From the NCBI RefSeq assembly GCF_000970205.1, contig NZ_CP009512.1, positions 3,844,001 to 3,908,000 of the forward strand: 64,000 nucleotides of DNA, read 5' to 3'. Source of the stretch: Methanosarcina mazei S-6 (GTDB lineage Archaea; Halobacteriota; Methanosarcinia; Methanosarcinales; Methanosarcinaceae). Of the stretch, positions 1 through 64,000 are shown in pieces. Position 1 is the stretch's first letter. Every line of letters starts with the position of its first letter. Position numbers and translations under genes: made by a program. The notes under the pieces are model-generated. The model was not told the DNA's origin and did no database searches. It was given only the letters and a program-made list of their open reading frames with translations.

Positions 1-162
1 CCCTATTTCTTCGGTGGTCTTGCCTGCAAAGGAATCAGGAGTTATAATATCTGCTTCCAGTTTAATGTCAATCGCTTTTTTAGGAATAAGCGTTACTTCT
101 TCCATTTCTCCGGAACTTTCACCGGCATTGGTTTTTTTCTGAACAAGTACTCCCTCTGTCAT
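1..162 (-). CDS. fmdC: Formylmethanofuran dehydrogenase subunit C, N-terminal part
   Basis: Only the first 54 codons lie in the window; the gene continues past the left edge. It starts at the ATG whose first base is 162, and its ribosome site (GAGGTGA) overlaps the TGA stop of fmdA, so the two genes are translationally linked. The visible N-terminus (MTEGVLVQKKTNAGESSGEM and on) is hydrophilic. FmdC is a beta-helical subunit homologous to the C-terminal part of glutamate synthase and takes part in the formylmethanofuran dehydrogenase complex, which reduces CO2 to formylmethanofuran or runs in reverse during methylotrophic growth. The assignment rests mainly on position after fmdA, as in the known fmdEFACDB operon; the visible part is too short to prove it. 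Confidence 0.75.
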   Translation of the reverse strand, partial: MTEGVLVQKKTNAGESSGEMEEVTLIPKKAIDIKLEADIITPDSFAGKTTEEIG

Positions 163-166
163 CACT

Positions 167-1921
167 TCACCTCTCACTGTTAACCTGTATGGGAGTCGGG
201 TTTGCCAGATATTTCTCTGGAGTCGAGTAGTTGGCAAAACCAAGAGTGTAGTACCTGAACCACTCCTTCACGTCAACCAGCATTTCCTTTTCCCGCTCAT
301 TTTCAACATGCACTTCGGAATAGTAAGTCCTCTTCTCAGGCAGGGAAACGATCTCCCCTTTAACAGCCACTATTTCGCCGCCCTTCACAGTATATTCCGC
401 CTTCCTGAAGGTCCTGAGGAGGGCTTCGTAATTGTTTGCGTCAAGCTGCTGAGGGTTTATGTTGTAGACTGTAACATCTCCGTCCGCACCCACACCAAGA
501 GAGCCTTTTCTGTGGGCCATGCCGATTGTCTTTGCAGGGTTAGCCCTGGTCAGAATCGCCAGGTCGTAGAGAGAAAGCTCACGGTTTATGCCTCCCAGCT
601 CGCTCCTATCGTTTGCCCACTTGTGGCACTCACTGAAGGTCTGTTTCCTGAAAGCCTCGGACATGATCCAGGTCATAACCTCAGGGTATTTCGTAAACGG
701 CCCACCATTCGGGCTGTCCGTGGTCATGATAGTTTTCCATGGGTCTTTGATAAGCAGGAGACATTCAAGCCCCATTGCCCACTGCAAACTGTGCACAGGG
801 TTGGACTTGAGGTAGGTAAAGGGAAGGACACCTGAGCCGCATTCCATTTCAACATCAGTGTTCGACCACTTATTTCCTGTAAGGGTGTAAAGGTCATGAA
901 TGGCAGGCCCGTCTCCGGTCATAACTGTTGCTTCTCCGAAGGGAGTGCATCCGCTGTCGATTACCACATGATCTTTGTTGTTGATATAATCTGCAATATC
1001 CTTAACACCGGACTCGCAGTCCCCCCAGGTCGTGCCTGCAAAACTGTTGAACATCAGGTGGGTAAGGTATACCGAACGGTCCCTTGAAAGGTCCATTTTG
1101 GTTTCTGCCCACTCCACAGCCATGTTCTGTTTTGTCTTTACCCCATCAGGGATTTTGAGGGAATCCTTGGTAATTGCATAACAGCCAGGATGACCCAGGT
1201 TGTTCGCATGCAGGTGGACTGGCATAGGCATGCCGAGGGTCTCGTTAACCTCAGTAAGCCCCTTAATGACTTCTCTGGGAGTAATTTCGAAATGGATGTT
1301 GGTTTCGTCAAGAGTGCTGACGTTTTTACCCCATGCCCAGTTTTCGACTCCTGCGGGGTTGACGCATTTGATCCCGTAGGTCTTATGGGTCTTCATCATC
1401 CAGGCAACATAAGCAGCCGCCTTTTCCATATCCCCGTCCCTGAGGTAGCGCATAAGGAAAAAGTTGTTTCCGAGAACAAGGTACCCTCCCATGTCAAGAA
1501 GAGGAGTTGCACGCATCTCTTCATGGGTGTGGCGGGCTTCAAGAGGAGGAACTGCAGCTTCAAAAACAGTTGTGTAACCCATTGCTGCGTAATCATATCC
1601 CTGTTTGTAAACAGAAGGAACTGTATAGCCTGAACCGGAATGGGTGAGGGGAGTTTTCTTAAGGTTTGCTTTATAATGGTCTTCAGGGCGCATCGACCTG
1701 CCGGCATTAACCTTTGCACCGGCAACGTGAGAATGGGAGTCAACACCTCCTGGCATAACAGTCATTCCGGAGGCGTCAATTACCCTGGAAGTTTTCATCT
1801 CAGATGCAGAAAGCTCTTTTACGACTTTTCCGTCCCTGATGAAGATATCCATTTTTTCCCCGTTTATTTCGTTGAGGGGGTCAAAGACGTATCCGTTCTT
1901 GATTGCAATTGTTCCTGCCAT
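167..1921 (-). CDS. fmdA: Formylmethanofuran dehydrogenase subunit A (amidohydrolase fold)
   Basis: A 584-aa protein of the amidohydrolase superfamily. It carries an N-terminal metal-binding HSH (residues 63-65) after VMPGGVD and a Lys in YGIKCVNP near residue 185, which probably corresponds to the carboxylated lysine of the dinuclear zinc site known in FwdA. In the complex this subunit joins formate, made from CO2 at the Mo/W site, to methanofuran. The start codon follows directly on the TAA stop of fmdF with no spacer, and fmdC follows with its ribosome site overlapping the fmdA stop, so this is one transcription unit E-F-A-C. Length is normal for the family. Assignment as the Mo (fmd) rather than the W (fwd) isozyme is inferred from the gene order with fmdE and fmdF upstream. 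Confidence 0.95.
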   Translation of the reverse strand: MAGTIAIKNGYVFDPLNEINGEKMDIFIRDGKVVKELSASEMKTSRVIDASGMTVMPGGVDSHSHVAGAKVNAGRSMRPEDHYKANLKKTPLTHSGSGYTVPSVYKQGYDYAAMGYTTVFEAAVPPLEARHTHEEMRATPLLDMGGYLVLGNNFFLMRYLRDGDMEKAAAYVAWMMKTHKTYGIKCVNPAGVENWAWGKNVSTLDETNIHFEITPREVIKGLTEVNETLGMPMPVHLHANNLGHPGCYAITKDSLKIPDGVKTKQNMAVEWAETKMDLSRDRSVYLTHLMFNSFAGTTWGDCESGVKDIADYINNKDHVVIDSGCTPFGEATVMTGDGPAIHDLYTLTGNKWSNTDVEMECGSGVLPFTYLKSNPVHSLQWAMGLECLLLIKDPWKTIMTTDSPNGGPFTKYPEVMTWIMSEAFRKQTFSECHKWANDRSELGGINRELSLYDLAILTRANPAKTIGMAHRKGSLGVGADGDVTVYNINPQQLDANNYEALLRTFRKAEYTVKGGEIVAVKGEIVSLPEKRTYYSEVHVENEREKEMLVDVKEWFRYYTLGFANYSTPEKYLANPTPIQVNSER

Positions 1922-2962
1922 TTATTCCACCTCTTTTTTCACAAGCCTTATCGCATCAACAGGGCAGATAAGGGCACAGGTCCCATCTCCTCCGCAGCGT
2001 TCCTGGTTTACGACCGAAATTTTTCCGTTCTTAACCCCAAGAATAGCTTTTTCGTCCATGTCGTACAGGTAGCCTGCAGCAAGTTCACGGTTGTCGAATG
2101 CGTTTACAGGGCAGACAATCACACAGTTCCCGCAGCCAAGGCACGCATCATCATCAGTTTCAAGTTGGGTGCGAAGCGCATCTTCGGGGGCAGGGACTTC
2201 AATCAGCTTTTTCTCCAGGGGGCCCTTTTTCTCCATTTCCGGCAGAATTGCAGTTTTTCTGACGTCAATGGCATCAACAGGGCAGGCAACTGCGCATGCA
2301 CCACAGTAAATGCAGGCATCCGGCCGGTGGGTGATCTTTTCAACTCTTTCCCCGGACTTTGCCTTCTTATTGAAAATTGCATTTGCAGGACAGACATCAA
2401 TACAGGTATGGCAGGTCTGGCAGACATTCTCATCCCTGGACCAGCGTCCTTCAAAGGGCTTTTCCACAGAAATAGCATTTACAGGGCATACTGCAGCACA
2501 CCAGCCGCAATGGACACAGCATTCCGTATCAATATGGGTTTTTCCGATAACCTTCAGTTTCCCGTCCGTAGAAATTTCCCGGGTCACTTCAATACAGCCC
2601 TGTGAGCAGATATCTTCACAGAGACCACAGTGGACACAGCTTTCGTTTACTGATGTCGGCCTCATAGCCCTTGAAATATAGGACATGTCTGTGAGGGGTT
2701 TTCCTTCCTGTCTCAGTTCAAGAGCACCTGTGGGGCAGACTTTTGCGCAGATCCCGCAGACAAGGCAGTCTTCACTCTTTGCCATTTCCAGGAAATCCGC
2801 ATCCAGTAACCCTCTAGCTACAGCTCCCACAGCCCCTATGGAAAGGGTGCCTTTGGGACATGCCTGTACACAGGTCCCGCAGCCAATGCATTTTTCAGGC
2901 TGATAGACCAGCTGCCGGTCTTTTTTTTCGGAAAAGACTGACAATCGCATCTCATTTTGCAT
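1922..2962 (-). CDS. fmdF: Polyferredoxin of the formylmethanofuran dehydrogenase operon
   Basis: A 346-aa soluble polyferredoxin with eight cluster motifs spread from residue 25 to about 333. Seven follow CxxCxxCxxxC in the normal way. The last reads C323-x2-D326-x2-C329-x3-C333, with Asp in place of the second Cys, as in some archaeal ferredoxins whose cluster is Asp-ligated or converts to 3Fe-4S. The protein should carry electrons between ferredoxin or other donors and the active-site subunits of the dehydrogenase. The ATG at 2962 has a good ribosome site (GAGAGGT), 18 nt after the end of fmdE, and the gene abuts fmdA. FwdF of Methanothermobacter is the known homolog with many [4Fe-4S] clusters. 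Confidence 0.93.
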   Translation of the reverse strand: MQNEMRLSVFSEKKDRQLVYQPEKCIGCGTCVQACPKGTLSIGAVGAVARGLLDADFLEMAKSEDCLVCGICAKVCPTGALELRQEGKPLTDMSYISRAMRPTSVNESCVHCGLCEDICSQGCIEVTREISTDGKLKVIGKTHIDTECCVHCGWCAAVCPVNAISVEKPFEGRWSRDENVCQTCHTCIDVCPANAIFNKKAKSGERVEKITHRPDACIYCGACAVACPVDAIDVRKTAILPEMEKKGPLEKKLIEVPAPEDALRTQLETDDDACLGCGNCVIVCPVNAFDNRELAAGYLYDMDEKAILGVKNGKISVVNQERCGGDGTCALICPVDAIRLVKKEVE

Positions 2963-2980
2963 TTTATTTACCTCTCAACG

Positions 2981-3550
2981 TTATTCTGTGCATCCGCCGC
3001 ACAGCAGCTCATCATCATGTTGAACGAACATCTCACCACATTTTTTGCAGCACTGGATCCGCTTTTTCTTCCTGACCGGGACTTCCAGATCCACGGTTTT
3101 CCAGGAATAAACATTATCCCCGGCTTCCAGAAGGACAGGCACAACCTCTTCATGGTGTAGCTTTTCAGTGTTCAGGTACCAGGCATGAAGTTTTGGGTAG
3201 TCCTTTGTCTTTTCAGGGTCAAGGTAAATCCTGATGCCTATTATGCCCTTCATCCCTTCAGGTGCCTGTTTGTTCACCGTTACAGCCATCTTTCCCAGGT
3301 TATTGATTTTCAATCCATTGTTCCCGATGGTAGCTCCGGCAAGGATCTGGAAAGGGTCAGGCACGCAGCTTTTCGTTTCACAGGTTACGTATATGCGCTC
3401 TCCGTCCCGGACATCAAGCTCCCTCCTTGCAATATTGAGCATCTGGATGCCGATTAATGCCCCTGATGTCAGAAAGCCGTGAAAAGGGACGACCTTTTCA
3501 ATCTGTGAAAGCAGCTCAGGGTCTTTCACCTGCTTCAGGATTGTCTCCAT
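2981..3550 (-). CDS. fmdE: Formylmethanofuran dehydrogenase operon protein FmdE
   Basis: First gene of the operon. The protein (189 aa from the ATG at 3550) has the FmdE N-terminal domain (FHGFLTSGALIGIQM, then CETKSCVPD) and a C-terminal zinc-ribbon-like segment with CCKKCGEMF and LLCGGC. A longer reading frame opens with GTG at 3592, but that start has no visible ribosome site; the ATG at 3550 is preceded only by a weak AAGAGAAA, so the start is not certain. FmdE copurifies with or accompanies the dehydrogenase in other methanogens; its exact role is unsettled, with metal or cofactor handling suggested by the Cys-rich ends. Transcription probably begins just downstream of the palindrome at 3608-3631. 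Confidence 0.88.
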   Translation of the reverse strand: METILKQVKDPELLSQIEKVVPFHGFLTSGALIGIQMLNIARRELDVRDGERIYVTCETKSCVPDPFQILAGATIGNNGLKINNLGKMAVTVNKQAPEGMKGIIGIRIYLDPEKTKDYPKLHAWYLNTEKLHHEEVVPVLLEAGDNVYSWKTVDLEVPVRKKKRIQCCKKCGEMFVQHDDELLCGGCTE

Positions 3551-3607
3551 GCTGTGTTTCTCTTGATCGGAATTCTTATGCAATTGGTACACCGCCGCAG
3601 ATTTGAT

Positions 3608-3631
3608 CGTTATGTTTAAATAAACATAACG
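3608..3631. promoter_or_regulatory. Perfect 24-bp palindrome, ModE-box-like, at the fmd promoter
   Basis: Two 11-bp arms, CGTTATGTTTA and TAAACATAACG, are separated by AA and are exactly complementary. The site lies 58 bp upstream of the likely fmdE start. On the minus strand its centre reads TTATTTAA, which could serve as the TATA element, so a protein bound here would block or shape transcription initiation. The outline CG-N-TAT...ATAACG resembles, from memory, the operator of bacterial ModE at modA. A ModE-type gene is present at 17.3-17.9 kb. The palindrome is seen; its use as a ModE site is inferred. Confidence 0.7.
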
Positions 3632-3690
3632 CCAAAGATGTTGAATACAGACAGGTGAGTTTAATAAAGACAGGCGATATTCAGGAATTT

Positions 3691-3714
3691 AATTATGTAA
3701 ATTCCAACATAACG
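3691..3714. promoter_or_regulatory. Second ModE-box-like inverted repeat upstream of fmdE
   Basis: TTATGT (3693-3698) and ACATAA (3707-3712) form an inverted repeat inside a 24-bp window that ends in AACATAACG, the same half-site as the perfect palindrome 83 bp nearer to fmdE. The arms have the same spacing as in that palindrome. The middle is not conserved, which is expected for an operator. Two copies upstream of one operon fit cooperative binding. Confidence 0.55.
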
Positions 3715-4023
3715 CAGAAGGATACACTACTATATTTATAGATAACTTTTTGACAGAAACTTATATCTGGAGTACAATTCAGAGGAGTTTCAGGTTACGG
3801 TTTAAACAACGGGGGCCAAACTCCTCATGATTGGCAGGCTCATAAAAAAACACCAGCCAGAAGTCTACTGCTTCGGGATATGTAAAGCTCAACATATCTA
3901 TAAAATCGGAAGACAGGACTCTTGCGATTAAAATATATAAACAAGTGTTTTATAAAATTATCGATTAAGAAGACATTTTTCCTGAAAAAAGACAATATCG
4001 AAATAAAGAAAATACCTTTCTGA

Positions 4024-4074
4024 AAACATATAGTTTATAAAAATATATAGCTTATAAAAACATATAGCTTATAA
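4024..4074. repeat. Three tandem 17-bp repeats in the fmd-tup gap
   Basis: Three 17-bp units of the form AAACATATAGCTTATAA follow each other without spacer; the first has GTTTATAA instead of GCTTATAA and the second has a T for C. The array lies between the end of tupC and the fmd promoter region. The remainder of the 3551-4181 gap is AT-rich and holds the two ModE-like sites; I see no gene in it. Confidence 0.8.
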
Positions 4075-4181
4075 ATACAGTTGCCTTTTGAAAGGAAGAA
4101 ACCTGAGACCTCTGATCGATTTATTTGGTTCATGGTAAAAAGAGGAGAATTATCCTGAAAAACAAATTAATTTTTCATGGG

Positions 4182-5243
4182 TCAAAATACATGAACTGCA
4201 GATGCTTTAAAATATAACCAGATACTGGTTCCTATAGAAATATTGAGTTCATTAAGAGATTCGCGTGTTATAAAAACAGTGAATAATTCGCCGGTGTTTA
4301 CTGTTAGTTTTATAAGGGACCCGGTGTCAATTATTTCATCAACTTTACCCTGAATCGTATTTCTGGCACTGGTCTGTACCTTTTCCCTGGATATTGTTAT
4401 TTCATCAGGCCTTATAGCAAAATGGACTTTACCTTCTTTTTCCGTTACGGCAAATACAGTTATGGAATCTGTTTTAATTGCTGCCAGACCATTGGAACTG
4501 TCCTCAATTATACCGCTCATCAGGTTTTGAATACCAACAAAATCAGCCACAAATCTATTCTTCGGTTTTCTGAATATCTGATCAGGAGTTCCAGATTGAA
4601 GGATCTGGCCATTATAAAGTATGACCATATTCTCTGCAAGCCTCTGGCCCTGTAAAAGGTCGTGAGTGGTCATTATAATGGTTGTTTCGGATTCCCGGTT
4701 AATTTTCAGGATCAGTTCTTCAAGTTTCTTTTTAGAGATAGGGTCAAGATTTGCAGTTGGTTCATCAAGTAACAGTAACCTTGGTTCCGTAATCATTGCC
4801 CGTGCAAGTGCAAGCCTCTGGGTTTCGCCACCTGATAATTTAAGCGCGTTTCTGTTCTCGTAACCGGGAAGACCAATCATTTCGAGGAGTTCTTTGATTC
4901 TCCCGTCCATATTCTCTTTTCTTCCCCTGATTTTCAAACCATAAGCAATATTATCATAAACGCTTGCCTTAAAAGCAAGAGGTTTCTGAAAAACCATTCC
5001 AATTTGCCTTCTTACCTCCAGCCTGGTATTATTGGATTCATTGGCATCAGCGCCTTCAAAATACACCGTTCCAGAAGACGGTTTTTCCAGTAAATCGATT
5101 AATCTGAGCATAACAGTTTTTCCAGAGCCGGTCGGTCCAACAAGAGCAGTGCTGGTCCCCTTTTCTATTTGCAGGTTAATATTCTTCAGAACCTCAAGTT
5201 TTCCGTAATTTTTGTAAATTTCTTCCAATTCCACTATGTGCAT
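4182..5243 (-). CDS. tupC: Tungstate/molybdate ABC transporter ATPase, TupC/WtpC type
   Basis: A 353-aa ABC ATPase: Walker A GPTGSGKT at residues 36-43, signature LSGGE at 136-140, Walker B LLLLDE at 156-161 followed by the D-loop. After about residue 235 comes a C-terminal TOBE/Mop-like regulatory region (FAIRPDEITIS, then a beta-rich segment to the end), as in oxyanion importers whose activity is inhibited by bound molybdate or tungstate. It is the last gene of a three-gene minus-strand operon tupA-tupB-tupC, starting 28 bp after tupB. It powers uptake of the oxyanion captured by TupA. Tungstate versus molybdate specificity cannot be settled from sequence; the solute-binding protein is of the Tup family. 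Confidence 0.9.
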   Translation of the reverse strand: MHIVELEEIYKNYGKLEVLKNINLQIEKGTSTALVGPTGSGKTVMLRLIDLLEKPSSGTVYFEGADANESNNTRLEVRRQIGMVFQKPLAFKASVYDNIAYGLKIRGRKENMDGRIKELLEMIGLPGYENRNALKLSGGETQRLALARAMITEPRLLLLDEPTANLDPISKKKLEELILKINRESETTIIMTTHDLLQGQRLAENMVILYNGQILQSGTPDQIFRKPKNRFVADFVGIQNLMSGIIEDSSNGLAAIKTDSITVFAVTEKEGKVHFAIRPDEITISREKVQTSARNTIQGKVDEIIDTGSLIKLTVNTGELFTVFITRESLNELNISIGTSIWLYFKASAVHVF

Positions 5244-5271
5244 CGTTAAACCTGAACTAAGTTTTTTTGAA

Positions 5272-5961
5272 TTAATCCTTGCCCTGCAAATAGTTCAATA
5301 AGAAATTGATTATTAGAGACAGAGAAAGAAGTATAAACCCCAATGCTATAGAAAGCACCAGATTACCTCTGGATGTTTCAAGAGATATGGCTGTGGTAAA
5401 AGTTCTCGTAAAACCTCTGATATTGCCTCCAATAAGTATGGCGACTCCTACTTCTGATATAGCCCTTCCAAAACCAAGTATCACAGCACTCATTATAGCA
5501 TAACGGGCTTCTTTTATAATGGTAATTATTGTTTGGTATGTGCTGGCTCCAAGGGATATTGCCAGTTCTTTTATTTGAGTGCTGACCCCAACAAGGGCGG
5601 TGATAGTAAACCCGATGAGAAGAGGCAGTATTAGCAATACCTGCCCTATAATCATTCCAGTGGGAGTAAAAAGGAGTTTTAAAAACCCGAAGGGACCCTG
5701 CTGGGATATTAACAGGAAAAGGAAAAGCCCCACCAGAACTGTGGGAACACTGTAAAGGGTCTGGATCAGGTTTATTATTGTCCGTTTTCCCCAAAATTCA
5801 TAATAGTAGATCATTCCACCAATGGGAATCGATATTAATGAGCCTATCAGTGTTGCAGTTAACGAAATATAAAGGCTTAATTTCGTTATTTGAATCAGTT
5901 TTGGATCAAGTTCTACTATCAGTTCTATTGCCTGAAAAATTGCCAGAATAATTTCATTCAA
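5272..5961 (-). CDS. tupB: Tungstate/molybdate ABC transporter permease, TupB type
   Basis: A 229-aa integral membrane protein with five to six hydrophobic segments. The cytoplasmic coupling loop typical of binding-protein-dependent permeases is seen in the stretch ISLGASTYQTIITIIKEA, followed by GFGRAISEVG, which is well conserved in TupB permeases. The start is TTG at 5961 with the ribosome site AGGTGG just upstream; an ATG four bases downstream is out of frame. It lies between tupA and tupC and should form the channel of the importer. Confidence 0.88.
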   Translation of the reverse strand: MNEIILAIFQAIELIVELDPKLIQITKLSLYISLTATLIGSLISIPIGGMIYYYEFWGKRTIINLIQTLYSVPTVLVGLFLFLLISQQGPFGFLKLLFTPTGMIIGQVLLILPLLIGFTITALVGVSTQIKELAISLGASTYQTIITIIKEARYAIMSAVILGFGRAISEVGVAILIGGNIRGFTRTFTTAISLETSRGNLVLSIALGFILLSLSLIINFLLNYLQGKD

Positions 5962-6061
5962 ACGACCACCTGAACTTGATACACACTGTAATTTAGTGAT
6001 ATTATAGTTATCTCAGTTTCTTTGAGTTGCTCTGGCTAAAAAAATTGCAGGTTAACCATCC

Positions 6062-6988
6062 TCAGGATGGCAAACCTTCGGATATTGGGGTAAAGAGAGG
6101 CTCCCCGTATTGTTCCCTGCCAAAGTTTCCGATTATTTCCTGCCCTTCAGAGGAAACAAGGAAGTCTACAAAGTTTTGCGCACCTTCATAATTCACATTT
6201 GGATGCTTTTCTGGATTCACAGGCATAGCTGCATAAACATTAAGCAGTTCATCGCCTGCAGTCACTATTGGTACAATCTGTATCCTTCCTTCGTTCGTAT
6301 ATGCAAGAAATGTTCCGGAATCGGTTAAAGTATAAGCATTCTGTTCATTGGAAAGCAAAAGGGTTTCTCCCATGCCTCTGCCGCTTTCAATGTACCATTC
6401 ACCCGAACTATTAATTTCGCCATAACTTACTCCAGTACTTTCCCAGATTTTTTTCTCCCGTGCATGTGTACCTGAATCATCCCCACGAGAGGCAAACTTA
6501 ACCTGATCAGAATCATTCTGGCCTTCTTCCATTATCCTGGTAAATGCTTCCGTAGCGTTAAGACCATTTATTCCTGCAGGATCATTTTCAGGTCCTACAA
6601 TCCAGAAATAATTATATGCTATTTCCGTACGATTTGTACCGAATCCATTATTCACAAATTCTTCTTCCCGACTTTTGTCATGAGTAAGAAGAATATCAGC
6701 ATCTCCTCTTTCACCATACTGTATGGCTATTCCTGTGCCTCCGGATATAACCAGTACGTCCACTCCGGGATATTTATCCTCAAATGCTGCCTCTATTTCT
6801 TCCAGAAGCCCTGTGTCCTCCAGACTGGTCGTGGTAGAAACTATCAACTTTGAGGTCTCTGACTGTGCAGTTGTTGTAGTGTCCGGTTCTGTAATCGTTG
6901 TAGTATCTGGCTGCTGTTCGGTATCTGTGCATCCTGTTGCAAGGAATACGCTTAACAGGACCATCAAAATAAAAAATGCTTTTCTCAT
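6062..6988 (-). CDS. tupA: Tungstate-binding lipoprotein, TupA family
   Basis: The best start is the ATG at 6988 (308 aa), preceded by GGAGAAGAG; the reading frame is open 28 codons further upstream, but that extension overlaps the operator and lacks a signal-like start. Residues 1-20 form a lipoprotein signal ending in LATGC (lipidated Cys20). A Thr/Glu/Asp-rich linker follows (to about residue 47), then the TupA fold beginning LIVSTTTSLEDTG and the oxyanion-binding motif SRGDDSGTHARE near residues 167-178, both hallmarks of this family. The protein captures tungstate (possibly molybdate) outside the membrane and delivers it to TupBC. Regulation probably involves the ModE-like site at 7020-7043. 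Confidence 0.92.
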   Translation of the reverse strand: MRKAFFILMVLLSVFLATGCTDTEQQPDTTTITEPDTTTTAQSETSKLIVSTTTSLEDTGLLEEIEAAFEDKYPGVDVLVISGGTGIAIQYGERGDADILLTHDKSREEEFVNNGFGTNRTEIAYNYFWIVGPENDPAGINGLNATEAFTRIMEEGQNDSDQVKFASRGDDSGTHAREKKIWESTGVSYGEINSSGEWYIESGRGMGETLLLSNEQNAYTLTDSGTFLAYTNEGRIQIVPIVTAGDELLNVYAAMPVNPEKHPNVNYEGAQNFVDFLVSSEGQEIIGNFGREQYGEPLFTPISEGLPS

Positions 6989-7019
6989 ACTCTTCTCCAT
7001 ATAAAATAATATTTTAGTT

Positions 7020-7043
7020 AGAAATGTGTATTTGAACATAACG
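7020..7043. promoter_or_regulatory. ModE-box-like site upstream of tupA
   Basis: By eye this 24-bp window matches the perfect fmd palindrome at 17 of 24 positions, including the full half-site AACATAACG (7035-7043) and the left-arm core ATGT. It lies 32 bp upstream of the tupA ATG. A TATA-like TTAATAAATAA further upstream (about 7059-7069, minus strand) would place the transcription start at or near this site, a position suited to repression. The rest of the 6989-7303 gap is AT-rich without a visible gene. Confidence 0.55.
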
Positions 7044-7303
7044 AATATGGTCCTCAAGTTATTTATTAACAAATATTACAAAAAAAGTAAAAAAGAGATG
7101 CTGCGGGATAAATGCAAAAAACATTCTTAGAGAAAAATCAAAAATTGAGAGTTTTGATAAGCAGTTAAGTTCTTAAAAAACAGAACCCAGATTAGTTCAA
7201 TATTTGAAAAATGTTGACAATTAACGGAAAGAATTTAGCATTTTCATTCACCCATATCATTTCACATATGTCATTAATTAGCAATGCTGTTTCTCGTATC
7301 AAA

Positions 7304-7990
7304 TCAATCTACAAATTTGACAGTAGCTTTTTGTTCAGAAATGACATTCCTGCTTTTTCTGTCAATAATTTTCAGGGTTATTTCAGTACCTGCTTTGAAA
7401 CCGTAATTGTCAGAGGTGTTACCGTTCCCATTTACACTGACTACTACACTGGATTTAGCGGACTTTTTTGGGCTGTCCTGTCCGCAGAGGATAAGTCTCT
7501 CCCCGATATCCCAGGAGCCATCTTCAAGAGTGGCATTATTATTGGCAACGTAGTATTTTTGATTTTTTCTTTCCTGGCTCAGATCCATGTAAAGAACCTC
7601 TAAATTTCCTTCAGCTCTTTTTCCAGTCCCATTAGAAATGTTCCCCTGGAAAGAATTTCCATATCCGGAAATTTTTATAGAGATAGAGTCTGGTGAAAGG
7701 GAGTCTCCTCCCTCATGCATAAGAACAATCCGATTTTCTTTAAATGTGACCCAGTGGCTTGAATGGCCAACTCCATAAAGCCCTCCTTCACAGGATTCAA
7801 GATCTATATTTACAACAGGAGGCTGGAGATTCATTCTACTGCCAGAGAGGGCTACACTGCTAACAATTGCAGCCACGAGTATAAATGTAATCAGCAGAAG
7901 GAGAAGGGAGCCGATAACAGGAGAGAGACCTTCAGGTGAAGCCTTAAAGGAATTAAGAAATTTACATCGGACATTTCCCCACGCCTTCAT
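7304..7990 (-). CDS. Archaeal pilin-like protein (DUF1628-type N-terminus)
   Basis: A 228-aa protein with a positively charged N-terminus followed by EGLSPVIGSLLLLLITFILV, the class III (type IV pilin-like) signal of euryarchaeal adhesion pilins that is cut by the prepilin peptidase before the hydrophobic helix. The remainder is a beta-rich secreted domain with several N-glycosylation-like NxS/T sites. It stands alone on the minus strand, away from the pilus ATPase and platform genes at 59.6-63.3 kb, and could be a minor pilin or adhesin. No clear ribosome site was found before the ATG at 7990. Confidence 0.75.
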   Translation of the reverse strand: MKAWGNVRCKFLNSFKASPEGLSPVIGSLLLLLITFILVAAIVSSVALSGSRMNLQPPVVNIDLESCEGGLYGVGHSSHWVTFKENRIVLMHEGGDSLSPDSISIKISGYGNSFQGNISNGTGKRAEGNLEVLYMDLSQERKNQKYYVANNNATLEDGSWDIGERLILCGQDSPKKSAKSSVVVSVNGNGNTSDNYGFKAGTEITLKIIDRKSRNVISEQKATVKFVD

Positions 7991-8100
7991 CAGTAGATAA
8001 TAGGAAGAACTTGAATAAATAATTACTTAATTGACTAAAAAAGAATAAGAATTATTAAAAAAAGAAATAGCAGAGAGAATTGTAAAAAGAAATTATAAAA

Positions 8101-8160
8101 AATAATAAAAAATAATAAAAAATAATAAAAAATAATAAAAAGTAATAAAAAATAATAAAA
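8101..8160. repeat. Tandem 10-bp repeat AATAATAAAA
   Basis: Six 10-bp units of AATAATAAAA follow one another, the fifth having AGTAATAAAA. The flanks (8041-8100, 8161-8172) are degenerate versions of the same A-rich pattern. The array lies between the ends of two minus-strand genes. Confidence 0.85.
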
Positions 8161-8191
8161 AGAAATAATAAAGGAAATCCTTACCTTAAAG

Positions 8192-9058
8192 TTATTTCTT
8201 TTTTCTCTGTCCTTTCTTTTCGTATTCTTTTTCGAGTTCGAAGATTTCCCTGACGCTCTCCAGTTCCTTTCTGCTTCTGGAATAACGCATAAGCACCATC
8301 ACAACCCCGAAAAGCAGAGCCACGATTGCGGCAAAGAAATACATGGGCGCGGATTCAGTATAATATTTAACCTGAATAGCTTCTTCACGTTCTCCCATTT
8401 CAGAATAAACCCACAGGAGAGTATGTCTTCCTTTCTCATCAAAGCCTGTGCTGGAAGGTGCAGGTCTTGCTATCCCGAAAACCCTGTTGCCTGTAACATA
8501 GCCCTCAGGGAGAATCACACGTATAAACTCGGAATCAGGTTTCATAAAGGTAAAGCTCTGGGTTCCGGGCGCATCAAGAGTATATGCAATAAAACCTGTA
8601 ACGTTTTCCTCAAATTCGAGATTTACTACCTTCATGCCCCTGGAAACGTCCTGCGTGAGAGTGTAATTCAGGTATGTAACGTTGATGCTGTTTGCAAGCC
8701 TCGAAAAGGTTTCCGGTCCCGCAACTGTTTCGTTCGCAGGCTCTACCAGCAGTACAAAGTTTTTAATGGGTTCCTTCTCAGAGCCTCCTCCAAGAGAATC
8801 CGGAGGGAAAATTTCAAGCTTGCTGCTATTTATAACCAGATGGACAGCCTGAACTTCAACTTTGTTTTCCAGAATATAGTATGTGGTGGTATTTACTGGA
8901 GTGTTGTTATCCCACTCTTCCAGAAAAACATCAAATTCATAACTGGAGATGTTGCCAGGCTCATCAATAGTGATCTCTTTTTTCTGGTCAACACAGCCCG
9001 ATATGAAGATCACCATCAGGGCAAGGAGTATAAACATATTTTTTGTATTCATTTTCAC
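8192..9058 (-). CDS. Conserved membrane-anchored lipoprotein
   Basis: A 288-aa protein with an N-terminal lipoprotein signal ending in FISGC (Cys about residue 22), a large extracytoplasmic domain with many potential N-glycosylation sites, a single C-terminal membrane helix (YFFAAIVALLFGVVMVLM) and a short charged cytoplasmic tail ending KKGQRKKK. It resembles the archaeal DUF5803 group as I recall it, whose function is unknown. The double anchoring (lipid plus helix) is unusual. It has no obvious operon partner; the next gene is 240 bp away. Confidence 0.7.
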   Translation of the reverse strand: MKMNTKNMFILLALMVIFISGCVDQKKEITIDEPGNISSYEFDVFLEEWDNNTPVNTTTYYILENKVEVQAVHLVINSSKLEIFPPDSLGGGSEKEPIKNFVLLVEPANETVAGPETFSRLANSINVTYLNYTLTQDVSRGMKVVNLEFEENVTGFIAYTLDAPGTQSFTFMKPDSEFIRVILPEGYVTGNRVFGIARPAPSSTGFDEKGRHTLLWVYSEMGEREEAIQVKYYTESAPMYFFAAIVALLFGVVMVLMRYSRSRKELESVREIFELEKEYEKKGQRKKK

Positions 9059-9301
9059 GGAAGAATTCTCCCTTGAGCTCGAAGCGATCTCTTTTTAGCC
9101 GGCAGCAATTTATTAAGGTTTAGAACAAGCTGCAGGATCATAACAGGTCAATCTTTACCTTATTGCTCCCTCTTCTTAATAAACAAAGCGGATAATCTAT
9201 AAAGACCTGAACAAAAAGATAACCTGTAAAGACCTTAACAGAAAGGATAATCTATGGAATCAAAAGTGAATTTATCGTTTCCGGCCCATTCTCACAAAAA
9301 T

Positions 9302-9559
9302 TCAGGTTTTTGATTCTCCTGAAGAACTCAAGTACCTTTCTACCATAGGCCAATCAATTTTTTTGATATACTTTGCCTGGAGTTTTGAGACGTAAAGAAT
9401 ATTGCTGCCAACAAGAATTTTCATATCAGAGGGCTTTGGAGAAATTTCTCCGAGAGGAAGAAGTACAGGACCATTCGGGGAAGTGGATAGCCTGAAGTCC
9501 ATCCCACTCTTCCTGATGTAAGCTGTGACTTTTTCATCAATTGAAAACACAGGAACCAT
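9302..9559 (-). CDS. Small conserved hypothetical protein
   Basis: An 85-aa soluble protein (MVPVFSIDEKVTAYIRKSGM and on) without membrane segments, Cys motifs or a domain I recognise. Its sequence composition is protein-like, with a balanced mix of residues and a regular pattern of beta strands, and it has an ATG start at 9559. It is divergently placed to srp19. Function unknown; it is kept because no competing reading frame explains the region. Confidence 0.55.
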   Translation of the reverse strand: MVPVFSIDEKVTAYIRKSGMDFRLSTSPNGPVLLPLGEISPKPSDMKILVGSNILYVSKLQAKYIKKIDWPMVERYLSSSGESKT

Positions 9560-9868
9560 AGTAATACACCGTGGAGAAATTATCGGGGAAAGATAAATAA
9601 TTACAGGTTATTGATTGAAAAAAATGATCACAGGCTATAAGATTGAAAAATTACGGGATATGAAATTAAGAATACGGGATATAAAATAAAAAATACAGGC
9701 TACAAGATTAAAGAAAAAAAGGTATAATATTAAAAAATAGAATTTTCTCGTAAATCTCTCATAAATAATAAAAACTCAGGGACGGGAGATATTCAGAAAT
9801 AACCCGGAAATTATGGAAGCTTCCGGGCAGTTTTAAATTTGATGAAAACAATTTAGGACGCAGATAGC
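9560..9868. other. A-rich gap with degenerate repeats before srp19
   Basis: The first half holds imperfect copies of a pattern such as ACAGGCTATAAGATT and ACGGGATATAAAAT. No gene is seen. The srp19 promoter should lie in the right part, where AAATAATAAAA is a TATA-like stretch. Confidence 0.6.
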
Positions 9869-10180
9869 ATGATGATGAAAGATAAGGGAAAACTTGTAAT
9901 CTGGCCGGCATATATCGACCAGACAAAATCCAGAAGCAGCGGCAGGATAATCTCACGGAAAAACTCCATAAAGGAACCGCACCTGAACGAAATCAAAGAA
10001 GCTGCCAGACAACTTGGCCTGAACCCGGAAGTGGAGCCTGAAAAAGCCTATCCCAAATCCTGGTGGGAAGTTAGCGGAAGAGTGCTTGTAGACGATAATG
10101 GCCCAAAGTCCGTTATTGCAAAACAGATAGCCCTGGCAATCAAAAAAATGAGAGGACAGGAAGTCCCTGCAAAAACATGA
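9869..10180 (+). CDS. srp19: Signal recognition particle 19 kDa protein
   Basis: A 103-aa basic protein matching archaeal SRP19: KLVIWPAYIDQTKSRSSGRIISRK near the N-terminus is the diagnostic RNA-binding segment, followed by PKSWWEVSGRVLV. It binds 7S RNA helices 6 and 8 and prepares the RNA for SRP54 in protein targeting to the membrane. Three ATG codons in a row (9869, 9872, 9875) leave the start uncertain by two residues. No 7S RNA gene was recognised in the window. Confidence 0.95.
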   Translation: MMMKDKGKLVIWPAYIDQTKSRSSGRIISRKNSIKEPHLNEIKEAARQLGLNPEVEPEKAYPKSWWEVSGRVLVDDNGPKSVIAKQIALAIKKMRGQEVPAKT

Positions 10181-10363
10181 AAATAGTTTAAACAGTATTT
10201 TATATTTCAGGATTAGTGTAATTATCTGCTCGCTGATGATCATTATCCTGATCGCTAATGAGTGTTATTCTGTTTGTGAAGACAGTACCCGGATCGCTAC
10301 CTGAATTGCAAATGAAGCTTAAAACTGCCTGTAACCTGGAAAGGGGGAAACATAACCCTGATT

Positions 10364-10687
10364 TTATTTTAATTTTTTATAAGGATACCTCATTTCCTTT
10401 CCGCAATGTTCACAGGTTATGACAACAAACCCTTCATTCAATCTGTAACGTGAATTATATCCGGGAGTAAGAAAAGAATAGCAGTGTTTACAGATCCTGC
10501 TTTTGATTTCTCTCGGAATGCTTATCCTGTTCCTCATGGAAATGTTTCGTATGAGCTGCACGTAATGCCTGCTGCGCTCAGGGTTTTCCGGAAGCTCAAC
10601 TTTTGCACGCTCAAAAAGCCGCCACATACGCTGGACGGCTATGTTCTGAATAAGGTTTTTTTGCTGTTTCCTGGCTGCTCTGGGCAT
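10364..10687 (-). CDS. rnp4: Ribonuclease P protein component 4 (Rpp21/Rpr2 family)
   Basis: A 107-aa basic protein with an N-terminal helical, Arg/Lys-rich part (ERSRHYVQLIRNISMRNRISIP) and a zinc ribbon formed by CKHC and CEHC in the C-terminal half, the standard structure of archaeal Rnp4. It belongs to the RNase P holoenzyme that removes 5' leaders of pre-tRNA. It starts 21 bp after the upstream metallo-hydrolase gene on the same strand, so both are probably cotranscribed. Confidence 0.95.
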   Translation of the reverse strand: MPRAARKQQKNLIQNIAVQRMWRLFERAKVELPENPERSRHYVQLIRNISMRNRISIPREIKSRICKHCYSFLTPGYNSRYRLNEGFVVITCEHCGKEMRYPYKKLK

Positions 10688-10708
10688 TGGTAAATCTATC
10701 CTGAAATT

Positions 10709-11413
10709 TTACTTAAATGGGTGTCCTGTTCTATCCGTCGAAGGAAACTGATCAGGAATCAAAATAATCACATTAATATCCGGGTTCTTGCTGTGTACAA
10801 GAGCTTTAAACCTTTCGGGGTCTCCGTTAATTCCTTCTGAACCATAATGCATGGGAATAGTAAAACCGGGAGATATAACTGCTGCTGCATTCGCGGCTTC
10901 TTCCTCGTTCATGGTATACGTACCCCCGATAGGCAGAAGAGCTATATCGGCATTGATAGCCTCTATCTCTGGAATAAAGTCTGAATCTCCTGCGTGATAA
11001 ATCCTTAACCCTTCAAGTTCTACGATATACCCCACTCCAAGCCCTCTGGGATGATACGGCTTATCAATATTATAAGCAGGGACCACTTCAATACGGGTCC
11101 CTTTGATCTCAAGCCCATCAGCCAGAATATCCCCTTCAGCAACCCTCCTTGCATCTCCCTTGAATTCAAGAGAACAATTTTCAGGGATAAGGGTAGTAGT
11201 GTCAGATTTCCTGACCTTCCTGATATCATCAGGGCTGCAGTGATCATAGTGTTCATGAGTGATAAGGAGAATATCTGCCCTGTCATCAAAAGCAGGCTCC
11301 TGAGCAATCCTAAAAGGATCAATATAGATTTTTTTGCCTTCCCCTTCAAGCAAAAAACCGGCATGCCCTAACCATTGAATGCTGATATCCTTGATTTTCA
11401 CACTATTCACCAT
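10709..11413 (-). CDS. Metal-dependent hydrolase of the UPF0173 / beta-lactamase fold
   Basis: A 234-aa metallo-beta-lactamase-fold protein. Counted from the ATG at 11413, the metal-binding motif HEHYDH lies at residues 53-58, followed by YHAGDSD and a late His in PMHYGS. The ATG at 11413 is preferred to an in-frame GTG six bases upstream because GGTG precedes it at a proper distance. The family (UPF0173) is related to UlaG lactonases, but substrates in archaea are unknown. It is the upstream partner of rnp4. Confidence 0.85.
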   Translation of the reverse strand: MVNSVKIKDISIQWLGHAGFLLEGEGKKIYIDPFRIAQEPAFDDRADILLITHEHYDHCSPDDIRKVRKSDTTTLIPENCSLEFKGDARRVAEGDILADGLEIKGTRIEVVPAYNIDKPYHPRGLGVGYIVELEGLRIYHAGDSDFIPEIEAINADIALLPIGGTYTMNEEEAANAAAVISPGFTIPMHYGSEGINGDPERFKALVHSKNPDINVIILIPDQFPSTDRTGHPFK

Positions 11414-11537
11414 ATACACCTGCCGAGATTTATTTTCTGGATTTATAAATATAAACCTGTAAGGGAACTTTATTATTAAATCATATTAATATTACCCGAA
11501 GATTGGGACTTTATAAATACAGGCCTGAAAAAGTTTA

Positions 11538-12317
11538 TCAAGCAGATTTACGATTTTTTTTAACGAAGCTTGGCTCGAGAACCCTATCATAAATCATCTT
11601 TTGCAGGTAACAAACAACTGGCAGTTTGATTACAACCGCTTCTCTTTTGTCTCCTGCGCTGTGCACCCCTATTGATTCCTTTCCGTCAGCTATCATAAAA
11701 AATTCTTCGTCATACCTGATTCCATCAATTACGATATTGTTCAGGAACTCGCGAAATTCTTTAGTGGTTTCCCGGAACTCAAATGGAAACGATTCAAACT
11801 TTTCAGGTTCACTTATAATAAAGGTTAACTGGCAGGTTTTTTCCAGTTTTTTCAGTTCAGCTTCAAATTCCTGAAAGAACCTGGGGCTGGATGAGAAGAC
11901 AATCAGCTCTTCTTTTACCCCATTGAGAATTTCACGGATCCTGTTTTTAATCCCCCATTCGCTCTGGATGCACCAGACAGGAGATGTCCTGGGAAGCTCA
12001 TAACTGAGTTCATTGAGCTGGTCAAGAGTTTCGATTGCGCAGTTAATGAATTCGTCTTTTATCTTGCCTATTACCTGCTTGGGATCAACTGCACGGAAGT
12101 AAGTCGGAGAGCCCTGTCGGACTTCCAGATAACCCCTTTTTGCGAGTACTTTAAGGACTTCATATATCTTGGCTCTCGGCACGTTTGTAAGTTCATGAAC
12201 TTCTCGTGCCGTAGCCTCTCCAAGACTGACAAGCCCTACATAGGCTTTTGCCTCGTTTTCAGTTAGCCCCATCTTCTCCAGATTGCAAATTAATTGATTA
12301 TTGTGCTGTAAAAACAT
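11538..12317 (-). CDS. TrmB-family transcriptional regulator
   Basis: A 259-aa protein with an N-terminal winged helix of the TrmB type (LEKMGLTENEAKAYVGLV, then VPRAKIYEVLKVLAKRGYLEV, residues about 13-70) and a C-terminal domain resembling the effector part of TrmB-like regulators in methanogens (KNRIREILNGVKEELIVFSSSP). It is transcribed away from the RND exporter gene at 12520, and the shared 200-bp gap makes that exporter a candidate target. An inverted repeat TGTTAC-N7-GTAACA lies two bases before its ATG and may serve for autoregulation. Confidence 0.85.
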   Translation of the reverse strand: MFLQHNNQLICNLEKMGLTENEAKAYVGLVSLGEATAREVHELTNVPRAKIYEVLKVLAKRGYLEVRQGSPTYFRAVDPKQVIGKIKDEFINCAIETLDQLNELSYELPRTSPVWCIQSEWGIKNRIREILNGVKEELIVFSSSPRFFQEFEAELKKLEKTCQLTFIISEPEKFESFPFEFRETTKEFREFLNNIVIDGIRYDEEFFMIADGKESIGVHSAGDKREAVVIKLPVVCYLQKMIYDRVLEPSFVKKNRKSA

Positions 12318-12318
12318 C

Positions 12319-12337
12319 TGTTACCCCTAAAGTAACA
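12319..12337. promoter_or_regulatory. Inverted repeat at the TrmB-like gene start
   Basis: TGTTAC (12319-12324) and GTAACA (12332-12337) are perfectly complementary with a 7-base spacer. On the minus strand the site contains the ribosome site GGGG of the TrmB-like gene and lies just downstream of a TATA-like GATTTAAATC (12341-12350). It could be an operator or a small hairpin covering the ribosome site. Confidence 0.45.
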
Positions 12338-12519
12338 ATAGATTTAAATCTTTTCTAAACATAATACTCACAGAGCCTAGACATTAAAGAACTATTCATA
12401 CAGTCGGAAAAGAGAAGTTTGTGTGAATAAGCCTTGAATGGCAGATCTCCAGCCTGAATAAAGACAGGCAGGTCAGATAAATGCAACAAGGCCCCTAAAT
12501 TGTATGGATACTAAAAATT

Positions 12520-14886
12520 ATGAGAGGATTTACTATTAAAAATACTTTTGAAAAACTGGGATTTTTTATTCAGAATAACCGTTTTTCCATACTTCTGGTA
12601 GCCTTTCTGTTCATAGTCATAGCAACACAGGGCGCACAAAATATAGAGATGGCTTCAGGAACAGAGACATTTGTAGGGAAAGACTCCCCTCTCTATCAGG
12701 ACTACGATCACCTTTATCAAAAAATATTTCAGACTCAATCAATTGTGGTAATGGTAGAGGGCAATGAGGTGAAAAACGCTGACCTGATGAAAGCCGTGGA
12801 CAGAATGGAACACCAGCTCCAGGGCACTGAGGGTGTAATAGAAACCACAAGCCCTGCCTCCCTGATCAAAATGGTTAATTACCAGATGACAGGAAGATAC
12901 GTGATTCCAGATACCGATAAAGAGATTGAAGCTATTATAGATGGAAACCCTGAAATTTTCGGACAGATTGTCCCTGATAATACTCACATTCTGATTTCAG
13001 TAGTAATGGCCGGCTCAACCAGTGACGCTGCACAGGAAGATATCCTTTATGCCACTGAAGATTCGGTTTCATTTGCAGAATTTCCACCTTCTTACAACAT
13101 CATCGTCACAGGTGACCCGGCCTTCATGGTCTCCATGAACTACGAAATGAATTCCAGCATGGGTGTGCTTCTGGGACTTTCCGGTCTTTTCATGGTTATC
13201 ATATTATTTTTCGTGTTCAAACACGTCCGATGGGGCCTTCTCCCTCTACCGGTAGTCCTTCTCGGAATTATTTACACCTTTGGAGCTATGGGCTATATCG
13301 GAATTTCCCTTTCCATGGTCTCAATGGCTGCGTTCCCGATCCTCATAGGCGTGGGGATAGACTATGCTATCCAGTTCCATAACAGGCTTGAAGAAGAACT
13401 GCACAAAAGCGAGAGCAAGGAAAGGGCAGTTGTAGAAACCATAAAGAATACTGGACCTGCAGTTTTAATAGCTCTGGGAATGACAGCGCTTGGCTTTGTA
13501 TCTCTCTTTACATCTTCAGTGCCTATGATCCAGGACTTTGGAAAACTGCTCCTGATAGGCATTATAATGTGTTATCTCTCCTCCATATTCGTGGGAATTA
13601 CAACAATTTCACTATTTGATAAGTATTCGGACAAAAATCCTCTAAAGAAAATTGCCAGAAAGATAAAACCGGCAGGTCTGGATAAAAAGAAAAAGTCGGA
13701 AAAAAAGAGAGGAGAGGGGCATATAACAGAGAAATTGCTCCAGAAAACTACCGACCTGACAATCAGATACGATATTATTGTACTGGGAATTGCAAGCCTG
13801 CTCTGTTTAGGCGGGCTTTATGTGGATCAGTCAGTACCAATTGAGACTGACGTGCAAACATTCGTTCCCCAGGATATGCCTGCTCTTGTGGACCTCGCGC
13901 ATATGGGAGACATCATGGGCGGGACAGATGAACTGAACCTTATTATCAAGGTTAAAGATACAGCGAATCCGGATGTTCTGAAGTGGATAGATCGGTTTTC
14001 CGAGCATGAAGTTGAAGGAAGAAAGCACATTTACAGCGCTTCTAGCATTGTACCCCTGGTGAAGGAAAGGAACGGAGGCACGATCCCGGATACAAGCCAG
14101 GAAATAGAAGCTATTTATGCTGAGATCCCGGAATCTCAGAAAGACCGTTACATGTACGGGAAAAATATGCTTCTCCTTAATTTCAATATAGGAAATGCGG
14201 TTGCGGACATTAAAGTAACAGGTATTCAGGAACTAACTGACATTGTTAAACAGGATATGCAATGGATGCCAGCCCCTCCGGGTACATCTGTCACTATTAC
14301 CGGGAACAATGTTGTATTTATAGAAGTTATTACAGCTCTTACCAGTGGTAGAGTAGCAATGACTTTCCTGGGGCTTATTCTTGTGCTTGCAGGGCTTTTC
14401 GTTGTTTACAGAGACTGGCTGAAAGCGGTAGTCCCTATCATCCCCATGTTCATAGTAATAGGCTGGTCAGGAGGAGTTATGTATTACCTTGATATCGAAT
14501 ACACTCCCATGACAGCAACTCTTGGAGCTCTGATTCTGGGAGTAGGGTCTGAGTATGCGATCCTTATGATGGAGCGTTACTTTGAGGAAAAAGATGCAGG
14601 TGCAACTCCTATGGAAGCTATCCATATGACCAGTGCCAAAATAGGAACTGCAATCATTGCTTCAGGAGCGACCACTGTATTTGGATTCCTGGCACTGGTC
14701 GTTTCCCCCTTCCCTATGATCAGCAATTTCGGAATAGTTACGGTTGTGGATGTCCTGATGGCTCTCCTGGCAACTTTTGTAGTTTTCCCACCGCTTATAG
14801 TGGTCCTTGATACCTGGAGAGAAAAGAGGAGAGGAGCCACGGCAGAGAAAGAGGCAAAAAAACAAATTCAGGGGGCAGATGTATGA
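12520..14886 (+). CDS. RND superfamily exporter, archaeal HAE3/MmpL-like
   Basis: A 788-aa membrane protein built from two similar halves. Each half has one N-terminal membrane helix, a large extracytoplasmic loop and then five helices, giving about 12 helices. Conserved helix-4-type patterns are seen as LIGVGIDYAIQFHNRLEEE in the first half and LILGVGSEYAILMMERYFEE in the second. Such pumps use ion gradients to move lipids, hydrophobic compounds or parts of the envelope. The stop codon overlaps the start of the next gene (ATGA), and a second secreted paralog follows, so a three-gene operon is likely. Substrate unknown. Mid-protein insert KKKKSEKKRGEG is a cytoplasmic basic linker. Confidence 0.9.
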   Translation: MRGFTIKNTFEKLGFFIQNNRFSILLVAFLFIVIATQGAQNIEMASGTETFVGKDSPLYQDYDHLYQKIFQTQSIVVMVEGNEVKNADLMKAVDRMEHQLQGTEGVIETTSPASLIKMVNYQMTGRYVIPDTDKEIEAIIDGNPEIFGQIVPDNTHILISVVMAGSTSDAAQEDILYATEDSVSFAEFPPSYNIIVTGDPAFMVSMNYEMNSSMGVLLGLSGLFMVIILFFVFKHVRWGLLPLPVVLLGIIYTFGAMGYIGISLSMVSMAAFPILIGVGIDYAIQFHNRLEEELHKSESKERAVVETIKNTGPAVLIALGMTALGFVSLFTSSVPMIQDFGKLLLIGIIMCYLSSIFVGITTISLFDKYSDKNPLKKIARKIKPAGLDKKKKSEKKRGEGHITEKLLQKTTDLTIRYDIIVLGIASLLCLGGLYVDQSVPIETDVQTFVPQDMPALVDLAHMGDIMGGTDELNLIIKVKDTANPDVLKWIDRFSEHEVEGRKHIYSASSIVPLVKERNGGTIPDTSQEIEAIYAEIPESQKDRYMYGKNMLLLNFNIGNAVADIKVTGIQELTDIVKQDMQWMPAPPGTSVTITGNNVVFIEVITALTSGRVAMTFLGLILVLAGLFVVYRDWLKAVVPIIPMFIVIGWSGGVMYYLDIEYTPMTATLGALILGVGSEYAILMMERYFEEKDAGATPMEAIHMTSAKIGTAIIASGATTVFGFLALVVSPFPMISNFGIVTVVDVLMALLATFVVFPPLIVVLDTWREKRRGATAEKEAKKQIQGADV

Positions 14887-16022
14887 TACAAGCACCCGGA
14901 AAAACCAGACAAGAAATAATGAAGAAAGCTTCGAGATTTACATTAGTCCTGTTAATAATTTCAATCACTGCATTCCCAGCCCTTGGAGACGATGAGACAG
15001 ACTTTATTGTCCCGGATTATGGATATACAGTGGACTATTACAGGAGTTACGGGGAACCTGTTCTGAAGGCATCAGTAACAGGAAATCCAGAGTTCAGCAG
15101 GGGAGAGACTGCAAACCTGCAAATAAAAATTGCGAATAAAGGAGTAATAGACGGATTTAAGAGATTAAACGTTAATCAGGCCGGAATAAGCGATGCCAAT
15201 GAGGAGATGCTTGCGAAGGCTGAAATGGAAGAAGAAAAAGAATGTACAACAGCGAAAAACATCAATGCAGTCCTTGTTTCCGGAACTGAATACATTGAAG
15301 TAAAGTCCGCAAGCAATATCCAGAATGTGGAAGAGCTTGAGACGGGATATACAGCAAATATCCAGTACACTATAAAAATCGACAGTGATACCCCTGCTGG
15401 AAATTATGAACTCCTGCTGCCCGTAAGTTATGATTATCAGGCAAATGTCCGGACCGCAACCGGGGAAATTATAAACCTGGGACTTACGGATATGGAATAT
15501 ACGATAGATTACGATACAAAAGAAGAGACTCTCAGGATACCGATTTCCATAAAAAGTGAGCCGAAGTTTGAAGTGACAGAGGTTTCAGGAAACCTGAAAC
15601 AGGGAGAAAGCAGAGTCATCAATGTTACCTATATGAACACAAGAGAAGAGGTTGCACAGGATGCCACTGCCCGAATAATCGTAATGACTCCACTCAGCAC
15701 ACAGAAGTCCATGGTGAGACTCGGAGACATAGGGCCGGGGGAAAGCAGGACTGCCAGCTTCGAGATTGCTTCGGCCAGGGAAGCTACTGTAAAGAATTAT
15801 GGAATTGACAGCGAGATAAAGTATGTTGACAAGGATGGTGAAACCTCCTTTTCAAATAACCTGAAAGTGCATGTGCCTCTTGAAGCGACTGAGAAAAAAA
15901 TCAGCATAACAGGCATAGCAATCATACTGATTATCCTTATCGCCCTTTACCAGATCGTAAATATGTACAGGAAAAGAAACAGGAATAATGATGAAACCGC
16001 GCCAGGTGATGAGAATGAATAA
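14883..16022 (+). CDS. Secreted COG1361-type protein, partner of the RND exporter
   Basis: A 379-aa protein with a signal peptide (FTLVLLIISITAFPALGDD), a central region of immunoglobulin-like, CARDB/S-layer-related repeats (COG1361) and a C-terminal membrane helix (ISITGIAIILIILIALYQIV) followed by a charged tail. Its ATG overlaps the RND stop by four bases. A later in-frame ATG at 14922 would give a more usual signal peptide. It faces outside the cell and probably helps the exporter or binds its cargo. The sequence clearly resembles the next gene (shared ANLQIKIANKG versus VTLNINMMNKG, AKDATVRL-like repeats), so the two arose by duplication. Confidence 0.8.
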   Translation: MIQAPGKTRQEIMKKASRFTLVLLIISITAFPALGDDETDFIVPDYGYTVDYYRSYGEPVLKASVTGNPEFSRGETANLQIKIANKGVIDGFKRLNVNQAGISDANEEMLAKAEMEEEKECTTAKNINAVLVSGTEYIEVKSASNIQNVEELETGYTANIQYTIKIDSDTPAGNYELLLPVSYDYQANVRTATGEIINLGLTDMEYTIDYDTKEETLRIPISIKSEPKFEVTEVSGNLKQGESRVINVTYMNTREEVAQDATARIIVMTPLSTQKSMVRLGDIGPGESRTASFEIASAREATVKNYGIDSEIKYVDKDGETSFSNNLKVHVPLEATEKKISITGIAIILIILIALYQIVNMYRKRNRNNDETAPGDENE

Positions 16023-17076
16023 AAATGGATTTTTTGCTACTATCACAGCTCTTCTAATCCTTTGCTCTGCTGCCCTGCCAGCACAGGCAGCTTTCCCTAA
16101 AAACTTCGATATCAGTGAGAACTACTACACTGTTTACGGAGGACCCGATATTAACGCCACACTTGTTGGAGACAACGAATATTCAAGGGGAGATACTGTA
16201 ACCCTTAACATAAATATGATGAATAAAGGCGCCATCACCGGATTTAAGTCAGAAAAAGATGCAGACTTTGGGGAGTATGTTGACATAATGCTTCAGCAGG
16301 CTGAAATGCAGTATGAAGCGCAGGCTACAACAGCAGTAGGCATCCTTGCAACCCTCAAATCTGATAACGAGTATGTAAAAGTTAAATCCGGGCCTCAGGA
16401 AGCAGGCACCCTCAAACAGGGTAAACAGAGTTCAAGCCCGACAAAATTCACTGTTGAGATAAACAAGAATACTCCTGCAGGAACGTATCCCCTGACCCTT
16501 GACCTGTCATACATGTACCAGCATAATGTGCAGTTGAGCGGAGACGACTTTGACAACAACATCGGCCTTGTCAGGAACAAAGAGGTAGGCATCTGGTATG
16601 AAAATCAGACCCAGACCCAGACTATAGAGATAAAGGTCAAGGAAGAACCCTACTTTGAGGTTACGAATGTAACAGGTGAGCTTTATCCTGATCAAGGCGG
16701 GATGCTTTATGTAACATACAAGAACACGGGAGAAAAGCCTGCAAAGGATGCAACCGTAAGGCTCAGTGCAAGTGACCCCTTCAGTACAACCGACGACCAG
16801 GCTTATCTTGGAACCCTGGGCCCGGGAAAGACCGCTGTTGCCATTTTTGATATAGACGTGGATGAGGATGCAACAGCCAAACTGTATTCCCTGAACAGCG
16901 AGATCCTCTATGAGGATGTAAACGGGCATGACCAGATCTCTGACAGTGTAAAGGTTAATGTTGAAGTTCTGCCTGCTCAAAAAAGGCTTCCAGGGTACCA
17001 GTTTGGAGCCGGAATTGCTTTCATGGCTCTGGCAGCCTTCTTTGTGATTTTCAGGAAAAAACAGCAGCAAAAATAA
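16015..17076 (+). CDS. Secreted COG1361-type protein, paralog of the preceding gene
   Basis: A 353-aa protein from the ATG at 16015, which has AGGTGATGAG just before it and overlaps the end of the preceding gene by eight bases; the frame is open nine codons further upstream. Signal peptide (ATITALLILCSAALPAQAA), beta-rich extracytoplasmic region, and a C-terminal helix (FGAGIAFMALAAFFVIFRKK) with a basic tail. Domain layout is the same as in its neighbour, and the pair follows an RND exporter in one operon, which ends at the hairpin terminator at 17147. Confidence 0.8.
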   Translation: MNKNGFFATITALLILCSAALPAQAAFPKNFDISENYYTVYGGPDINATLVGDNEYSRGDTVTLNINMMNKGAITGFKSEKDADFGEYVDIMLQQAEMQYEAQATTAVGILATLKSDNEYVKVKSGPQEAGTLKQGKQSSSPTKFTVEINKNTPAGTYPLTLDLSYMYQHNVQLSGDDFDNNIGLVRNKEVGIWYENQTQTQTIEIKVKEEPYFEVTNVTGELYPDQGGMLYVTYKNTGEKPAKDATVRLSASDPFSTTDDQAYLGTLGPGKTAVAIFDIDVDEDATAKLYSLNSEILYEDVNGHDQISDSVKVNVEVLPAQKRLPGYQFGAGIAFMALAAFFVIFRKKQQQK

Positions 17077-17146
17077 CCTGAAACCTGGAAAATAAGCTGA
17101 CCCTGAAAACAGGAAGTTAAAAGAATAAAACAAAAAGAAACAAAAA

Positions 17147-17187
17147 GTGCCTGTAAATAATATTCTTACAGGCACTCATCTTTTTTT
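17147..17187 (+). terminator. Hairpin terminator after the RND operon
   Basis: Perfect 10-bp stem GTGCCTGTAA / TTACAGGCAC (17147-17156 and 17166-17175) with a 9-base loop, followed by TCATC and a run of seven T. It lies 70 bp after the last stop codon of the operon. Confidence 0.8.
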
Positions 17188-17197
17188 CGAATCCTGA

Positions 17198-17323
17198 TTA
17201 ATAAAGTTCTCAAAATTAATAAAGTTCTCAAAATTAATAAAGTTCTCAAAATTAATAAAGTTCTCAAAATTAATAAAGTTCTCAAAATTAATAAAGACCT
17301 TAAAATTAATAAAGATCTTAAAA
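17198..17323. repeat. Seven tandem 18-bp repeats
   Basis: Unit TTAATAAAGTTCTCAAAA is repeated five times exactly, then twice with changes (ACCTTAAAA and ATCTTAAAA endings). The array fills the space between the RND operon terminator and the 3' end of modE. Confidence 0.9.
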
Positions 17324-17342
17324 TGCCCCTAAAAAAAAGAGT

Positions 17343-17927
17343 TCAGTCTGTATCAGACCTTTTTGAGCCAGAATTTACAGGCTCTTTTTCACCGATGGCT
17401 TTTGCGACCATTACTTCTGTGGATTTTATGACCGCATAAATCCGGTCTCCTGGCTTTATGTCCAGTTTTTCGACTGCCTCCTCCGTAACCACTGAGGTAA
17501 GGACTGAAGGTTCAATCTCAATTGTGAGCTTGGAGACAAGCCCATTTTTCTCGACTTCAACTACTTTTCCGGGAAGCTTATTTCGGGCTGAAAGCTTGAA
17601 GCCTACATTTTCCCATGAGGTTTCGTCCCCTACAGCTTCATTAATCAGCTTTTTATTTGTTTCGTACTCAACAAGCAGTTTTCTTCCAAGATCAGTCAGA
17701 AAAGTTCCCTGGTCTTTTCCCCCACGTACAGTAACTACCGCAGGCTCGCCAAGAGCATCATTCATTTTTTTAAGCATCATCCAGGCATGTTTATAGGAAA
17801 TTCCAAGTTTCTGACAGGCTTTACGGAGGGAGCGTTCTTCGTCAATTGTTTTCAACAATTCGGCTCTGCCAGCCCCCATTACTGTCCTTCCATCTTCGGT
17901 AAACCAGAGCTTTGTTTTCGCTTTCAC
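17343..17927 (-). CDS. modE: ModE-type molybdate/tungstate-responsive regulator
   Basis: About 194 aa. The N-terminal half is the ModE-type winged helix: MGAGRAELLKTIDEERSLRKACQKLGISYKHAWMMLKKMN, then GGKDQGTFLTDLGRKLL. The C-terminal part (about residues 108-175) is one Mop/TOBE domain: SARNKLPGKVVEVEKNGLVSKLTIEI, then LDIKPGDRIYAVIKSTEVMVAK, the fold that binds molybdate or tungstate. E. coli ModE has two such domains, so this is a shorter single-Mop form. The GTG at 17927 is preferred because AGGTGAGGT lies directly upstream; another GTG at 17936 has no ribosome site. A natural target set lies within the window: the palindromes upstream of fmdE and tupA. Confidence 0.88.
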   Translation of the reverse strand: MKAKTKLWFTEDGRTVMGAGRAELLKTIDEERSLRKACQKLGISYKHAWMMLKKMNDALGEPAVVTVRGGKDQGTFLTDLGRKLLVEYETNKKLINEAVGDETSWENVGFKLSARNKLPGKVVEVEKNGLVSKLTIEIEPSVLTSVVTEEAVEKLDIKPGDRIYAVIKSTEVMVAKAIGEKEPVNSGSKRSDTD

Positions 17928-18078
17928 AGACCTCACCTTTTAGCGGAGTACATGAACAGAATTTGCCCTGAACCGGGCATAAACCCGGGCATCCGGAGAA
18001 ATATCCATTTTTTCTGCCGATTTCCAGGTTATAAGGGCATTCAGGGTGATTCCGCAGTTCAACCTTTACCCGGGACAA
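17842..18078 (-). CDS. Possible small Cys-rich protein overlapping modE
   Basis: A 78-codon reading frame starting with TTG (GGAG six bases before) and overlapping the first part of modE in another frame. It has six Cys in its middle (ECPY, SGCPG, LCPVQG, KFCSC, EVC). The first codons (SRVKVEL) read like the continuation of the decayed TOBE domain directly upstream, and the last part only mirrors modE. It may be a chance frame in a decaying region. I do not recognise it. Confidence 0.25.
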   Translation of the reverse strand: MSRVKVELRNHPECPYNLEIGRKNGYFSGCPGLCPVQGKFCSCTPLKGEVCESENKALVYRRWKDSNGGWQSRIVENN

Positions 18079-18350
18079 GAGCTCCAGGTATCAAGACTTC
18101 CGTAACCCTGCCCTGCAAGAGTTTCTGATGCTGGATTGTGCGGAAGTTTTACTTAAAGCTATGTTTTCCGGTCTCAGGAAAGCAAATACCGTATCTCCTG
18201 CATCTACCTTGCCAGAACCATCAACTACTGTTTCTCCTGTTTCTATACACAAAATATATACCGAATTCTGGTAAACAAAAGCAAGATCATACTTTTCTGG
18301 AGGCAGGTTCGTTGCTTCTTTCCATCAAACAGATTTGAGTTTATATAGAC
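18040..18350 (-). pseudogene. Remnant of an ABC-transporter ATPase C-terminal TOBE domain
   Basis: Read on the minus strand, pieces in changing frames line up with the C-terminal region of oxyanion-importer ATPases: NSNLFDGK, then (new frame) EKYDLAFVYQNSVYILCIET and GDTVFAFLRPENIALSK and SSIRNS, then (new frame) LQGRVTEVLIPGAL, then (new frame) SRVKVEL. RPENIALS followed by S..RN and GRVTEV is the typical start of a TOBE domain, as in the tupC product (IRPDEITIS, SARN, GKVDEI). The ATPase domain that should precede it is missing. So this looks like the decayed end of a ModC/WtpC-like gene next to modE, with at least three frame breaks. Confidence 0.6.
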
Positions 18351-18492
18351 ATGTGGTCTTTGATATAACAGATATAAACTTTTTGAGTAAAATTTTTGCT
18401 TTTTCCTGTGAAAAGGAAAATAAAAGGTAAAAGGAGGGAGCTTGAAATTGTAATGGTACTTCCATGCAAGAAATCGATATTATAGGGAATAA

Positions 18493-18593
18493 ATCAGCAA
18501 TAAAAAAATCAGCAATAAAAAATGAAATTTAAAAAATCAGCAATAAAAAAATCAGCAATAAAAAAATCAGCAATAAAAAATGAAATTTAAAAA
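18493..18593. repeat. Compound tandem repeat upstream of the symporter gene
   Basis: Five copies of ATCAGCAATAAAAAA (15 bp) arranged as two, then three, each group followed by TGAAATTTAAAAA. The remaining gap between 18350 and 18860 is AT-rich and should hold the symporter promoter; no gene was seen in it. Confidence 0.85.
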
Positions 18594-18860
18594 ATCAATA
18601 AATCTGTTAATGAGCCAGGACCGAAAATTCGGAAATTACAGCGAATTAATGCAAGTTAACTTGAATTATTTGCAAAATAAAGTGCGCAAAGCATCTCGGA
18701 ATAAATAAATAGTAGAATTAAAGTAAAATTTACTCATCCAAATTTAATAATATGAGAATATATAAAAACTAAGTACTCCTGAATAATTGTATTAATTTCG
18801 GAAAAATTTCTATAATCAGATACTACTCATACACATTATGATTCTTTTAAAGGTGTCCTT

Positions 18861-20780
18861 ATGGATGGTTATAATATCTTTTTGGCTTTGCTTGCAGTCT
18901 ATATAATCGGACTTGTGACTGTTGGCTGGTACTTCAATAAAAAACAGAAATCTATTACCGACTTCTGGCTTGCAGGACGAAAAGTAGGTCCCGGAGCACT
19001 TGGATTTTCAGCTGCAGCATCATGGCTTACAGCTGGAGGAATTCTTGCGGTTATCGGGTATTTCATACTGCAGGGAATGGGCTCCATATGGGCTTTTGTA
19101 GCTCCAAATATTGTCGCCCTCCTTGTCATCGCTGTACTTGTGGGCAAGATCAAAAACCTGCCTGCAATTACACAGCCTGAACTTCTGGAACAGCGTTATG
19201 GGAGCTCAGTCCGGTGGCCTGTTGCTCTGATCATTACCGTAGTGATGATTCTTTTTGCAGTAGCAGATGTTACAGGTCTCTCCCTCGTGCTTCAGGTATT
19301 TTACGGGCTTGATCCGCTCTATGCTGCGGCTATTGTTGCAATTGCAGTATCCCTTTACGTAACCCTCGGCGGCCTTTCGGCAGTAGTCTGGACAGATGTC
19401 ATCCAGTTCTCGTTCCTCTCTCTTTTTACAATAGCAATGGCTTTTGCTGCAGTAGGGACAGTGGCAGATGGAGGTCTTAATACTCCTGCAATAAGCAGCT
19501 CTGAACTCTTCGGGAGCCTTCCCGATGTATGGTGGAACCCCTTGTCAATCGGCCTCCCCATGGTTCTGATCTTCTGCCTTGCCATTATTCCGGGATGGAT
19601 TACAGAACAGGACCCCTGGCAGAAGGTATGGGCTGCAAGAGATGCAAAATCCGCCCGTACAGGGATGATCATAGGGTCTCTTATGATCACCATAGTTTTC
19701 TCGGCATGTGCTGTAATAGCAATAGCTCTCAGTTCCATATACCCGGAAATCCCGCAAATGGGCTTCCCTGCAGGCATGGCACAGGCAGAGCCTGCACTTC
19801 TTGCTTTTGTCAGTGAGCGTTTTGCTTCTGCTCCCCTGATTGTAGCTATAAGTGCAATAGGGCTTGCAGCAGCTTCCATGTCCTGCGCTGACACCTTTGC
19901 AACATCTGGAGCTTCCTGCATTTCAAGGGACATTTATCAAAGGTACATAAAGCCCGATGCTACAATGAAGGAGATGCTCATTGTAAACAGGGTGAGTGTG
20001 CTAATTATCGTACTTGCAGCAACAGCTGGCTCATTTATTATCCCCAACATTATAGATGCAATTCATATTGCTACCTTTATTGCAAGCGCTTCTTACTTCT
20101 TTCCTCTTATGGGAGGGCTCTACTGGAAAAGAGCGACAAAAGAAGGAGCTTTTGCAGGGATGGTAATCGGATTTATTGTCCAGGTAGCCCTTGTAGTTCT
20201 GGACCTTGTAAAAACCCCTCCCCTGGCTCCAAGCTACCTTGAGACCATCCATCCCGTTCTGATGAGCCACGGTGTTATTGTGGGAATGAGCCTGAGTGCA
20301 ATTGCATTCTTTGGGGTTTCCCTGATGACAAAACCCTCAAGCAGGGTTAACCTTGCACCCTTTTTCGAAGAAGAAGCAGAAGAGCTTGCCCGCTATGAGA
20401 CAGGTGAGATCAACGAAGCAGATCCATCGTACAGCGCATTCCTCAAAAACGTTAATGAGAAAGTTGCAGGGGAGCGTACTCACCTTCAGCTTAACCTCAG
20501 GACTTCAGGAACCCTCAGCTGGCACGAGCTTGTAGAAAAGCTGAAAAGCAGTTCTCCTGCATGGGTTACTCCTACGGGGCTTGACTCCGTATACAGGTTG
20601 ACCCACGGAGACATGCTCGCCTGCGTGGCTGTTACCAGAGGAAGCGGAGAACAGGACATCTGGCTCAAAGCCGAACCAAAAATAGAAACCGTAGGAAGGC
20701 AGAGAAAAGAGCTTTTTACAGCCTATGAAGAGCTGAAGAAAGTGCTTGACCAGAAAGGAGTTAAACTGGATTTTTACTGA
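18861..20780 (+). CDS. Sodium:solute symporter (SSS/PutP family) with cytoplasmic tail
   Basis: A 639-aa membrane protein with about 13 helices. The N-terminal segment (FWLAGRKVGPGALGFSAAASWLTAGG) and the motif near WITEQDPWQKVWAARDAKSARTGMIIG are characteristic of the SSS family, which imports proline, other amino acids, pantothenate or similar solutes with Na+. After about residue 500 a hydrophilic tail of some 130 residues follows, longer than in PutP (about 500 aa). The substrate cannot be told from sequence. It stands alone, with a long AT-rich leader region containing tandem repeats. Confidence 0.88.
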   Translation: MDGYNIFLALLAVYIIGLVTVGWYFNKKQKSITDFWLAGRKVGPGALGFSAAASWLTAGGILAVIGYFILQGMGSIWAFVAPNIVALLVIAVLVGKIKNLPAITQPELLEQRYGSSVRWPVALIITVVMILFAVADVTGLSLVLQVFYGLDPLYAAAIVAIAVSLYVTLGGLSAVVWTDVIQFSFLSLFTIAMAFAAVGTVADGGLNTPAISSSELFGSLPDVWWNPLSIGLPMVLIFCLAIIPGWITEQDPWQKVWAARDAKSARTGMIIGSLMITIVFSACAVIAIALSSIYPEIPQMGFPAGMAQAEPALLAFVSERFASAPLIVAISAIGLAAASMSCADTFATSGASCISRDIYQRYIKPDATMKEMLIVNRVSVLIIVLAATAGSFIIPNIIDAIHIATFIASASYFFPLMGGLYWKRATKEGAFAGMVIGFIVQVALVVLDLVKTPPLAPSYLETIHPVLMSHGVIVGMSLSAIAFFGVSLMTKPSSRVNLAPFFEEEAEELARYETGEINEADPSYSAFLKNVNEKVAGERTHLQLNLRTSGTLSWHELVEKLKSSSPAWVTPTGLDSVYRLTHGDMLACVAVTRGSGEQDIWLKAEPKIETVGRQRKELFTAYEELKKVLDQKGVKLDFY

Positions 20781-20854
20781 CTTAAATTTGAATACTTAAG
20801 ACCGGGGTTCCTTACAGAACCCTGCCTTAATTTCTTTTTTTGGAACTTAACATT

Positions 20855-21664
20855 TCAGGAATACAGAGCTTTTTCAATGACTTCTTTTCCAAGCCTTACA
20901 TCTTCCAGAGAGAAGACTTCCAGATTGTAGACCCCTCTGTAACCTGAGAGCAGTTTGAGGACAGAGAAGTCAACACATCCTTTTCCCGGTGCCATATGTT
21001 CGTCCCCGTCGTACTTTTCTGTCCATTGCCCTCTATTATCGTGCAGATGAATGTGAATAACATGTTTCTGTAGAGTCTGAACAAAAACCCTTAGTTTTCC
21101 GGGATCGCCGCCGCAGGTAAGGTTTGCGTGCCCGATATCCAGGGTAGCCTTCAGATGGTCCGAGTTTACAAGTTCAATGGTCCCAGCGAGTTCTTCTGCT
21201 TCGCAACAAAAGTTTGAAGGGTCTGTTCCTTCTTTATTTTCAAGCCCGAGTATAACTCCATAGTTTTCAGCAAGAGAGGAAAGAGATTCCAGATTTTTGA
21301 CCATTGAATCAAAGGACTTTTCCTTATCGAGCCCTATTTTGCCAGGGTGGATGACAACTATCCTGGAACCTATCCTGTTTGCAATTTCCATGGACTCTTC
21401 AAGAAGAGTAAACTCTCTTTTTCCCATGTTTGCAGTATCTACCTGCAGGGCTGTGGGATATCCAGGAGCTGCCGCTGAATAAGGAGCATGGACAGTCCCC
21501 GGAAAGCCGTATACTGACATTTCATCAAGAATATATTCAAGTTTTCTATTTTCAAGTACAGTACCGCTGTAAATTCCGAGTTTGGGGACGTAAAGTTCTA
21601 TCGACCCCACATTTTCCTTCAGCTCCTGAAGGGAGCCGGCAAAAGACGAAGCTCCGAAAATCAC
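20855..21664 (-). CDS. Sugar phosphate isomerase/epimerase-like TIM-barrel protein
   Basis: A 269-aa protein of the xylose-isomerase-like / AP endonuclease 2 fold: TVHAPYS, RIVVIHPGK, GLENKEG, ATLDIGHANL and HIHLHDNRG carry the metal-binding His, Glu and Asp residues at strand ends. Members include isomerases and endonuclease IV; this one is closer in feel to the isomerase/epimerase group. The start is GTG at 21664 without a clear ribosome site. Function in the methanogen is unknown. It converges with the symporter gene. Confidence 0.8.
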   Translation of the reverse strand: MIFGASSFAGSLQELKENVGSIELYVPKLGIYSGTVLENRKLEYILDEMSVYGFPGTVHAPYSAAAPGYPTALQVDTANMGKREFTLLEESMEIANRIGSRIVVIHPGKIGLDKEKSFDSMVKNLESLSSLAENYGVILGLENKEGTDPSNFCCEAEELAGTIELVNSDHLKATLDIGHANLTCGGDPGKLRVFVQTLQKHVIHIHLHDNRGQWTEKYDGDEHMAPGKGCVDFSVLKLLSGYRGVYNLEVFSLEDVRLGKEVIEKALYS

Positions 21665-22459
21665 GTACTAAGCAAGGAAACCAGATATAAAGTTCTTTTG
21701 CGATGCCCGGTTTACAGCCACAAAATAACAAACTGAATGAATAAATGAAGAAACTCAGGAAGAACATTTGAATGCCAGAAGAAAAAAGAGGAGGTCTGAA
21801 CTTAACCCGTGTCAGAAGGCATTCAGTATATAAAGAAGCAGAAAAAATAGCCAACATATTTATATATAAGTAATTGTTACCGGCTTTTCTTTTTAAAAGA
21901 ATTTATAAATAGATTAAATATAAATATATAGTAAGTACATGGAGAATATATTTTTACTGATGAAAAGAACAATAAAAAATAATTAAAAATATCTATAATC
22001 GTAAAAATATCCTTTTTATCCCAGAGAAAATAAAAGAACTTAATGAGCATTAGATTATATAAAATTTAGAAATATAAAAACCACATCAGTATAACGAATT
22101 ATTATAAAAATAGTTAATATATTTTAAAAAATAAATAAAAAAATTCATTAGTAATAATCGGAATCTTTATATGATATTGAAAGAAGTAAAATTTATTCTT
22201 TTTTATATAAATATAATTTTGTTTGATTTACCCGGCTCAGTACATCATATAAAATTGATTGTATAAAATATAAACCTATAATAATATTTTAAAAGCGTTC
22301 CTATTTCGAAAGGTTTATGAATGATCCTCTCTAATCCAAAAATTAACGTGCGTCATAATCATATTTCTTTGTAATGATATGGCAGACGCTTTTAAAAAAA
22401 TGTACAGCGTTTTTTGGAATCCAGTTTATTACATGTAATAACATAAAGGAGGAAAATGA
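21665..22459. promoter_or_regulatory. Long AT-rich upstream and leader region of the mtr operon
   Basis: About 800 bp without a gene. The right part carries a long-range perfect inverted repeat, TTTTAAAAGCGT (22287-22298) and ACGCTTTTAAAA (22386-22397), enclosing 87 bases; AGCGTTTTTT follows once more near 22406. Several TATA-like stretches (for example TATAAAATATAAA near 22262) precede it, so the repeat could lie in the 5' leader of the mRNA. The ribosome site GGAGG sits seven bases before the mtrE ATG. Confidence 0.6.
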
Positions 22460-23374
22460 ATGGAACCACTCATAGGCATGGGAGTGCTTGCACTTATTGG
22501 AGTGGCTGCGACCATTGCAGGTGCTTCAGAGGACCTGGAATCTGACATAGGTTCGCAGAGCAACCCTAACTCTCAGGTGCAGTTAGCTCCCCAAATGATG
22601 TTTCCCCACAGAATATTTAACAAAGCGATATCTGGAGAACCACCATCCAACGCATTAATGTGTTCGATAGGTGCAGCCATTGCGACAGTATTAATAAGTG
22701 AATTTACAGTATCCCCACTTTTTGCACTGGTATTTGGTTCCGTTATTGCAGCATCCGTACACGCTACTTTTGCGGTAACTGCTACAATGGGCAGATGTGC
22801 CAGTCAGAGTCGGTTCAAGCAGCCGATTTATCTGGATATGATAAGAAGTCATACCCCGGCAATTATGGGATATGCGTTCATAACAACCTTTTGTGTTCTA
22901 ATAGTATCGTACTTGATGACCGTTGTACTCGGGCACCCCTTCCCGCTGACTATGCTGGCTTTTATCTGGGGTATTACAATAGGTGCAATAGGATCATCAA
23001 CAGGCGACGTCCACTACGGTGCAGAGCGCGAATTCCAGCAGTTTGAATTTGGTTCCGGGCTGAACGCTTCAAACTCAGGTAACATTGTAAGATATGCCGA
23101 ATCCGGCCTCAGGAATGGGTTCGACAACTCCTGGTTCTGCTCAAAGTTCGGCGGACCTACCACAGGAATTGCTTTTGGTATGACCGTATTCCTTGGAAGC
23201 TGGATAACCACTATTTTTGATCCTGCACAAGGTCTGTCCATGGGATGGCTTTCTGTAATTGCAGGTGTTATTATCGTCCTTATTTTAATTATCTGGAACT
23301 GGAAAATCGAAGTACAGGCCCGCAAAGCATATGGACCTTACAAAGAAGACAAGGCTGAGGAGGCTTCCGCATGA
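22460..23374 (+). CDS. mtrE: Tetrahydromethanopterin S-methyltransferase subunit E
   Basis: A 304-aa membrane protein with about six to seven helices, first gene of the mtrEDCBAFGH operon. MtrCDE form the membrane part of the Na+-translocating complex that moves the methyl group between tetrahydrosarcinapterin and coenzyme [13 protein letters not shown] holds a conserved membrane-embedded Asp (D183 here) in the motif thought to bind Na+; that role is from the literature on the family, not visible here. The ATG at 22460 is preferred to an out-of-frame ATG five bases upstream. Its stop overlaps the mtrD start. Confidence 0.97.
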
Positions 23375-24123
23375 TTGACGCTATCTTAGGAAATATCATC
23401 TGGATGGTCTTCATTATTATCGGCGGCGTTCTGATTTCCTGGGGTGTTCACTTCGTGCCCGTAGGTGGAGCACCTGCAGCTATGGCTCAGGCAACAGGTG
23501 TCGGTACCGGTACAGTGCAGCTGGCAACAGGCGCAGGTCTGACAGGGCTTGTCAGTGCCGGGTTTATGATGAACGTGACAGATAATTTCCCTCTTATTGT
23601 TGCCTCAGGCGCAGTGGGAGCAATGATCATGATCGCTGTGACCATGATCGTAGGTACCTGGATCTATGTTTACGGTGTAGGCTGTGTGCCTTCTTCCGCA
23701 AAAGTAAAGGTTGACCCAATAACAAAATACAGACAGGACCTTTACGTATCCCAGGGTACTGAAGGGCACGGAATTCCGACTGTCAGCTTTGTGAGCGGAG
23801 TTATCGGTGCTGCTCTTGGTGGAATTGGTGGATCTCTTATTTACTATTCACTTATTGAAGTGGGTGTAAGTGTAGGACTTGAGCGCGTTGGAGTTACTTC
23901 TGCAGTAACAGGAAACTCGCTTGTAGCAGTTGCAGCAATATTTGCAATAGGCATTTTCCTGGTAAACGCCGTAATTCCGTCCTATAACATAGGAGGTACA
24001 ATTGAAGGGTTCCACGACCCGAAATTCAAGAAATGGCCGAAGGCGGTTATTTCCTCCGTCGTGGCATCAATACTGTGTGCTATCGTGGCAGTAATTGCAA
24101 TAGCACAGCTAGGAGGTATCTAA
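23371..24123 (+). CDS. mtrD: Tetrahydromethanopterin S-methyltransferase subunit D
   Basis: A 250-aa membrane protein with about six Gly/Ala-rich helices (for example [23 protein letters not shown]) and a polar loop [19 protein letters not shown] near the N-terminus. It starts in a four-base overlap with mtrE (ATGA) and is followed after one base by the mtrC ATG, whose ribosome site (GGAGG) lies inside mtrD. Part of the sodium-translocating membrane module. Confidence 0.97.
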
Positions 24124-24124
24124 A

Positions 24125-24928
24125 ATGTCTGCAGGTGGAGCAGGAGGAGAAGCTAAAGGTGCATACCCTCAACAGACACTAATGGCCCTGGGTATAGTCG
24201 GCGGTCTTGTCGGAATTTACCTTGGTCACTTCATGCCTCCGGCGTATTCCTTCTTCGGAGGAATTGGAGCAATCTGTGCAACAGTCTGGGGTGCTGATGC
24301 TGTCAGGCGTGTTGCAAGCTATGGACTTGGTACCGGTGTCCCATCAATTGGTATGCTGGCTCTAGGTATGGGTATTCTTGCAGCTCTCTTCGGACTTGCC
24401 CTGGGAGGCATTGCGGGACCCATATTAGCCGTCGTTGTAGCAGCAATTATTGGTGGCGTTATTGGCGCTCTTGCAAACAAAGTAATCGGAATGGGTATCC
24501 CAATAATGGAACAGGCAATGATAGAGATTTCATGCGCAGGCACCCTTGTAATTCTCGGTCTGAGTGTCGTCATTGCAGGATCCTTTGATTATGCTGCAAT
24601 CATAGAAAATGTGATCGCAAACGGATACATTGCACTGATCTTTATAATAGGCGGTATGGGAATCCTTCACCCCTTCAACGCATGCCTTGGCCCAGATGAG
24701 TCACAGGACAGAACACTGATTCTTGCTGTTGAAAAAGCAGCTATTGCATTAATAATTACAGGCTTTGCATCATCACTCCATGAAGGACTAATGACTGCTG
24801 GCATAAACATACTCGTAGGACTTGTCATCTGGTATGTTGCTTTCAGCAAGTATTATGCACTCATTAAGAGAGATGCATATGCAGTGGTTGGAACCGGTCT
24901 GCTGCCGAGTGCGGAGGAATTGCAATGA
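24125..24928 (+). CDS. mtrC: Tetrahydromethanopterin S-methyltransferase subunit C
   Basis: A 267-aa membrane protein of about seven helices, Gly- and Ala-rich as is usual for MtrC, including [20 protein letters not shown] and the conserved [15 protein letters not shown] segment. The N-terminal [20 protein letters not shown] is a short cytoplasmic stretch. Together with MtrD and MtrE it forms the membrane core. The stop codon overlaps the mtrB start (ATGA). Confidence 0.97.
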
Positions 24929-25251
24929 GCATTGTTCGCATAGCTCCCGAGATAAATTTAGTCATGGACACAGAGTCGGGAACCGTAACTCAGGAAAGGA
25001 AAGACTCGATTCAGTACTCCATGGAGCCTGTCTTTGAAAGGGTGGACAAACTGGATGCGATTGCAGACGATCTGGTGAATTCCCTTTCACCCAGCAAACC
25101 GCTCCTTAATACATGGCCAGGACGTGAGAACACCTCCTACATAGCAGGAATTTACTCAAACTCCTTCTACGGGATTATTGTAGGTCTTGCTTTCAGCGGA
25201 CTGCTGGCCCTAATCATATACATAACAAGACTGATGGGAGGGGTGGTGTAA
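24925..25251 (+). CDS. mtrB: Tetrahydromethanopterin S-methyltransferase subunit B
   Basis: A 108-aa protein with a soluble N-terminal part ([19 protein letters not shown]) and one C-terminal membrane helix ([21 protein letters not shown]). MtrB belongs to the stalk part of the complex. It overlaps mtrC at its start and ends one base before the mtrA ATG. Length and layout match the known Methanosarcina subunit. Confidence 0.96.
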
Positions 25252-25252
25252 A

Positions 25253-25975
25253 ATGGCAGATAAAAGAGAACCAGCCCCAGGATGGCCTATCCTGAAAGGA
25301 GAATACGAAGTAGGCGATGTAAAGAACTCTGTACTGGTAATTACCTGCGGCTCACACCTTCCGGGGAAGCCGATTCTTGATGCAGGTGCAGCCTGTACCG
25401 GGTCATGTAAGACAGAAAACCTTGGTATTGAAAAGGTCGTCGCCCATATCATCTCAAACCCGAACATCAGATACCTGCTTGTAACCGGCTCTGAAGTTAA
25501 GGGGCACATTACCGGACAGTCCATGATGAGCCTCCACGCAAACGGTGTAAAAGAAAACAGGATTGCAGGAGCATTGGGTGCAATTCCGTATGTGGAAAAC
25601 CTTAATGCAGCCGCAGTTGCCCGTTTCCAGGAACAGGTTCAGGTCGTCAATCTGCTCGATACTGAAGATATGGGGGCTATCACCTCCAAGGTGAGAGAAC
25701 TGGCCTCAAAAGACCCTGGTGCCTTTGATGCGGACCCACTGGTTGTAGAAATCAGCGAAGAGGGTGAAGAAGAAGAGGAAGGTGGCGTTGTAAGGCCGGT
25801 TTCCGGAGAGATCGCTGTTCTCCGTAGCAGGTTGAAAGCAATTGAAGCCCGCATGATGGATATAGGAAACTTGAACAAGTTCCACTCAGGAGTTCACGCA
25901 GGAAAAGTCGAAGGCGCCATGATTGGGTTGACAATAACCATATCCCTGCTTGGGTTATTACTGCTAGGGAGGTAA
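25253..25975 (+). CDS. mtrA: Tetrahydromethanopterin S-methyltransferase subunit A, corrinoid protein
   Basis: A 240-aa protein that carries the cobamide accepting the methyl group. The cobamide-binding domain fills the first 170 or so residues; the His in SEVKGH (H85) corresponds to the cobalt-coordinating His of the family. A charged linker rich in Glu ([10 protein letters not shown]) leads to a C-terminal anchor helix ([16 protein letters not shown]). Methylation by MtrH and transfer to coenzyme M drive Na+ export. The stop is immediately joined to the mtrF region (TAATG). Confidence 0.97.
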
Positions 25976-25980
25976 TGAAG

Positions 25981-26199
25981 ATGGCAGAAGAACACGAAAA
26001 AGGCGTCCCAATGGTGCTTGCCCCTCAGATGGGTGCAATTGATGCGACTGTTGAGAGCATACGATATAGAGCACAGTTGATTGCAAGAAACCAGAAGCTT
26101 GACTCCGGAGTCGCAGCCACCGGAATAATCGGCTTTGCAGCAGGTTTTCTCTTTTCACTGCTGATGGTCATCGTACTCCCAGTAGCTGTCGGCCTATAA
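25981..26199 (+). CDS. mtrF: Tetrahydromethanopterin S-methyltransferase subunit F
   Basis: A 72-aa protein with a soluble N-terminus ([20 protein letters not shown]) and one C-terminal helix ([23 protein letters not shown]). The N-terminal part resembles a portion of MtrA, as known for MtrF. An ATG at 25975 overlaps the mtrA stop, but the ribosome site GGGAGG lies too near to it; the ATG at 25981 has the better spacing. Confidence 0.95.
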
Positions 26200-26217
26200 G
26201 CATGAGAGGTGAATAAT

Positions 26218-26436
26218 ATGGATGGAAAAGCACCAGCAGCGTTTGTAGAGCCAGGCGAGTTTAATGAAGTAATGAAAAGGCTCGATCAGATTGATGAAAA
26301 GGTAGAGTTCGTCAACAGTGAAGTTGCACAGAGAATAGGAAAGAAGGTAGGAAGAGATATCGGAATTCTGTACGGCGGAGTAATCGGCCTGCTGCTCTTC
26401 CTGATCTATGTCCAGATATCATCAATGTTCATGTAA
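26218..26436 (+). CDS. mtrG: Tetrahydromethanopterin S-methyltransferase subunit G
   Basis: A 72-aa protein with a soluble helical N-terminal part (FNEVMKRLDQIDEKVEFVNSE) and a single C-terminal membrane helix (GILYGGVIGLLLFLIYVQI). The ATG at 26218 follows GAGAGGTG at a suitable distance; a GTG nine bases upstream is in frame but lies within that ribosome site. Together with MtrB, MtrF and MtrA it makes up the helical stalk of the complex. Confidence 0.95.
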   Translation: MDGKAPAAFVEPGEFNEVMKRLDQIDEKVEFVNSEVAQRIGKKVGRDIGILYGGVIGLLLFLIYVQISSMFM

Positions 26437-26449
26437 ATGAGGGATCAAA

Positions 26450-27400
26450 ATGTTCAAGTTTGACAAGAAACAGGAAGTTTTCGAACTCGGTGGAGTTAAG
26501 TTCGGTGGACAGCCGGGTGAAAACCCAACCGTGTTAGTCAGTACCATGTTCTATGCAAGGCACAAGATTGTAACTGATGAGGACAAGGGTATCTTCGACA
26601 GGGCAGCTGCAGAAACCCTATGGAACACCCAGGTATCACTGAGCGATGCCACAGGGCTCCCCTATGTAAATCAGATTGTAGGAGAAACCCCTGAATCGAT
26701 CAAACGCTATATTGAGTGGTTCGTTGGGATAGATGATAGAACACCTTTCCTGATAGACTCCTCAGCCGGAAACGTGCGTGCAGCCGCAGCTCAGTACTGT
26801 ACCGAAATAGGTGTTGCAGACAGGGCAATCCACAACTCGATCAACGCAAGTATTGAACAGTCTGAAATCGATGTCCTCACAGAAAGTGATGTGTCAGCTG
26901 CAATCGTTCTTGCATTCAATGCAACTGACCCGACCGTAAAAGGAAAAATAGATATCCTTGAAGTCGGAGGTTCCGGACAGACCAAAGGTATGCTCCAGGT
27001 CGCCAAGGAATGCGGAATAAAGTATCCCATTATCGACGTTGCAGCCATGCCTCTCGGTGCAGGCTCAGGCGCAACAATCCGCTCGGTACCCACACTCAAA
27101 GGAAAATTCGGGCTGCCAATCGGCGGTGGATACCACAACATGGCTTCTGCATGGGACTGGCTCCGCAAATTCAAGAAAACTCAGCCTGACCCCAAGGCAA
27201 TCTACATGCCTACAGACATTGGTACCAACCTGGTAGCCCAGATTGCAGGTTCTGACTATCTGCTTTACGGTCCGATCGAGAACGTCAACCAGATTTTCCC
27301 GGCTGTTGCAATGGTCGACATTATGCTCGGTGAAACTGCAAAGGAACTTGGCGTCGAGATCGCAGATCTGGAAAACCACCCTGTTACCAAACTGACATAA
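26450..27400 (+). CDS. mtrH: Tetrahydromethanopterin S-methyltransferase subunit H
   Basis: A 316-aa soluble protein, the catalytic subunit that transfers the methyl group from methyl-tetrahydrosarcinapterin to the Co(I) of MtrA. It belongs to the TIM-barrel pterin-binding methyltransferases; FKFDKKQEVFELGGVKFGGQPGENPT and the segment DSSAGNVRAAAAQYC are typical. It is the last gene of the operon, followed after 37 bp by a strong terminator. Confidence 0.97.
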   Translation: MFKFDKKQEVFELGGVKFGGQPGENPTVLVSTMFYARHKIVTDEDKGIFDRAAAETLWNTQVSLSDATGLPYVNQIVGETPESIKRYIEWFVGIDDRTPFLIDSSAGNVRAAAAQYCTEIGVADRAIHNSINASIEQSEIDVLTESDVSAAIVLAFNATDPTVKGKIDILEVGGSGQTKGMLQVAKECGIKYPIIDVAAMPLGAGSGATIRSVPTLKGKFGLPIGGGYHNMASAWDWLRKFKKTQPDPKAIYMPTDIGTNLVAQIAGSDYLLYGPIENVNQIFPAVAMVDIMLGETAKELGVEIADLENHPVTKLT

Positions 27401-27437
27401 GTTCAAAACAGATTACAAGGACTACAGAGTCCGGAAG

Positions 27438-27475
27438 CAAAGAGAAATTTCTCTTTGTTTTTTCTTTTTTTGCGC
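27438..27475 (+). terminator. Intrinsic-type terminator of the mtr operon
   Basis: A perfect 20-base palindrome CAAAGAGAAATTTCTCTTTG (27438-27457) is followed by TTTTTTCTTTTTTT. Archaeal RNA polymerase stops at T-runs; the hairpin could also protect the 3' end of this abundant mRNA. Confidence 0.85.
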
Positions 27476-28488
27476 CTTAAGTTCATAATCTTACTTTAAA
27501 CCGCTTTTAACCGGATTCTAAATCAGCCATATCATTACCTTAACCTTTGAGAAATATCATTATCTTAACCTTTGGAGACTTCCATTAGTTTTTCCTTCAA
27601 ACTACCTTTAAGAATTAAAAAATACATGAGCAAAACTTGAAAACGACAGAAAAAAGTTAATAACGGTTAGTCCACTTAAAAATATATTTTATAGATTTAA
27701 AATGTTTTGTAGATTTAGCGAAGGAAAGTACCTGGCTGACGAGGAAGTATTAATGAGCCTGCCAGGTACTGATGAATCCACTCCCAACTCGCTCAATGGG
27801 GAAACCTCTACCCTGAATCAGATAAAGATATGCAAAAACCTGAGCGAGTATTTATACAGAACCCCCACTCGATCAGGAGTTATACAAATCCATTCAGGCT
27901 CACTGTTTGTCCGGGATTAATCACGTCTTCCGCTAAAGGACAACAAAGACAGGACAAATTGAGAGCCAGTCACTAATCTGAGGTTCAGGGTATTTGAGCC
28001 CCATTAACTCTTGTAATTTATTTGAGTACATGTTGTACACTGTCTTACATATATAAATAGAGAATTGTGAACCGATATTATCTGTTCTGGTGAAGTTGCC
28101 ACCTACCCGGTGAAGCAGGTAGCAAAGGAGTTTAATCAGACACAGGAGATAGATCAAGCAAGAAAAATCACTGATAAGAGAAAATCAATAAGATTTTAAA
28201 ACAGGGAATATTATATGAAACTGCGAATTAATCTTCTCTCCGGAGAATAATATAAATTGACAAAAATTCTCAAAAAATGGTACTAAACAGAAAGATTTAA
28301 TATTCGGTAGCACTTACCAATATATAAACTAATAATGAATATTTTTGAATAGTAAGCCTGTATTAAATTTAAGAAAATAACTTTCTAAATCAGTAACTTG
28401 AAAAAGTGAAAATGTTATCAATATCAGGGGTACATATCATGGATCATAGCATAGAAAGTCACAAAATCAGAAAATCCTGGGTGAAAAT
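27476..28488. other. About 1 kb gap after the mtr operon
   Basis: No convincing gene. A perfect 10-bp inverted repeat AGTACCTGGC (27727-27736) / GCCAGGTACT (27761-27770) with a 24-base loop stands in a part with higher GC than the surroundings. Weak reading frames of about 70 codons exist on both strands around 27.7-28.2 kb but have neither a ribosome site nor protein-like composition. The right part (28.2-28.49 kb) is AT-rich and should hold the promoter of the next gene. Confidence 0.5.
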
Positions 28489-29619
28489 ATGCTGATCAGG
28501 AAAAATATATCCCTGGATGATAAATACCTTAAAAAATTACAGCCTTTTCTGGATGCAAACGATGGAAATCTTAGCGCTGCAGTAAGGGACACGATTGAAA
28601 TCGCGGATACTGCACTTACAAATCATAGAAGCATTGACGAAGCAATCAGATTTTTGAGAGAAAACCCTGCAAAAGAAGAATTGAGTGATACAATTAAAAG
28701 CGGGGAAAATATAATCATAAATAAAACAATTCTTGAGTGGCTTTTCAGGTACACGAAAGGAAGGCTCACGGATGAAGAACTGGTTAATGAGCTTATCAAT
28801 CCTTTTGAGATCAGCAATATGAAAGATCTTGAGGATTACCTGAACCGGATCTTCAAAAATAACCAGTGGACAATAAGAACTTCAATTAAGTGCGAAGACA
28901 TACAGAACCCTGAATCTGCCCTTATACTTCTCTCCAATGCTACCATAAATAGCAGGGAATTTTTCGCCCAGCTTATAGCCGATTTTCTGGCAAGATGGAA
29001 ACAGCTTGACGTTGATCATATTTTCAGGCGGGCGAATTCGACCCAGATTTCTTTCAAAAAGAACCTTTCCGTTTCTCTCAATGAAACAATGCCTGGAATT
29101 CGAAAGCACTTTGGTTATCTTGACATAATATGCAAAGAACTTGACGATAATACAGAATTCTGGACGCAGCTGATGCACACATACAATGTTGAGAGATACA
29201 ATCTTGTGACCCTGCACAGAAATCAGTTCGAAACCTTTGCGGCTGGAGAAGTCCCTAACCCGACAAAAATTCTGGAACGCCTGTGCAAACAGTCAGTAAA
29301 TGAGATGTCTCTTCCAGATTTGCTGGTATACTTCAAGAAGATGTACCTGGCAACCCAGCTGGTAAAGAATATAGAACTCTGCCTTGAGCCAGGTAAAGAA
29401 TCAGTAACTATTTTCCATGATTTTAAAAATGAAAAAGTTATCCACAGCCTTGTGGAATATTTTTCGAATATATTCAGAGAAAACGGCACACCTTTTGTAA
29501 CCTCTTCATATTCGAGTATGATCGTATTCAGGTTCTATGAGGAACATGAACATGAGAACAGCTCCGGAATATATGGAATGGAAGAGTTTACGGAGCCAGA
29601 TTTTATTTCGGGGGAATAA
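28489..29619 (+). CDS. Unknown protein with ribbon-helix-helix-like N-terminus
   Basis: A 376-aa soluble, charged protein. The first 45 residues (IRKNISLDDKYLKKLQPFLD, then NLSAAVRDTIEIAD) have the shape of a ribbon-helix-helix DNA-binding domain: a short strand and two helices, with the S-AAVRD motif at the second helix. The long remainder is mainly alpha-helical with few Cys and no membrane segment, and I cannot assign it to a family. The gene stands alone between the mtr operon and the convergent rtcB. A regulatory role is possible but not shown. Confidence 0.7.
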   Translation: MLIRKNISLDDKYLKKLQPFLDANDGNLSAAVRDTIEIADTALTNHRSIDEAIRFLRENPAKEELSDTIKSGENIIINKTILEWLFRYTKGRLTDEELVNELINPFEISNMKDLEDYLNRIFKNNQWTIRTSIKCEDIQNPESALILLSNATINSREFFAQLIADFLARWKQLDVDHIFRRANSTQISFKKNLSVSLNETMPGIRKHFGYLDIICKELDDNTEFWTQLMHTYNVERYNLVTLHRNQFETFAAGEVPNPTKILERLCKQSVNEMSLPDLLVYFKKMYLATQLVKNIELCLEPGKESVTIFHDFKNEKVIHSLVEYFSNIFRENGTPFVTSSYSSMIVFRFYEEHEHENSSGIYGMEEFTEPDFISGE

Positions 29620-29694
29620 TACTGTCCACAGGATTTCTAAAAATTATCCAGTTAAAAAATAAGAAAAATAAAAAATAAGGCTATTTTCACGCAT

Positions 29695-31197
29695 TTAACC
29701 TTTTGCAACCCCAAGCGGGATAACTCTTGCTACCTTGCGGGCAATACCAAGTTCATGCACGACATTTACCACTTCACTGCTGGACTTATACACACCGGGA
29801 GCTTCTTCAGCAATCACGGAGGGATGAGTTGCCCTTACAGTGATTCCATGAGCTTCAAGGTCCTCTTTTATGCTCTGCCCGTGGAATTCCTTCTTTGCAT
29901 GCGCCCTGCTCATAACTCTCCCGGCTCCGTGGCAGGCACTACCGAAAGAAACGTCCATAGATTCCGTTGAACCGCAGAGTATGAATGAAGGAGTCCCCAT
30001 GCTGCCGGGGATTAAAACGGGCTGCCCCACATCCCTGTATGCGGAAGGAACTTCCGGATGCCCTGCGGGAAAGGCTCTTGTTGCCCCTTTTCTGTGCACG
30101 TAAACCTCTTTTTTCCTGCCTTCAATGCTGTGTTCTTCCAATTTTGCCACATTATGGGCAACATCATACAGGAGGCTCATTTCCATGTCATCGGCATCCC
30201 TGCCAAAGACTTTTTCAAAAGATTCCCTCGTCCAGTGGGTAATCATCTGCCTGTTTGCCCATGCATAATTTGCAGCACAGAGCATGGCTTTGAAATAATT
30301 CTGTGCCTCTTTTGACTGAGCCGGAGCACAAGCAAGCTGTTTGTCAGGAATCTCAATTCCATATCTCTTCACAGCCTGGGAGAGTTCTTTCAGGTGGTCG
30401 GTACATATCTGGTGCCCTGCCCCCCTTGACCCGCAGTGAACCATAACCGTGACCTGGCCTTCTTCAAGCCCGAAGGCTGAAGCCACTTCCGGGTCATAGA
30501 TCTCATCTACATACTGTACTTCGAGGAAATGGTTGCCGCTCCCGAGGGTCCCTAACTGGGGTTTTCCACGGTTTCTCGCCTTTGAACTCACATGAGAAGT
30601 ATCTGCTCCTTCAAGGAAACCATTCCCCTCACAATGTTCAACATCGGCTTCCACCCCATAACCAGCGTCTACCGCCCATTTTGCACCTTCAAGAAATGCG
30701 CTGTCCAGCTCTTTATCAGAAGCCTTGAAACGGCTTTTTGAACCCACACCTGAAGGCACATTACTAAACAGCTCATCCGTCAGCCTCTTTATATGAGGGA
30801 CGACATCTTCCTTTTGAAGGTTTGTGCGGATAAGCCGTACACCGCAGTTAATATCAAAACCCACTCCTCCCGGACTGATAACTCCTTCTTCGACGTCAAA
30901 GGCTGCAACGCCCCCTATAGCAAATCCATATCCCAGGTGGGCATCAGGCATTGCCATGGAATATTTCTGTATTCCCGGAAGTGTTGCCACGTTTGCGATC
31001 TGGTCAATTGTACCTGGTTCAATGCCTTCAAGCAATTTTTCAGATACAAAAAGGCGTCCTGGAACTCTCATATTAGGAATGTGCCCTTTTGGAATTTCCC
31101 AGTTATTATCGGAAAGTTTCCGGACCAGGCTTCTGACATCCCTCCTATCAACTTCAGCACCCGATTCTTCTATATCTTTATTTTCACTCTCAACCAT
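29695..31197 (-). CDS. rtcB: RNA-splicing ligase RtcB
   Basis: A 500-aa protein with all RtcB hallmarks: DINCGVRLI for metal binding, [33 protein letters not shown], and [11 protein letters not shown], whose His is the residue that takes the GMP. RtcB joins 2',3'-cyclic phosphate or 3'-phosphate RNA ends to 5'-OH ends, as needed for archaeal tRNA splicing and RNA repair, using GTP and Mn2+. No intein insertion is present. Archease, its activator, is encoded 256 bp upstream on the same strand. Confidence 0.96.
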
Positions 31198-31453
31198 AAT
31201 TTATACTCCCTGCTCCATTGCAAATATAATTTTGAGTAAAATACTGATATCAATATAATTCAAAAATTATTCTACTTTATGTTTCCCTGATGTCCTGTAA
31301 ACTATAAAAAAATACAATAAAATACTGTTTGAGACTGTAAAAAGATTAAGCACTACAGTCTGCACAACCAGTACATAAAAGCGATGTATAAATTCCTCAG
31401 AAACTTAAATCTCAAATATCCATGAGATATTTAAGTCTCAAATATTCATATCC

Positions 31454-31894
31454 TTAAATGTCAACAACAACCTGAGCTTTCCATCCTCCGGCAGTTTTCT
31501 CAAGTTCCAGCTGGTTATATGTGACAGCTTTAATTTCAGTTTCAAAGGGATGGCTTTCAGGATAATATTTCTCACCTGATGCCAGAGCTTTTATCGAGTA
31601 TTCTCCTTCTTCTTCCCTGATTTCTTCTACCTGGAACTTCCAGAATACAACCTCATCGACCTCAAAGAGGTATAAAAGCTCGGAAAGCCAGTCAACAAGC
31701 AGAGACTCCAGATCAGGTGATGTAAGAAGAACTTCTCTTTCCGTCTCTCCGGAAACTTTTTCGGTATCGATTATAACATTAAACATGGCTAGAGCTGCGT
31801 TTTCAAATACCTCTTCCACGGTCTCCCCATAGGCCAGGAACTTGATATCAGCGGTATGTTCCAGGTACTCATACTTCTTTCCTTGAGACGGCAT
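31454..31894 (-). CDS. Archease, activator of RtcB
   Basis: A 146-aa acidic protein beginning with YEYLEHTADIKFLAYGETVEE, the diagnostic archease motif with the metal-binding Asp, and ending in the conserved C-terminal strand (AQVVVDI). Archease speeds multiple turnover of RtcB by helping guanylylation. The rtcB gene lies directly downstream on the same strand, separated by 256 bp of AT-rich sequence, so cotranscription is possible but rtcB may have its own promoter. Confidence 0.95.
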   Translation of the reverse strand: MPSQGKKYEYLEHTADIKFLAYGETVEEVFENAALAMFNVIIDTEKVSGETEREVLLTSPDLESLLVDWLSELLYLFEVDEVVFWKFQVEEIREEEGEYSIKALASGEKYYPESHPFETEIKAVTYNQLELEKTAGGWKAQVVVDI

Positions 31895-32033
31895 AGTCCA
31901 GTATTGGGTTTTGTCTTACATTAACCTATCCGCTTTATAAACCTGTTTTAAGACGTCAAAAGATCTAAAAGAGCTCTTTCCGGCTGAATATCCGGAACGG
32001 TTCCGGATTCAGGTCAAGAAATACTGAAGGACG

Positions 32034-32645
32034 TCAGTCCAGCCTGTTCCATATATAGAGAATTCTCTGAACTGCAGTAATATGGCTGGTCACAGCAATC
32101 AGGATGACAGCCCAGCCCAGGATAGAAAAACCTGCTATTGAAGCAGAGTAAACAGAGTTGGCAAAAGCGGCAATAATTATTACTACAAGACGATCAGCTC
32201 TGCCCATAATTCCGCCGTAATATCTTCCGAGGTTGAGCGCCTGGGCCTGAGTCCCGAGGTAGCTGGTAAGAAGCACGCCCACAATTGCCGTGACTCCTAT
32301 CTGCCAGGATACATAGCCTGCGAAAAAAATGCTGCAGATGATAAAAATATCCGAGTAGCGGTCAATTACGTGGTCCAGAAAATCGCCTCTCGGTGTTGCT
32401 CTATTGGATTTGCGTGCGATTACCCCGTCAAGGGCGTCGAAAAGGGAATTGAATATTACCAGGATGCCTGCGAGCAGGATAAGCTCCTTATATTCAGGAG
32501 AAAAGTAAAAACTGAGTCCGGCAAAGAAGGCACAGATAAGGGAAACTATGGAAACCGTATCAGGTGAGACCTCGTATTTTATAAAGAAATCTGCAAGAGG
32601 ATCAATAACTCTCGTAGCAACAGGTCTCAGGGCATTAAATGTCAT
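32034..32645 (-). CDS. CDP-alcohol phosphatidyltransferase family membrane enzyme
   Basis: A 203-aa membrane protein of about six helices with the complete family motif: D70-x2-D73-G74-x2-A77-R78-x8-G87-x3-D91-x3-D95. Such enzymes exchange CMP of CDP-archaeol or a CDP-alcohol for a polar head group; in methanogens the likely products are archaetidylinositol phosphate or similar lipids. Which alcohol is used cannot be read from the sequence. The gene is 140 bp from archease on the same strand. Confidence 0.85.
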   Translation of the reverse strand: MTFNALRPVATRVIDPLADFFIKYEVSPDTVSIVSLICAFFAGLSFYFSPEYKELILLAGILVIFNSLFDALDGVIARKSNRATPRGDFLDHVIDRYSDIFIICSIFFAGYVSWQIGVTAIVGVLLTSYLGTQAQALNLGRYYGGIMGRADRLVVIIIAAFANSVYSASIAGFSILGWAVILIAVTSHITAVQRILYIWNRLD

Positions 32646-32854
32646 GGTACTCTGGAATCTTTCTTTTTATTTTTGTTATTAAAGACAGGCCTGAAAGAAT
32701 ATGGCAGCATATCCTGCTTCTTATACCGAACAAAACCTATTATTTATATTATTTCTTTGATTACCTGTCTTTTGATATTTATACTTAAGGCTTTATTCTT
32801 TGAGTATGAGTTTACTCCAGGATAATAATTAATTATCTCATTTTTACTTCTATT

Positions 32855-33442
32855 TCACTTTTGTACTGCAAGGTCGTACAGGTATTTCACTCTGCAGGAG
32901 TGCTCAAGCTGTGTGGTCACAATATAAGCTTCACCTAACGTTCTCCCTGTGGCAAAGGTACCGTGGCTGAATACTACAGCTCCCCTGTGCCCGGAAAGCG
33001 AATCTGCAAGGTTTTTCGCAAGCTCTGAGCTTCCGATTCCTCCTCCCACAACCGGAATATCTCCAAGGAAATACTGGCCCTCACTGTCTACGGGAACAAT
33101 TACATTGCCAGGACCGGCAAGCAGGGATTCAACCACCGAATAAGGGCAGTGTGCATGAATTATTGCAAGGACAGAAGTCCTCCTGTAGATCTCCCTGTGT
33201 ACCACGGCTTCGGAAGACGCAATCATGTCCAGGGACGAGGTATCCCGGATGCCAACCTCAACAATATTATCACCGGTGATCTCGTCAAGTGCGGTCCCGC
33301 TCCGGGTAATGACTATTCTGTCCCCTGCCCTGACGCTGATATTTCCAAAATTTGATTCCACAAGCCCATGTTCAACCAGCTTGCGCCCGTATTTTGCCAT
33401 TTCCTGCCACATCTTAAGCGAGATATAGAGAAAGAGTGCCAT
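32855..33442 (-). CDS. Class II aldolase/adducin family protein (fuculose-1-phosphate aldolase-like)
   Basis: A 195-aa protein with the class II aldolase layout: SNFGNISVR, then SSEAVVHREIYR, HAHCPYSVV (zinc His pair) and a late His. In methanogens a protein of this type makes lactaldehyde for coenzyme F420 synthesis, so a role there is a reasonable guess. The start is uncertain: ATG at 33442 or the ATG at 33412 that begins MWQEMAKYGRKLVEHGLVES; neither has a clear ribosome site. Confidence 0.82.
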   Translation of the reverse strand: MALFLYISLKMWQEMAKYGRKLVEHGLVESNFGNISVRAGDRIVITRSGTALDEITGDNIVEVGIRDTSSLDMIASSEAVVHREIYRRTSVLAIIHAHCPYSVVESLLAGPGNVIVPVDSEGQYFLGDIPVVGGGIGSSELAKNLADSLSGHRGAVVFSHGTFATGRTLGEAYIVTTQLEHSCRVKYLYDLAVQK

Positions 33443-33594
33443 AAGGCTTGTGCACTGCCAGAACGGAGGGATACCAGAAAAAGGATTAAGAGACTTCAGA
33501 ATTTAAAATTTTAGAAACTTAGACGGAAAAGATTCTGCCATAAAGTTTATCTGTGAGTATTGTATTTAGATAAGTCTGCAATCAGCTTCATTGC

Positions 33595-33668
33595 GCCTCG
33601 TTGGCTCAGCCCGGTAGAGCGAGTGACTTGTAATCACTAGGTCGCGTGTTCGAATCACGCACGAGGCT
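33595..33668 (+). tRNA. tRNA-Thr (anticodon TGT)
   Basis: The acceptor arms GCCTCGT (33595-33601) and ACGAGGC (33661-33667) pair fully, with discriminator T at 33668. The anticodon stem AGTGA/TCACT encloses the loop CTTGTAA, giving anticodon TGT at 33629-33631. The T arm GCGTG-TTCGAAT-CACGC is perfect. CCA is not encoded and there is no intron. GTATTTAGATAAG about 30 bp upstream could be the TATA element. Confidence 0.96.
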
Positions 33669-33801
33669 TCGTACTTTCTTTTTATATATCTTGTTCAAAG
33701 CCCACTTTCGGAGGATTTCTTCTGGATGTGAGCAATATAAATTTTCAGGATCTTCCGAAGTCATTAAAAAAACGCACTGTTTTCTGGCATCAACAAAAAA
33801 T

Positions 33802-34743
33802 TTATTTTACTCTCAGCAGAGAGTCAATTTCATCATATAACGCCCTCAACGCTATGCTGAGCCTGCGGACTTCAACCTGCCACACTCTTTTACTGATCTG
33901 CTGGTCTCCTCCGGCTTTGACAGCTGCTATCCAGGCATATTTCCGGGCTAATTTTGAATTGCGTAAGGGAGAGTTGAAAACCTGTCCTGTTTTCTGGTTG
34001 CTGTATTTTTCATTAATAAGGAACTCGTAGAGCTCCTGAACTCTTTCAAATAATGTTTGTTCACTTTCAGAACCTGAAGCCCCAAAGAGCGCCAGATTCC
34101 AGAGACGGAATTTAACTTCATTGGTTTCAGTAACAAGCTTTTTGGACTCTGCTATATCCAGCATTTCCCTGAATTCAAGAAAAATATCCGTATTCCCGGA
34201 CGAAGAGGGAAAGGTCTTTCCAAGTGAAATCATAACATGAATGCATTCGTGAAAAAGAATCCTGGCTACAAGAAACTCTATTCTCTCCTGAATATTCCAG
34301 AACCTTCTTACAAGGGATTCATCCCAGAGCTGATACGGGTTAACCAGAATAAAAGACCTGTAAACTATCTTCTTTTCCTTCCCTGAAAACGAACGTTTAG
34401 GGTAAAGGGCAACCCCCTGCATTTTCCCAAAAAACTGGACCCTGACTGCCAGATCCCAGCAGAACTCCCATTCTCCATCTTTTGCACACTTCACCCTGCA
34501 GTATTCACCATCAAAATGAACATTTTCAAGCAGGTGGTACATGTCCTTGCTGTGTGCTTTGATAATTGATTTCACTCCGGTTTCCCGGCAGATGCTGAGA
34601 TCAAGGCAAGGGATGTACTGCACCGAAGTGAAAGAGAAGCAGGGCGAAGACAGATTAAGGTCATAAAAGCCCTGAAAAAAGTAACCTGAATTGTCCTGGG
34701 AGATATTTTCGTTTTGTTCAAGTGGTCGGGTTTTTTTTTTCAT
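33802..34743 (-). CDS. Unknown protein with zinc-protease-like HECIH motif
   Basis: A 313-aa protein from the ATG at 34743, supported by the ribosome site GGAGGG about eight bases upstream and the TATA element at 34789-34797. The frame is open another 50 codons upstream, but that part overlaps the next gene and would lie before the promoter. Near residue 165 it carries LFHECIHVMISLG, which fits the HExxH zinc-peptidase motif; a possible third ligand (E in FLEFREMLD) follows some 25 residues later. It has no signal peptide. I do not recognise the family. Confidence 0.65.
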   Translation of the reverse strand: MKKKTRPLEQNENISQDNSGYFFQGFYDLNLSSPCFSFTSVQYIPCLDLSICRETGVKSIIKAHSKDMYHLLENVHFDGEYCRVKCAKDGEWEFCWDLAVRVQFFGKMQGVALYPKRSFSGKEKKIVYRSFILVNPYQLWDESLVRRFWNIQERIEFLVARILFHECIHVMISLGKTFPSSSGNTDIFLEFREMLDIAESKKLVTETNEVKFRLWNLALFGASGSESEQTLFERVQELYEFLINEKYSNQKTGQVFNSPLRNSKLARKYAWIAAVKAGGDQQISKRVWQVEVRRLSIALRALYDEIDSLLRVK

Positions 34744-34788
34744 GCCATCTTCCCTCCAACGTACCCTATAAGATATTATCACTGAGGA

Positions 34789-34797
34789 TATATAAAA
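34789..34797 (-). promoter_or_regulatory. TATA element of the HECIH protein gene
   Basis: The minus strand reads TTTTTATATA here. Transcription would start about 25 bases further, near 34765, leaving a leader of some 20 bases with GGAGGG before the ATG at 34743. This site decides the start-codon choice for that gene. Confidence 0.6.
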
Positions 34798-34876
34798 ATT
34801 GATCAACAGGAAATATAAAATGAAAAAATAGGAGTGGAACAAAGCAATCGTATCATGCCGAAAGGAAGCAGCCTGA

Positions 34877-35611
34877 TCAAACCTTTTCACCATTACTTCC
34901 GCAAACCGGGCAGTTGTTCAGTTTTGCGAGTGAAATTTCACTGAAACTCCCTGAAAGCCCGTTCCAGAATAAAAGTCTGCCCTCCAGAAGTTTTCCTTTT
35001 CCTGTCAGAAACTTGACTGCTTCACTTACCTGAATTGAACCTATAATACCCGGAGTGGCTCCGAGAATCGGGAAAACTTCTTTTTTCGGGATTCGTGGAA
35101 AAATACAGTAAAAACAGGGGGTTTTTCCTGGAATAATTGTTGTGACCTGCCCGTCATAACCCGTAACTGCCCCGTGAATTAAAGGAATGCTCCGTTTAAT
35201 CGAAAACCTGTTAAGAATATGCCTTGTTTCCATATTATCCAGGGCATCAATTATAATATCACATTCAGGGACAAGATAATCAATATTTGACTCGGTAAGC
35301 ATCTCTTTAATTATCTCAACTTCAATTAAAGGGTTCATTAAAAGAAGCTTCTCCTTTGCAGATTCAACCTTTGCTCTCCCAACGTCTTTTTCATAATGCA
35401 GGAACTGCCTGTTCAGGTTGGTAGAGTCTACAGTGTCAAAATCCGCAAGGATTATTTTTCCTATCCCTGCAATTGCAAGGTAAGTAGATACAGGAGACCC
35501 AAGTCCCCCGGCACCGGCAACAAATACCTTTGCAGCTTTTAATTTCTCCTGCCCTTCCTCTCCAAAAAGAAGAATCTGCCGGCTGTACTTTTCTCTTTCC
35601 ATCTTATCCAT
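34877..35611 (-). CDS. ThiF/MoeB/HesA-family adenylyltransferase
   Basis: A 244-aa E1-like enzyme: nucleotide-binding GAGGLGSPVSTYLAIAGIG, DSTNLNRQFL and the Arg/Lys residues that contact ATP, DALDNMETRHILN, then FYCIFP and a C-terminal CPVCGS that would complete the zinc site. These enzymes adenylate the C-terminal Gly of ubiquitin-like sulfur carriers (MoaD, ThiS or SAMP) for molybdopterin, thiamine or thiolation pathways. No carrier protein gene lies beside it. Since the organism uses molybdopterin in Fmd, a MoeB-like role is likely, but the choice among roles is open. A second in-frame ATG lies at 35602. Confidence 0.85.
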   Translation of the reverse strand: MDKMEREKYSRQILLFGEEGQEKLKAAKVFVAGAGGLGSPVSTYLAIAGIGKIILADFDTVDSTNLNRQFLHYEKDVGRAKVESAKEKLLLMNPLIEVEIIKEMLTESNIDYLVPECDIIIDALDNMETRHILNRFSIKRSIPLIHGAVTGYDGQVTTIIPGKTPCFYCIFPRIPKKEVFPILGATPGIIGSIQVSEAVKFLTGKGKLLEGRLLFWNGLSGSFSEISLAKLNNCPVCGSNGEKV

Positions 35612-35761
35612 GTGAATTCCTTCCAGAATATTAATTTCAGGAATTATGATGAGATTAATTTATATTGACTGCTTGAAAACTGGTTTTAATAACGGCAAAA
35701 TATGGGGAATCAAATGAACTGTTAAGTTGAATAGTGACCTATTTTGCATAATCTGTTCACT

Positions 35762-35857
35762 TTTCTCAGCTGTTTACTTTCTCAGCTGTTTACTTTCTCA
35801 GCTGTTTACTTTCTCAGCTGTTTACTTTCTCAGCTGTTTACTTTCTCAGCTGTTTAC
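35762..35857. repeat. Six perfect tandem 16-bp repeats
   Basis: Unit TTTCTCAGCTGTTTAC occurs six times without a change, then a partial seventh begins with TTTTCTCAG. Each unit has the palindrome CAGCTG. The rest of the 35612-36293 gap is AT-rich, with no supported gene; it must hold the promoter of the RavA-like gene. Confidence 0.92.
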
Positions 35858-36293
35858 TTTTCTCAGTAGATTGATTTCTTTATGCATAACATCTTCGGAG
35901 AGCAGAAAAAAGAACAGAAAGCCTGATGTTGAAACACATCATAAGAAAACGTGAAGCCTGCATTTAATAAAAATTTGCCCAAAATCCGGGGAATGTCTGA
36001 AACCCTGAGATGTCTGAAACAGCATCAGAACGAATATAAAAAAAGTACAGGAGAATGTATATCAATAAGAAAGGGCATAACCGGAAAATGGAAAATTTAA
36101 AGGCCTGAAAGGCAAAATTTTTTTTTGGAAAAATTAATTAAGGCAAGACCCATAAAAATGGTTACATCATTTTTGGCAATACTGGAACCGGATACAGCTG
36201 CTCATTTTTATCAGCACCATCTGAGAGCTTACGGATTAGTTGCGAAAGTACGAATGAGACACGGTAAAATAAAAAATAAGGATTTTGGAATTT

Positions 36294-37805
36294 ATGAAAA
36301 TTCTGGAGTTAAAAAATACTATCCTGAACATAAAGCAGGAATTTTCTGCTTATTTTAAAGAAAGAGATGCCGAAATCAACGGTTCTCTTCTGGCACTACT
36401 CTCGGGAGAACATATACTTTTGCTTGGACCCCCAGGAACGGCAAAAACTTTGCTTGCAAGCAAAATTTGCGAAACCATAGAGGGAGGAAATTTTTTTCAT
36501 TATCTTCTTACCCGTTTTTCCACTCCTGAAGAGGTTTTTGGCCCTCTTTCCTTAAAAGCGCTTGAGAGGGACGAATTCAGCCGGAGGGTGGAAGGTTACC
36601 TGCCAACTGCACACATAGCCCTTCTTGATGAAATTTTCAAAGCTAACAGCTCCATACTGAACAGCCTTTTAACAGTTTTGAATGAGAGAAAATACCATAA
36701 CGGCAAGGAAGTCATGGATGTGCCTCTCTTTTCAGTCTTTGGGGCTTCGAATGAACTGCCAGAAGAAGATGAAAGCCTTGAAGCACTTTACGACAGGTTC
36801 CTTTTCAGGTATAGTGTAGACTATATCCAGCACGAAGAGAACCTTGAAGCCCTCATTTTCGAAAACGCAGAAGATTTCCTCCCCTCAACAAAACTCTCAG
36901 TTGAAAACATAAAGGAAATCCAGAAGAAAGCAAAGGAAATGCCTGTAGACCCTGAAGTCCGGACAATTATTAGAGGGTTGAGAAGGGAGCTTAAAAACTC
37001 GAATATCTTCGTCTCTGACAGGCGCTGGAAGAAAATTATAAACGTGCTAAGGGTTGCTTCGGCTGTAAACGGGCATACAAGCGTGGACCGGATGACTGTT
37101 GTCCTGCTGCAGCATATGCTCTGGGACCTTCCGGAACAGAAAGAGACCATCAGGAAACTCATTCTGGACAGGGTTATTTCTGGAGGAACTGACACAGGAA
37201 AGTTAAAACAGAATGTTCTTGACCTTAGAAATTCCGTTTATAGTTGCCTGCAGCAGGAACTTCCTGATCTGGTATCCTGCAATAAATGCTTTGAAGAAGA
37301 GAAAAAGCCTGCAGGTGGCCTGAAGAGTTCCAGGTTTGCGGGGATGACAGCCCCAAAAAAACTTACATTCAATAATGCTCTCGATCTCTTAAAACACCAT
37401 ACTGAGTTTCCGTCCCATACCTATAGTCTGGGTCTTGATTATGGCAATACTAACGGTTCGCTTACCTTCGAAGCCGTAGCAGAGCAGTTCCGCCGCAGAT
37501 ACGGGTTTGAATTCAAGCTGAGCCTGGACTATGGGGACAAAAAACTTTACGAAAAAGAGTATGAACACCTTGAGGAAAGGTTGAATTACTTCAGGAAACA
37601 TGTGCAGGAAGAAGAAAAAGCTCTAGAAGAGACCCTCAGGGAAAATATCTGGATTTCCGGACAGGACAGCAAAGAAATTCTTGTAAAATACCATTCCAAA
37701 AATACGGATATTTATGAGATAGCGGGTCATCTGAATGAAATCAGGGCCCTTCTGGAAAAACCGAAGATATTCGACGTGGAAATCGAAGAAATAAAAGTTG
37801 CCTGA
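36294..37805 (+). CDS. MoxR-family AAA+ ATPase, RavA-like
   Basis: A 503-aa AAA+ protein. Walker A GPPGTAKT and Walker B IALLDEIFKANSSIL, sensor region FGASNELPEEDESLEALYDRFLFRY, and an extra C-terminal helical region of some 200 residues with coiled-coil-like stretches (YEHLEERLNYFRKHVQEEEKALEE). The size and the following VWA gene match the RavA-ViaA pair of bacteria, where it acts as a chaperone on metal- or Fe-S-containing enzymes. The ATG at 36294 is preferred to an in-frame TTG nine bases upstream. It is the first gene of a two-gene operon. Confidence 0.88.
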   Translation: MKILELKNTILNIKQEFSAYFKERDAEINGSLLALLSGEHILLLGPPGTAKTLLASKICETIEGGNFFHYLLTRFSTPEEVFGPLSLKALERDEFSRRVEGYLPTAHIALLDEIFKANSSILNSLLTVLNERKYHNGKEVMDVPLFSVFGASNELPEEDESLEALYDRFLFRYSVDYIQHEENLEALIFENAEDFLPSTKLSVENIKEIQKKAKEMPVDPEVRTIIRGLRRELKNSNIFVSDRRWKKIINVLRVASAVNGHTSVDRMTVVLLQHMLWDLPEQKETIRKLILDRVISGGTDTGKLKQNVLDLRNSVYSCLQQELPDLVSCNKCFEEEKKPAGGLKSSRFAGMTAPKKLTFNNALDLLKHHTEFPSHTYSLGLDYGNTNGSLTFEAVAEQFRRRYGFEFKLSLDYGDKKLYEKEYEHLEERLNYFRKHVQEEEKALEETLRENIWISGQDSKEILVKYHSKNTDIYEIAGHLNEIRALLEKPKIFDVEIEEIKVA

Positions 37806-37837
37806 ATGGAAAACTCCTGAAAAAGGAAACAAAGAAT

Positions 37838-39559
37838 ATGCAGGGCCTGAAAAGCTTCAGAAAACACTTTGAAAATCCTTCCGGATCAGATAAGGCGGTT
37901 TTTGACAGAGACTTTAATCCCGGTACTATACTGAACACAGAGCTGAGGGAATTTCTGGCAACTCCCCGAAAAGTGCCCTACAGGCTCAGGGAAGAGATTG
38001 CAGAGGTCCTCATTCACGAGCTTCTTTCCGGAAAAGACTACGAGATAAAGGACGAAAAACTCTTTATGGGGAAATTCGGAGTTTTTTATCCACTATTTCT
38101 TGGCATGAGGAATCAGCAGGTATGGGAAGAAATAAAAATCCTCGCCGGAGAAAACCGTATGGCAGGGATTTTTATTCTGAGAACCCTGCTTGAAGAAATT
38201 TTTACTCTCCTTGGAGATTATGAAAAATTAGAAAAAGATCTTTTGAGAAAACCCCAGAAAGGGCTGGAAAAAGCTCTGAAAACCCTGAAAGAGCTGATTA
38301 ATGAAACTCAGGCCCTTTGGGAAAGAAACAGGCTGGAAAAGGTAGAGAGCCCGGGAAATTATGAGTGGGAAAAGAATTTGAAAGAATCCCCGGAAGAGAA
38401 AAGTGAAGAAGAGAACAAACAGAATATCCAGGAAAGTTTTCTTAATACATCCGAAGACCAGGCAGAGACATATAAAGAAGAGGAACCGGAAGCATCGGAA
38501 AGGCTTGCCTTAATGACCAGAGAATTCATGTTCAGTGAAAAAGCTGGCGAGGCTGTAGACACGGTCGTGGAGGAAAAAATAATTGTAAAGCTTGAGGAGC
38601 TTATGCCCCTCCTTGAAGACCACCTCGAAATGCTTGAGATCCTGTCCATGCTTTTTCCCGGGAGGGCATGGGACTATTCCTTACAGGCCCTTCACAGGGA
38701 ATATTTCGAAAATCTCGAGAAATATGCATCTCTTTTCAGAAAAAGCTCTGACCTGCATAAGATCCTTGAACAGGTGGGCAGAATCGAGCTTGAGTATGGG
38801 TCAAAAAAACTAAGATTGTCGCCCCACAGCAAAACTGAGGTTCATTCCATCAACCTGTCAGGTGATATCCAGACCCTGCTTCCGATAGAAACCGTAAAGC
38901 TCAAAAACCCCGTGCTGAAGCGCAAGTTCTATGCTGACATGATTGAAGAAAAACTCCTCACATACCAGTTAAGAGGAGAAAACTGGAACTCGGATTTTGC
39001 AGGAAAAAAAAGGAAGGGACCTGTTGTAGCCCTTGTGGATACTTCCGCTTCCATGAGAGGAGCCCCTGAACTTCTTGCAAAAGCCGTGGTCCTGGCAATA
39101 GCAAGAAAGATGTTAAGAGAAAGCAGGGATGTCAAAGTAATTCTGTTTTCATCAAAATGGCAGACAGTTGAGATCGAACTTACGGACAAAAAACGTATGG
39201 GGAAAGAGTTTCTTGAATTTCTCAAGTATACGTTTGGCGGGGGGACGGACTTCAATACCGCACTCCGGCAGGGGCTAAAGACAATAAAAAAAGAGAAAGC
39301 ATTTCAGGGGGCAGACCTTCTTTTTCTTACGGACGGGAGTTCGGAACTGTCAGAGAGGCCTCTTATCCGGGAGTGGAATGAAATAAAAATAGAAAAAAAA
39401 GCACGCATTTTTTCCCTGATAATAGGGAATTACGATGCAGGCGGTCTGGACCAGGTATCAGATCAGACTTATATCATAAACGACTCCGGGAACTGGCAGG
39501 TAGAACAAAGCCCTTCAAGGCTTATAAAAGCGGTCAGCCGACCTGCAAGAATGTTCTGA
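37838..39559 (+). CDS. VWA-domain protein, ViaA-like partner of the MoxR ATPase
   Basis: A 573-aa protein. The C-terminal third is a von Willebrand A domain with the MIDAS motif DTSASM near residue 400, followed by the Thr of GGGTDFNT and FLTDGSS. The first 400 residues are helical and charged, with an acidic low-complexity linker (SEEENKQNIQES, EEEPEASE). ViaA-type proteins pair with RavA ATPases and recognise substrates. It starts 33 bp after the ATPase gene, with AAAAGGAAA before the ATG. Confidence 0.87.
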   Translation: MQGLKSFRKHFENPSGSDKAVFDRDFNPGTILNTELREFLATPRKVPYRLREEIAEVLIHELLSGKDYEIKDEKLFMGKFGVFYPLFLGMRNQQVWEEIKILAGENRMAGIFILRTLLEEIFTLLGDYEKLEKDLLRKPQKGLEKALKTLKELINETQALWERNRLEKVESPGNYEWEKNLKESPEEKSEEENKQNIQESFLNTSEDQAETYKEEEPEASERLALMTREFMFSEKAGEAVDTVVEEKIIVKLEELMPLLEDHLEMLEILSMLFPGRAWDYSLQALHREYFENLEKYASLFRKSSDLHKILEQVGRIELEYGSKKLRLSPHSKTEVHSINLSGDIQTLLPIETVKLKNPVLKRKFYADMIEEKLLTYQLRGENWNSDFAGKKRKGPVVALVDTSASMRGAPELLAKAVVLAIARKMLRESRDVKVILFSSKWQTVEIELTDKKRMGKEFLEFLKYTFGGGTDFNTALRQGLKTIKKEKAFQGADLLFLTDGSSELSERPLIREWNEIKIEKKARIFSLIIGNYDAGGLDQVSDQTYIINDSGNWQVEQSPSRLIKAVSRPARMF

Positions 39560-39648
39560 CATGCAGATAAAAGGATGCCTTAACTGGAAGGAAAAATTGA
39601 GAAAATAGAGTTCCCGCACCCGCAGATTTTATGATCTCAGGGCTTAAT

Positions 39649-40055
39649 GTGAACTACCACTAAGCTAAAGACTTAGTGGCTTCCTGAGTCATCCTTCCAA
39701 CCAATGTTGACAAGTCGTGCAGGCTCTACCCCGCGTTCCGCAGGTGAAATAGATATGAGCGTGATATACTTGAGATGCATATAGCTACCGTCTTTCCACG
39801 GCTTAATCCCGATCCCTTCAGGATGATTCTTGCCCTGTTATCCAACTCCCCGATGTTCAAACGTTACCTCGCTTGGTTTTCGCTTTGAGAATCGGCAACA
39901 TTCTTATGAACTGTGAGGTTGTGGTGACAGCAAAATCTAATATTAAAAAAGGTTTTGAAAATATTTAACAATTGACAGAATCAATAACGGTTAACAGTTT
40001 AGGTTGACGCTTATATCCCCTGAGCTAAAGACTCAGGGATTTTACGCTTCTTCCT
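39649..40055 (-). mobile_element. Non-autonomous IS200/IS605-type element, copy 1
   Basis: A 407-bp element that is repeated at 56341-56747 with only six mismatches. Ends are subterminal hairpins with the same loop CTAAAGA: CCACTAAG/CTTAGTGG at the left and CCCCTGAG/CTCAGGG at the right. Read on the minus strand, 39780-39673 codes for the tail of a TnpB protein (SPAERGVEPARLVNIGWKDD, then SGSH and a stop), so the left side here is the right end of the parent element. On the minus strand TTTAT directly precedes the element (plus 40056-40060 ATAAA), which fits the target motif of this family. No transposase is encoded. It sits in the gap between the ViaA-like gene and a hypothetical gene. Confidence 0.88.
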
Positions 40056-40091
40056 ATAAAAACATAGAGGGGAAAGAGGCAGAACAGACAG

Positions 40092-40814
40092 TTAATTCCT
40101 GCGCTTAAGGCGCCTGCTAACCTCTTCTATGAATTCTTCCAGGTCTTTTTTGCCCGGGCTTTTGTGATTGCAAATACTTGAGAGGATAACAAATGCTGCC
40201 TGTTTGCCTCTCGAAGAGTTCTTCAGCAGGCCAAGCTCGATAACTGAAATTATAGTATCGGCGATGAGTTTACGATCCCTGGGGCTTAAATTGCTCCACT
40301 TTTCATTGAGTATTTTTGAGGAGACTTTGACAGACTCTTTGCCTTCGGAAGCTATTATGGAGGCTTTTGAAGAGACGACCTTTGAGAATTTTAGAATCTG
40401 ATCTCTTCCGCAGCAGGCGGTTTTAGAAAATGTCCTGAAAGCCCTGCCCGGAATTTCCTTCATTCTCACTTTTTCGTAACCGGAACTGTTTTTCCAGTGG
40501 TTTCCAGAAAATTCACCATCAGAACGTCTTTCTTCAAGAGTTTTTCGAATTTCCTCAAAGATTTCGGTTATTTCCTCTTTTGATCTGGTTCTGAGATATT
40601 CTCTGAGATTATCCAGCAGTTCGGAATCTACTTCGTCAGGACTGATTCCTTCAGAAACGGAATCTTCGCTAACTTCGACAAAATCAGCGTCAATTACAGG
40701 GCAGGACCCTATGAAAGATTCACGTAACGAATCTTTTCCTGTCTTCGAACTTTTCCTGGACCTGTAGCCGGAATTTGAAAATCTTCTGAATATGTCCTCT
40801 TTGTTTTTGAGCAA
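40092..40814 (-). CDS. Hypothetical protein
   Basis: A 240-aa soluble protein, rich in Ser, Lys, Arg and Glu. The N-terminal 110 residues are low-complexity and probably disordered (NSGYRSRKSSKTGKDSLRES, DEVDSELLDNLREYLRTRSK), and the C-terminal half is helical (SPRDRKLIADTIISVIELGL). No known motif. Its end is only 37 bp from mobile element copy 1. The composition supports a real gene, but I can offer no function. Confidence 0.5.
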   Translation of the reverse strand: MLKNKEDIFRRFSNSGYRSRKSSKTGKDSLRESFIGSCPVIDADFVEVSEDSVSEGISPDEVDSELLDNLREYLRTRSKEEITEIFEEIRKTLEERRSDGEFSGNHWKNSSGYEKVRMKEIPGRAFRTFSKTACCGRDQILKFSKVVSSKASIIASEGKESVKVSSKILNEKWSNLSPRDRKLIADTIISVIELGLLKNSSRGKQAAFVILSSICNHKSPGKKDLEEFIEEVSRRLKRRN

Positions 40815-42146
40815 GAAATCACATCCCTGATATGTAAAATAAACAGGTGATAATCGATTCCGATCTGTGGCATCACTTGAATCTGGAATATCTGCAGAAT
40901 GAAGCAGTGTCAGTATTATCTTGTGATATATGGTTCGTAATTACATAAACAGATTTCATCTTCAGATTTAATATTTTTTCTGTTTACATTACATTCCATC
41001 TACATTACATCCCATCTACACAACATTCCATCTACATTACATTCCATCCCTGAGATATCCTGAGTACACTGTACATGTACGTTAATTACATCCCTGAGAT
41101 ATCCTGAGTACACTGTACATGTACGTTAATTATCCTGTAGAACCCGGGCAGTTCAGTAAATATAATAGATGGCACATACCCGCAACCACACTTTCCCTAT
41201 ATTCCATAAGAATTGAAGACGGTAAGGAAACTTATAATTAGGGAAGCTATCAGAACAGAATTACAGGTTTTGTAGAGATCTGCACCGTCTTTGTAGAGGT
41301 CCATAATGTTCCGGGAGCTGCATGAGGCTGGACGATTTTAATCCTTGCAGGAGACACGGAAAACTTTGAGTATTCCATTACAAGAGAGGCTGCTGAGCAG
41401 TAAAATGAAAAGCTTCTCATCAGCGGCAGTTAAGCTTTATAAACTTTTTTCTTTTTTCAGGAAATCCGGGCATCTTTTATCCGGAATTATTAATTGGACA
41501 CCTGAAGACCATGTTTAAAATTAATGCTTTATCTATTCCGGAACACGGATAGAAAATCTTTCAGTTTTTTTCACTCCTGTAACCCCTGGATGGCGACGCC
41601 TTCCAGAAAAGAAAAAATAATCGACAACCACGTACCACAATTAAGAAAATCAATACACGAAAAAAAGAAAATCAATGCATAGAAAAAATTCATGAGAGAA
41701 TATTTTTTCAACATTTTTCATCCAGCCTGAGTTCGACAAATATAAGAAAAGAGCCTGATTTATAACATAACAGGACTTAACCGGAGAAGTATAAATACAT
41801 GAAAAATACAGCCTGTGCCTGTAATTATATTTGAGTGCTAAAAATCTGGTGAGAATCAGGTATCCTGGGTTAATTACCCCAAAGTTTAACCATCAGGTTG
41901 CTTCCTATTACGCATTAGAATATTCATCCTCTGTAGAGTGAAAAAAGAATATAGAGGAAACAAATTAAGCCTGTTTCCCGAAAACACGAAGATAATAAGC
42001 CCGAAGGACTAAAGTAGTCTAAAGGTAAGATAGGGCTCTCACAGGATAGAATAAAGTGAAATAATATTCCAGAAAACAAATCATAGAAAGTAATCCATAA
42101 ACACTCATCATTTAATTTCATATTTTTGCTGGAGGTAAAAAGTAAA
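40815..42146. other. 1.3-kb gap upstream of aconitase
   Basis: No gene is visible. It contains the ATTCCATCTACATTAC-type short repeats (about 40983-41048), a 44-bp tandem duplication (listed separately) and scattered A-rich parts. The aconitase ribosome site GGAGG is at 42131-42135. A long leader or regulatory region is possible. Confidence 0.5.
41045..41132. repeat. Two perfect tandem 44-bp repeats with palindromic core
   Basis: The unit begins CATCCCTGAGATATCCTGAG and ends GTTAATTA; copies are 41045-41088 and 41089-41132, identical in every base. Each has the palindrome GTACATGTAC within TGTACATGTACG. The repeat lies about 1 kb upstream of aconitase. Confidence 0.92.
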
Positions 42147-44954
42147 ATGAGAGAAGGTCCGGACCCCTTTGGGGTAAGAGACAGCATCGAAACAACTGCC
42201 GGAAAAGCTACGATTTACAGACTGGGTAAACTGGAAGAAAAGGGCTTTGAAGGGATTTCCCTGCTCCCCTACTCTATAAGGATCCTGCTTGAATCCCTGC
42301 TCCGGCATGCGGATACTCAAAAGAAGATAATAACTGCAGAAGACGTTGAAGCCCTTGCCCGCTGGAGTCCCGAAAATATAAGTGAAAAGGACATCCCGTT
42401 TATTCCTTCAAGGGTAATCATGCAGGACTTTACGGGCGTTCCAGCAGTAGTTGACCTTGCAGCCCTCCGCTCGGCAATGGAGCGCCTTGGAGGGGACCCT
42501 GCTAAAATCAACCCTGTAATCCCTGCTGACCTGGTCATTGACCACTCGGTCCAGGTTGACTCTTACGGCACGGCATATTCCCTTGGGGAAAATGAGAAAA
42601 AAGAGTTTGAGCGCAACAGAGAGCGTTATACCGTCCTTCGCTGGGCACAGAAAGCCTTTGACAACTTCAGGGTCGTGCCTCCGGGAAGAGGGATTATCCA
42701 TCAGGTAAACCTTGAATACCTGACTCCCCTCGTCCACCTGAGTGAAAAGGAGGGAGAGCTATTTGCTTTTCCTGATACCCTTGTAGGAACCGACTCCCAT
42801 ACCACGATGATCAACGGGATAGGAGTGCTCGGCTGGGGAGTAGGCGGAATAGAAGCCGAAGCCGTTATGCTCGGGCAGCCTTACTATATGCCTGTTCCTG
42901 AGGTTGTCGGTTTCAAGCTTTACGGAAAACTGGAACCCGGAGTTACCGCCACAGACCTTGTTCTCACGATCACAAAGATGTTAAGGAAGCACGGGGTTGT
43001 CGGCAAATTTGTCGAATTCTACGGGCCCGGTTTAAACTCTCTCAGCCTTCCGGACAGAGCAACAATATCAAACATGGCTCCGGAATACGGGGCAACTCTC
43101 GGGATTTTCCCGCCTGACCAGGAAACTCTGGACTACATGAAGAGGACAGGCAGGAGCGATGAACAGGTTGACCTTGTGAAAAAGTACCTGGAAGCACAGG
43201 ACCTTCTTTATTCGGCAAACAAACCCGAACCTGTCTTCAGCAGCAACCTCGAACTTGATATGGGCACGGTAAAGCCATGCCTTGCAGGTCCCAGACGCCC
43301 GCAGGACCAGCTCTTCCTGAATGAGGTCTCTGAGAATTTCTGTGAAACAATGAGGCAGACCTTTATAAGAAAGAAAGAAGGGGGCACGGATCTTGCAAGA
43401 GACCCTGCTTATCTTCGCTGGATTGGGGAAGGAGGAGCTCCTGTAGAAGAAACCGAAGCACAGGTAGCGAGAGAGACGGAAAAGGTCGGTCCTGTTGAGA
43501 AAGACTTCAGGGTCACACACGGTTCCGTTGTGATAGCATCCATTACTTCCTGTACAAATACCTCCAACCCTTCAGTCCTTATAGGAGCCGGGCTGCTTGC
43601 AAAAAAAGCTATTGAAAGAGGTCTTAAGGTAAAGCCTTTTGTAAAAACAAGCCTGTCTCCAGGTTCAAGAGTGGCTACCGAATACCTTGGAGCCGCAGGA
43701 CTCCTGCCCTATCTTGAAGCTCTGGGCTTCCACCAGGTGGGATACGGTTGTACGACCTGTATAGGAAACAGCGGGCCTCTGCCAGAACACGTTTCAAAGG
43801 AAATTGAAGAAAAAGACCTTACAGTTGCAGCCGTACTCAGCGGGAACAGGAACTTTGAAGGCAGGATTAATCCCCACGTAAAAGCAAACTACCTCGCCTC
43901 CCCGCCACTTGTTGTCGCATACGCAATTGCAGGCACTGTGAACATAAACTTCGAAACCGATCCCCTTGCATATGACCCTAACGGGATTCCCGTGTACCTG
44001 AGAGATATCTGGCCCATGCAGGATGAGATAAAACAGGTCGAAAAGGAAAGTGTCAGGCCTGAGATGTTCAAAAAAGAATACTCAGGCGTTCTTGAAGGAG
44101 CAAAACTCTGGAAAGAGCTGGAAGTCCCCGAGGGCACTCTTTATGAGTGGATCCCGACCTCCACCTATATTCAGGAGCCCCCTTATTTTGTGGATTTTCC
44201 GCTTACTTCGCCTCTTCTCGGGGATATACGGAATGCCAGAGTCCTTGCCCTCTTCGGAGACAGCATTACTACTGACCACATCTCCCCGGCAGGCGATATT
44301 CCGGCAGAGAGTCCGGCAGGCAGGTACCTGATGTCCTGGGGTGTGGACCAGAAAGATTTCAATTCTTACGGCTCCCGCAGGGGCAACCATGAAGTAATGA
44401 TGCGCGGAACCTTTGCAAATATCCGGCTCAGAAACAGGCTTGTAAGTAAGGAAGGAGGCTGGACTGTTTACCACCTTAACGGAGAAGACTTCCCGCCGGA
44501 AGCCTGTGGAGAAGGAATGCCTATTTATTATGCATCTTTACTTTATGCGGAAAACAATGTCCCCCTAATTGTTATCGCAGGAAAAGAGTACGGGACAGGC
44601 AGTTCCCGCGACTGGGCAGCAAAAGGGACATTCCTGCTTGGAGTAAAAGCAGTTATTGCCGAATCCTTTGAGCGCATTCACAGAAGCAACCTTGTGGGCA
44701 TGGGAGTTCTTCCCCTGCAGTTTAAAGCAGGAGAAAATGCAGATTCTCTAGGGCTTACAGGGAAGGAGAGCTATGACATCCTTGGGATTGAAAAAATGGA
44801 GCCTCATGGAGAGCTTACCGTACTGGCAAGAGATGACAGCGGAAAAGAGACGGAGTTTAAAGCAACACTGAGGCTTGATTCTGCTGTAGAAATAGAGTAC
44901 TACAGGAATGGCGGGATTTTGCATAAGTTCCTGCGGGATTCTGTGAAGAAATAA
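42147..44954 (+). CDS. acnA: Aconitate hydratase (AcnA/IRP type)
   Basis: A 935-aa aconitase of the long AcnA type. It carries the Fe-S Cys ligands in SCTNTSNPS and GYGCTTCIGNSGPL, the substrate-binding DSHTTMINGIGVLGWGVGG, and the swivelling C-terminal domain with GSSRDWAAKGTFLLGVKAVIAESFERIHRSNLVGMGVLPLQF. The ATG at 42147 follows GGAGGTAAAAAG; an in-frame TTG at 42126 is not a credible start. Together with citrate synthase downstream it provides the oxidative branch from oxaloacetate towards 2-oxoglutarate for glutamate synthesis. Confidence 0.96.
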   Translation: MREGPDPFGVRDSIETTAGKATIYRLGKLEEKGFEGISLLPYSIRILLESLLRHADTQKKIITAEDVEALARWSPENISEKDIPFIPSRVIMQDFTGVPAVVDLAALRSAMERLGGDPAKINPVIPADLVIDHSVQVDSYGTAYSLGENEKKEFERNRERYTVLRWAQKAFDNFRVVPPGRGIIHQVNLEYLTPLVHLSEKEGELFAFPDTLVGTDSHTTMINGIGVLGWGVGGIEAEAVMLGQPYYMPVPEVVGFKLYGKLEPGVTATDLVLTITKMLRKHGVVGKFVEFYGPGLNSLSLPDRATISNMAPEYGATLGIFPPDQETLDYMKRTGRSDEQVDLVKKYLEAQDLLYSANKPEPVFSSNLELDMGTVKPCLAGPRRPQDQLFLNEVSENFCETMRQTFIRKKEGGTDLARDPAYLRWIGEGGAPVEETEAQVARETEKVGPVEKDFRVTHGSVVIASITSCTNTSNPSVLIGAGLLAKKAIERGLKVKPFVKTSLSPGSRVATEYLGAAGLLPYLEALGFHQVGYGCTTCIGNSGPLPEHVSKEIEEKDLTVAAVLSGNRNFEGRINPHVKANYLASPPLVVAYAIAGTVNINFETDPLAYDPNGIPVYLRDIWPMQDEIKQVEKESVRPEMFKKEYSGVLEGAKLWKELEVPEGTLYEWIPTSTYIQEPPYFVDFPLTSPLLGDIRNARVLALFGDSITTDHISPAGDIPAESPAGRYLMSWGVDQKDFNSYGSRRGNHEVMMRGTFANIRLRNRLVSKEGGWTVYHLNGEDFPPEACGEGMPIYYASLLYAENNVPLIVIAGKEYGTGSSRDWAAKGTFLLGVKAVIAESFERIHRSNLVGMGVLPLQFKAGENADSLGLTGKESYDILGIEKMEPHGELTVLARDDSGKETEFKATLRLDSAVEIEYYRNGGILHKFLRDSVKK

Positions 44955-45015
44955 GAATAAGTTAATTGCGCCAGAATAATACAGAGGAATATTAAAGAAA
45001 ATACAGAGAAGTATT

Positions 45016-45067
45016 AAAGAGAGTCCCGAGAGCCGGAATAAGGCTTCTTCTCTAAACGGGACCTCTC
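45016..45067 (+). other. Bulged hairpin after aconitase
   Basis: The outer stem pairs GAGAG-TCCCG with CGGGA-C-CTCTC and the inner stem pairs AGAGCC with GGCT-type bases around GGAATAA. It lies 65 bp after the aconitase stop and has no long T-run, so it may be a weak terminator or a 3' end structure. The 44955-45387 gap has no other gene-like content except the leader hairpin of the next gene. Confidence 0.4.
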
Positions 45068-45327
45068 TTATTAACCTGGCTGGATAAGGCGATGTTCGGG
45101 CCGAAGGGATATTTTATAAATTCTTCGTCCAGAAATAATTATGGTTAAGACTGAATATCTTTCCAGTATAAAAGGAAGGGATCCTGACTTCAGGGAATAT
45201 ATTTAAAACGATTTAAATTTACAATTTCAACAAATTTAATATACTAATTTAACGATAATACAATTGCATTGTCGCTCTATTTTTGGACCCAAAAAGTCCT
45301 TCGTGTTTAAATATTTCACGTATAATC

Positions 45328-45365
45328 AGAGGATTCCCCATTTCAAAATTTTTTGAAAATCCTCT
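45328..45365 (+). promoter_or_regulatory. Stable hairpin in the citrate synthase leader
   Basis: AGAGGAT (45328-45334) pairs with ATCCTCT (45359-45365), and inside it TTTCAAAA pairs with TTTTGAAA, leaving a small bulge CCCCA-type. The structure ends about 12 bases before the ribosome site GAGGTAG of the citrate synthase gene. TTTAAATAT near 45306-45313 could be the TATA element, so the hairpin would be in the mRNA leader. Confidence 0.5.
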
Positions 45366-45387
45366 AGGCATAACTGCGAGGTAGAAA

Positions 45388-46455
45388 ATGAATAAAAATA
45401 TATGTTTCATAGACGGGCTGGAGGGCATTCTGAAGTACAGGGACGTCGATATTAACGAACTGATCGACCTGCCCTATGACGCAGTTTCCTATCTGCTGAT
45501 TAAGGGAGAGCTCCCCGAAGAAAAGGAACTTGCCGAATACTCAGCCCGCCTGCATGCGGAACGAGGAATCAACAGGGAGGTTATGGACGTTATCCGCATG
45601 TGCAATTTAAATATCGACTCTATGGAAGCTCTTCTCACTGTCGTTTCTTTTATATCGCAATTTGATCCGGACCTGTATGATAATTCTCTAGAAGGAAATA
45701 TGAGAAAAGCCATAAGGTTAATTGCCGTGGTCCCAACTATTGTTGCTGCTTATTATAGAACGGCAAATGGAAAGGAACCTGTTCCCCCCGATCCTTCCCT
45801 TGCCCATGGAGCTAATTTTCTGTACATGATAAAAGGAAGCAAGCCAGACCCTCTGGAAGCTGAAGTCATGGAAAAGGACTTTATTCTCAGCGCTGAGCAT
45901 GAGCTAAATGCTTCAACTTTCTCCTCCAGGGTTACAGCTTCAACCATGTCCGACCTTTATTCTGCTGTTGTTTCCGGGCTCTGCACACTCAAAGGTCCTC
46001 TTCACGGAGGAGCAAGGTCAGAAGTTATGACCATGATTGAAACAATCGGCAGCCCTGAGAATGCCGAGAAATTTGTCCTTGAAAAAATCGAAAAGCGAGA
46101 GAAAATAATGGGCTTCGGGCATAGAGTCTACAAGACATATGACCCCAGGGGCACAATATTTAAGCAGCTTTCCAGGAGACTCGCTGAAGCTAAAGGCGAT
46201 ATGCACTGGTATGAGACAGCCGAAGCAATAGAGAATGCTGTTATACGCGAGCTTGTGGAAAAGAGGGGAAAACCGATTTATCCCAACATTGATTTTTATT
46301 CAGGAGTCATTTATAAATATATGGAAATCCCCCCTCAGCTTGCAACCTCAATCTTTGCAATAGGAAGAATCTCAGGCTGGATAGCTCATTGTTTTGATCA
46401 GTATGAAAAGAAAAAGATCATAAGGCCCAGGATCTTCATGCTGGATGAGTGTTAA
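45388..46455 (+). CDS. gltA: Citrate synthase
   Basis: A 355-aa citrate synthase of the short archaeal/Gram-positive type. It opens ICFIDGLEGILKYRDVDINE (typical lid-side N-terminus), has the active-site His region GPLHGGARSEV, GFGHRVYKTYDPRG for the second His and Arg ligands, and the Asp-bearing FYSGVIYKYM. It condenses oxaloacetate with acetyl-CoA, the first step to 2-oxoglutarate. Start ATG at 45388 has GAGGTAGAAA before it. A leader hairpin precedes the gene. Confidence 0.93.
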   Translation: MNKNICFIDGLEGILKYRDVDINELIDLPYDAVSYLLIKGELPEEKELAEYSARLHAERGINREVMDVIRMCNLNIDSMEALLTVVSFISQFDPDLYDNSLEGNMRKAIRLIAVVPTIVAAYYRTANGKEPVPPDPSLAHGANFLYMIKGSKPDPLEAEVMEKDFILSAEHELNASTFSSRVTASTMSDLYSAVVSGLCTLKGPLHGGARSEVMTMIETIGSPENAEKFVLEKIEKREKIMGFGHRVYKTYDPRGTIFKQLSRRLAEAKGDMHWYETAEAIENAVIRELVEKRGKPIYPNIDFYSGVIYKYMEIPPQLATSIFAIGRISGWIAHCFDQYEKKKIIRPRIFMLDEC

Positions 46456-46769
46456 GACCCTGAGAGAGCCCTGTTATGCCTGAAAACCGGCAGAAGTTAT
46501 CGAAATTGAAATAAGCTCATAGAGTCAGAATCCAGCATATAATATACAGGATCTGACAGACGAAACCGAAAACCAGAAATAAAACTGGTTTTCAGGCAAA
46601 ACAGATTTACTGGAAGAAATTGTCCAGAAGAACAGAATTTTCAGGATAGAAATATTCTTTATTATTCCAGTCCCAGTACAATTGATATCAATCAACCGAG
46701 CTGAAGCTTTTTTACCTGATATCAGATAATCTTTTTATCATCTGACAGCTTTCTGGTATTCAGATACCC
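46456..46769. other. Gap between citrate synthase and the UbiD-family gene
   Basis: About 310 bp, AT-rich, without a visible gene. TATTCTTTATTATTCC near 46650 and ATCTTTTTATC near 46729 are the only TATA-like stretches seen. No strong hairpin with a T-run was found. Confidence 0.5.
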
Positions 46770-48038
46770 ATGACTTATAGAGATTTTATAGGCCGGTTAA
46801 AAGAAAACGGGAAACTGGTCGAAATTCAGCAGCCCGTATCCCCCATATTTGAGGCTTCAAGAATTGCAAAAAAAACAAAAGGTCCGGTTCTTTTTCATAA
46901 TGTTTCGGGCTCAAAGGTTATTATGAACCTTCTCGGGTCAAGGGACGAGCTATCTTCCATGCTCGGGGTCCCCAAAGAGGAGATTATAAAGAAGCTGTCT
47001 GAAGTTTCTCCCGAAGGTGAGGTGAGGCTGGTCCCGGGATCTCCAACTCTCGAAGTAATTGAAAGCGAGGTTGACCTTACAAAACTTCCGATTCTTACGC
47101 ATTTTGAAAAGGATGGAGCCCCTTATATAACCGCAGGGATCGTTGTTTCCGAATATGAAGGCGTGATGAATGCTTCTATACACCGCCTTATGCTCGTGGG
47201 AAAAGATAAGCTTGCAGCCCGCCTTGTCCCCCCGAGACATACCTACCTCCTGCATAAAAAGGCTGCAGAAAAAGGAGAAACCCTACCTGTTGCGATTGTT
47301 CTGGGCTGCGACCCGACTATTATTTACGCAACTTCTACGAGAGTGCCTGCAGGAAAAGAATTCGAATATGCAGCTGCCCTGCGCGGGACTCCGGTAGAAG
47401 TGTTTGAGTGCTCAAACGGAATAAAAGTGCCGCATTCAGAGATCATTCTCGAAGGATATATTGACACGAAAGAAAGGGTTGACGAAGGACCATTTGTTGA
47501 TATTACAGGAACATATGATATGGTGAGGAAAGAACCTGTCATTCACATTACCAGGATCATCCATAGAAAAGACCCTATTTACCACGGAATTCTTCCGGCT
47601 GGCCCCGAACACCTTTTGATGATGGGTGTGCCGTATGAACCCAGGATATACAGGGCTGTGGGGGAAGTTACGACCGTTAAAAACGTGGTCTTAACGGAAG
47701 GGGGCTGCTGTTATCTCCACGCAGTCGTGCAGATAGAAAAACAGACCGAAGGAGATGCAAAAAACGCTATTATGGCTGCCTTTGCCGCCCATACAAGCCT
47801 GAAACATGTTGTGGTTGTGGACGAGGACATAAACATCTTTGACCCGAATGATGTCGAGTTTGCAATTGCTACAAGGGTAAAAGGGGATATGGATATCCTG
47901 ACCATTACCAATGTCCGCGGAAGTTCCCTTGATCCGAGAGGGGCCTCTGATGGCACTACTACAAAAGTGGGAATTGACGCTACAAAAGTCCTTATTGAAA
48001 AAGAAAACTTTGAAAGGGCAATAATTCCGGAAGAATAA
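46770..48038 (+). CDS. UbiD-family decarboxylase, likely anhydromevalonate phosphate decarboxylase
   Basis: A 422-aa protein of the prenyl-FMN-dependent UbiD family: YRDFIGRLKENGKLVEI start, metal and cofactor segment NASIHRLML, then HSEIILEG and VDITGTYDMV. Archaea of this group use such an enzyme to decarboxylate trans-anhydromevalonate 5-phosphate to isopentenyl phosphate (work in Methanosarcina mazei and Aeropyrum is known to me). The following two genes are the AcnX-type phosphomevalonate dehydratase, which makes its substrate, and this context makes the assignment strong. A UbiX prenyl-FMN synthase was not seen in the window. Confidence 0.85.
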   Translation: MTYRDFIGRLKENGKLVEIQQPVSPIFEASRIAKKTKGPVLFHNVSGSKVIMNLLGSRDELSSMLGVPKEEIIKKLSEVSPEGEVRLVPGSPTLEVIESEVDLTKLPILTHFEKDGAPYITAGIVVSEYEGVMNASIHRLMLVGKDKLAARLVPPRHTYLLHKKAAEKGETLPVAIVLGCDPTIIYATSTRVPAGKEFEYAAALRGTPVEVFECSNGIKVPHSEIILEGYIDTKERVDEGPFVDITGTYDMVRKEPVIHITRIIHRKDPIYHGILPAGPEHLLMMGVPYEPRIYRAVGEVTTVKNVVLTEGGCCYLHAVVQIEKQTEGDAKNAIMAAFAAHTSLKHVVVVDEDINIFDPNDVEFAIATRVKGDMDILTITNVRGSSLDPRGASDGTTTKVGIDATKVLIEKENFERAIIPEE

Positions 48039-48256
48039 CTGATCAGCAACTTTAAGCGGGTAAGGCAGAAAAATCCGAAAAATGGATTTAAAGTGTTAAA
48101 TATCTGCCCGACCTGAAGCTTTATTATCAGCTTGCTGTTCCGTACTTACATTAATATTTATAACAGCCATATTTACAACGGCCGCATATGCTGCGAAAAG
48201 CTGTACCGGTATTCTGCACCTGCATTTATTACCTCGCAGTTAAAGAGTGAATTTTC

Positions 48257-49453
48257 ATGTATCTAACAAAAGAAGAAGAACAAATCCTGAACGGAGAAGC
48301 CGGAGAAACTCTCAGGCAGGCAATTCAGATCCTTGTAGCTCTTGGAGACATCTACGGAGCGGACAGGTTGATCCCTATCAAAAGCGCCCAGATTGCAGGT
48401 GTTTCCTATAAGACAATAGGAGATGCCGGGCTTGAGTGGATTTCCGACCTTGAGGGACAGGTAAAGGTTCCTGCAATCCTTAACCCTGCAGGAATGGATC
48501 TTGAAGACTGGGAGAGGCTGAGAATCTCTCCAGAATTTGCAGAAAAACAGAAAGAAATTGTTCAGGCTTATAAAAAACTCGGGATTCGCTGCGAATGTAC
48601 CTGCACTCCCTATACTCTTGAAGGATTTTCAGTTAGCTATGGGGACCACCTTGCATGGAGTGAGTCCTCAGCCATTTCTTATGCAAACTCCGTGATCGGA
48701 GCCAGGACAAATAGAGAGGGAGGCCCGTCAGCCCTTTCGGCAGCACTTCTCGGGAAAACTGCAAACTACGGGTTCCACCTGGATAAAAACCGCGTGCCTG
48801 AGGTCTCTGTCAGTGTGGAGTGCTCACTTAAAGAATCGGATTACGGAGCACTTGGGTATGTTGCAGGGAAACTCATTGGGAACAGAGTGCCTATTTTTCA
48901 ATTAAGGAGTAAACCGGAAAAGGATGAATTGAAATCCCTTGGGGCTGCAATGGCGGCTTCAGGAGCAGTGGCACTTTACCATGTAAAAGGAGTAACACCC
49001 GAAGCCTGCAGAATGGATTTTGAAGAGCCTGAGGAAAAAATAATAATTGAGAGAAGCCAGCTGGATGAAGTTTATGAGAGCAAAGGCAAAGAACCCGAAC
49101 TGATTACTATTGGATGCCCTCACTGCTCTGCGGCCGAACTTAAGAAGGCGGCTGAATTATTGAAAGGAAAAACAGTCTCAAAGGAGACCTGGATTTTTAC
49201 CTCAAGGGAACTTGCAGAAAGATATCCTGAGTATATAAGGACCATTGAAGAAAGCGGAGCTAAGGTTGTATGCGATACCTGCATGGTAGTCTCCCCTGCA
49301 ACTAACAGTTATTCCTGCGTGATGGTAAATTCGGGAAAAGCCTTTGCTTATGTGCCGGGGATGTGCGGAGCTCAGAGCGTATACGGGAATATGGAAGCCT
49401 GTATCAATAAGGCGACTGGCGGGAAAGAGAGAAAGGCAGGTGATTCCCATTAA
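48257..49453 (+). CDS. Phosphomevalonate dehydratase large subunit (aconitase X)
   Basis: A 398-aa protein of the AcnX family, DUF521: it begins MYLTKEEEQILNGEAGETLR, and has Cys-bearing segments CECTCTPYT, TIGCPHCSAAE and CDTCMVVSP that should supply the Fe-S ligands. The small subunit is encoded next with an overlap of 14 bases. The enzyme dehydrates (R)-5-phosphomevalonate to trans-anhydromevalonate 5-phosphate, a step of the archaeal mevalonate pathway for isoprenoid membrane lipids. A cis-3-hydroxyproline dehydratase function is the other known role of AcnX but the UbiD neighbour argues against it. Confidence 0.9.
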   Translation: MYLTKEEEQILNGEAGETLRQAIQILVALGDIYGADRLIPIKSAQIAGVSYKTIGDAGLEWISDLEGQVKVPAILNPAGMDLEDWERLRISPEFAEKQKEIVQAYKKLGIRCECTCTPYTLEGFSVSYGDHLAWSESSAISYANSVIGARTNREGGPSALSAALLGKTANYGFHLDKNRVPEVSVSVECSLKESDYGALGYVAGKLIGNRVPIFQLRSKPEKDELKSLGAAMAASGAVALYHVKGVTPEACRMDFEEPEEKIIIERSQLDEVYESKGKEPELITIGCPHCSAAELKKAAELLKGKTVSKETWIFTSRELAERYPEYIRTIEESGAKVVCDTCMVVSPATNSYSCVMVNSGKAFAYVPGMCGAQSVYGNMEACINKATGGKERKAGDSH

Positions 49454-49874
49454 ATTCAAAGGCAGAACAATTTCAAGGGGATGCGCAGAAGGGGAGGTTT
49501 TGATTTCAAGGGACCCGATCTCCTTTCTGGGAAGTGTGGATCCCAGAACCGGGATTGTTGTTGAGGAAAAACACTCTCTGGCAGGAAAATCAATAAAAGG
49601 TAAGGTTCTTGTTTTCCCTCATGGGAAAGGCTCTACTGTTGGGTCCTATGTGATGTACCAGCTTAAAAAAAATGAGGCAGCTCCTGCGGCAATCATCAAT
49701 CTGGAAACCGAACCTATCGTAGCAGTAGGAGCAATTATATCCGAGATCCCGCTCGTTGATATGCTGGAAAAGGACCCTTACGAGTTTTTAAAGGACGGAG
49801 ACACTGTCCTGGTAAACGGCAGTGAAGGATATATTGAGCTGCTCAAACAGGGCGAAGGGCAGGCAAAAAAATGA
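49440..49874 (+). CDS. Phosphomevalonate dehydratase small subunit (swivel domain)
   Basis: A 144-aa DUF126-type swivel domain beginning with IPIKFKGRTISRGCAEGEVL and holding the conserved FPHGKGSTVGSYVMYQL with the catalytic Ser. The start is taken as GTG at 49440, preceded by AAAGGCAG, since this matches the usual N-terminus; the frame is open further upstream only inside the large-subunit gene. It ends before a 165-bp gap to the site-2 protease gene. Confidence 0.88.
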   Translation: MIPIKFKGRTISRGCAEGEVLISRDPISFLGSVDPRTGIVVEEKHSLAGKSIKGKVLVFPHGKGSTVGSYVMYQLKKNEAAPAAIINLETEPIVAVGAIISEIPLVDMLEKDPYEFLKDGDTVLVNGSEGYIELLKQGEGQAKK

Positions 49875-50039
49875 GAGATTTAAATTTGTAAACCTGATTG
49901 ATATGCCGCTTAAAGCTTAAAGGATGAGATTATATTGACAAAGGTATGAAATGCCTTAAAAATCCGTAAAACGCAAAAAGGGATTAAAAACATCCGAATT
50001 AAAAGATGTAAATAAAATTATAAAACCTGAAAGGCTAAT

Positions 50040-51203
50040 TTGAAAGCTAAAAAAACCTCAAGCCTTAAAGACGTGAATCCTAAAATGAAACCGGAAATAG
50101 AAGATCAGAGAAATGGTCGCGGTAAGTCCGAAGTTGAAGAGTCGATTTCACGCATATATCCTTTCATAAGCAGGGTATTTGATGTATATGAAATCCAGAA
50201 ATCCGGAGATATCCTTTATTTCTTTGGTACGCCTAAAGTGGATACTGAAAATGTAATGGGAGAGCTCTGGGCTCCCCTTGAACAGCGTGGTTTTGGGGGC
50301 ACCCTGAAATACGAACTTGGAGAGCATGTTATTATTGTTGCTCCCGTAAAAAAGTCAGAGGAAAAAATCTGGATAAACCTTGCACTTTTCATGGCGACGG
50401 GGTTCACAACCATGATCTGTGGAGCCTGGATGTTCGGAGTCAACCTCACAAGTGACCCCATTCAGGTCTTCCGGGGTTTGCCGTTCACACTTGCAATACT
50501 GGCTGTACTCGGCTCACATGAAATGGCGCATTATGCAATGGCCAGATACCATGGAATGAAAACTTCCCTTCCGTATTTTATCCCTTTTCCGACTTTCATA
50601 GGCACAATGGGGGCGGTAATCCGTTACAAAGGACCTATCCCTGACAGGAAAGCTCTATTTGACGTGGGAGTTGCGGGACCTCTGGTAGGACTTTTTGTCT
50701 CTATTGCAGTCACCATAATAGGGTTGAACCTTGATGTCCCTGAAATCAATCCCCTGCCCGATTCCCTGATGTTTGAGATTGGTCTCCCACCCCTTTTTGT
50801 GATGATCCAGAAAGTTGTCGGAGTTACAGGAAGTAACCTTCACCCTGTGGCTTTTGCAGGCTGGGTAGGGATGTTTGTGACCCTTCTGAATCTCCTGCCT
50901 GCAGGGCAGCTTGACGGAGGGCACGTACTCAGGGCAATGCTTGGAAAAAAGGCGGACCGGGTATCTTCCATGATGCCGCGTATCCTTTTCCTCATAGGTT
51001 TTTACGTAATCTACTGGCTTAAAGGAGACGGCTTTATATGGATATTCTGGGCTCTCTTCCTCTGGGCTTTCGCAGCAGCCGGGCATCCGTCCCCTCTTCA
51101 CGATAAAGTGAAACTGGATAGAAAGCGCATCCTTATAGGGATACTTACTTTTATACTTGGCCTGCTTTGCTTCACTCTAATCCCTTTCAAGCCCATAACC
51201 TGA
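50040..51203 (+). CDS. Site-2 protease family membrane metallopeptidase (M50)
   Basis: A 387-aa protein with a soluble N-terminal part of about 110 residues and then six or so membrane helices. The zinc motif HEMAH lies near residue 160 and the third ligand in LLPAGQLDGGHVLRAML. IPFPTFIGTMGAVIRYKGP is conserved in this group. Such proteases cut within the membrane, often to release regulators; its target is unknown. The start is TTG at 50040 with AAAGG before it; an ATG at 50085 is an alternative without a ribosome site. Confidence 0.85.
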   Translation: MKAKKTSSLKDVNPKMKPEIEDQRNGRGKSEVEESISRIYPFISRVFDVYEIQKSGDILYFFGTPKVDTENVMGELWAPLEQRGFGGTLKYELGEHVIIVAPVKKSEEKIWINLALFMATGFTTMICGAWMFGVNLTSDPIQVFRGLPFTLAILAVLGSHEMAHYAMARYHGMKTSLPYFIPFPTFIGTMGAVIRYKGPIPDRKALFDVGVAGPLVGLFVSIAVTIIGLNLDVPEINPLPDSLMFEIGLPPLFVMIQKVVGVTGSNLHPVAFAGWVGMFVTLLNLLPAGQLDGGHVLRAMLGKKADRVSSMMPRILFLIGFYVIYWLKGDGFIWIFWALFLWAFAAAGHPSPLHDKVKLDRKRILIGILTFILGLLCFTLIPFKPIT

Positions 51204-51268
51204 AAATAGAACAAAATCTGAAGCTTGCCAGGACCTGAAAAAGAACCTGAGAGAGGAAAAAAACAACA

Positions 51269-52393
51269 ATGGAAGTGAATTTTCGATACAGCAAAAAGAA
51301 TTCCTACAGCTTTGCGGTACTTTCACCTGTGCTTCCTGAAGCGGGATTTACGGACAGTCCCGTTGACGGGATAATGATCTATAGTTTTACCACACGACAA
51401 GCAGCAAAAGTATTCAAAGAAGTAGAAAACGCAGGCAAGGACTCGATCTTCATCGCGGGAGGGCCTCACCCTTCCGGGTGTCCGGAGGAGACGCTAAAAT
51501 ATTTCGATTACGTGGTAATTGGAGAAGGCGAGGAAACTCTTCCGGAACTTGTAAGGGTCCTGCAGAAGAAAGGAGATCCCGGAGAGGTAAGAGGAATCGC
51601 TTACAAAAACCCGGATACCGGCAGAATAACCCTGACTCCTGAAAGGCCGCATGTGAATCTGGACTCGTATCCCTGCTTTAATCCGAAGAAGCTCCGAGCC
51701 CCCATTGAAATAAGCCGCGGATGTCCCTGGGGCTGCAAGTACTGCCAGACTCCAAGACTTTTTGGGAGGGAAGTCAGGCACAGGAGCATTGATTCCATCC
51801 TGAAGAATGCACAGCACTATAACGACCTCCGCTTCATAGCTTCAAATGCTTTCGCTTATGGGAGTGATGGAATTCACCCCAGGTTCGATAAGGTAGAAAA
51901 ACTGCTCTCTGCGCTTCACAAACTGCCCGATAAAAAAATCTTTTTCGGGACTTTCCCTTCCGAGGTCCGTCCCGAGTTCGTGACCGAAGAATCTGTAGAG
52001 CTTGTAAGGAAATACTGCGCAAACGACAGCCTCAGCCTTGGAGCCCAATCCGGCAGCGACAGAATCCTTAAAGAGATAAGAAGAGGTCATACGGTTGAAG
52101 ACAGCATTTCCGCTGTAGAGTGCTGCCTTGAACATGACATTATGCCTGCAGTTGATTTTATCTTCGGGCTTCCGACAGAAACCGAAGAAGACCAGGAAAA
52201 AAGCCTTGAACTCGTGCGCTGGATCTGCGAAAAAGGCGGGACTGTCAGGGCACATTATATGACCCCACTTCCGGGAACTCCATACGCATCATCAGTGCCA
52301 TCAGATGTCAGCGACCGTGTAAGGAGAGAGCTTGGAAAACTTGCCCTTGGGGGAAAATTAACAGGTTACTGGGAAAAACATAGAAAAGTTTAA
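51269..52393 (+). CDS. B12-binding domain / radical SAM protein
   Basis: A 374-aa protein with an N-terminal cobalamin-binding-like domain (FSYDGI-type: GIMIYSFTTRQAAKVFKEV, IAGGPHPSG, YVVIGEGEETLPELV) and a radical SAM domain whose cluster motif is RGCPWGCKYCQ (C-x3-C-x2-C) near residue 151. It resembles the MJ_1487-type family (TIGR04013) found in methanogens, whose reaction is unknown. The gene follows the site-2 protease by 65 bp on the same strand. Confidence 0.88.
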   Translation: MEVNFRYSKKNSYSFAVLSPVLPEAGFTDSPVDGIMIYSFTTRQAAKVFKEVENAGKDSIFIAGGPHPSGCPEETLKYFDYVVIGEGEETLPELVRVLQKKGDPGEVRGIAYKNPDTGRITLTPERPHVNLDSYPCFNPKKLRAPIEISRGCPWGCKYCQTPRLFGREVRHRSIDSILKNAQHYNDLRFIASNAFAYGSDGIHPRFDKVEKLLSALHKLPDKKIFFGTFPSEVRPEFVTEESVELVRKYCANDSLSLGAQSGSDRILKEIRRGHTVEDSISAVECCLEHDIMPAVDFIFGLPTETEEDQEKSLELVRWICEKGGTVRAHYMTPLPGTPYASSVPSDVSDRVRRELGKLALGGKLTGYWEKHRKV

Positions 52394-52409
52394 ACGTAAG
52401 TTTAGAAGA

Positions 52410-52545
52410 GAAGTAAAAAGGAAAGTAAAAGAAGTAAAAAGAGTGAAAACGGGAATAAAAAGGAAAGTAAAAAGAAAAGTAAAAAGAAAAGTAAAAAGAA
52501 AAGTAAAAAGAAAAGTAAAAAGAAAAGTAAAAACGGAAGTAAAAA
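52410..52545. repeat. Tandem A-rich 11-bp repeat
   Basis: Units close to AAGTAAAAAGA repeat about ten times, with variation in the first part and near identity in 52462-52530. It directly follows the radical SAM gene. Confidence 0.8.
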
Positions 52546-53254
52546 AGATTAAGGAAAGCCGGTGAATAATTTCCGCACCTGCTTTTTAAGCCTTAATCTT
52601 GCTTTTTGGCCCAGGTCTGTTTTTAAATTAACGGCATAAGGAGACCTTCATTTTATCCTGTTACTTCACCTCTCTATTACTTTGATTAATTGGAATTTTT
52701 AATTCCAATAGATAACGTTTTCAATTATATCTTGAATTCAGGTTTAATTGCCTGTTTCTAAAATATGTGCACTGATTTCTCAGCCTTGATGGCTTGATAG
52801 GTTCAAAGGATGTTGTTAATCTCGTACCAGGTCTATTTCTAACACTTATATGTGATTCATTTCTAACGCTTATGCAATTCTGTCCTGTGTGCTATTTTTT
52901 ATCAGGCGTTTCGAGCCATTAACTATTATTTTGCTATCAGGAGCTGTATGTTTTTCTGATAAGGAGGCTCAATTACTGACTGGTTTAACTCGGGAGTATT
53001 TCCTGTTTTTCTTCCAGATAATAAGAAAGACTTCAATCTATTTATAATTTATTGTTACTTATTTTAAGTTAGTTCATAATAAATGTTAATTTAGGGAGAT
53101 AAAAAATGTGGCTAAACAAATAAAGGAGGTTTTTCAGGAAAACAGATTCCAGAATCAGTCCAGAAAAAAATGTTTATTCTAAAAAAGAGCAAAACCCTAT
53201 CAATAACCCATAGCAGCTGATTAGTTGTTACCTTCAGCTTCAGCCTTAAGAAAA

Positions 53255-53334
53255 TTTGTTGAATTGAAGATTTGTTGAATTGAGGATTTATTGAATCGAA
53301 GATTTATTGAATTGAAGATTTGTTGAATTGAGGA
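53255..53334. repeat. Five tandem 16-bp repeats
   Basis: Unit TTTGTTGAATTGAAGA occurs five times with small changes (TTTATTGAATCGAAGA, GAGGA endings). The array lies next to the terminator of the mutase gene. Confidence 0.85.
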
Positions 53335-53341
53335 TTTAAAA

Positions 53342-53378
53342 TTAAAAAAGAAAGTAAGGCTCAAAAGAGTTTGAGCCT
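53342..53378 (-). terminator. Hairpin terminator of the phosphohexomutase gene
   Basis: AGGCTCAAA (53357-53365) and TTTGAGCCT (53370-53378) form a perfect 9-bp stem with the loop AGAG. On the minus strand TACTTTCTTTTTTAAT follows. It lies 13 bp after the stop codon of the gene at 53392. Confidence 0.8.
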
Positions 53379-53391
53379 CATTAAGGCAATT

Positions 53392-54738
53392 TCAGGCTTT
53401 TTCTGCCCTTAAAACCGTTTCCAAACCCTGGTTCATTAATTCCTCTGCTCTGTCCTGCTTTTTCGCTTCGGCAAATATCCGGAAAATTGGCTCTGTACCT
53501 GAAGGACGTATAAGGACCCATCCGTCATCGTACCAGATTTTGACTCCGTCAATAGTATCTGTTTTAAGGCCCATGCTTGAGGTCTCATATCTGATTCTTC
53601 CCATAGTGCCCACAATATCCCTGGAAGGAGTCTTGGTTTTTGCATTGAAATATACAGGCACGCTTTTAGTTAAATCGGAAAGCTTCTTTCCACTGGCAAG
53701 GATTTCAAGGATTTTTGCACATGCCATAGCTCCGTCCCGGCAGTACTGATGTTTGGGGAAGATAAGACCTCCATTGCCCTCGCCGCCAAAAACAGCGCCT
53801 GTTTCCATCATTTTTCTGGCTACATTTATTGAACCCACAGCAGTCCAGTAAAGTTCAACCCCTGCTTCCTTTGTGACATCAGCCATGCGCTGGGAAGAGC
53901 TTACCGGAGTGACCACAGGCCCTTTTTCAAGCTCAAGCATGTATTTCGTCATCATTGCAAGCAGGACTTCCTCATTTACGAACTCCCCGTTCTCGTCCAT
54001 GAAGACTATTCTGTCTGCGTCCCCGTCATGAGCTGCCCCAAAAGCTGCCCCTGTCTTTTTAACGAGAGCTGAGAGCTCTGTCAGGGCATCAGGAGTAGGC
54101 TCCGGGTTTCTCCAGGGGAAAGTCCCGTCAGGCTGGGCCCCGAGAGTAAGGACTTCACACCCCAGTTCCCTGAGCAGGAAGGGAAGGGTAAGGGAACCTG
54201 CCCCGCAGCCGGTATCAACCACTACCTTAAACCTCCGGCTCCTGATAGCTTCGACATTAACCGCGCGTACGATATTTTTTATGTAATAATCATTAACCGA
54301 CGGATCGAATCTGAAACTTCCGGTTTTGTCCCATGAAACAATCGAGAATTTGCCTGAAAAATAGATTTTTTCGATTTCCCTTTCCCCATCCCTCGGGAAT
54401 TCCGAGCCGTCTCCTGCAATCAGCTTAATTCCATTATATTCCCTCGGGTTGTGGGATGCAGTGATAACGATCCCGGCATCGGCATAGTCGCGCACGTAGT
54501 ATTGAATAGAAGGAGTAGGGACGGTCCCCACATCAATTACGCTCAGGCCTGTTGCAAGAGCTCCGGCAATTGCTGCGGATTTCAGCATCTGGCCCGAAAT
54601 CCTGGTATCGCAGCCTATTGCAACCGTACCTTTTGAGCCCATGTACGTGCCAAGGCTTTTAGCCACATTGACCGCCAGTTCAGGCGTTATAAATTCGTTG
54701 GCGATACCGCGCACACCATTGGTTCCGAATAATTCCAT
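53392..54738 (-). CDS. glmM: Phosphoglucosamine/phosphohexomutase
   Basis: A 448-aa alpha-D-phosphohexomutase: FGTNGVRG start, active Ser95 in ITASHNP, metal loop DGDADR, sugar loop GEGNGG and phosphate-binding RPSGTEP. The GlmM-type N-terminus and the length suggest phosphoglucosamine mutase, needed for UDP-GlcNAc in glycan synthesis, but phosphomannomutase activity is also possible for archaeal members. The ATG at 54738 follows GGAGATCTTAA. Confidence 0.85.
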   Translation of the reverse strand: MELFGTNGVRGIANEFITPELAVNVAKSLGTYMGSKGTVAIGCDTRISGQMLKSAAIAGALATGLSVIDVGTVPTPSIQYYVRDYADAGIVITASHNPREYNGIKLIAGDGSEFPRDGEREIEKIYFSGKFSIVSWDKTGSFRFDPSVNDYYIKNIVRAVNVEAIRSRRFKVVVDTGCGAGSLTLPFLLRELGCEVLTLGAQPDGTFPWRNPEPTPDALTELSALVKKTGAAFGAAHDGDADRIVFMDENGEFVNEEVLLAMMTKYMLELEKGPVVTPVSSSQRMADVTKEAGVELYWTAVGSINVARKMMETGAVFGGEGNGGLIFPKHQYCRDGAMACAKILEILASGKKLSDLTKSVPVYFNAKTKTPSRDIVGTMGRIRYETSSMGLKTDTIDGVKIWYDDGWVLIRPSGTEPIFRIFAEAKKQDRAEELMNQGLETVLRAEKA

Positions 54739-55028
54739 TTAAGATCTCCATCTTGTCATTTGCGTCAAAATTATACTATTATAAGGAAATTAGGTTCTAA
54801 TTAGATTTATTATTATAACCAGAGCCCTGATAGAAAAACAAAGTTTCGGTACAGAAGGTCAATTTACCTATAAACTGAAGAGAGCAACTTTCGGAATAAA
54901 TCATTTCAGGTTACAGCCGGAAAACCCCTCGATTAAATTCACCCATATTCTTTTACTCAGAATGCCGCGGAGCACCTGACTATAAGGCTGGAAAATACAT
55001 ATATCTTATTAGCTGAAACTCGTTATTA

Positions 55029-55856
55029 ATGGATATCGCCAGGATAGAAAAGATAAGAGAAGCTATTAAAGCCAGGGAAAGTGCAGTAATCGCATTCTCC
55101 GGGGGAGTGGACAGTACAACTCTTGCGGCTCTTGCATTTGAAGAGCTTGGGGACAGAGCACTTGCCGTTACAATAGATTCTCCACTTTTTCCCAGACACC
55201 AGCTTGAAACAGCTTCCCAGGCTGCCTGTGAAATAGGGATTCAGCATAAAATCCTCCCTTTTTCCCTGAACAGTGTGCCCTATTTTACTGCAAATACGAT
55301 TAACAGGTGCTATTTCTGCAAAAAAGCACTTCTTGAAACCCTTCTCGAATTCGCGGAAAAAACAGGATATAATGCCGTGCTTGAAGGAACAAATGCTTCA
55401 GAAATAAAAGGGGAAAACCGCCCCGGATACAGGGCGATTCAGGAAGCCGGAGAAAAGATTTATTCCCCGTTTGTAGAGTTTAACGTTACAAAAGAAGAGA
55501 TAAGGGAAATTGCTGCGAACCTCTCACTTTCTGCAGCCGGCAGACCGTCAGCAGCCTGTCTTGCCACACGCATCGCTTACGGACAGCCCATTACTCCCGA
55601 AGCTCTTGAGAAAATAGAAAAAGCCGAAGATTATCTGTTAGATCTGGGTTTTACTCAGTTCAGGATCAGGCTGCACTCAAACCTTGCCAGAATAGAGCTT
55701 ACTCAAAAAGAAATTGAAGAAGCGTTCCGCAAGAGAGAAAAAATATCAAGGCATCTTAAAACACTTGGTTTTGACTATGTAACCCTTGACCTTGAGGGCT
55801 TCCGTTCAGGAAGCATGGATGAACCGTATTTGCAGAAAAAATCCGAAGAAAAATAA
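55029..55856 (+). CDS. larE: LarE-type ATP-dependent sulfur transferase
   Basis: A 275-aa PP-loop enzyme: SGGVDS at residues 24-29, NRCYFCK with C94 and C97, and PSAACLATRIAYG with C177. LarE in lactobacilli gives up a single Cys (C176) to thiolate the nickel-pincer cofactor precursor; the three-Cys type, with C-x2-C in addition, is thought to bind a [4Fe-4S] cluster that carries the sulfur without loss of the Cys. This protein has all three. No larB or larC gene was seen in the window. An acetyltransferase gene follows after 28 bp, and a SufS-like desulfurase is found 2 kb downstream. Confidence 0.9.
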   Translation: MDIARIEKIREAIKARESAVIAFSGGVDSTTLAALAFEELGDRALAVTIDSPLFPRHQLETASQAACEIGIQHKILPFSLNSVPYFTANTINRCYFCKKALLETLLEFAEKTGYNAVLEGTNASEIKGENRPGYRAIQEAGEKIYSPFVEFNVTKEEIREIAANLSLSAAGRPSAACLATRIAYGQPITPEALEKIEKAEDYLLDLGFTQFRIRLHSNLARIELTQKEIEEAFRKREKISRHLKTLGFDYVTLDLEGFRSGSMDEPYLQKKSEEK

Positions 55857-55884
55857 CCGTAAAAACACCGGCAGTTAAAAGGAT

Positions 55885-56355
55885 ATGACAGAAATTCAAA
55901 TCAGAAAAGCCGAAAAAAAAGACCTGCTATCAATCCAGAGGCTTCTATCAACTTATTTTCTGGACATGGAAAATCTTGGTCCTGAAGACTTTATACTGGC
56001 GGAAATGGGAGGAAAAATAACTGGATGTGCTGCACCCGTAAGAGGCACGTATGGAGACAGGAATTTTTTAGAAATTCATTCCATAGCCGTACACCCAAAC
56101 TTTAGAGGAAAAGGTATCGGGAAAAGGCTTATAGACTACATTATAAATACCCTGAAAGATCCAGATAACTCGGATAACCCGGTATGTGAATTATACGTCA
56201 GGACAGGTTCTCCGGGCTTTTTTGAAAAACTTGGTTTCATAAGATTACCTGATACCGATAAATTACACCTCTGGGCTGAGTGTAAAAATTGTGAACATTT
56301 TGAGGGATGTACCCAGCATGCCATGAAATATTCCAGATCCGTGAACTACCACTAA
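55885..56355 (+). CDS. GNAT-family N-acetyltransferase, C-terminus altered by element insertion
   Basis: A 156-aa acetyltransferase: IRKAEKKDLLSIQRLL start, HSIAVHPNFRGKGIGKRLID with the acetyl-CoA pyrophosphate loop, and FFEKLGFIRLP. A C-terminal CKNCEHFEGCTQHAM adds a small Cys/His cluster. It resembles the ArgA-like/YhbS type in outline; substrate unknown. The last five residues (VNYH and the preceding Ser) come from mobile element copy 2, which begins at 56341. Joining the flanks without the element gives a frame ending SIKGQT and a stop at 56763-56765, so the original protein was probably 158 aa. It lies 28 bp after larE. Confidence 0.85.
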   Translation: MTEIQIRKAEKKDLLSIQRLLSTYFLDMENLGPEDFILAEMGGKITGCAAPVRGTYGDRNFLEIHSIAVHPNFRGKGIGKRLIDYIINTLKDPDNSDNPVCELYVRTGSPGFFEKLGFIRLPDTDKLHLWAECKNCEHFEGCTQHAMKYSRSVNYH

Positions 56356-56747
56356 GCTAAAGACTTAGTGGCTTCCTGAGTCATCCTTCCAACCAATGTT
56401 GACAAGTCGTGCAGGCTCTACCCCGCGTTCCACAGGTGAAATAGATATGAGCGTGATATACTTGAGATGCATATAGCTACCGTCTTTCCACGGCTTAATC
56501 CCGATCCCTTCAGGATGATTCTTGCCCTGTTATCCAACTCCCCGATGTTCAAACGTTACCTCGCTTGGTTTTCGCTTTGAGAATCGGCAACATTCTTATG
56601 AACTGTGAGGTTTTGGTGACAGCAAAATCTAATATTACAAAAGATTTTGAAAATATTTAACAATTGACAGAATCAATAACGGTTAACAGTTTAGGTTGAC
56701 GCTCATATCCCCTGAGCTAAAGACTCAGGGGTTTTACGCTTCTTCCT
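56341..56747 (-). mobile_element. Non-autonomous IS200/IS605-type element, copy 2
   Basis: 407 bp, with six differences from copy 1 at 39649-40055. Same end hairpins (CCACTAAG/CTTAGTGG and CCCCTGAG/CTCAGGGG, loop CTAAAGA) and the same TnpB C-terminal remnant on the minus strand. The minus-strand flank is TTTAT, as in copy 1 (plus ATAAA at 56748-56752). It interrupts the end of the acetyltransferase gene and now separates it from the DUF531 gene. No transposase gene. Confidence 0.9.
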
Positions 56748-56800
56748 ATAAAGGGACAGACCTGATAGGGTTAACGAAACATTATTTTAGAGAAAAGCAT

Positions 56801-57349
56801 ATGAAGCAGCTTATGCTCACTCTCGGAATCGTTAACACCTATGACAAGATCAAAGTTCTGGATGCCCACTACAGGGCAATTGCCAGAGCCGCCCCGATCT
56901 GCCACGCTTTTGGGTTCCACCTTGCTCTTTACGACTTCCCGTTCAAAATGACCGCAGAAGAGCTGGTTGCGTTTGTAATGGAAAAAACCACAATAGGCGA
57001 ATCTGGAAGTTATCTGAAAATCCTTTATGAAAAAAATCATCTTTCAGTGTCCGATCTCCCAAAAAAAGGTTTCCCGTCCCAGTTTGGAGAAACAGTTATT
57101 ACCACTTCAAAACCGGACCCAAAAAGGAAAGTAATGCCCGTAAAAATCGCTGAAGAAGCTTTGCACAACCGTTCTTTCTTATTTCTTGTGGGCCTCGGGC
57201 ATAAAGGGCTTCCAAAAGAACTTTTTGAAAGAGGGAAATACCACCTCGATATCACCTCTAAAGGCCTTTCCCTCGAGACATGCACTGCAATAGGGGCTGT
57301 ACCCGCCCATCTCGCCGGGCTGATGGAAAACCTGCGATGCAAAAAGTGA
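56801..57349 (+). CDS. DUF531-family archaeal protein
   Basis: A 182-aa protein from the ATG at 56801; another ATG at 56813 begins MLTLGIVNTYDKIKVLDAHY, the usual family N-terminus. The frame is open further upstream only because it runs into the mobile element. DUF531 proteins are known from methanogens and other archaea; they lie in the SPOUT-like (alpha/beta knot) RNA methyltransferase class as I remember, and the late segment LFLVGLGHKGLPKEL followed by SLETCTAIGAVPAHLAGLME would fit a knot fold. Function unknown. Before insertion of the element, it began about 35 bp after the acetyltransferase stop. Confidence 0.82.
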   Translation: MKQLMLTLGIVNTYDKIKVLDAHYRAIARAAPICHAFGFHLALYDFPFKMTAEELVAFVMEKTTIGESGSYLKILYEKNHLSVSDLPKKGFPSQFGETVITTSKPDPKRKVMPVKIAEEALHNRSFLFLVGLGHKGLPKELFERGKYHLDITSKGLSLETCTAIGAVPAHLAGLMENLRCKK

Positions 57350-57454
57350 ATTTAAGCAAAGCTCCGGGACAGGCAAGAAGGCAATGTAGACTTATTTGTT
57401 TAAAATTATGCTATAATGCAAAAAATTTAAGAATAAATCAAAAAATATTCCGGA

Positions 57455-57776
57455 ATGGATATATATCACGAGCGACAATTAATAATTGTTGTGGGTAAGA
57501 ACAACGCCTGTAGCGCTGTTATGGGGTTTGCGGCCTGAAGGACTGAAATTGACCTGCTTTTCAGAGGTCATCCAGACAGACCGGGAATTCTGCCCGAGGG
57601 ATTCTGAGGAAGTATTTGAACTTCTGACCTGCAGTACGGTTTATGCTTTCGATAAAAGGCAAGAACCTCTCCCGACCGCAGGAATTGTATCCGGAAGGGG
57701 AAATTATGTCCGGAAGGAGCGAAATTCGGACCCCATGCCGAGCGCAAATATTGAAGAGACAGGAGGAAAACTATGA
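57455..57776 (+). pseudogene. Small unknown gene with an apparent +1 frameshift
   Basis: Two frames join smoothly. The first starts with ATG at 57455 (MDIYHERQLIIVVGKNNACS, then AVMGFAA) and stops at TGA 57536-57538. If one base (T57536) is skipped, the reading goes on as EGLKLTCFSEVIQTDREFCP and so on to a TGA at 57774-57776, giving about 107 residues. That last stop overlaps the ATG of the next small gene (ATGA), which suggests the second frame is truly translated. The second frame alone has only TTG starts and no ribosome site. It may be a real mutation, a programmed shift or a sequencing error. No family recognised. Confidence 0.5.
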
Positions 57777-57931
57777 GTGAGCTAAATCGTGAAGAAGTAA
57801 AAAGAAAAGAATGTAGATATGGATGCCGTCAAGACAGGTATCACACAGTTGTAAAGGGCTGCACAGACAGCCTTGATACAGATGAATTAGACCTTTACCG
57901 CTATATGATAGGCGGGATGCAGGGTAAATAA
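57773..57931 (+). CDS. Small 52-aa Cys-containing protein
   Basis: ATG at 57773 with a strong ribosome site (AGGAGG, eight bases before) and a 52-codon frame ending in TAA at 57929-57931. The sequence begins MSELNREEVKRKECRYGCRQ and contains C14, C18 and C30, with a helical C-terminal part (DELDLYRYMIGGMQGK). It overlaps the end of the preceding frame by four bases and precedes the SufS-like gene by 42 bp. The Cys pattern could bind a metal. No family recognised. Confidence 0.7.
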   Translation: MSELNREEVKRKECRYGCRQDRYHTVVKGCTDSLDTDELDLYRYMIGGMQGK

Positions 57932-57973
57932 CCTGCACAACCTTTTTTTATTTCTCGTTCCTAGAAAAGAAGC

Positions 57974-59155
57974 ATGTACGATGTAGATGCGGTCCGTGAA
58001 GATTTTCCTGTTTTAAAAGAAGTTGTGTACCTTGACAGTACGGCGACCACGCAGACTCCGGTCCCTGCAGTCGAAGCCATGGTTGAATATTTCTACAGGT
58101 ATGCCGGCAACCACGGGAGAGGAGCGCACCGCCTTGCCAGAGAGACCACAAACCGGTACGAAGACGCAAGGGAAACTGTTGCCCATTTTCTTAATGCAGA
58201 CCCTTCAAAGACCGTATTTACGAAAAACACGACCGAAGGGATAAACCTTATTGCAAATAGCTATCCCTGGGAGGCAGGAGACCATATAGTTACAACCATG
58301 CTCGAGCATCATTCAAACCTTCTTCCCTGGCTGCGCCTGCAAAAAAAAGGAATTGATGTGACAGTGATAAAACCGGACCGTGAAGGCATAATTGATCCCC
58401 GCATGATAGAAAATGCCCTTACTGACAGGACGAAACTGATTGCCGTCACGCATATCTCAAACGTTTTCGGGTCCGTCCAGAACGTCAGCAGGATCACGAA
58501 ACTTGCCCGCAAAAACGGAGTAAAAATCCTCGTTGACGGGGCTCAGTCCGCAGGGCATGTACCGGTGAACATTAAAACACTTGGATGTGACTTTTTTGCA
58601 ACCGCAGGGCATAAAGGGCTTCTAGGACCCCAGGGGACTGGCGTACTTTACATTAAAGATCCTGAAGTGATGGAAAGCGCCTCTCTGGGAGGAGGAACGG
58701 TTTCGGATGTCAGAGGGCATGAGTACACTCTTGAGCCCTCCCCGACATGTTTTGAAGCCGGCACCCCGAATATCCCGGGGGTTATAGGGCTTGGAAAGGC
58801 AGTAGAGTATGTAAAAAAAATCGGAATTTCCGAAATTGAAAAGCATGAAGCTGAGCTTTCCCGGCAGGCTGCGAAAAGGCTCTCGGAACTTGATCACGTA
58901 GAGGTTTACGGGCCTGAAAACAGGGCAGGGATTGTTCCTTTTAATGTTACCGGGCTTCATGCCCATGATGTCGCCCTGATTCTTGACCAGACAAGAAAAA
59001 TTTGCGTCCGTAGCGGACACCATTGTGCAATCCCTGTTACCCGTTTCCTCGAAGTGGAAAGTACGGTAAGGGCTTCTTTTGCACTTTATAACACAAAAGA
59101 AGAGGTAGATATTCTTGTAAAGGCTGTGGATGCTCTCAAGGCTCTCGTATCCTGA
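57974..59155 (+). CDS. SufS-like cysteine desulfurase (class V aminotransferase)
   Basis: A 393-aa PLP enzyme. YLDSTATTQTP start, TLEHHSN-type segment (TTMLEHHSNLLPW), DGAQSAGH, the PLP Lys in ATAGHKGLLG near residue 214 and the sulfur-bearing Cys in RSGHHCAIP near residue 351, all as in the SufS/CsdA group. It takes sulfur from cysteine for Fe-S clusters or thiolation. A SufE or SufBC partner gene is not seen, but LarE lies 2 kb upstream in the same direction. Methanogens are often said to lack desulfurases, so the presence of an intact one is notable. Confidence 0.88.
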   Translation: MYDVDAVREDFPVLKEVVYLDSTATTQTPVPAVEAMVEYFYRYAGNHGRGAHRLARETTNRYEDARETVAHFLNADPSKTVFTKNTTEGINLIANSYPWEAGDHIVTTMLEHHSNLLPWLRLQKKGIDVTVIKPDREGIIDPRMIENALTDRTKLIAVTHISNVFGSVQNVSRITKLARKNGVKILVDGAQSAGHVPVNIKTLGCDFFATAGHKGLLGPQGTGVLYIKDPEVMESASLGGGTVSDVRGHEYTLEPSPTCFEAGTPNIPGVIGLGKAVEYVKKIGISEIEKHEAELSRQAAKRLSELDHVEVYGPENRAGIVPFNVTGLHAHDVALILDQTRKICVRSGHHCAIPVTRFLEVESTVRASFALYNTKEEVDILVKAVDALKALVS

Positions 59156-59588
59156 AAACCTGAATCTCTACCCGGGCAGAAGAAAAATTATATTGCAGCC
59201 TGGAGATTTTTTCTGGCACACACTTTATATTTTTACAGATTAATTTTAATACAGGCAGGGAAGAATAGCCCCACATATTTTTAAATTTGAAAAATTAAAC
59301 GTAAAAAATAATTTACTTTAAAAAAACTCTTTTTTGGATTTACTTCTACAGGAATATCACTCTTAGCTTAACTCAGGAATTACAATATAAATTAATTTTA
59401 TTTAGACTTTCCTACTAAATTTTAAAAGGTAAAGCTAATTTCATGTATTTATTGAAAAATAGAGGAGAAATTAGCTTTATTACATGACCTACAGAAGATA
59501 ATAATTAATACATTTAGTTGCCAAGATCGAAAGATTTTATAAGAAGTTGCCATCTATATAGCGTAAGAAGAAATCTGAAGGCGAGAGT
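59156..59588. other. AT-rich gap upstream of the pilus operon
   Basis: No gene seen. It holds a perfect inverted repeat (listed separately) and a TATA-like TTTTATAAG near 59535, which would place transcription start about 25 bases downstream, near 59565. The ATPase gene has GAAGGCGAGAG before its ATG. Confidence 0.5.
59430..59479. promoter_or_regulatory. Perfect 13-bp inverted repeat upstream of the pilus operon
   Basis: TAAAGCTAATTTC (59430-59442) and GAAATTAGCTTTA (59467-59479) are exactly complementary, with a 24-base loop. It lies roughly 60 bp upstream of the probable TATA element, so it may be an operator or activator site rather than a leader structure. Confidence 0.5.
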
Positions 59589-61265
59589 ATGGATGAAGTA
59601 ACAGAAATCTCGGAAAAGAGAAGTTTTATTTCGGGGTTATTCGGGAAAAAAGGCGATAGTAACTCCATCTCGGATATATTGAACAGGGCTAAAACTTATT
59701 TTGATAAGCCTTTAAGAAGCATGCCTGCGTACGACCAGGAAAAAGACGGACCTCTTATAAATTTTGAAGTTCCTGAAGGCTTGAAGGAAATTGAGAGGTA
59801 CTGGCTCCAGGAACCCTATGCTCTGGTATCGATCCTGGAAGACCGCAGGACAAGGTACTACAGGCTGATAGAACCCTCCCTGACGAAGTTCGAAAAAGAG
59901 CTGCTAGAGAGGCTCTACGAAGATTTTCAGGACATTCTGATTTTGAATCCCACAACCTCAAAGATAGAAAAAGACGCACTACTTGTAGATAAGACACTTT
60001 TACTTCTTGAACGCTACAAGGCTGAGATTTCGGCCGCAACAATTCACAAAATAATTTATTATCTCAAAAGAAACCTTCTCGGTTATGAAAAAATCAATCC
60101 TCTTCTTTATGACCCTTATATTGAAGATATATCGTGTGACGGTGTAGGAGTTCCTCTATATATTTATCATATCAGATATCTGAATATTGAAAGTAATATT
60201 TCTTTTGGAGAAGAAGAGCTTGACTCGCTTGTAATCAAGATGTGCCAGCTTAATAATAAGCACATCTCTGTCAGCCAGCCGATAGTGGATGCAACAATTC
60301 AGGACGGGTCAAGGCTTCAGGCTATGCTGGGGAGAGAAATTACTCCGCGCGGCAGTTCTTTTACTATCCGTAAGTTCAGAAAAGATCCGATCACGCCTAT
60401 CGACCTTCTCGGCTTTAAGACGTGTGATATGGAGATGCTTGTATATCTCTGGCTTGTTATTGAAAACGGCTACAACATGCTTTTTGCTGGTGGGACGGCT
60501 TCAGGAAAAACCTCGATGCTTAACGCGACATCCCTTTTCATGCCTTCAACAGCCAAAATAGTCTCAATAGAAGACACAAGGGAACTCCTGCTCTACCACA
60601 ACAACTGGGTATCGGGCATTGCGAGAGAGAGTTTTTCAGCAGATTCTACCGGGGAAGTTTCCATGTACGACCTTCTGAGAGCCGCCCTGAGACAGCGTCC
60701 AGATTTCATAATTGTGGGGGAAGTGAGAGGTGAAGAAGCCCGTACCCTTTTCCAGGCAATGTCAACAGGACATGCTACAAGCTCGACAATGCACGCAGGA
60801 GATGTGCAGACCGTTATAAACAGGCTCACACACGAACCCATAAACGTGCCTCATATTATGCTGCAATCTCTTGACGTTCTCTGTATCCAGGAACAGGTGT
60901 ACATAGATGAGAAAAGAGTCAGGAGGACAAGGAGCCTTGTTGAAGTACTTAACGTTGACCCTGAGACAGGAGACCTTGGCATAAACGAGATTTTCAACTG
61001 GGATCCTTCTGAAGACGGCTTCCTGAAAGTTGGAGACTCCCACATCATGCAGGAGATAATGCATGTCAGAGGATGGGATTCGGGCCAGTTGAGGGGTGAG
61101 ATGGAAAACAGGAGAAAGATCCTTACTTACCTTTATGAGAAGAATATGAGGAGCTACATCCAGGTATCCCTTGTAGTGCAGGCGTATCAGAGTTATCCGA
61201 AAATGGTCATGGAAGCCATAGAAAACAACACCCTGCAGGGAATGATACAGGATATGGTCGCTTGA
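59589..61265 (+). CDS. Type IV pilus/secretion ATPase (GspE/VirB11 family)
   Basis: A 558-aa secretion ATPase. An N-terminal domain of about 200 residues precedes the RecA-like core: FAGGTASGKTS (Walker A, near residue 301), IEDTREL, Walker B-type IIVGEVRGEEA and the His box STMHAGD. These motors power assembly of archaeal pili or similar surface filaments. It is the first gene of an operon with the platform protein (10 bp gap) and a pilin. It is of the archaellum FlaI / Pil type; since no archaellin gene is present, a pilus is more likely. Confidence 0.92.
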   Translation: MDEVTEISEKRSFISGLFGKKGDSNSISDILNRAKTYFDKPLRSMPAYDQEKDGPLINFEVPEGLKEIERYWLQEPYALVSILEDRRTRYYRLIEPSLTKFEKELLERLYEDFQDILILNPTTSKIEKDALLVDKTLLLLERYKAEISAATIHKIIYYLKRNLLGYEKINPLLYDPYIEDISCDGVGVPLYIYHIRYLNIESNISFGEEELDSLVIKMCQLNNKHISVSQPIVDATIQDGSRLQAMLGREITPRGSSFTIRKFRKDPITPIDLLGFKTCDMEMLVYLWLVIENGYNMLFAGGTASGKTSMLNATSLFMPSTAKIVSIEDTRELLLYHNNWVSGIARESFSADSTGEVSMYDLLRAALRQRPDFIIVGEVRGEEARTLFQAMSTGHATSSTMHAGDVQTVINRLTHEPINVPHIMLQSLDVLCIQEQVYIDEKRVRRTRSLVEVLNVDPETGDLGINEIFNWDPSEDGFLKVGDSHIMQEIMHVRGWDSGQLRGEMENRRKILTYLYEKNMRSYIQVSLVVQAYQSYPKMVMEAIENNTLQGMIQDMVA

Positions 61266-61275
61266 GAGGGGGAAC

Positions 61276-63264
61276 ATGACTTACACTTCTGTGGACGAAA
61301 TGGCATACAGAGCTTTTGGAAATTTCTTTTATAAAAATAAGGAAAGCTTCCAGGAGCTCAAAGTAAAGATGCGCCACTCCCATATTCCAAAGTCAGTGGA
61401 CCAGTACCTTGCATCAGTTTTAATGTATTCCATATTTGCAGGCGTAATAGGAGGACTTTTTGGATTATGGCTCGGGCTGAAAACCTTTGGAGACCCTGTG
61501 TCCAGACTCAGCCTTTTTGTGGATTCAACAAGGGCAGGATTTGCAGAAGAATACCTTTATTTGCTTGCGCTTTTAGTTGCCATCCTGTCATTCATTATAA
61601 GTTCCCTTATAATTTTTGGCGTTGCATATATCTATCCTTATTTTCAGGCAGATATCCGGAAAGCCTGCATTGATAAGTCTATGCTTCCGGCTGTAACTTA
61701 CATGTACGCCCTGACAAAGGGAGGCATGTCAATCTATGATGTTTTCAGGTCTTTAAGCAGGTACACCCACATATTCGGCACAAGCGCGGAGGAAATCTCC
61801 TATATTGTGAGGGATATGGACTACCTGGGAAAGGACTTTATAACTGCCCTTAAAGAAGCAAAGGAACGTACCCCTTCGGAGCGTTTCAAGGACTTTGTTG
61901 ACGGGTTGATCCTGGTTTCAAGCAGCGGAACCATAACCGGATATATAAAGAATAAGTCCGAGCAGTACCAGGATATGGCTGAGATGGCAAACAGGAACCT
62001 CTTAAAGACGCTTGACGTCCTTGCAGAGGTCTATGTTACCGTGCTTGTGGCAGGTCCGTTATTCATAATGACAACTCTCATAGTGCTGCAATTTTTCAGG
62101 CCTGCTTCAGCCCAGATACTTTACATGCTGATTTATATTATAATTCCTCTTGCAACCCTGCTTTTCACAGTTCTCCTTGATACGGTTGGAGAACTCTCCA
62201 TGAGCCCGAAAAAGGGAGAAGTCCCTGATTATCCCATTAACCTTTCCGATATACCTGAACTTAAATCAGAAATCAGTGCAGAAGAGGAAGAAAAAAGAGA
62301 CAAAAAGTTGAAGCTCTACAGGCAGGTTTACAACATCAGGGACCTTGTTGTTAACCCGTACAGGACTATCCGCGATGAACCAAGGTATACTTTCTTTTTC
62401 GGAATCCCTCTAGGACTTTACTATCTCGCCAACCTTCCGGAAGCTCTTAAAAAAAGTATCAATTTAAACTTCTACTGGAATCCGAACTTTGCCCATATAA
62501 GCGATAGCAGCGTCCAGTTTATAAGCTCAATTGACGACTACATTGTCATTTTCATTGCCATCGCACTCATTCCCTTCATCATATTTTATGAAATCAGGGC
62601 GTGGAGAATGAGGAAGATCGACGAGAGGATGCCTGAAATGCTGAGAAACCTGTCAAGCATGAATGATTCAGGGCTCCTCCTGTCCAATTCCTTAAAAATA
62701 ATGGCAGAATCCAAGATGGGGATTCTCAGTAAAGAACTCAAAAAATTAAAGGAGGACCTTTCCTGGGGGACTTCTACTTCAAGAGCCCTGATGAAACTGG
62801 AGAATAATATCAGAACCGCCACATCAAGCCGGATTCTGCATACCGTTATTAAAGCGAACGAATCCACAAGCGACCTTAAAAGTGTGTTATCCATTACCGC
62901 AGAACAGGTCAAGAGTGAGGAGCGGTTGAAAAAGGAACGCTCTTCCGAGATGATCGTCTATGTTGTCACCATCTACGTTTCTTTCTTTGTTTTCCTTTTC
63001 ATAGTCTACGTTTTGGCTATGTATTTCTTCCCAGAAAGCGCCTCATTTAAAGGATCTTCTCAGGGGATGGGATACGGAGGAGTCGGAAACGGCTACTTCA
63101 ACATACAGGAGTACACGATGCTCATGTATCACTCAGCCCTTGTCCAGGCTTTTACTTCCGGACTTATTGCAGGAAAAATGGGGCAGGGTTCGGTTTACAT
63201 GGGACTGAAGTACAGCGTCAGCATGATGCTGATCACCTATGTAATCTTTACAATGTTCGTCTAA
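61276..63264 (+). CDS. Type IV pilus membrane platform protein (TadC/FlaJ family)
   Basis: A 662-aa protein with two T2SF-type domains, each with cytoplasmic helical parts (for example AYRAFGNFFYKNKESFQELK at the start and RMPEMLRNLSSMNDSGLLL in the second half) and membrane helices, about nine in all. The platform protein anchors the filament base and interacts with the ATPase. The size, twice the bacterial TadC, is usual for archaeal platform proteins. The ATG at 61276 has GAGGGGGAAC before it. Confidence 0.92.
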   Translation: MTYTSVDEMAYRAFGNFFYKNKESFQELKVKMRHSHIPKSVDQYLASVLMYSIFAGVIGGLFGLWLGLKTFGDPVSRLSLFVDSTRAGFAEEYLYLLALLVAILSFIISSLIIFGVAYIYPYFQADIRKACIDKSMLPAVTYMYALTKGGMSIYDVFRSLSRYTHIFGTSAEEISYIVRDMDYLGKDFITALKEAKERTPSERFKDFVDGLILVSSSGTITGYIKNKSEQYQDMAEMANRNLLKTLDVLAEVYVTVLVAGPLFIMTTLIVLQFFRPASAQILYMLIYIIIPLATLLFTVLLDTVGELSMSPKKGEVPDYPINLSDIPELKSEISAEEEEKRDKKLKLYRQVYNIRDLVVNPYRTIRDEPRYTFFFGIPLGLYYLANLPEALKKSINLNFYWNPNFAHISDSSVQFISSIDDYIVIFIAIALIPFIIFYEIRAWRMRKIDERMPEMLRNLSSMNDSGLLLSNSLKIMAESKMGILSKELKKLKEDLSWGTSTSRALMKLENNIRTATSSRILHTVIKANESTSDLKSVLSITAEQVKSEERLKKERSSEMIVYVVTIYVSFFVFLFIVYVLAMYFFPESASFKGSSQGMGYGGVGNGYFNIQEYTMLMYHSALVQAFTSGLIAGKMGQGSVYMGLKYSVSMMLITYVIFTMFV

Positions 63265-63273
63265 GGTGTTTTT

Positions 63274-64000
63274 ATGCTAAAGACTCCAGGAAAAGGACTA
63301 AAAAAAGAGGCTGCAGTTTCAGAAGTAATGGGCACTGTACTCCTTACAGGAATAGTGGTTATCATGCTCAGCGCCCTTGGAGTGGCTGTTTTCTCGATGG
63401 AAGGACCAGATGATGTCCCTCATACAAACGTCCAGGAAATCCTGGACATATCTAATAATACAATCTACTTGAAACACAATGGAGGAGAACCCGTAAGCAC
63501 TGAAAATTTTAAGATCATAGCAAATATTAACGGCATGAGGCATGAGTACACATCATCACAAATCTGCGAAAGCCTGGAAAATAGCAGCGTCTGGAAAATT
63601 GGGGATACTATTGAAATCAATTCAATGGATGCATGGGGGGTTGACCTCGGGAATGACGACAAAGTGGAGTTGTTTCTGGTTGATACTCCCTCAAACGAGT
63701 TGATCCAGAAAAGTACACTTACGAGTGCGCTTCAAAAGAATCCCGATTTAAGTTTATGTTTCACTCCGATGGGAGATATAACTGACACATCCACTTCAGG
63801 AAAAAACGCGGCCAAAAAAGGATATGGAGAAAATTGGCAAGTTAGTGCTATAGATAGTACTACAAATGAATATAAAATAGCCACCAACGAAAACAAAAAC
63901 TGTACCACTTATTATCCTCCGACAGGTATGATTAACACCAGCATATATCAAGAATTCAATTTTGGAGTTAAGCCCGCTGCCTACGGAATAAGACCCGGGG
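63274..64000 (+). CDS. Archaeal type IV pilin-like protein, 5' part
   Basis: The frame begins at ATG 63274, with AAGGTG before it, nine bases after the platform gene, and is open through the right edge (242 codons seen). The N-terminus is a class III signal: LKKEAAVSEVMGTVLLTGIV, then a hydrophobic helix, as in archaeal pilins processed by prepilin peptidase. The rest is a secreted beta-rich domain (TNVQEILDISNNTIYLKHNG) resembling the archaeal pilin-type DUF1628. It is probably the first pilin of a set served by the ATPase and platform genes. Confidence 0.85.
   Translation, partial: MLKTPGKGLKKEAAVSEVMGTVLLTGIVVIMLSALGVAVFSMEGPDDVPHTNVQEILDISNNTIYLKHNGGEPVSTENFKIIANINGMRHEYTSSQICESLENSSVWKIGDTIEINSMDAWGVDLGNDDKVELFLVDTPSNELIQKSTLTSALQKNPDLSLCFTPMGDITDTSTSGKNAAKKGYGENWQVSAIDSTTNEYKIATNENKNCTTYYPPTGMINTSIYQEFNFGVKPAAYGIRPG

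Follow-up and report, generated by a model that had tools for sequence, protein, structure and literature searches.

Probable ModE operators at the promoter of the molybdenum-type formylmethanofuran dehydrogenase operon in Methanosarcina mazei

Results

The palindromic sites in front of the fmd operon are, taken as a whole, highly likely to be operators of an archaeal ModE whose gene lies 14 kb away in the same window (the whole stretch of DNA analyzed here, 64,000 nucleotides from a genome that is a single contig of 4,142,816 bases). Binding of ModE to these sites is the part of this interpretation predicted with the greatest confidence, and repression of fmd is a more cautious prediction that we favor by a modest degree. 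The fmd sites very probably belong to a family-wide set that is also found before metal-uptake, tungsten-enzyme, and nitrogenase genes. The operon follows tupABC (4182-7000) on the minus strand in the order fmdE, fmdF, fmdA, and the candidate start codons of fmdE are GTG 3592, TTG 3583, and ATG 3551 (Table 1).

Table 1. Genes, promoter elements, and operator-like sites in the window
Feature	Position	Strand	Description
fmdA	167-1921	-	Formylmethanofuran dehydrogenase subunit A; NCBIfam TIGR03121, above cut-off
fmdF	1922-2962	-	Polyferredoxin subunit; NCBIfam FwdF-like, below curated cut-off
fmdE	2981-3592	-	First gene of the Mo-type formylmethanofuran dehydrogenase operon; Pfam FmdE PF02663, E 7e-31
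O1	3608-3631		Palindrome CGTTATGTTTA-AA-TAAACATAACG; predicted 5' leader, 15 nt upstream of GTG 3592
O2	3691-3714		CGTTATGTTGGAATTTACATAATT on minus strand; covers predicted fmdE transcription start
P1 TATA box	3733-3740	-	TATAAATA; fmd operon core promoter; conserved genus-wide
Probable BRE of P1	3742-3752	-	AAAAAGTTATC; conserved
O3	3876-3899		GGATATGTAAAGCTCAACATATCT
Distal fmd-specific element	3934-3965	-	ATCGATAATTTTATAAAA...TTTATATA; O3 lies just downstream
tupC	4182-5243	-	ATPase of the transporter, with a TOBE domain at the C terminus; neighbor of fmdE on its upstream side
tupB	5272-5961	-	Tungstate transporter permease; NCBIfam TupB, E 3e-49, below cut-off
tupA	6062-7000	-	Tungstate-binding protein; NCBIfam TupA, E 3.8e-56, below cut-off; probable ATG 7000
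ModE-like operator upstream of tupA	7020-7043		One good half-site
modE	17343-17936	-	Winged helix and single Mop (TOBE) domain; proposed binder of the fmd sites

Three ModE-type sites precede fmdE

An initial annotation had described two inverted repeats at 3608-3631 and 3691-3714 that share an identical half-site and start 83 bp apart. Direct reading of the window confirmed both repeats (O1, CGTTATGTTTAAATAAACATAACG; O2, AATTATGTAAATTCCAACATAACG) and the common half-site AACATAACG, which occupies 3706-3714 in O2. The description of O1 as a perfect 24-bp palindrome needs correction, as its 11-bp arms flank a nonpalindromic AA and 11 of the 12 pairs match. A third site, O3, and the weaker site upstream of tupA were missing from that annotation. 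Against the degenerate pattern CGNTATRT-N8-AYATANCG, O1 has no mismatches and O2 and O3 have two each, so that all three sites in the 589-bp gap between fmdE and tupC match at ≤2 mismatches.

Chance formation of palindromes in AT-rich intergenic DNA is a practically negligible explanation. The region has a GC content of 32%, and a palindrome of any sequence with 11 of 12 matching pairs arises in ∼0.3% of shuffles, but the specific motif behaves differently: among 5,000 dinucleotide shuffles of the gap, 4,975 had no match, 25 had one, and none had more. With the strict pattern CGTTATGT-N8-ACATAACG at ≤3 mismatches, the window had 3 matches compared to a mean of 0.11 in dinucleotide shuffles, none of which reached 3. 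Chance is already refuted by conservation across the genus, on which the initial annotation had staked its proposal: O1 is kept at ≤2 mismatches in 24 of the 27 Methanosarcina fmdE loci compared. As for the others, the locus in G026 is an additional fmdE copy whose own site lies farther upstream, that in G019 has a degenerate site (in a genome that is 81% complete and in which ModE is represented by a C-terminal piece only), and no site was found at the fmdE locus of G021.

Of the 27 loci, 15 have O2 at ≤3 mismatches and 79 to 88 bp from O1. An insertion of ∼120 bp separates the two sites in the barkeri-like clade, where only the left half of O2 is kept. We considered DNA looping fixed by helical phase, as the commonest spacing corresponds to ∼8 turns, but O1 and O2 are 118 bp apart in the sister genus genome G036 and 202 to 207 bp apart in the barkeri-like clade, and strict phasing is therefore unsupported. 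Three sites also precede fmdE in G036, and the one at the place of O3 is a full palindrome (CGATATGTTTAATAAAACATATCG), which backs O3 as an operator.

Promoter architecture of the fmd operon

The sequence AAAAAGTTACCTATAAATACAGTG...TATCCTTCTG-CGTTATG is nearly invariant across the genus. Its BRE/TATA portion (AAAAAGTTACCTATAAATACAGTG), ∼110 bp farther upstream than O1, is the most strongly conserved part of the region; TATCCTTCTG and then O2 lie next to it in the direction of fmdE. Transcription is predicted to start near 3708-3712, within O2 and ∼25 bp from the TATA center. Because the conserved BRE/TATA lies at 3733-3752, O2 would cover the predicted start and O1 would lie in the leader. The palindrome had originally been thought to overlap the TATA element. 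We evaluated O1 as a TATA-bearing core promoter and rejected it, as its center differs among species (TTTATTTAAAC, TTTAAGCCAAC, CTGAACATAC, and TTAGATACAAC) whereas the BRE/TATA of P1 is nearly invariant. In two species of the barkeri-like clade (loci L087 and L091), tandem copies of the BRE-like sequence AAAAAGTTACCTT lie upstream of the fmd TATA box.

Farther upstream, the distal element varies little or not at all among 24 fmdE loci and is present in G036 as well. Each of five genomes scanned has a single copy of it (3949-3965 in the window, before fmdE), and ATCGATAATTTTATAAA therefore does not define a regulon. It may instead be a second fmd promoter. A short transcript with O3 as a hairpin could arise on the minus strand between this element and the T-run CTGGCTGGTGTTTTTTT (3840-3935). 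A search against Rfam returned no RNA family within 2500-7500, including the fmd leader.

The candidate regulator

The ModE-type gene previously placed at 17.3 to 17.9 kb was verified at 17343-17936. The N terminus of its product is a LysR-like winged helix (Pfam HTH_1 above the cut-off; PDB 2ijl, 1b9m, and 1o7l), and the Mop domain is recognized as TOBE and by NCBIfam Mop, the latter above its cut-off. The SARN motif (S116-A117-R118-N119) and the residues of the recognition helix and wing (I46, S47, Y48, K49, A51, and W52; R71, G72, and G73) are invariant in 24 orthologues, and the helix and wing residues are mostly shared with bacterial ModE. While E. coli ModE has two Mop domains, the Methanosarcina protein has one; a second tandem Mop (di-Mop) was not found, and the single TOBE domain makes this a short ModE architecture. 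The NCBIfam model of the ModE DNA-binding domain (ModE_repress, TIGR00637) scores 61.4 bits, below its cut-off of 98.5.

A structure predicted from the ModE sequence by itself was of low quality (mean pLDDT, 36.5). A model based on the alignment of the 24 orthologues is usable for the winged helix only, and the closest solved structures to it are chains of E. coli ModE; its TM-scores are low because the domain arrangement is not reliably modeled. The DNA-binding form of E. coli ModE is the oxyanion-loaded one, and both molybdate and tungstate serve as ligands. The structures include tungstate-bound (PDB 1h9r) and molybdate-bound (PDB 1h9s) forms.

The archaeal motif compared to the E. coli ModE box

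The E. coli ModE box consensus is quoted in PMC545781 as ATCGNTATATA-N6-TATATANCGAT. Written as CGNTATAT-N8-ATATANCG, it shares an 8+8+8 layout and a 24-bp core with the archaeal CGTTATGT-N8-ACATAACG. The archaeal sites resemble the E. coli modABCD operator in their CG-N-TAT half-sites and in their position before molybdate transport genes. Unlike in the E. coli box, the half-site here and across the family reads TATGT instead of TATAT, and the TATATA inner half-site does not occur. Because TATGT is a consistent variant, "E. coli-type box" would be the wrong name, and we infer a ModE-type operator. The variant half-site, the single Mop domain, and the NCBIfam score below the cut-off all count against the ModE reading.

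The motif co-occurs with ModE

Among 31 Methanosarcina genomes, the motif matched 178 times at ≤2 mismatches, compared to 17 matches for a reversed control pattern, and was present in 29 of them. Family-wide, the motif was present at ≤1 mismatch in 86 of 112 genomes, and the control matches totaled two. The 86 genomes comprised 85 of the 100 in which ModE is full or nearly full and 1 of the 12 without ModE (Fisher test, P = 1.5e-7, not corrected for relatedness, with a single genus contributing six of the 12). The only ModE-less genome with the motif, G111, is 83% complete. Of the 15 genomes with ModE but no match at this stringency, six were rescanned at ≤2 mismatches, and all six were positive. 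One match (G000, position 1398621) was discarded for its broken core (CGTTATTT), as were nifK-like matches in G001 and G009 that lie inside coding sequence. In G017 (C80 and C30), a 92%-complete Methanosarcina genome, there are fmdE remnants with several stop codons, no full-length ModE, and no motif, an apparent joint loss of fmdE, ModE, and operator.

These data bear on the alternative that a different transcription factor, one that also controls Mo/W genes, binds the palindromes and that the presence of ModE is coincidental. A half-site one position off the E. coli consensus would fit such a factor, as would the Methanoperedens relatives in which ModE is ∼50% identical and most fmdE promoters are without the motif. 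The known geometry of the ModE box, the co-occurrence with modE, and the classical ModE targets that form the regulon make this alternative improbable.

Genes behind the motif

A genome-wide motif survey, proposed in the initial annotation as a check, found the motif before mod, wtp, tup, nif-type, fmd, and fwd genes. In Methanosarcina, the sites precede modA, modA2, wtpA, nifH-type nitrogenase iron protein genes, fwdD, and class III binding-protein genes, and in other genera of the family, modA, wtpA, modD-like, and MolA-like genes. Such a gene lies behind the site in 18 of the 20 family loci examined outside the genus (several identified by HMM and others from N-terminal sequence only), and no obvious Mo/W gene was found behind it in the remaining two (L200 and L217). 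The operator is situated 0 to 22 bp downstream of a TATA-like box at modA, modA2, wtpA, and molA. Within the window, the operator upstream of tupA is weaker than the fmd sites (3 mismatches to the strict pattern and 2 to the degenerate one); it is shared with G027 and was not found in the other three genomes with tupA of ≥84% identity.

In its PDB sequence matches, the class III binding protein has MolA (HI_1472; PDB 3psa) as the second best (E 1.4e-24), after 4pag, an unnamed periplasmic binding protein. MolA of Haemophilus influenzae binds molybdate and tungstate; the methanogen protein is similar by sequence, and its ligand is putative. At the MolA-like class III genes (L170:400-1518, L141, L147, L174, L179, L187, L202, and L209), which usually precede a methyltransferase-like gene, the ModE-type operator touches the TATA box. 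They are candidate Mo/W uptake systems of methanogens. ModD-like (NadC-related) genes also lie behind operators (L181:594-1397, L188:1638-2429, L201:1947-2738, and L206:402-1193), and both the modD and nadC models score below their cut-offs on them. At an operator at position 1499 of L134 (G001), an exact CGTTATGTATGAATGAACATAACG precedes a small ORF without a family match and a gene for an Sta1/Lrs14-like regulator.

At fwd, each of the nine genomes examined has the operator just upstream of the TATA box (TATATAATAAAA), ∼500 to 690 nt ahead of fwdD. A protein at this position could act as an activator or could block TFB. The fwdD loci L139, L143, L167, L171, L173, L177, L180, L182, and L191 have a leader of ∼500 to 650 nt after the TATA-like box.

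The placement of the sites also bears on whether O1, instead of being a DNA operator, is an RNA hairpin in the fmd leader whose 11-bp stem lies next to the ribosome-binding site. O1 does lie in the predicted leader near the start codon and would form a strong stem if transcribed. However, the sequence itself is kept, beyond its pairing, where transcription is unexpected (upstream of the fwd TATA box and abutting the wtpA and molA TATA boxes), and the motif tracks modE. We regard the hairpin as very improbable, more so than an unrelated transcription factor.

Discussion

The ModE interpretation of the fmd palindromes in the initial annotation holds for ModE-type sites that are found genus-wide and are common to Mo/W genes, but it does not hold for the overlap with the TATA element. 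In the mechanism that we propose, a ModE dimer would bind the CG-N-TATGT half-sites of 24-bp palindromes, three of which precede fmdE. Oxyanion-loaded ModE at O2 would block the start complex, O1 in the leader would add a second block, and O3 would be occupied upstream. At the uptake genes, protein bound 0 to 22 bp downstream of the TATA-like box would likewise block the start complex. Repression is favored at fmd because the geometry of O2 equals that at the uptake genes, with the additional block by O1 in the leader. Counting against this, it would be physiologically odd for a Mo-loaded regulator to repress a Mo enzyme.

ModE might instead bind and activate fmd in a Mo-induced manner, for example, from O3 or a distal promoter. 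E. coli ModE activates some Mo-enzyme operons, O3 lies upstream of P1, the distal element is conserved, and the fwd operator is upstream of its TATA box. Furthermore, the Mo isoenzyme of Methanothermobacter is made only with molybdate (PMC3087415). With O2 over the predicted start and O1 downstream, an arrangement like that at the uptake genes, which are expected to be repressed, we consider activation possible but rather unlikely. A similarly doubtful extension of repression is an isoenzyme switch, in which oxyanion-loaded (perhaps tungstate-loaded) ModE would repress fmd, activate fwd, and shut uptake and alternative nitrogenases. Here, fwd would be activated from the site that directly adjoins its TATA box on the upstream side, and fmd would be repressed through its covered start site. 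Such a Mo/W switch is conceivable because the fwd operator, unlike O1 and O2 at fmd, lies upstream of the TATA box.

The statement in the initial annotation that no ModE operator is established in methanogens was too strong. Archaeal ModE sites were proposed earlier (Studholme & Pau 2003, BMC Microbiol 3:24), and according to excerpts of PMC9765008, modABC is under the control of ModE in Methanosarcinales, and ModE also has an effect on nitrogenase regulation. No mention of fmd as a ModE target was found in those excerpts or in the title of Studholme & Pau 2003 and statements citing it. As far as these parts of the earlier study indicate, its sites are of the same kind and concern the same regulator family, while the three-operator layout, the promoter geometry, and the family-wide test come from the present analysis. 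The system differs from that of E. coli in its TBP/TFB promoters, in the three operators at a formylmethanofuran dehydrogenase operon, and in the marking of the tungsten-type fwd, all with predicted sites.

As with Tfx and fmdECB in Methanothermobacter (PMC3087415), a DNA-binding protein would act on a Mo formylmethanofuran dehydrogenase operon from a position downstream of its promoter. Unlike in Methanothermobacter, where tfx directly precedes fmdECB (PMC3087415), no tfx was found directly before the fmd operon; tupC occupies the next upstream position, and the sites are of the ModE type. Transcripts of fmd1 and fwd1 were 14- to 15-fold higher on methanol than on acetate (PMC2838876). The same study described the control of the pathway genes as unknown and oxyanion modulation of fwd1 and fmd1 as still under study.

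Archaeal ModE sites are a kind known before, and what is new here is a detailed, testable architecture of the fmd promoter. For Methanosarcina, which carries parallel Mo- and W-type formylmethanofuran dehydrogenases, the sites provide a candidate regulator, exact operators, and targets, making the choice between the Mo and W enzymes directly testable in genetically tractable organisms, with opposite promoter geometries predicted at fmd and fwd. The sites also point to the MolA-like uptake genes and modD of methanogens as members of the same regulon, and a single DNA code for Mo sensing would serve both bacterial and archaeal promoters.
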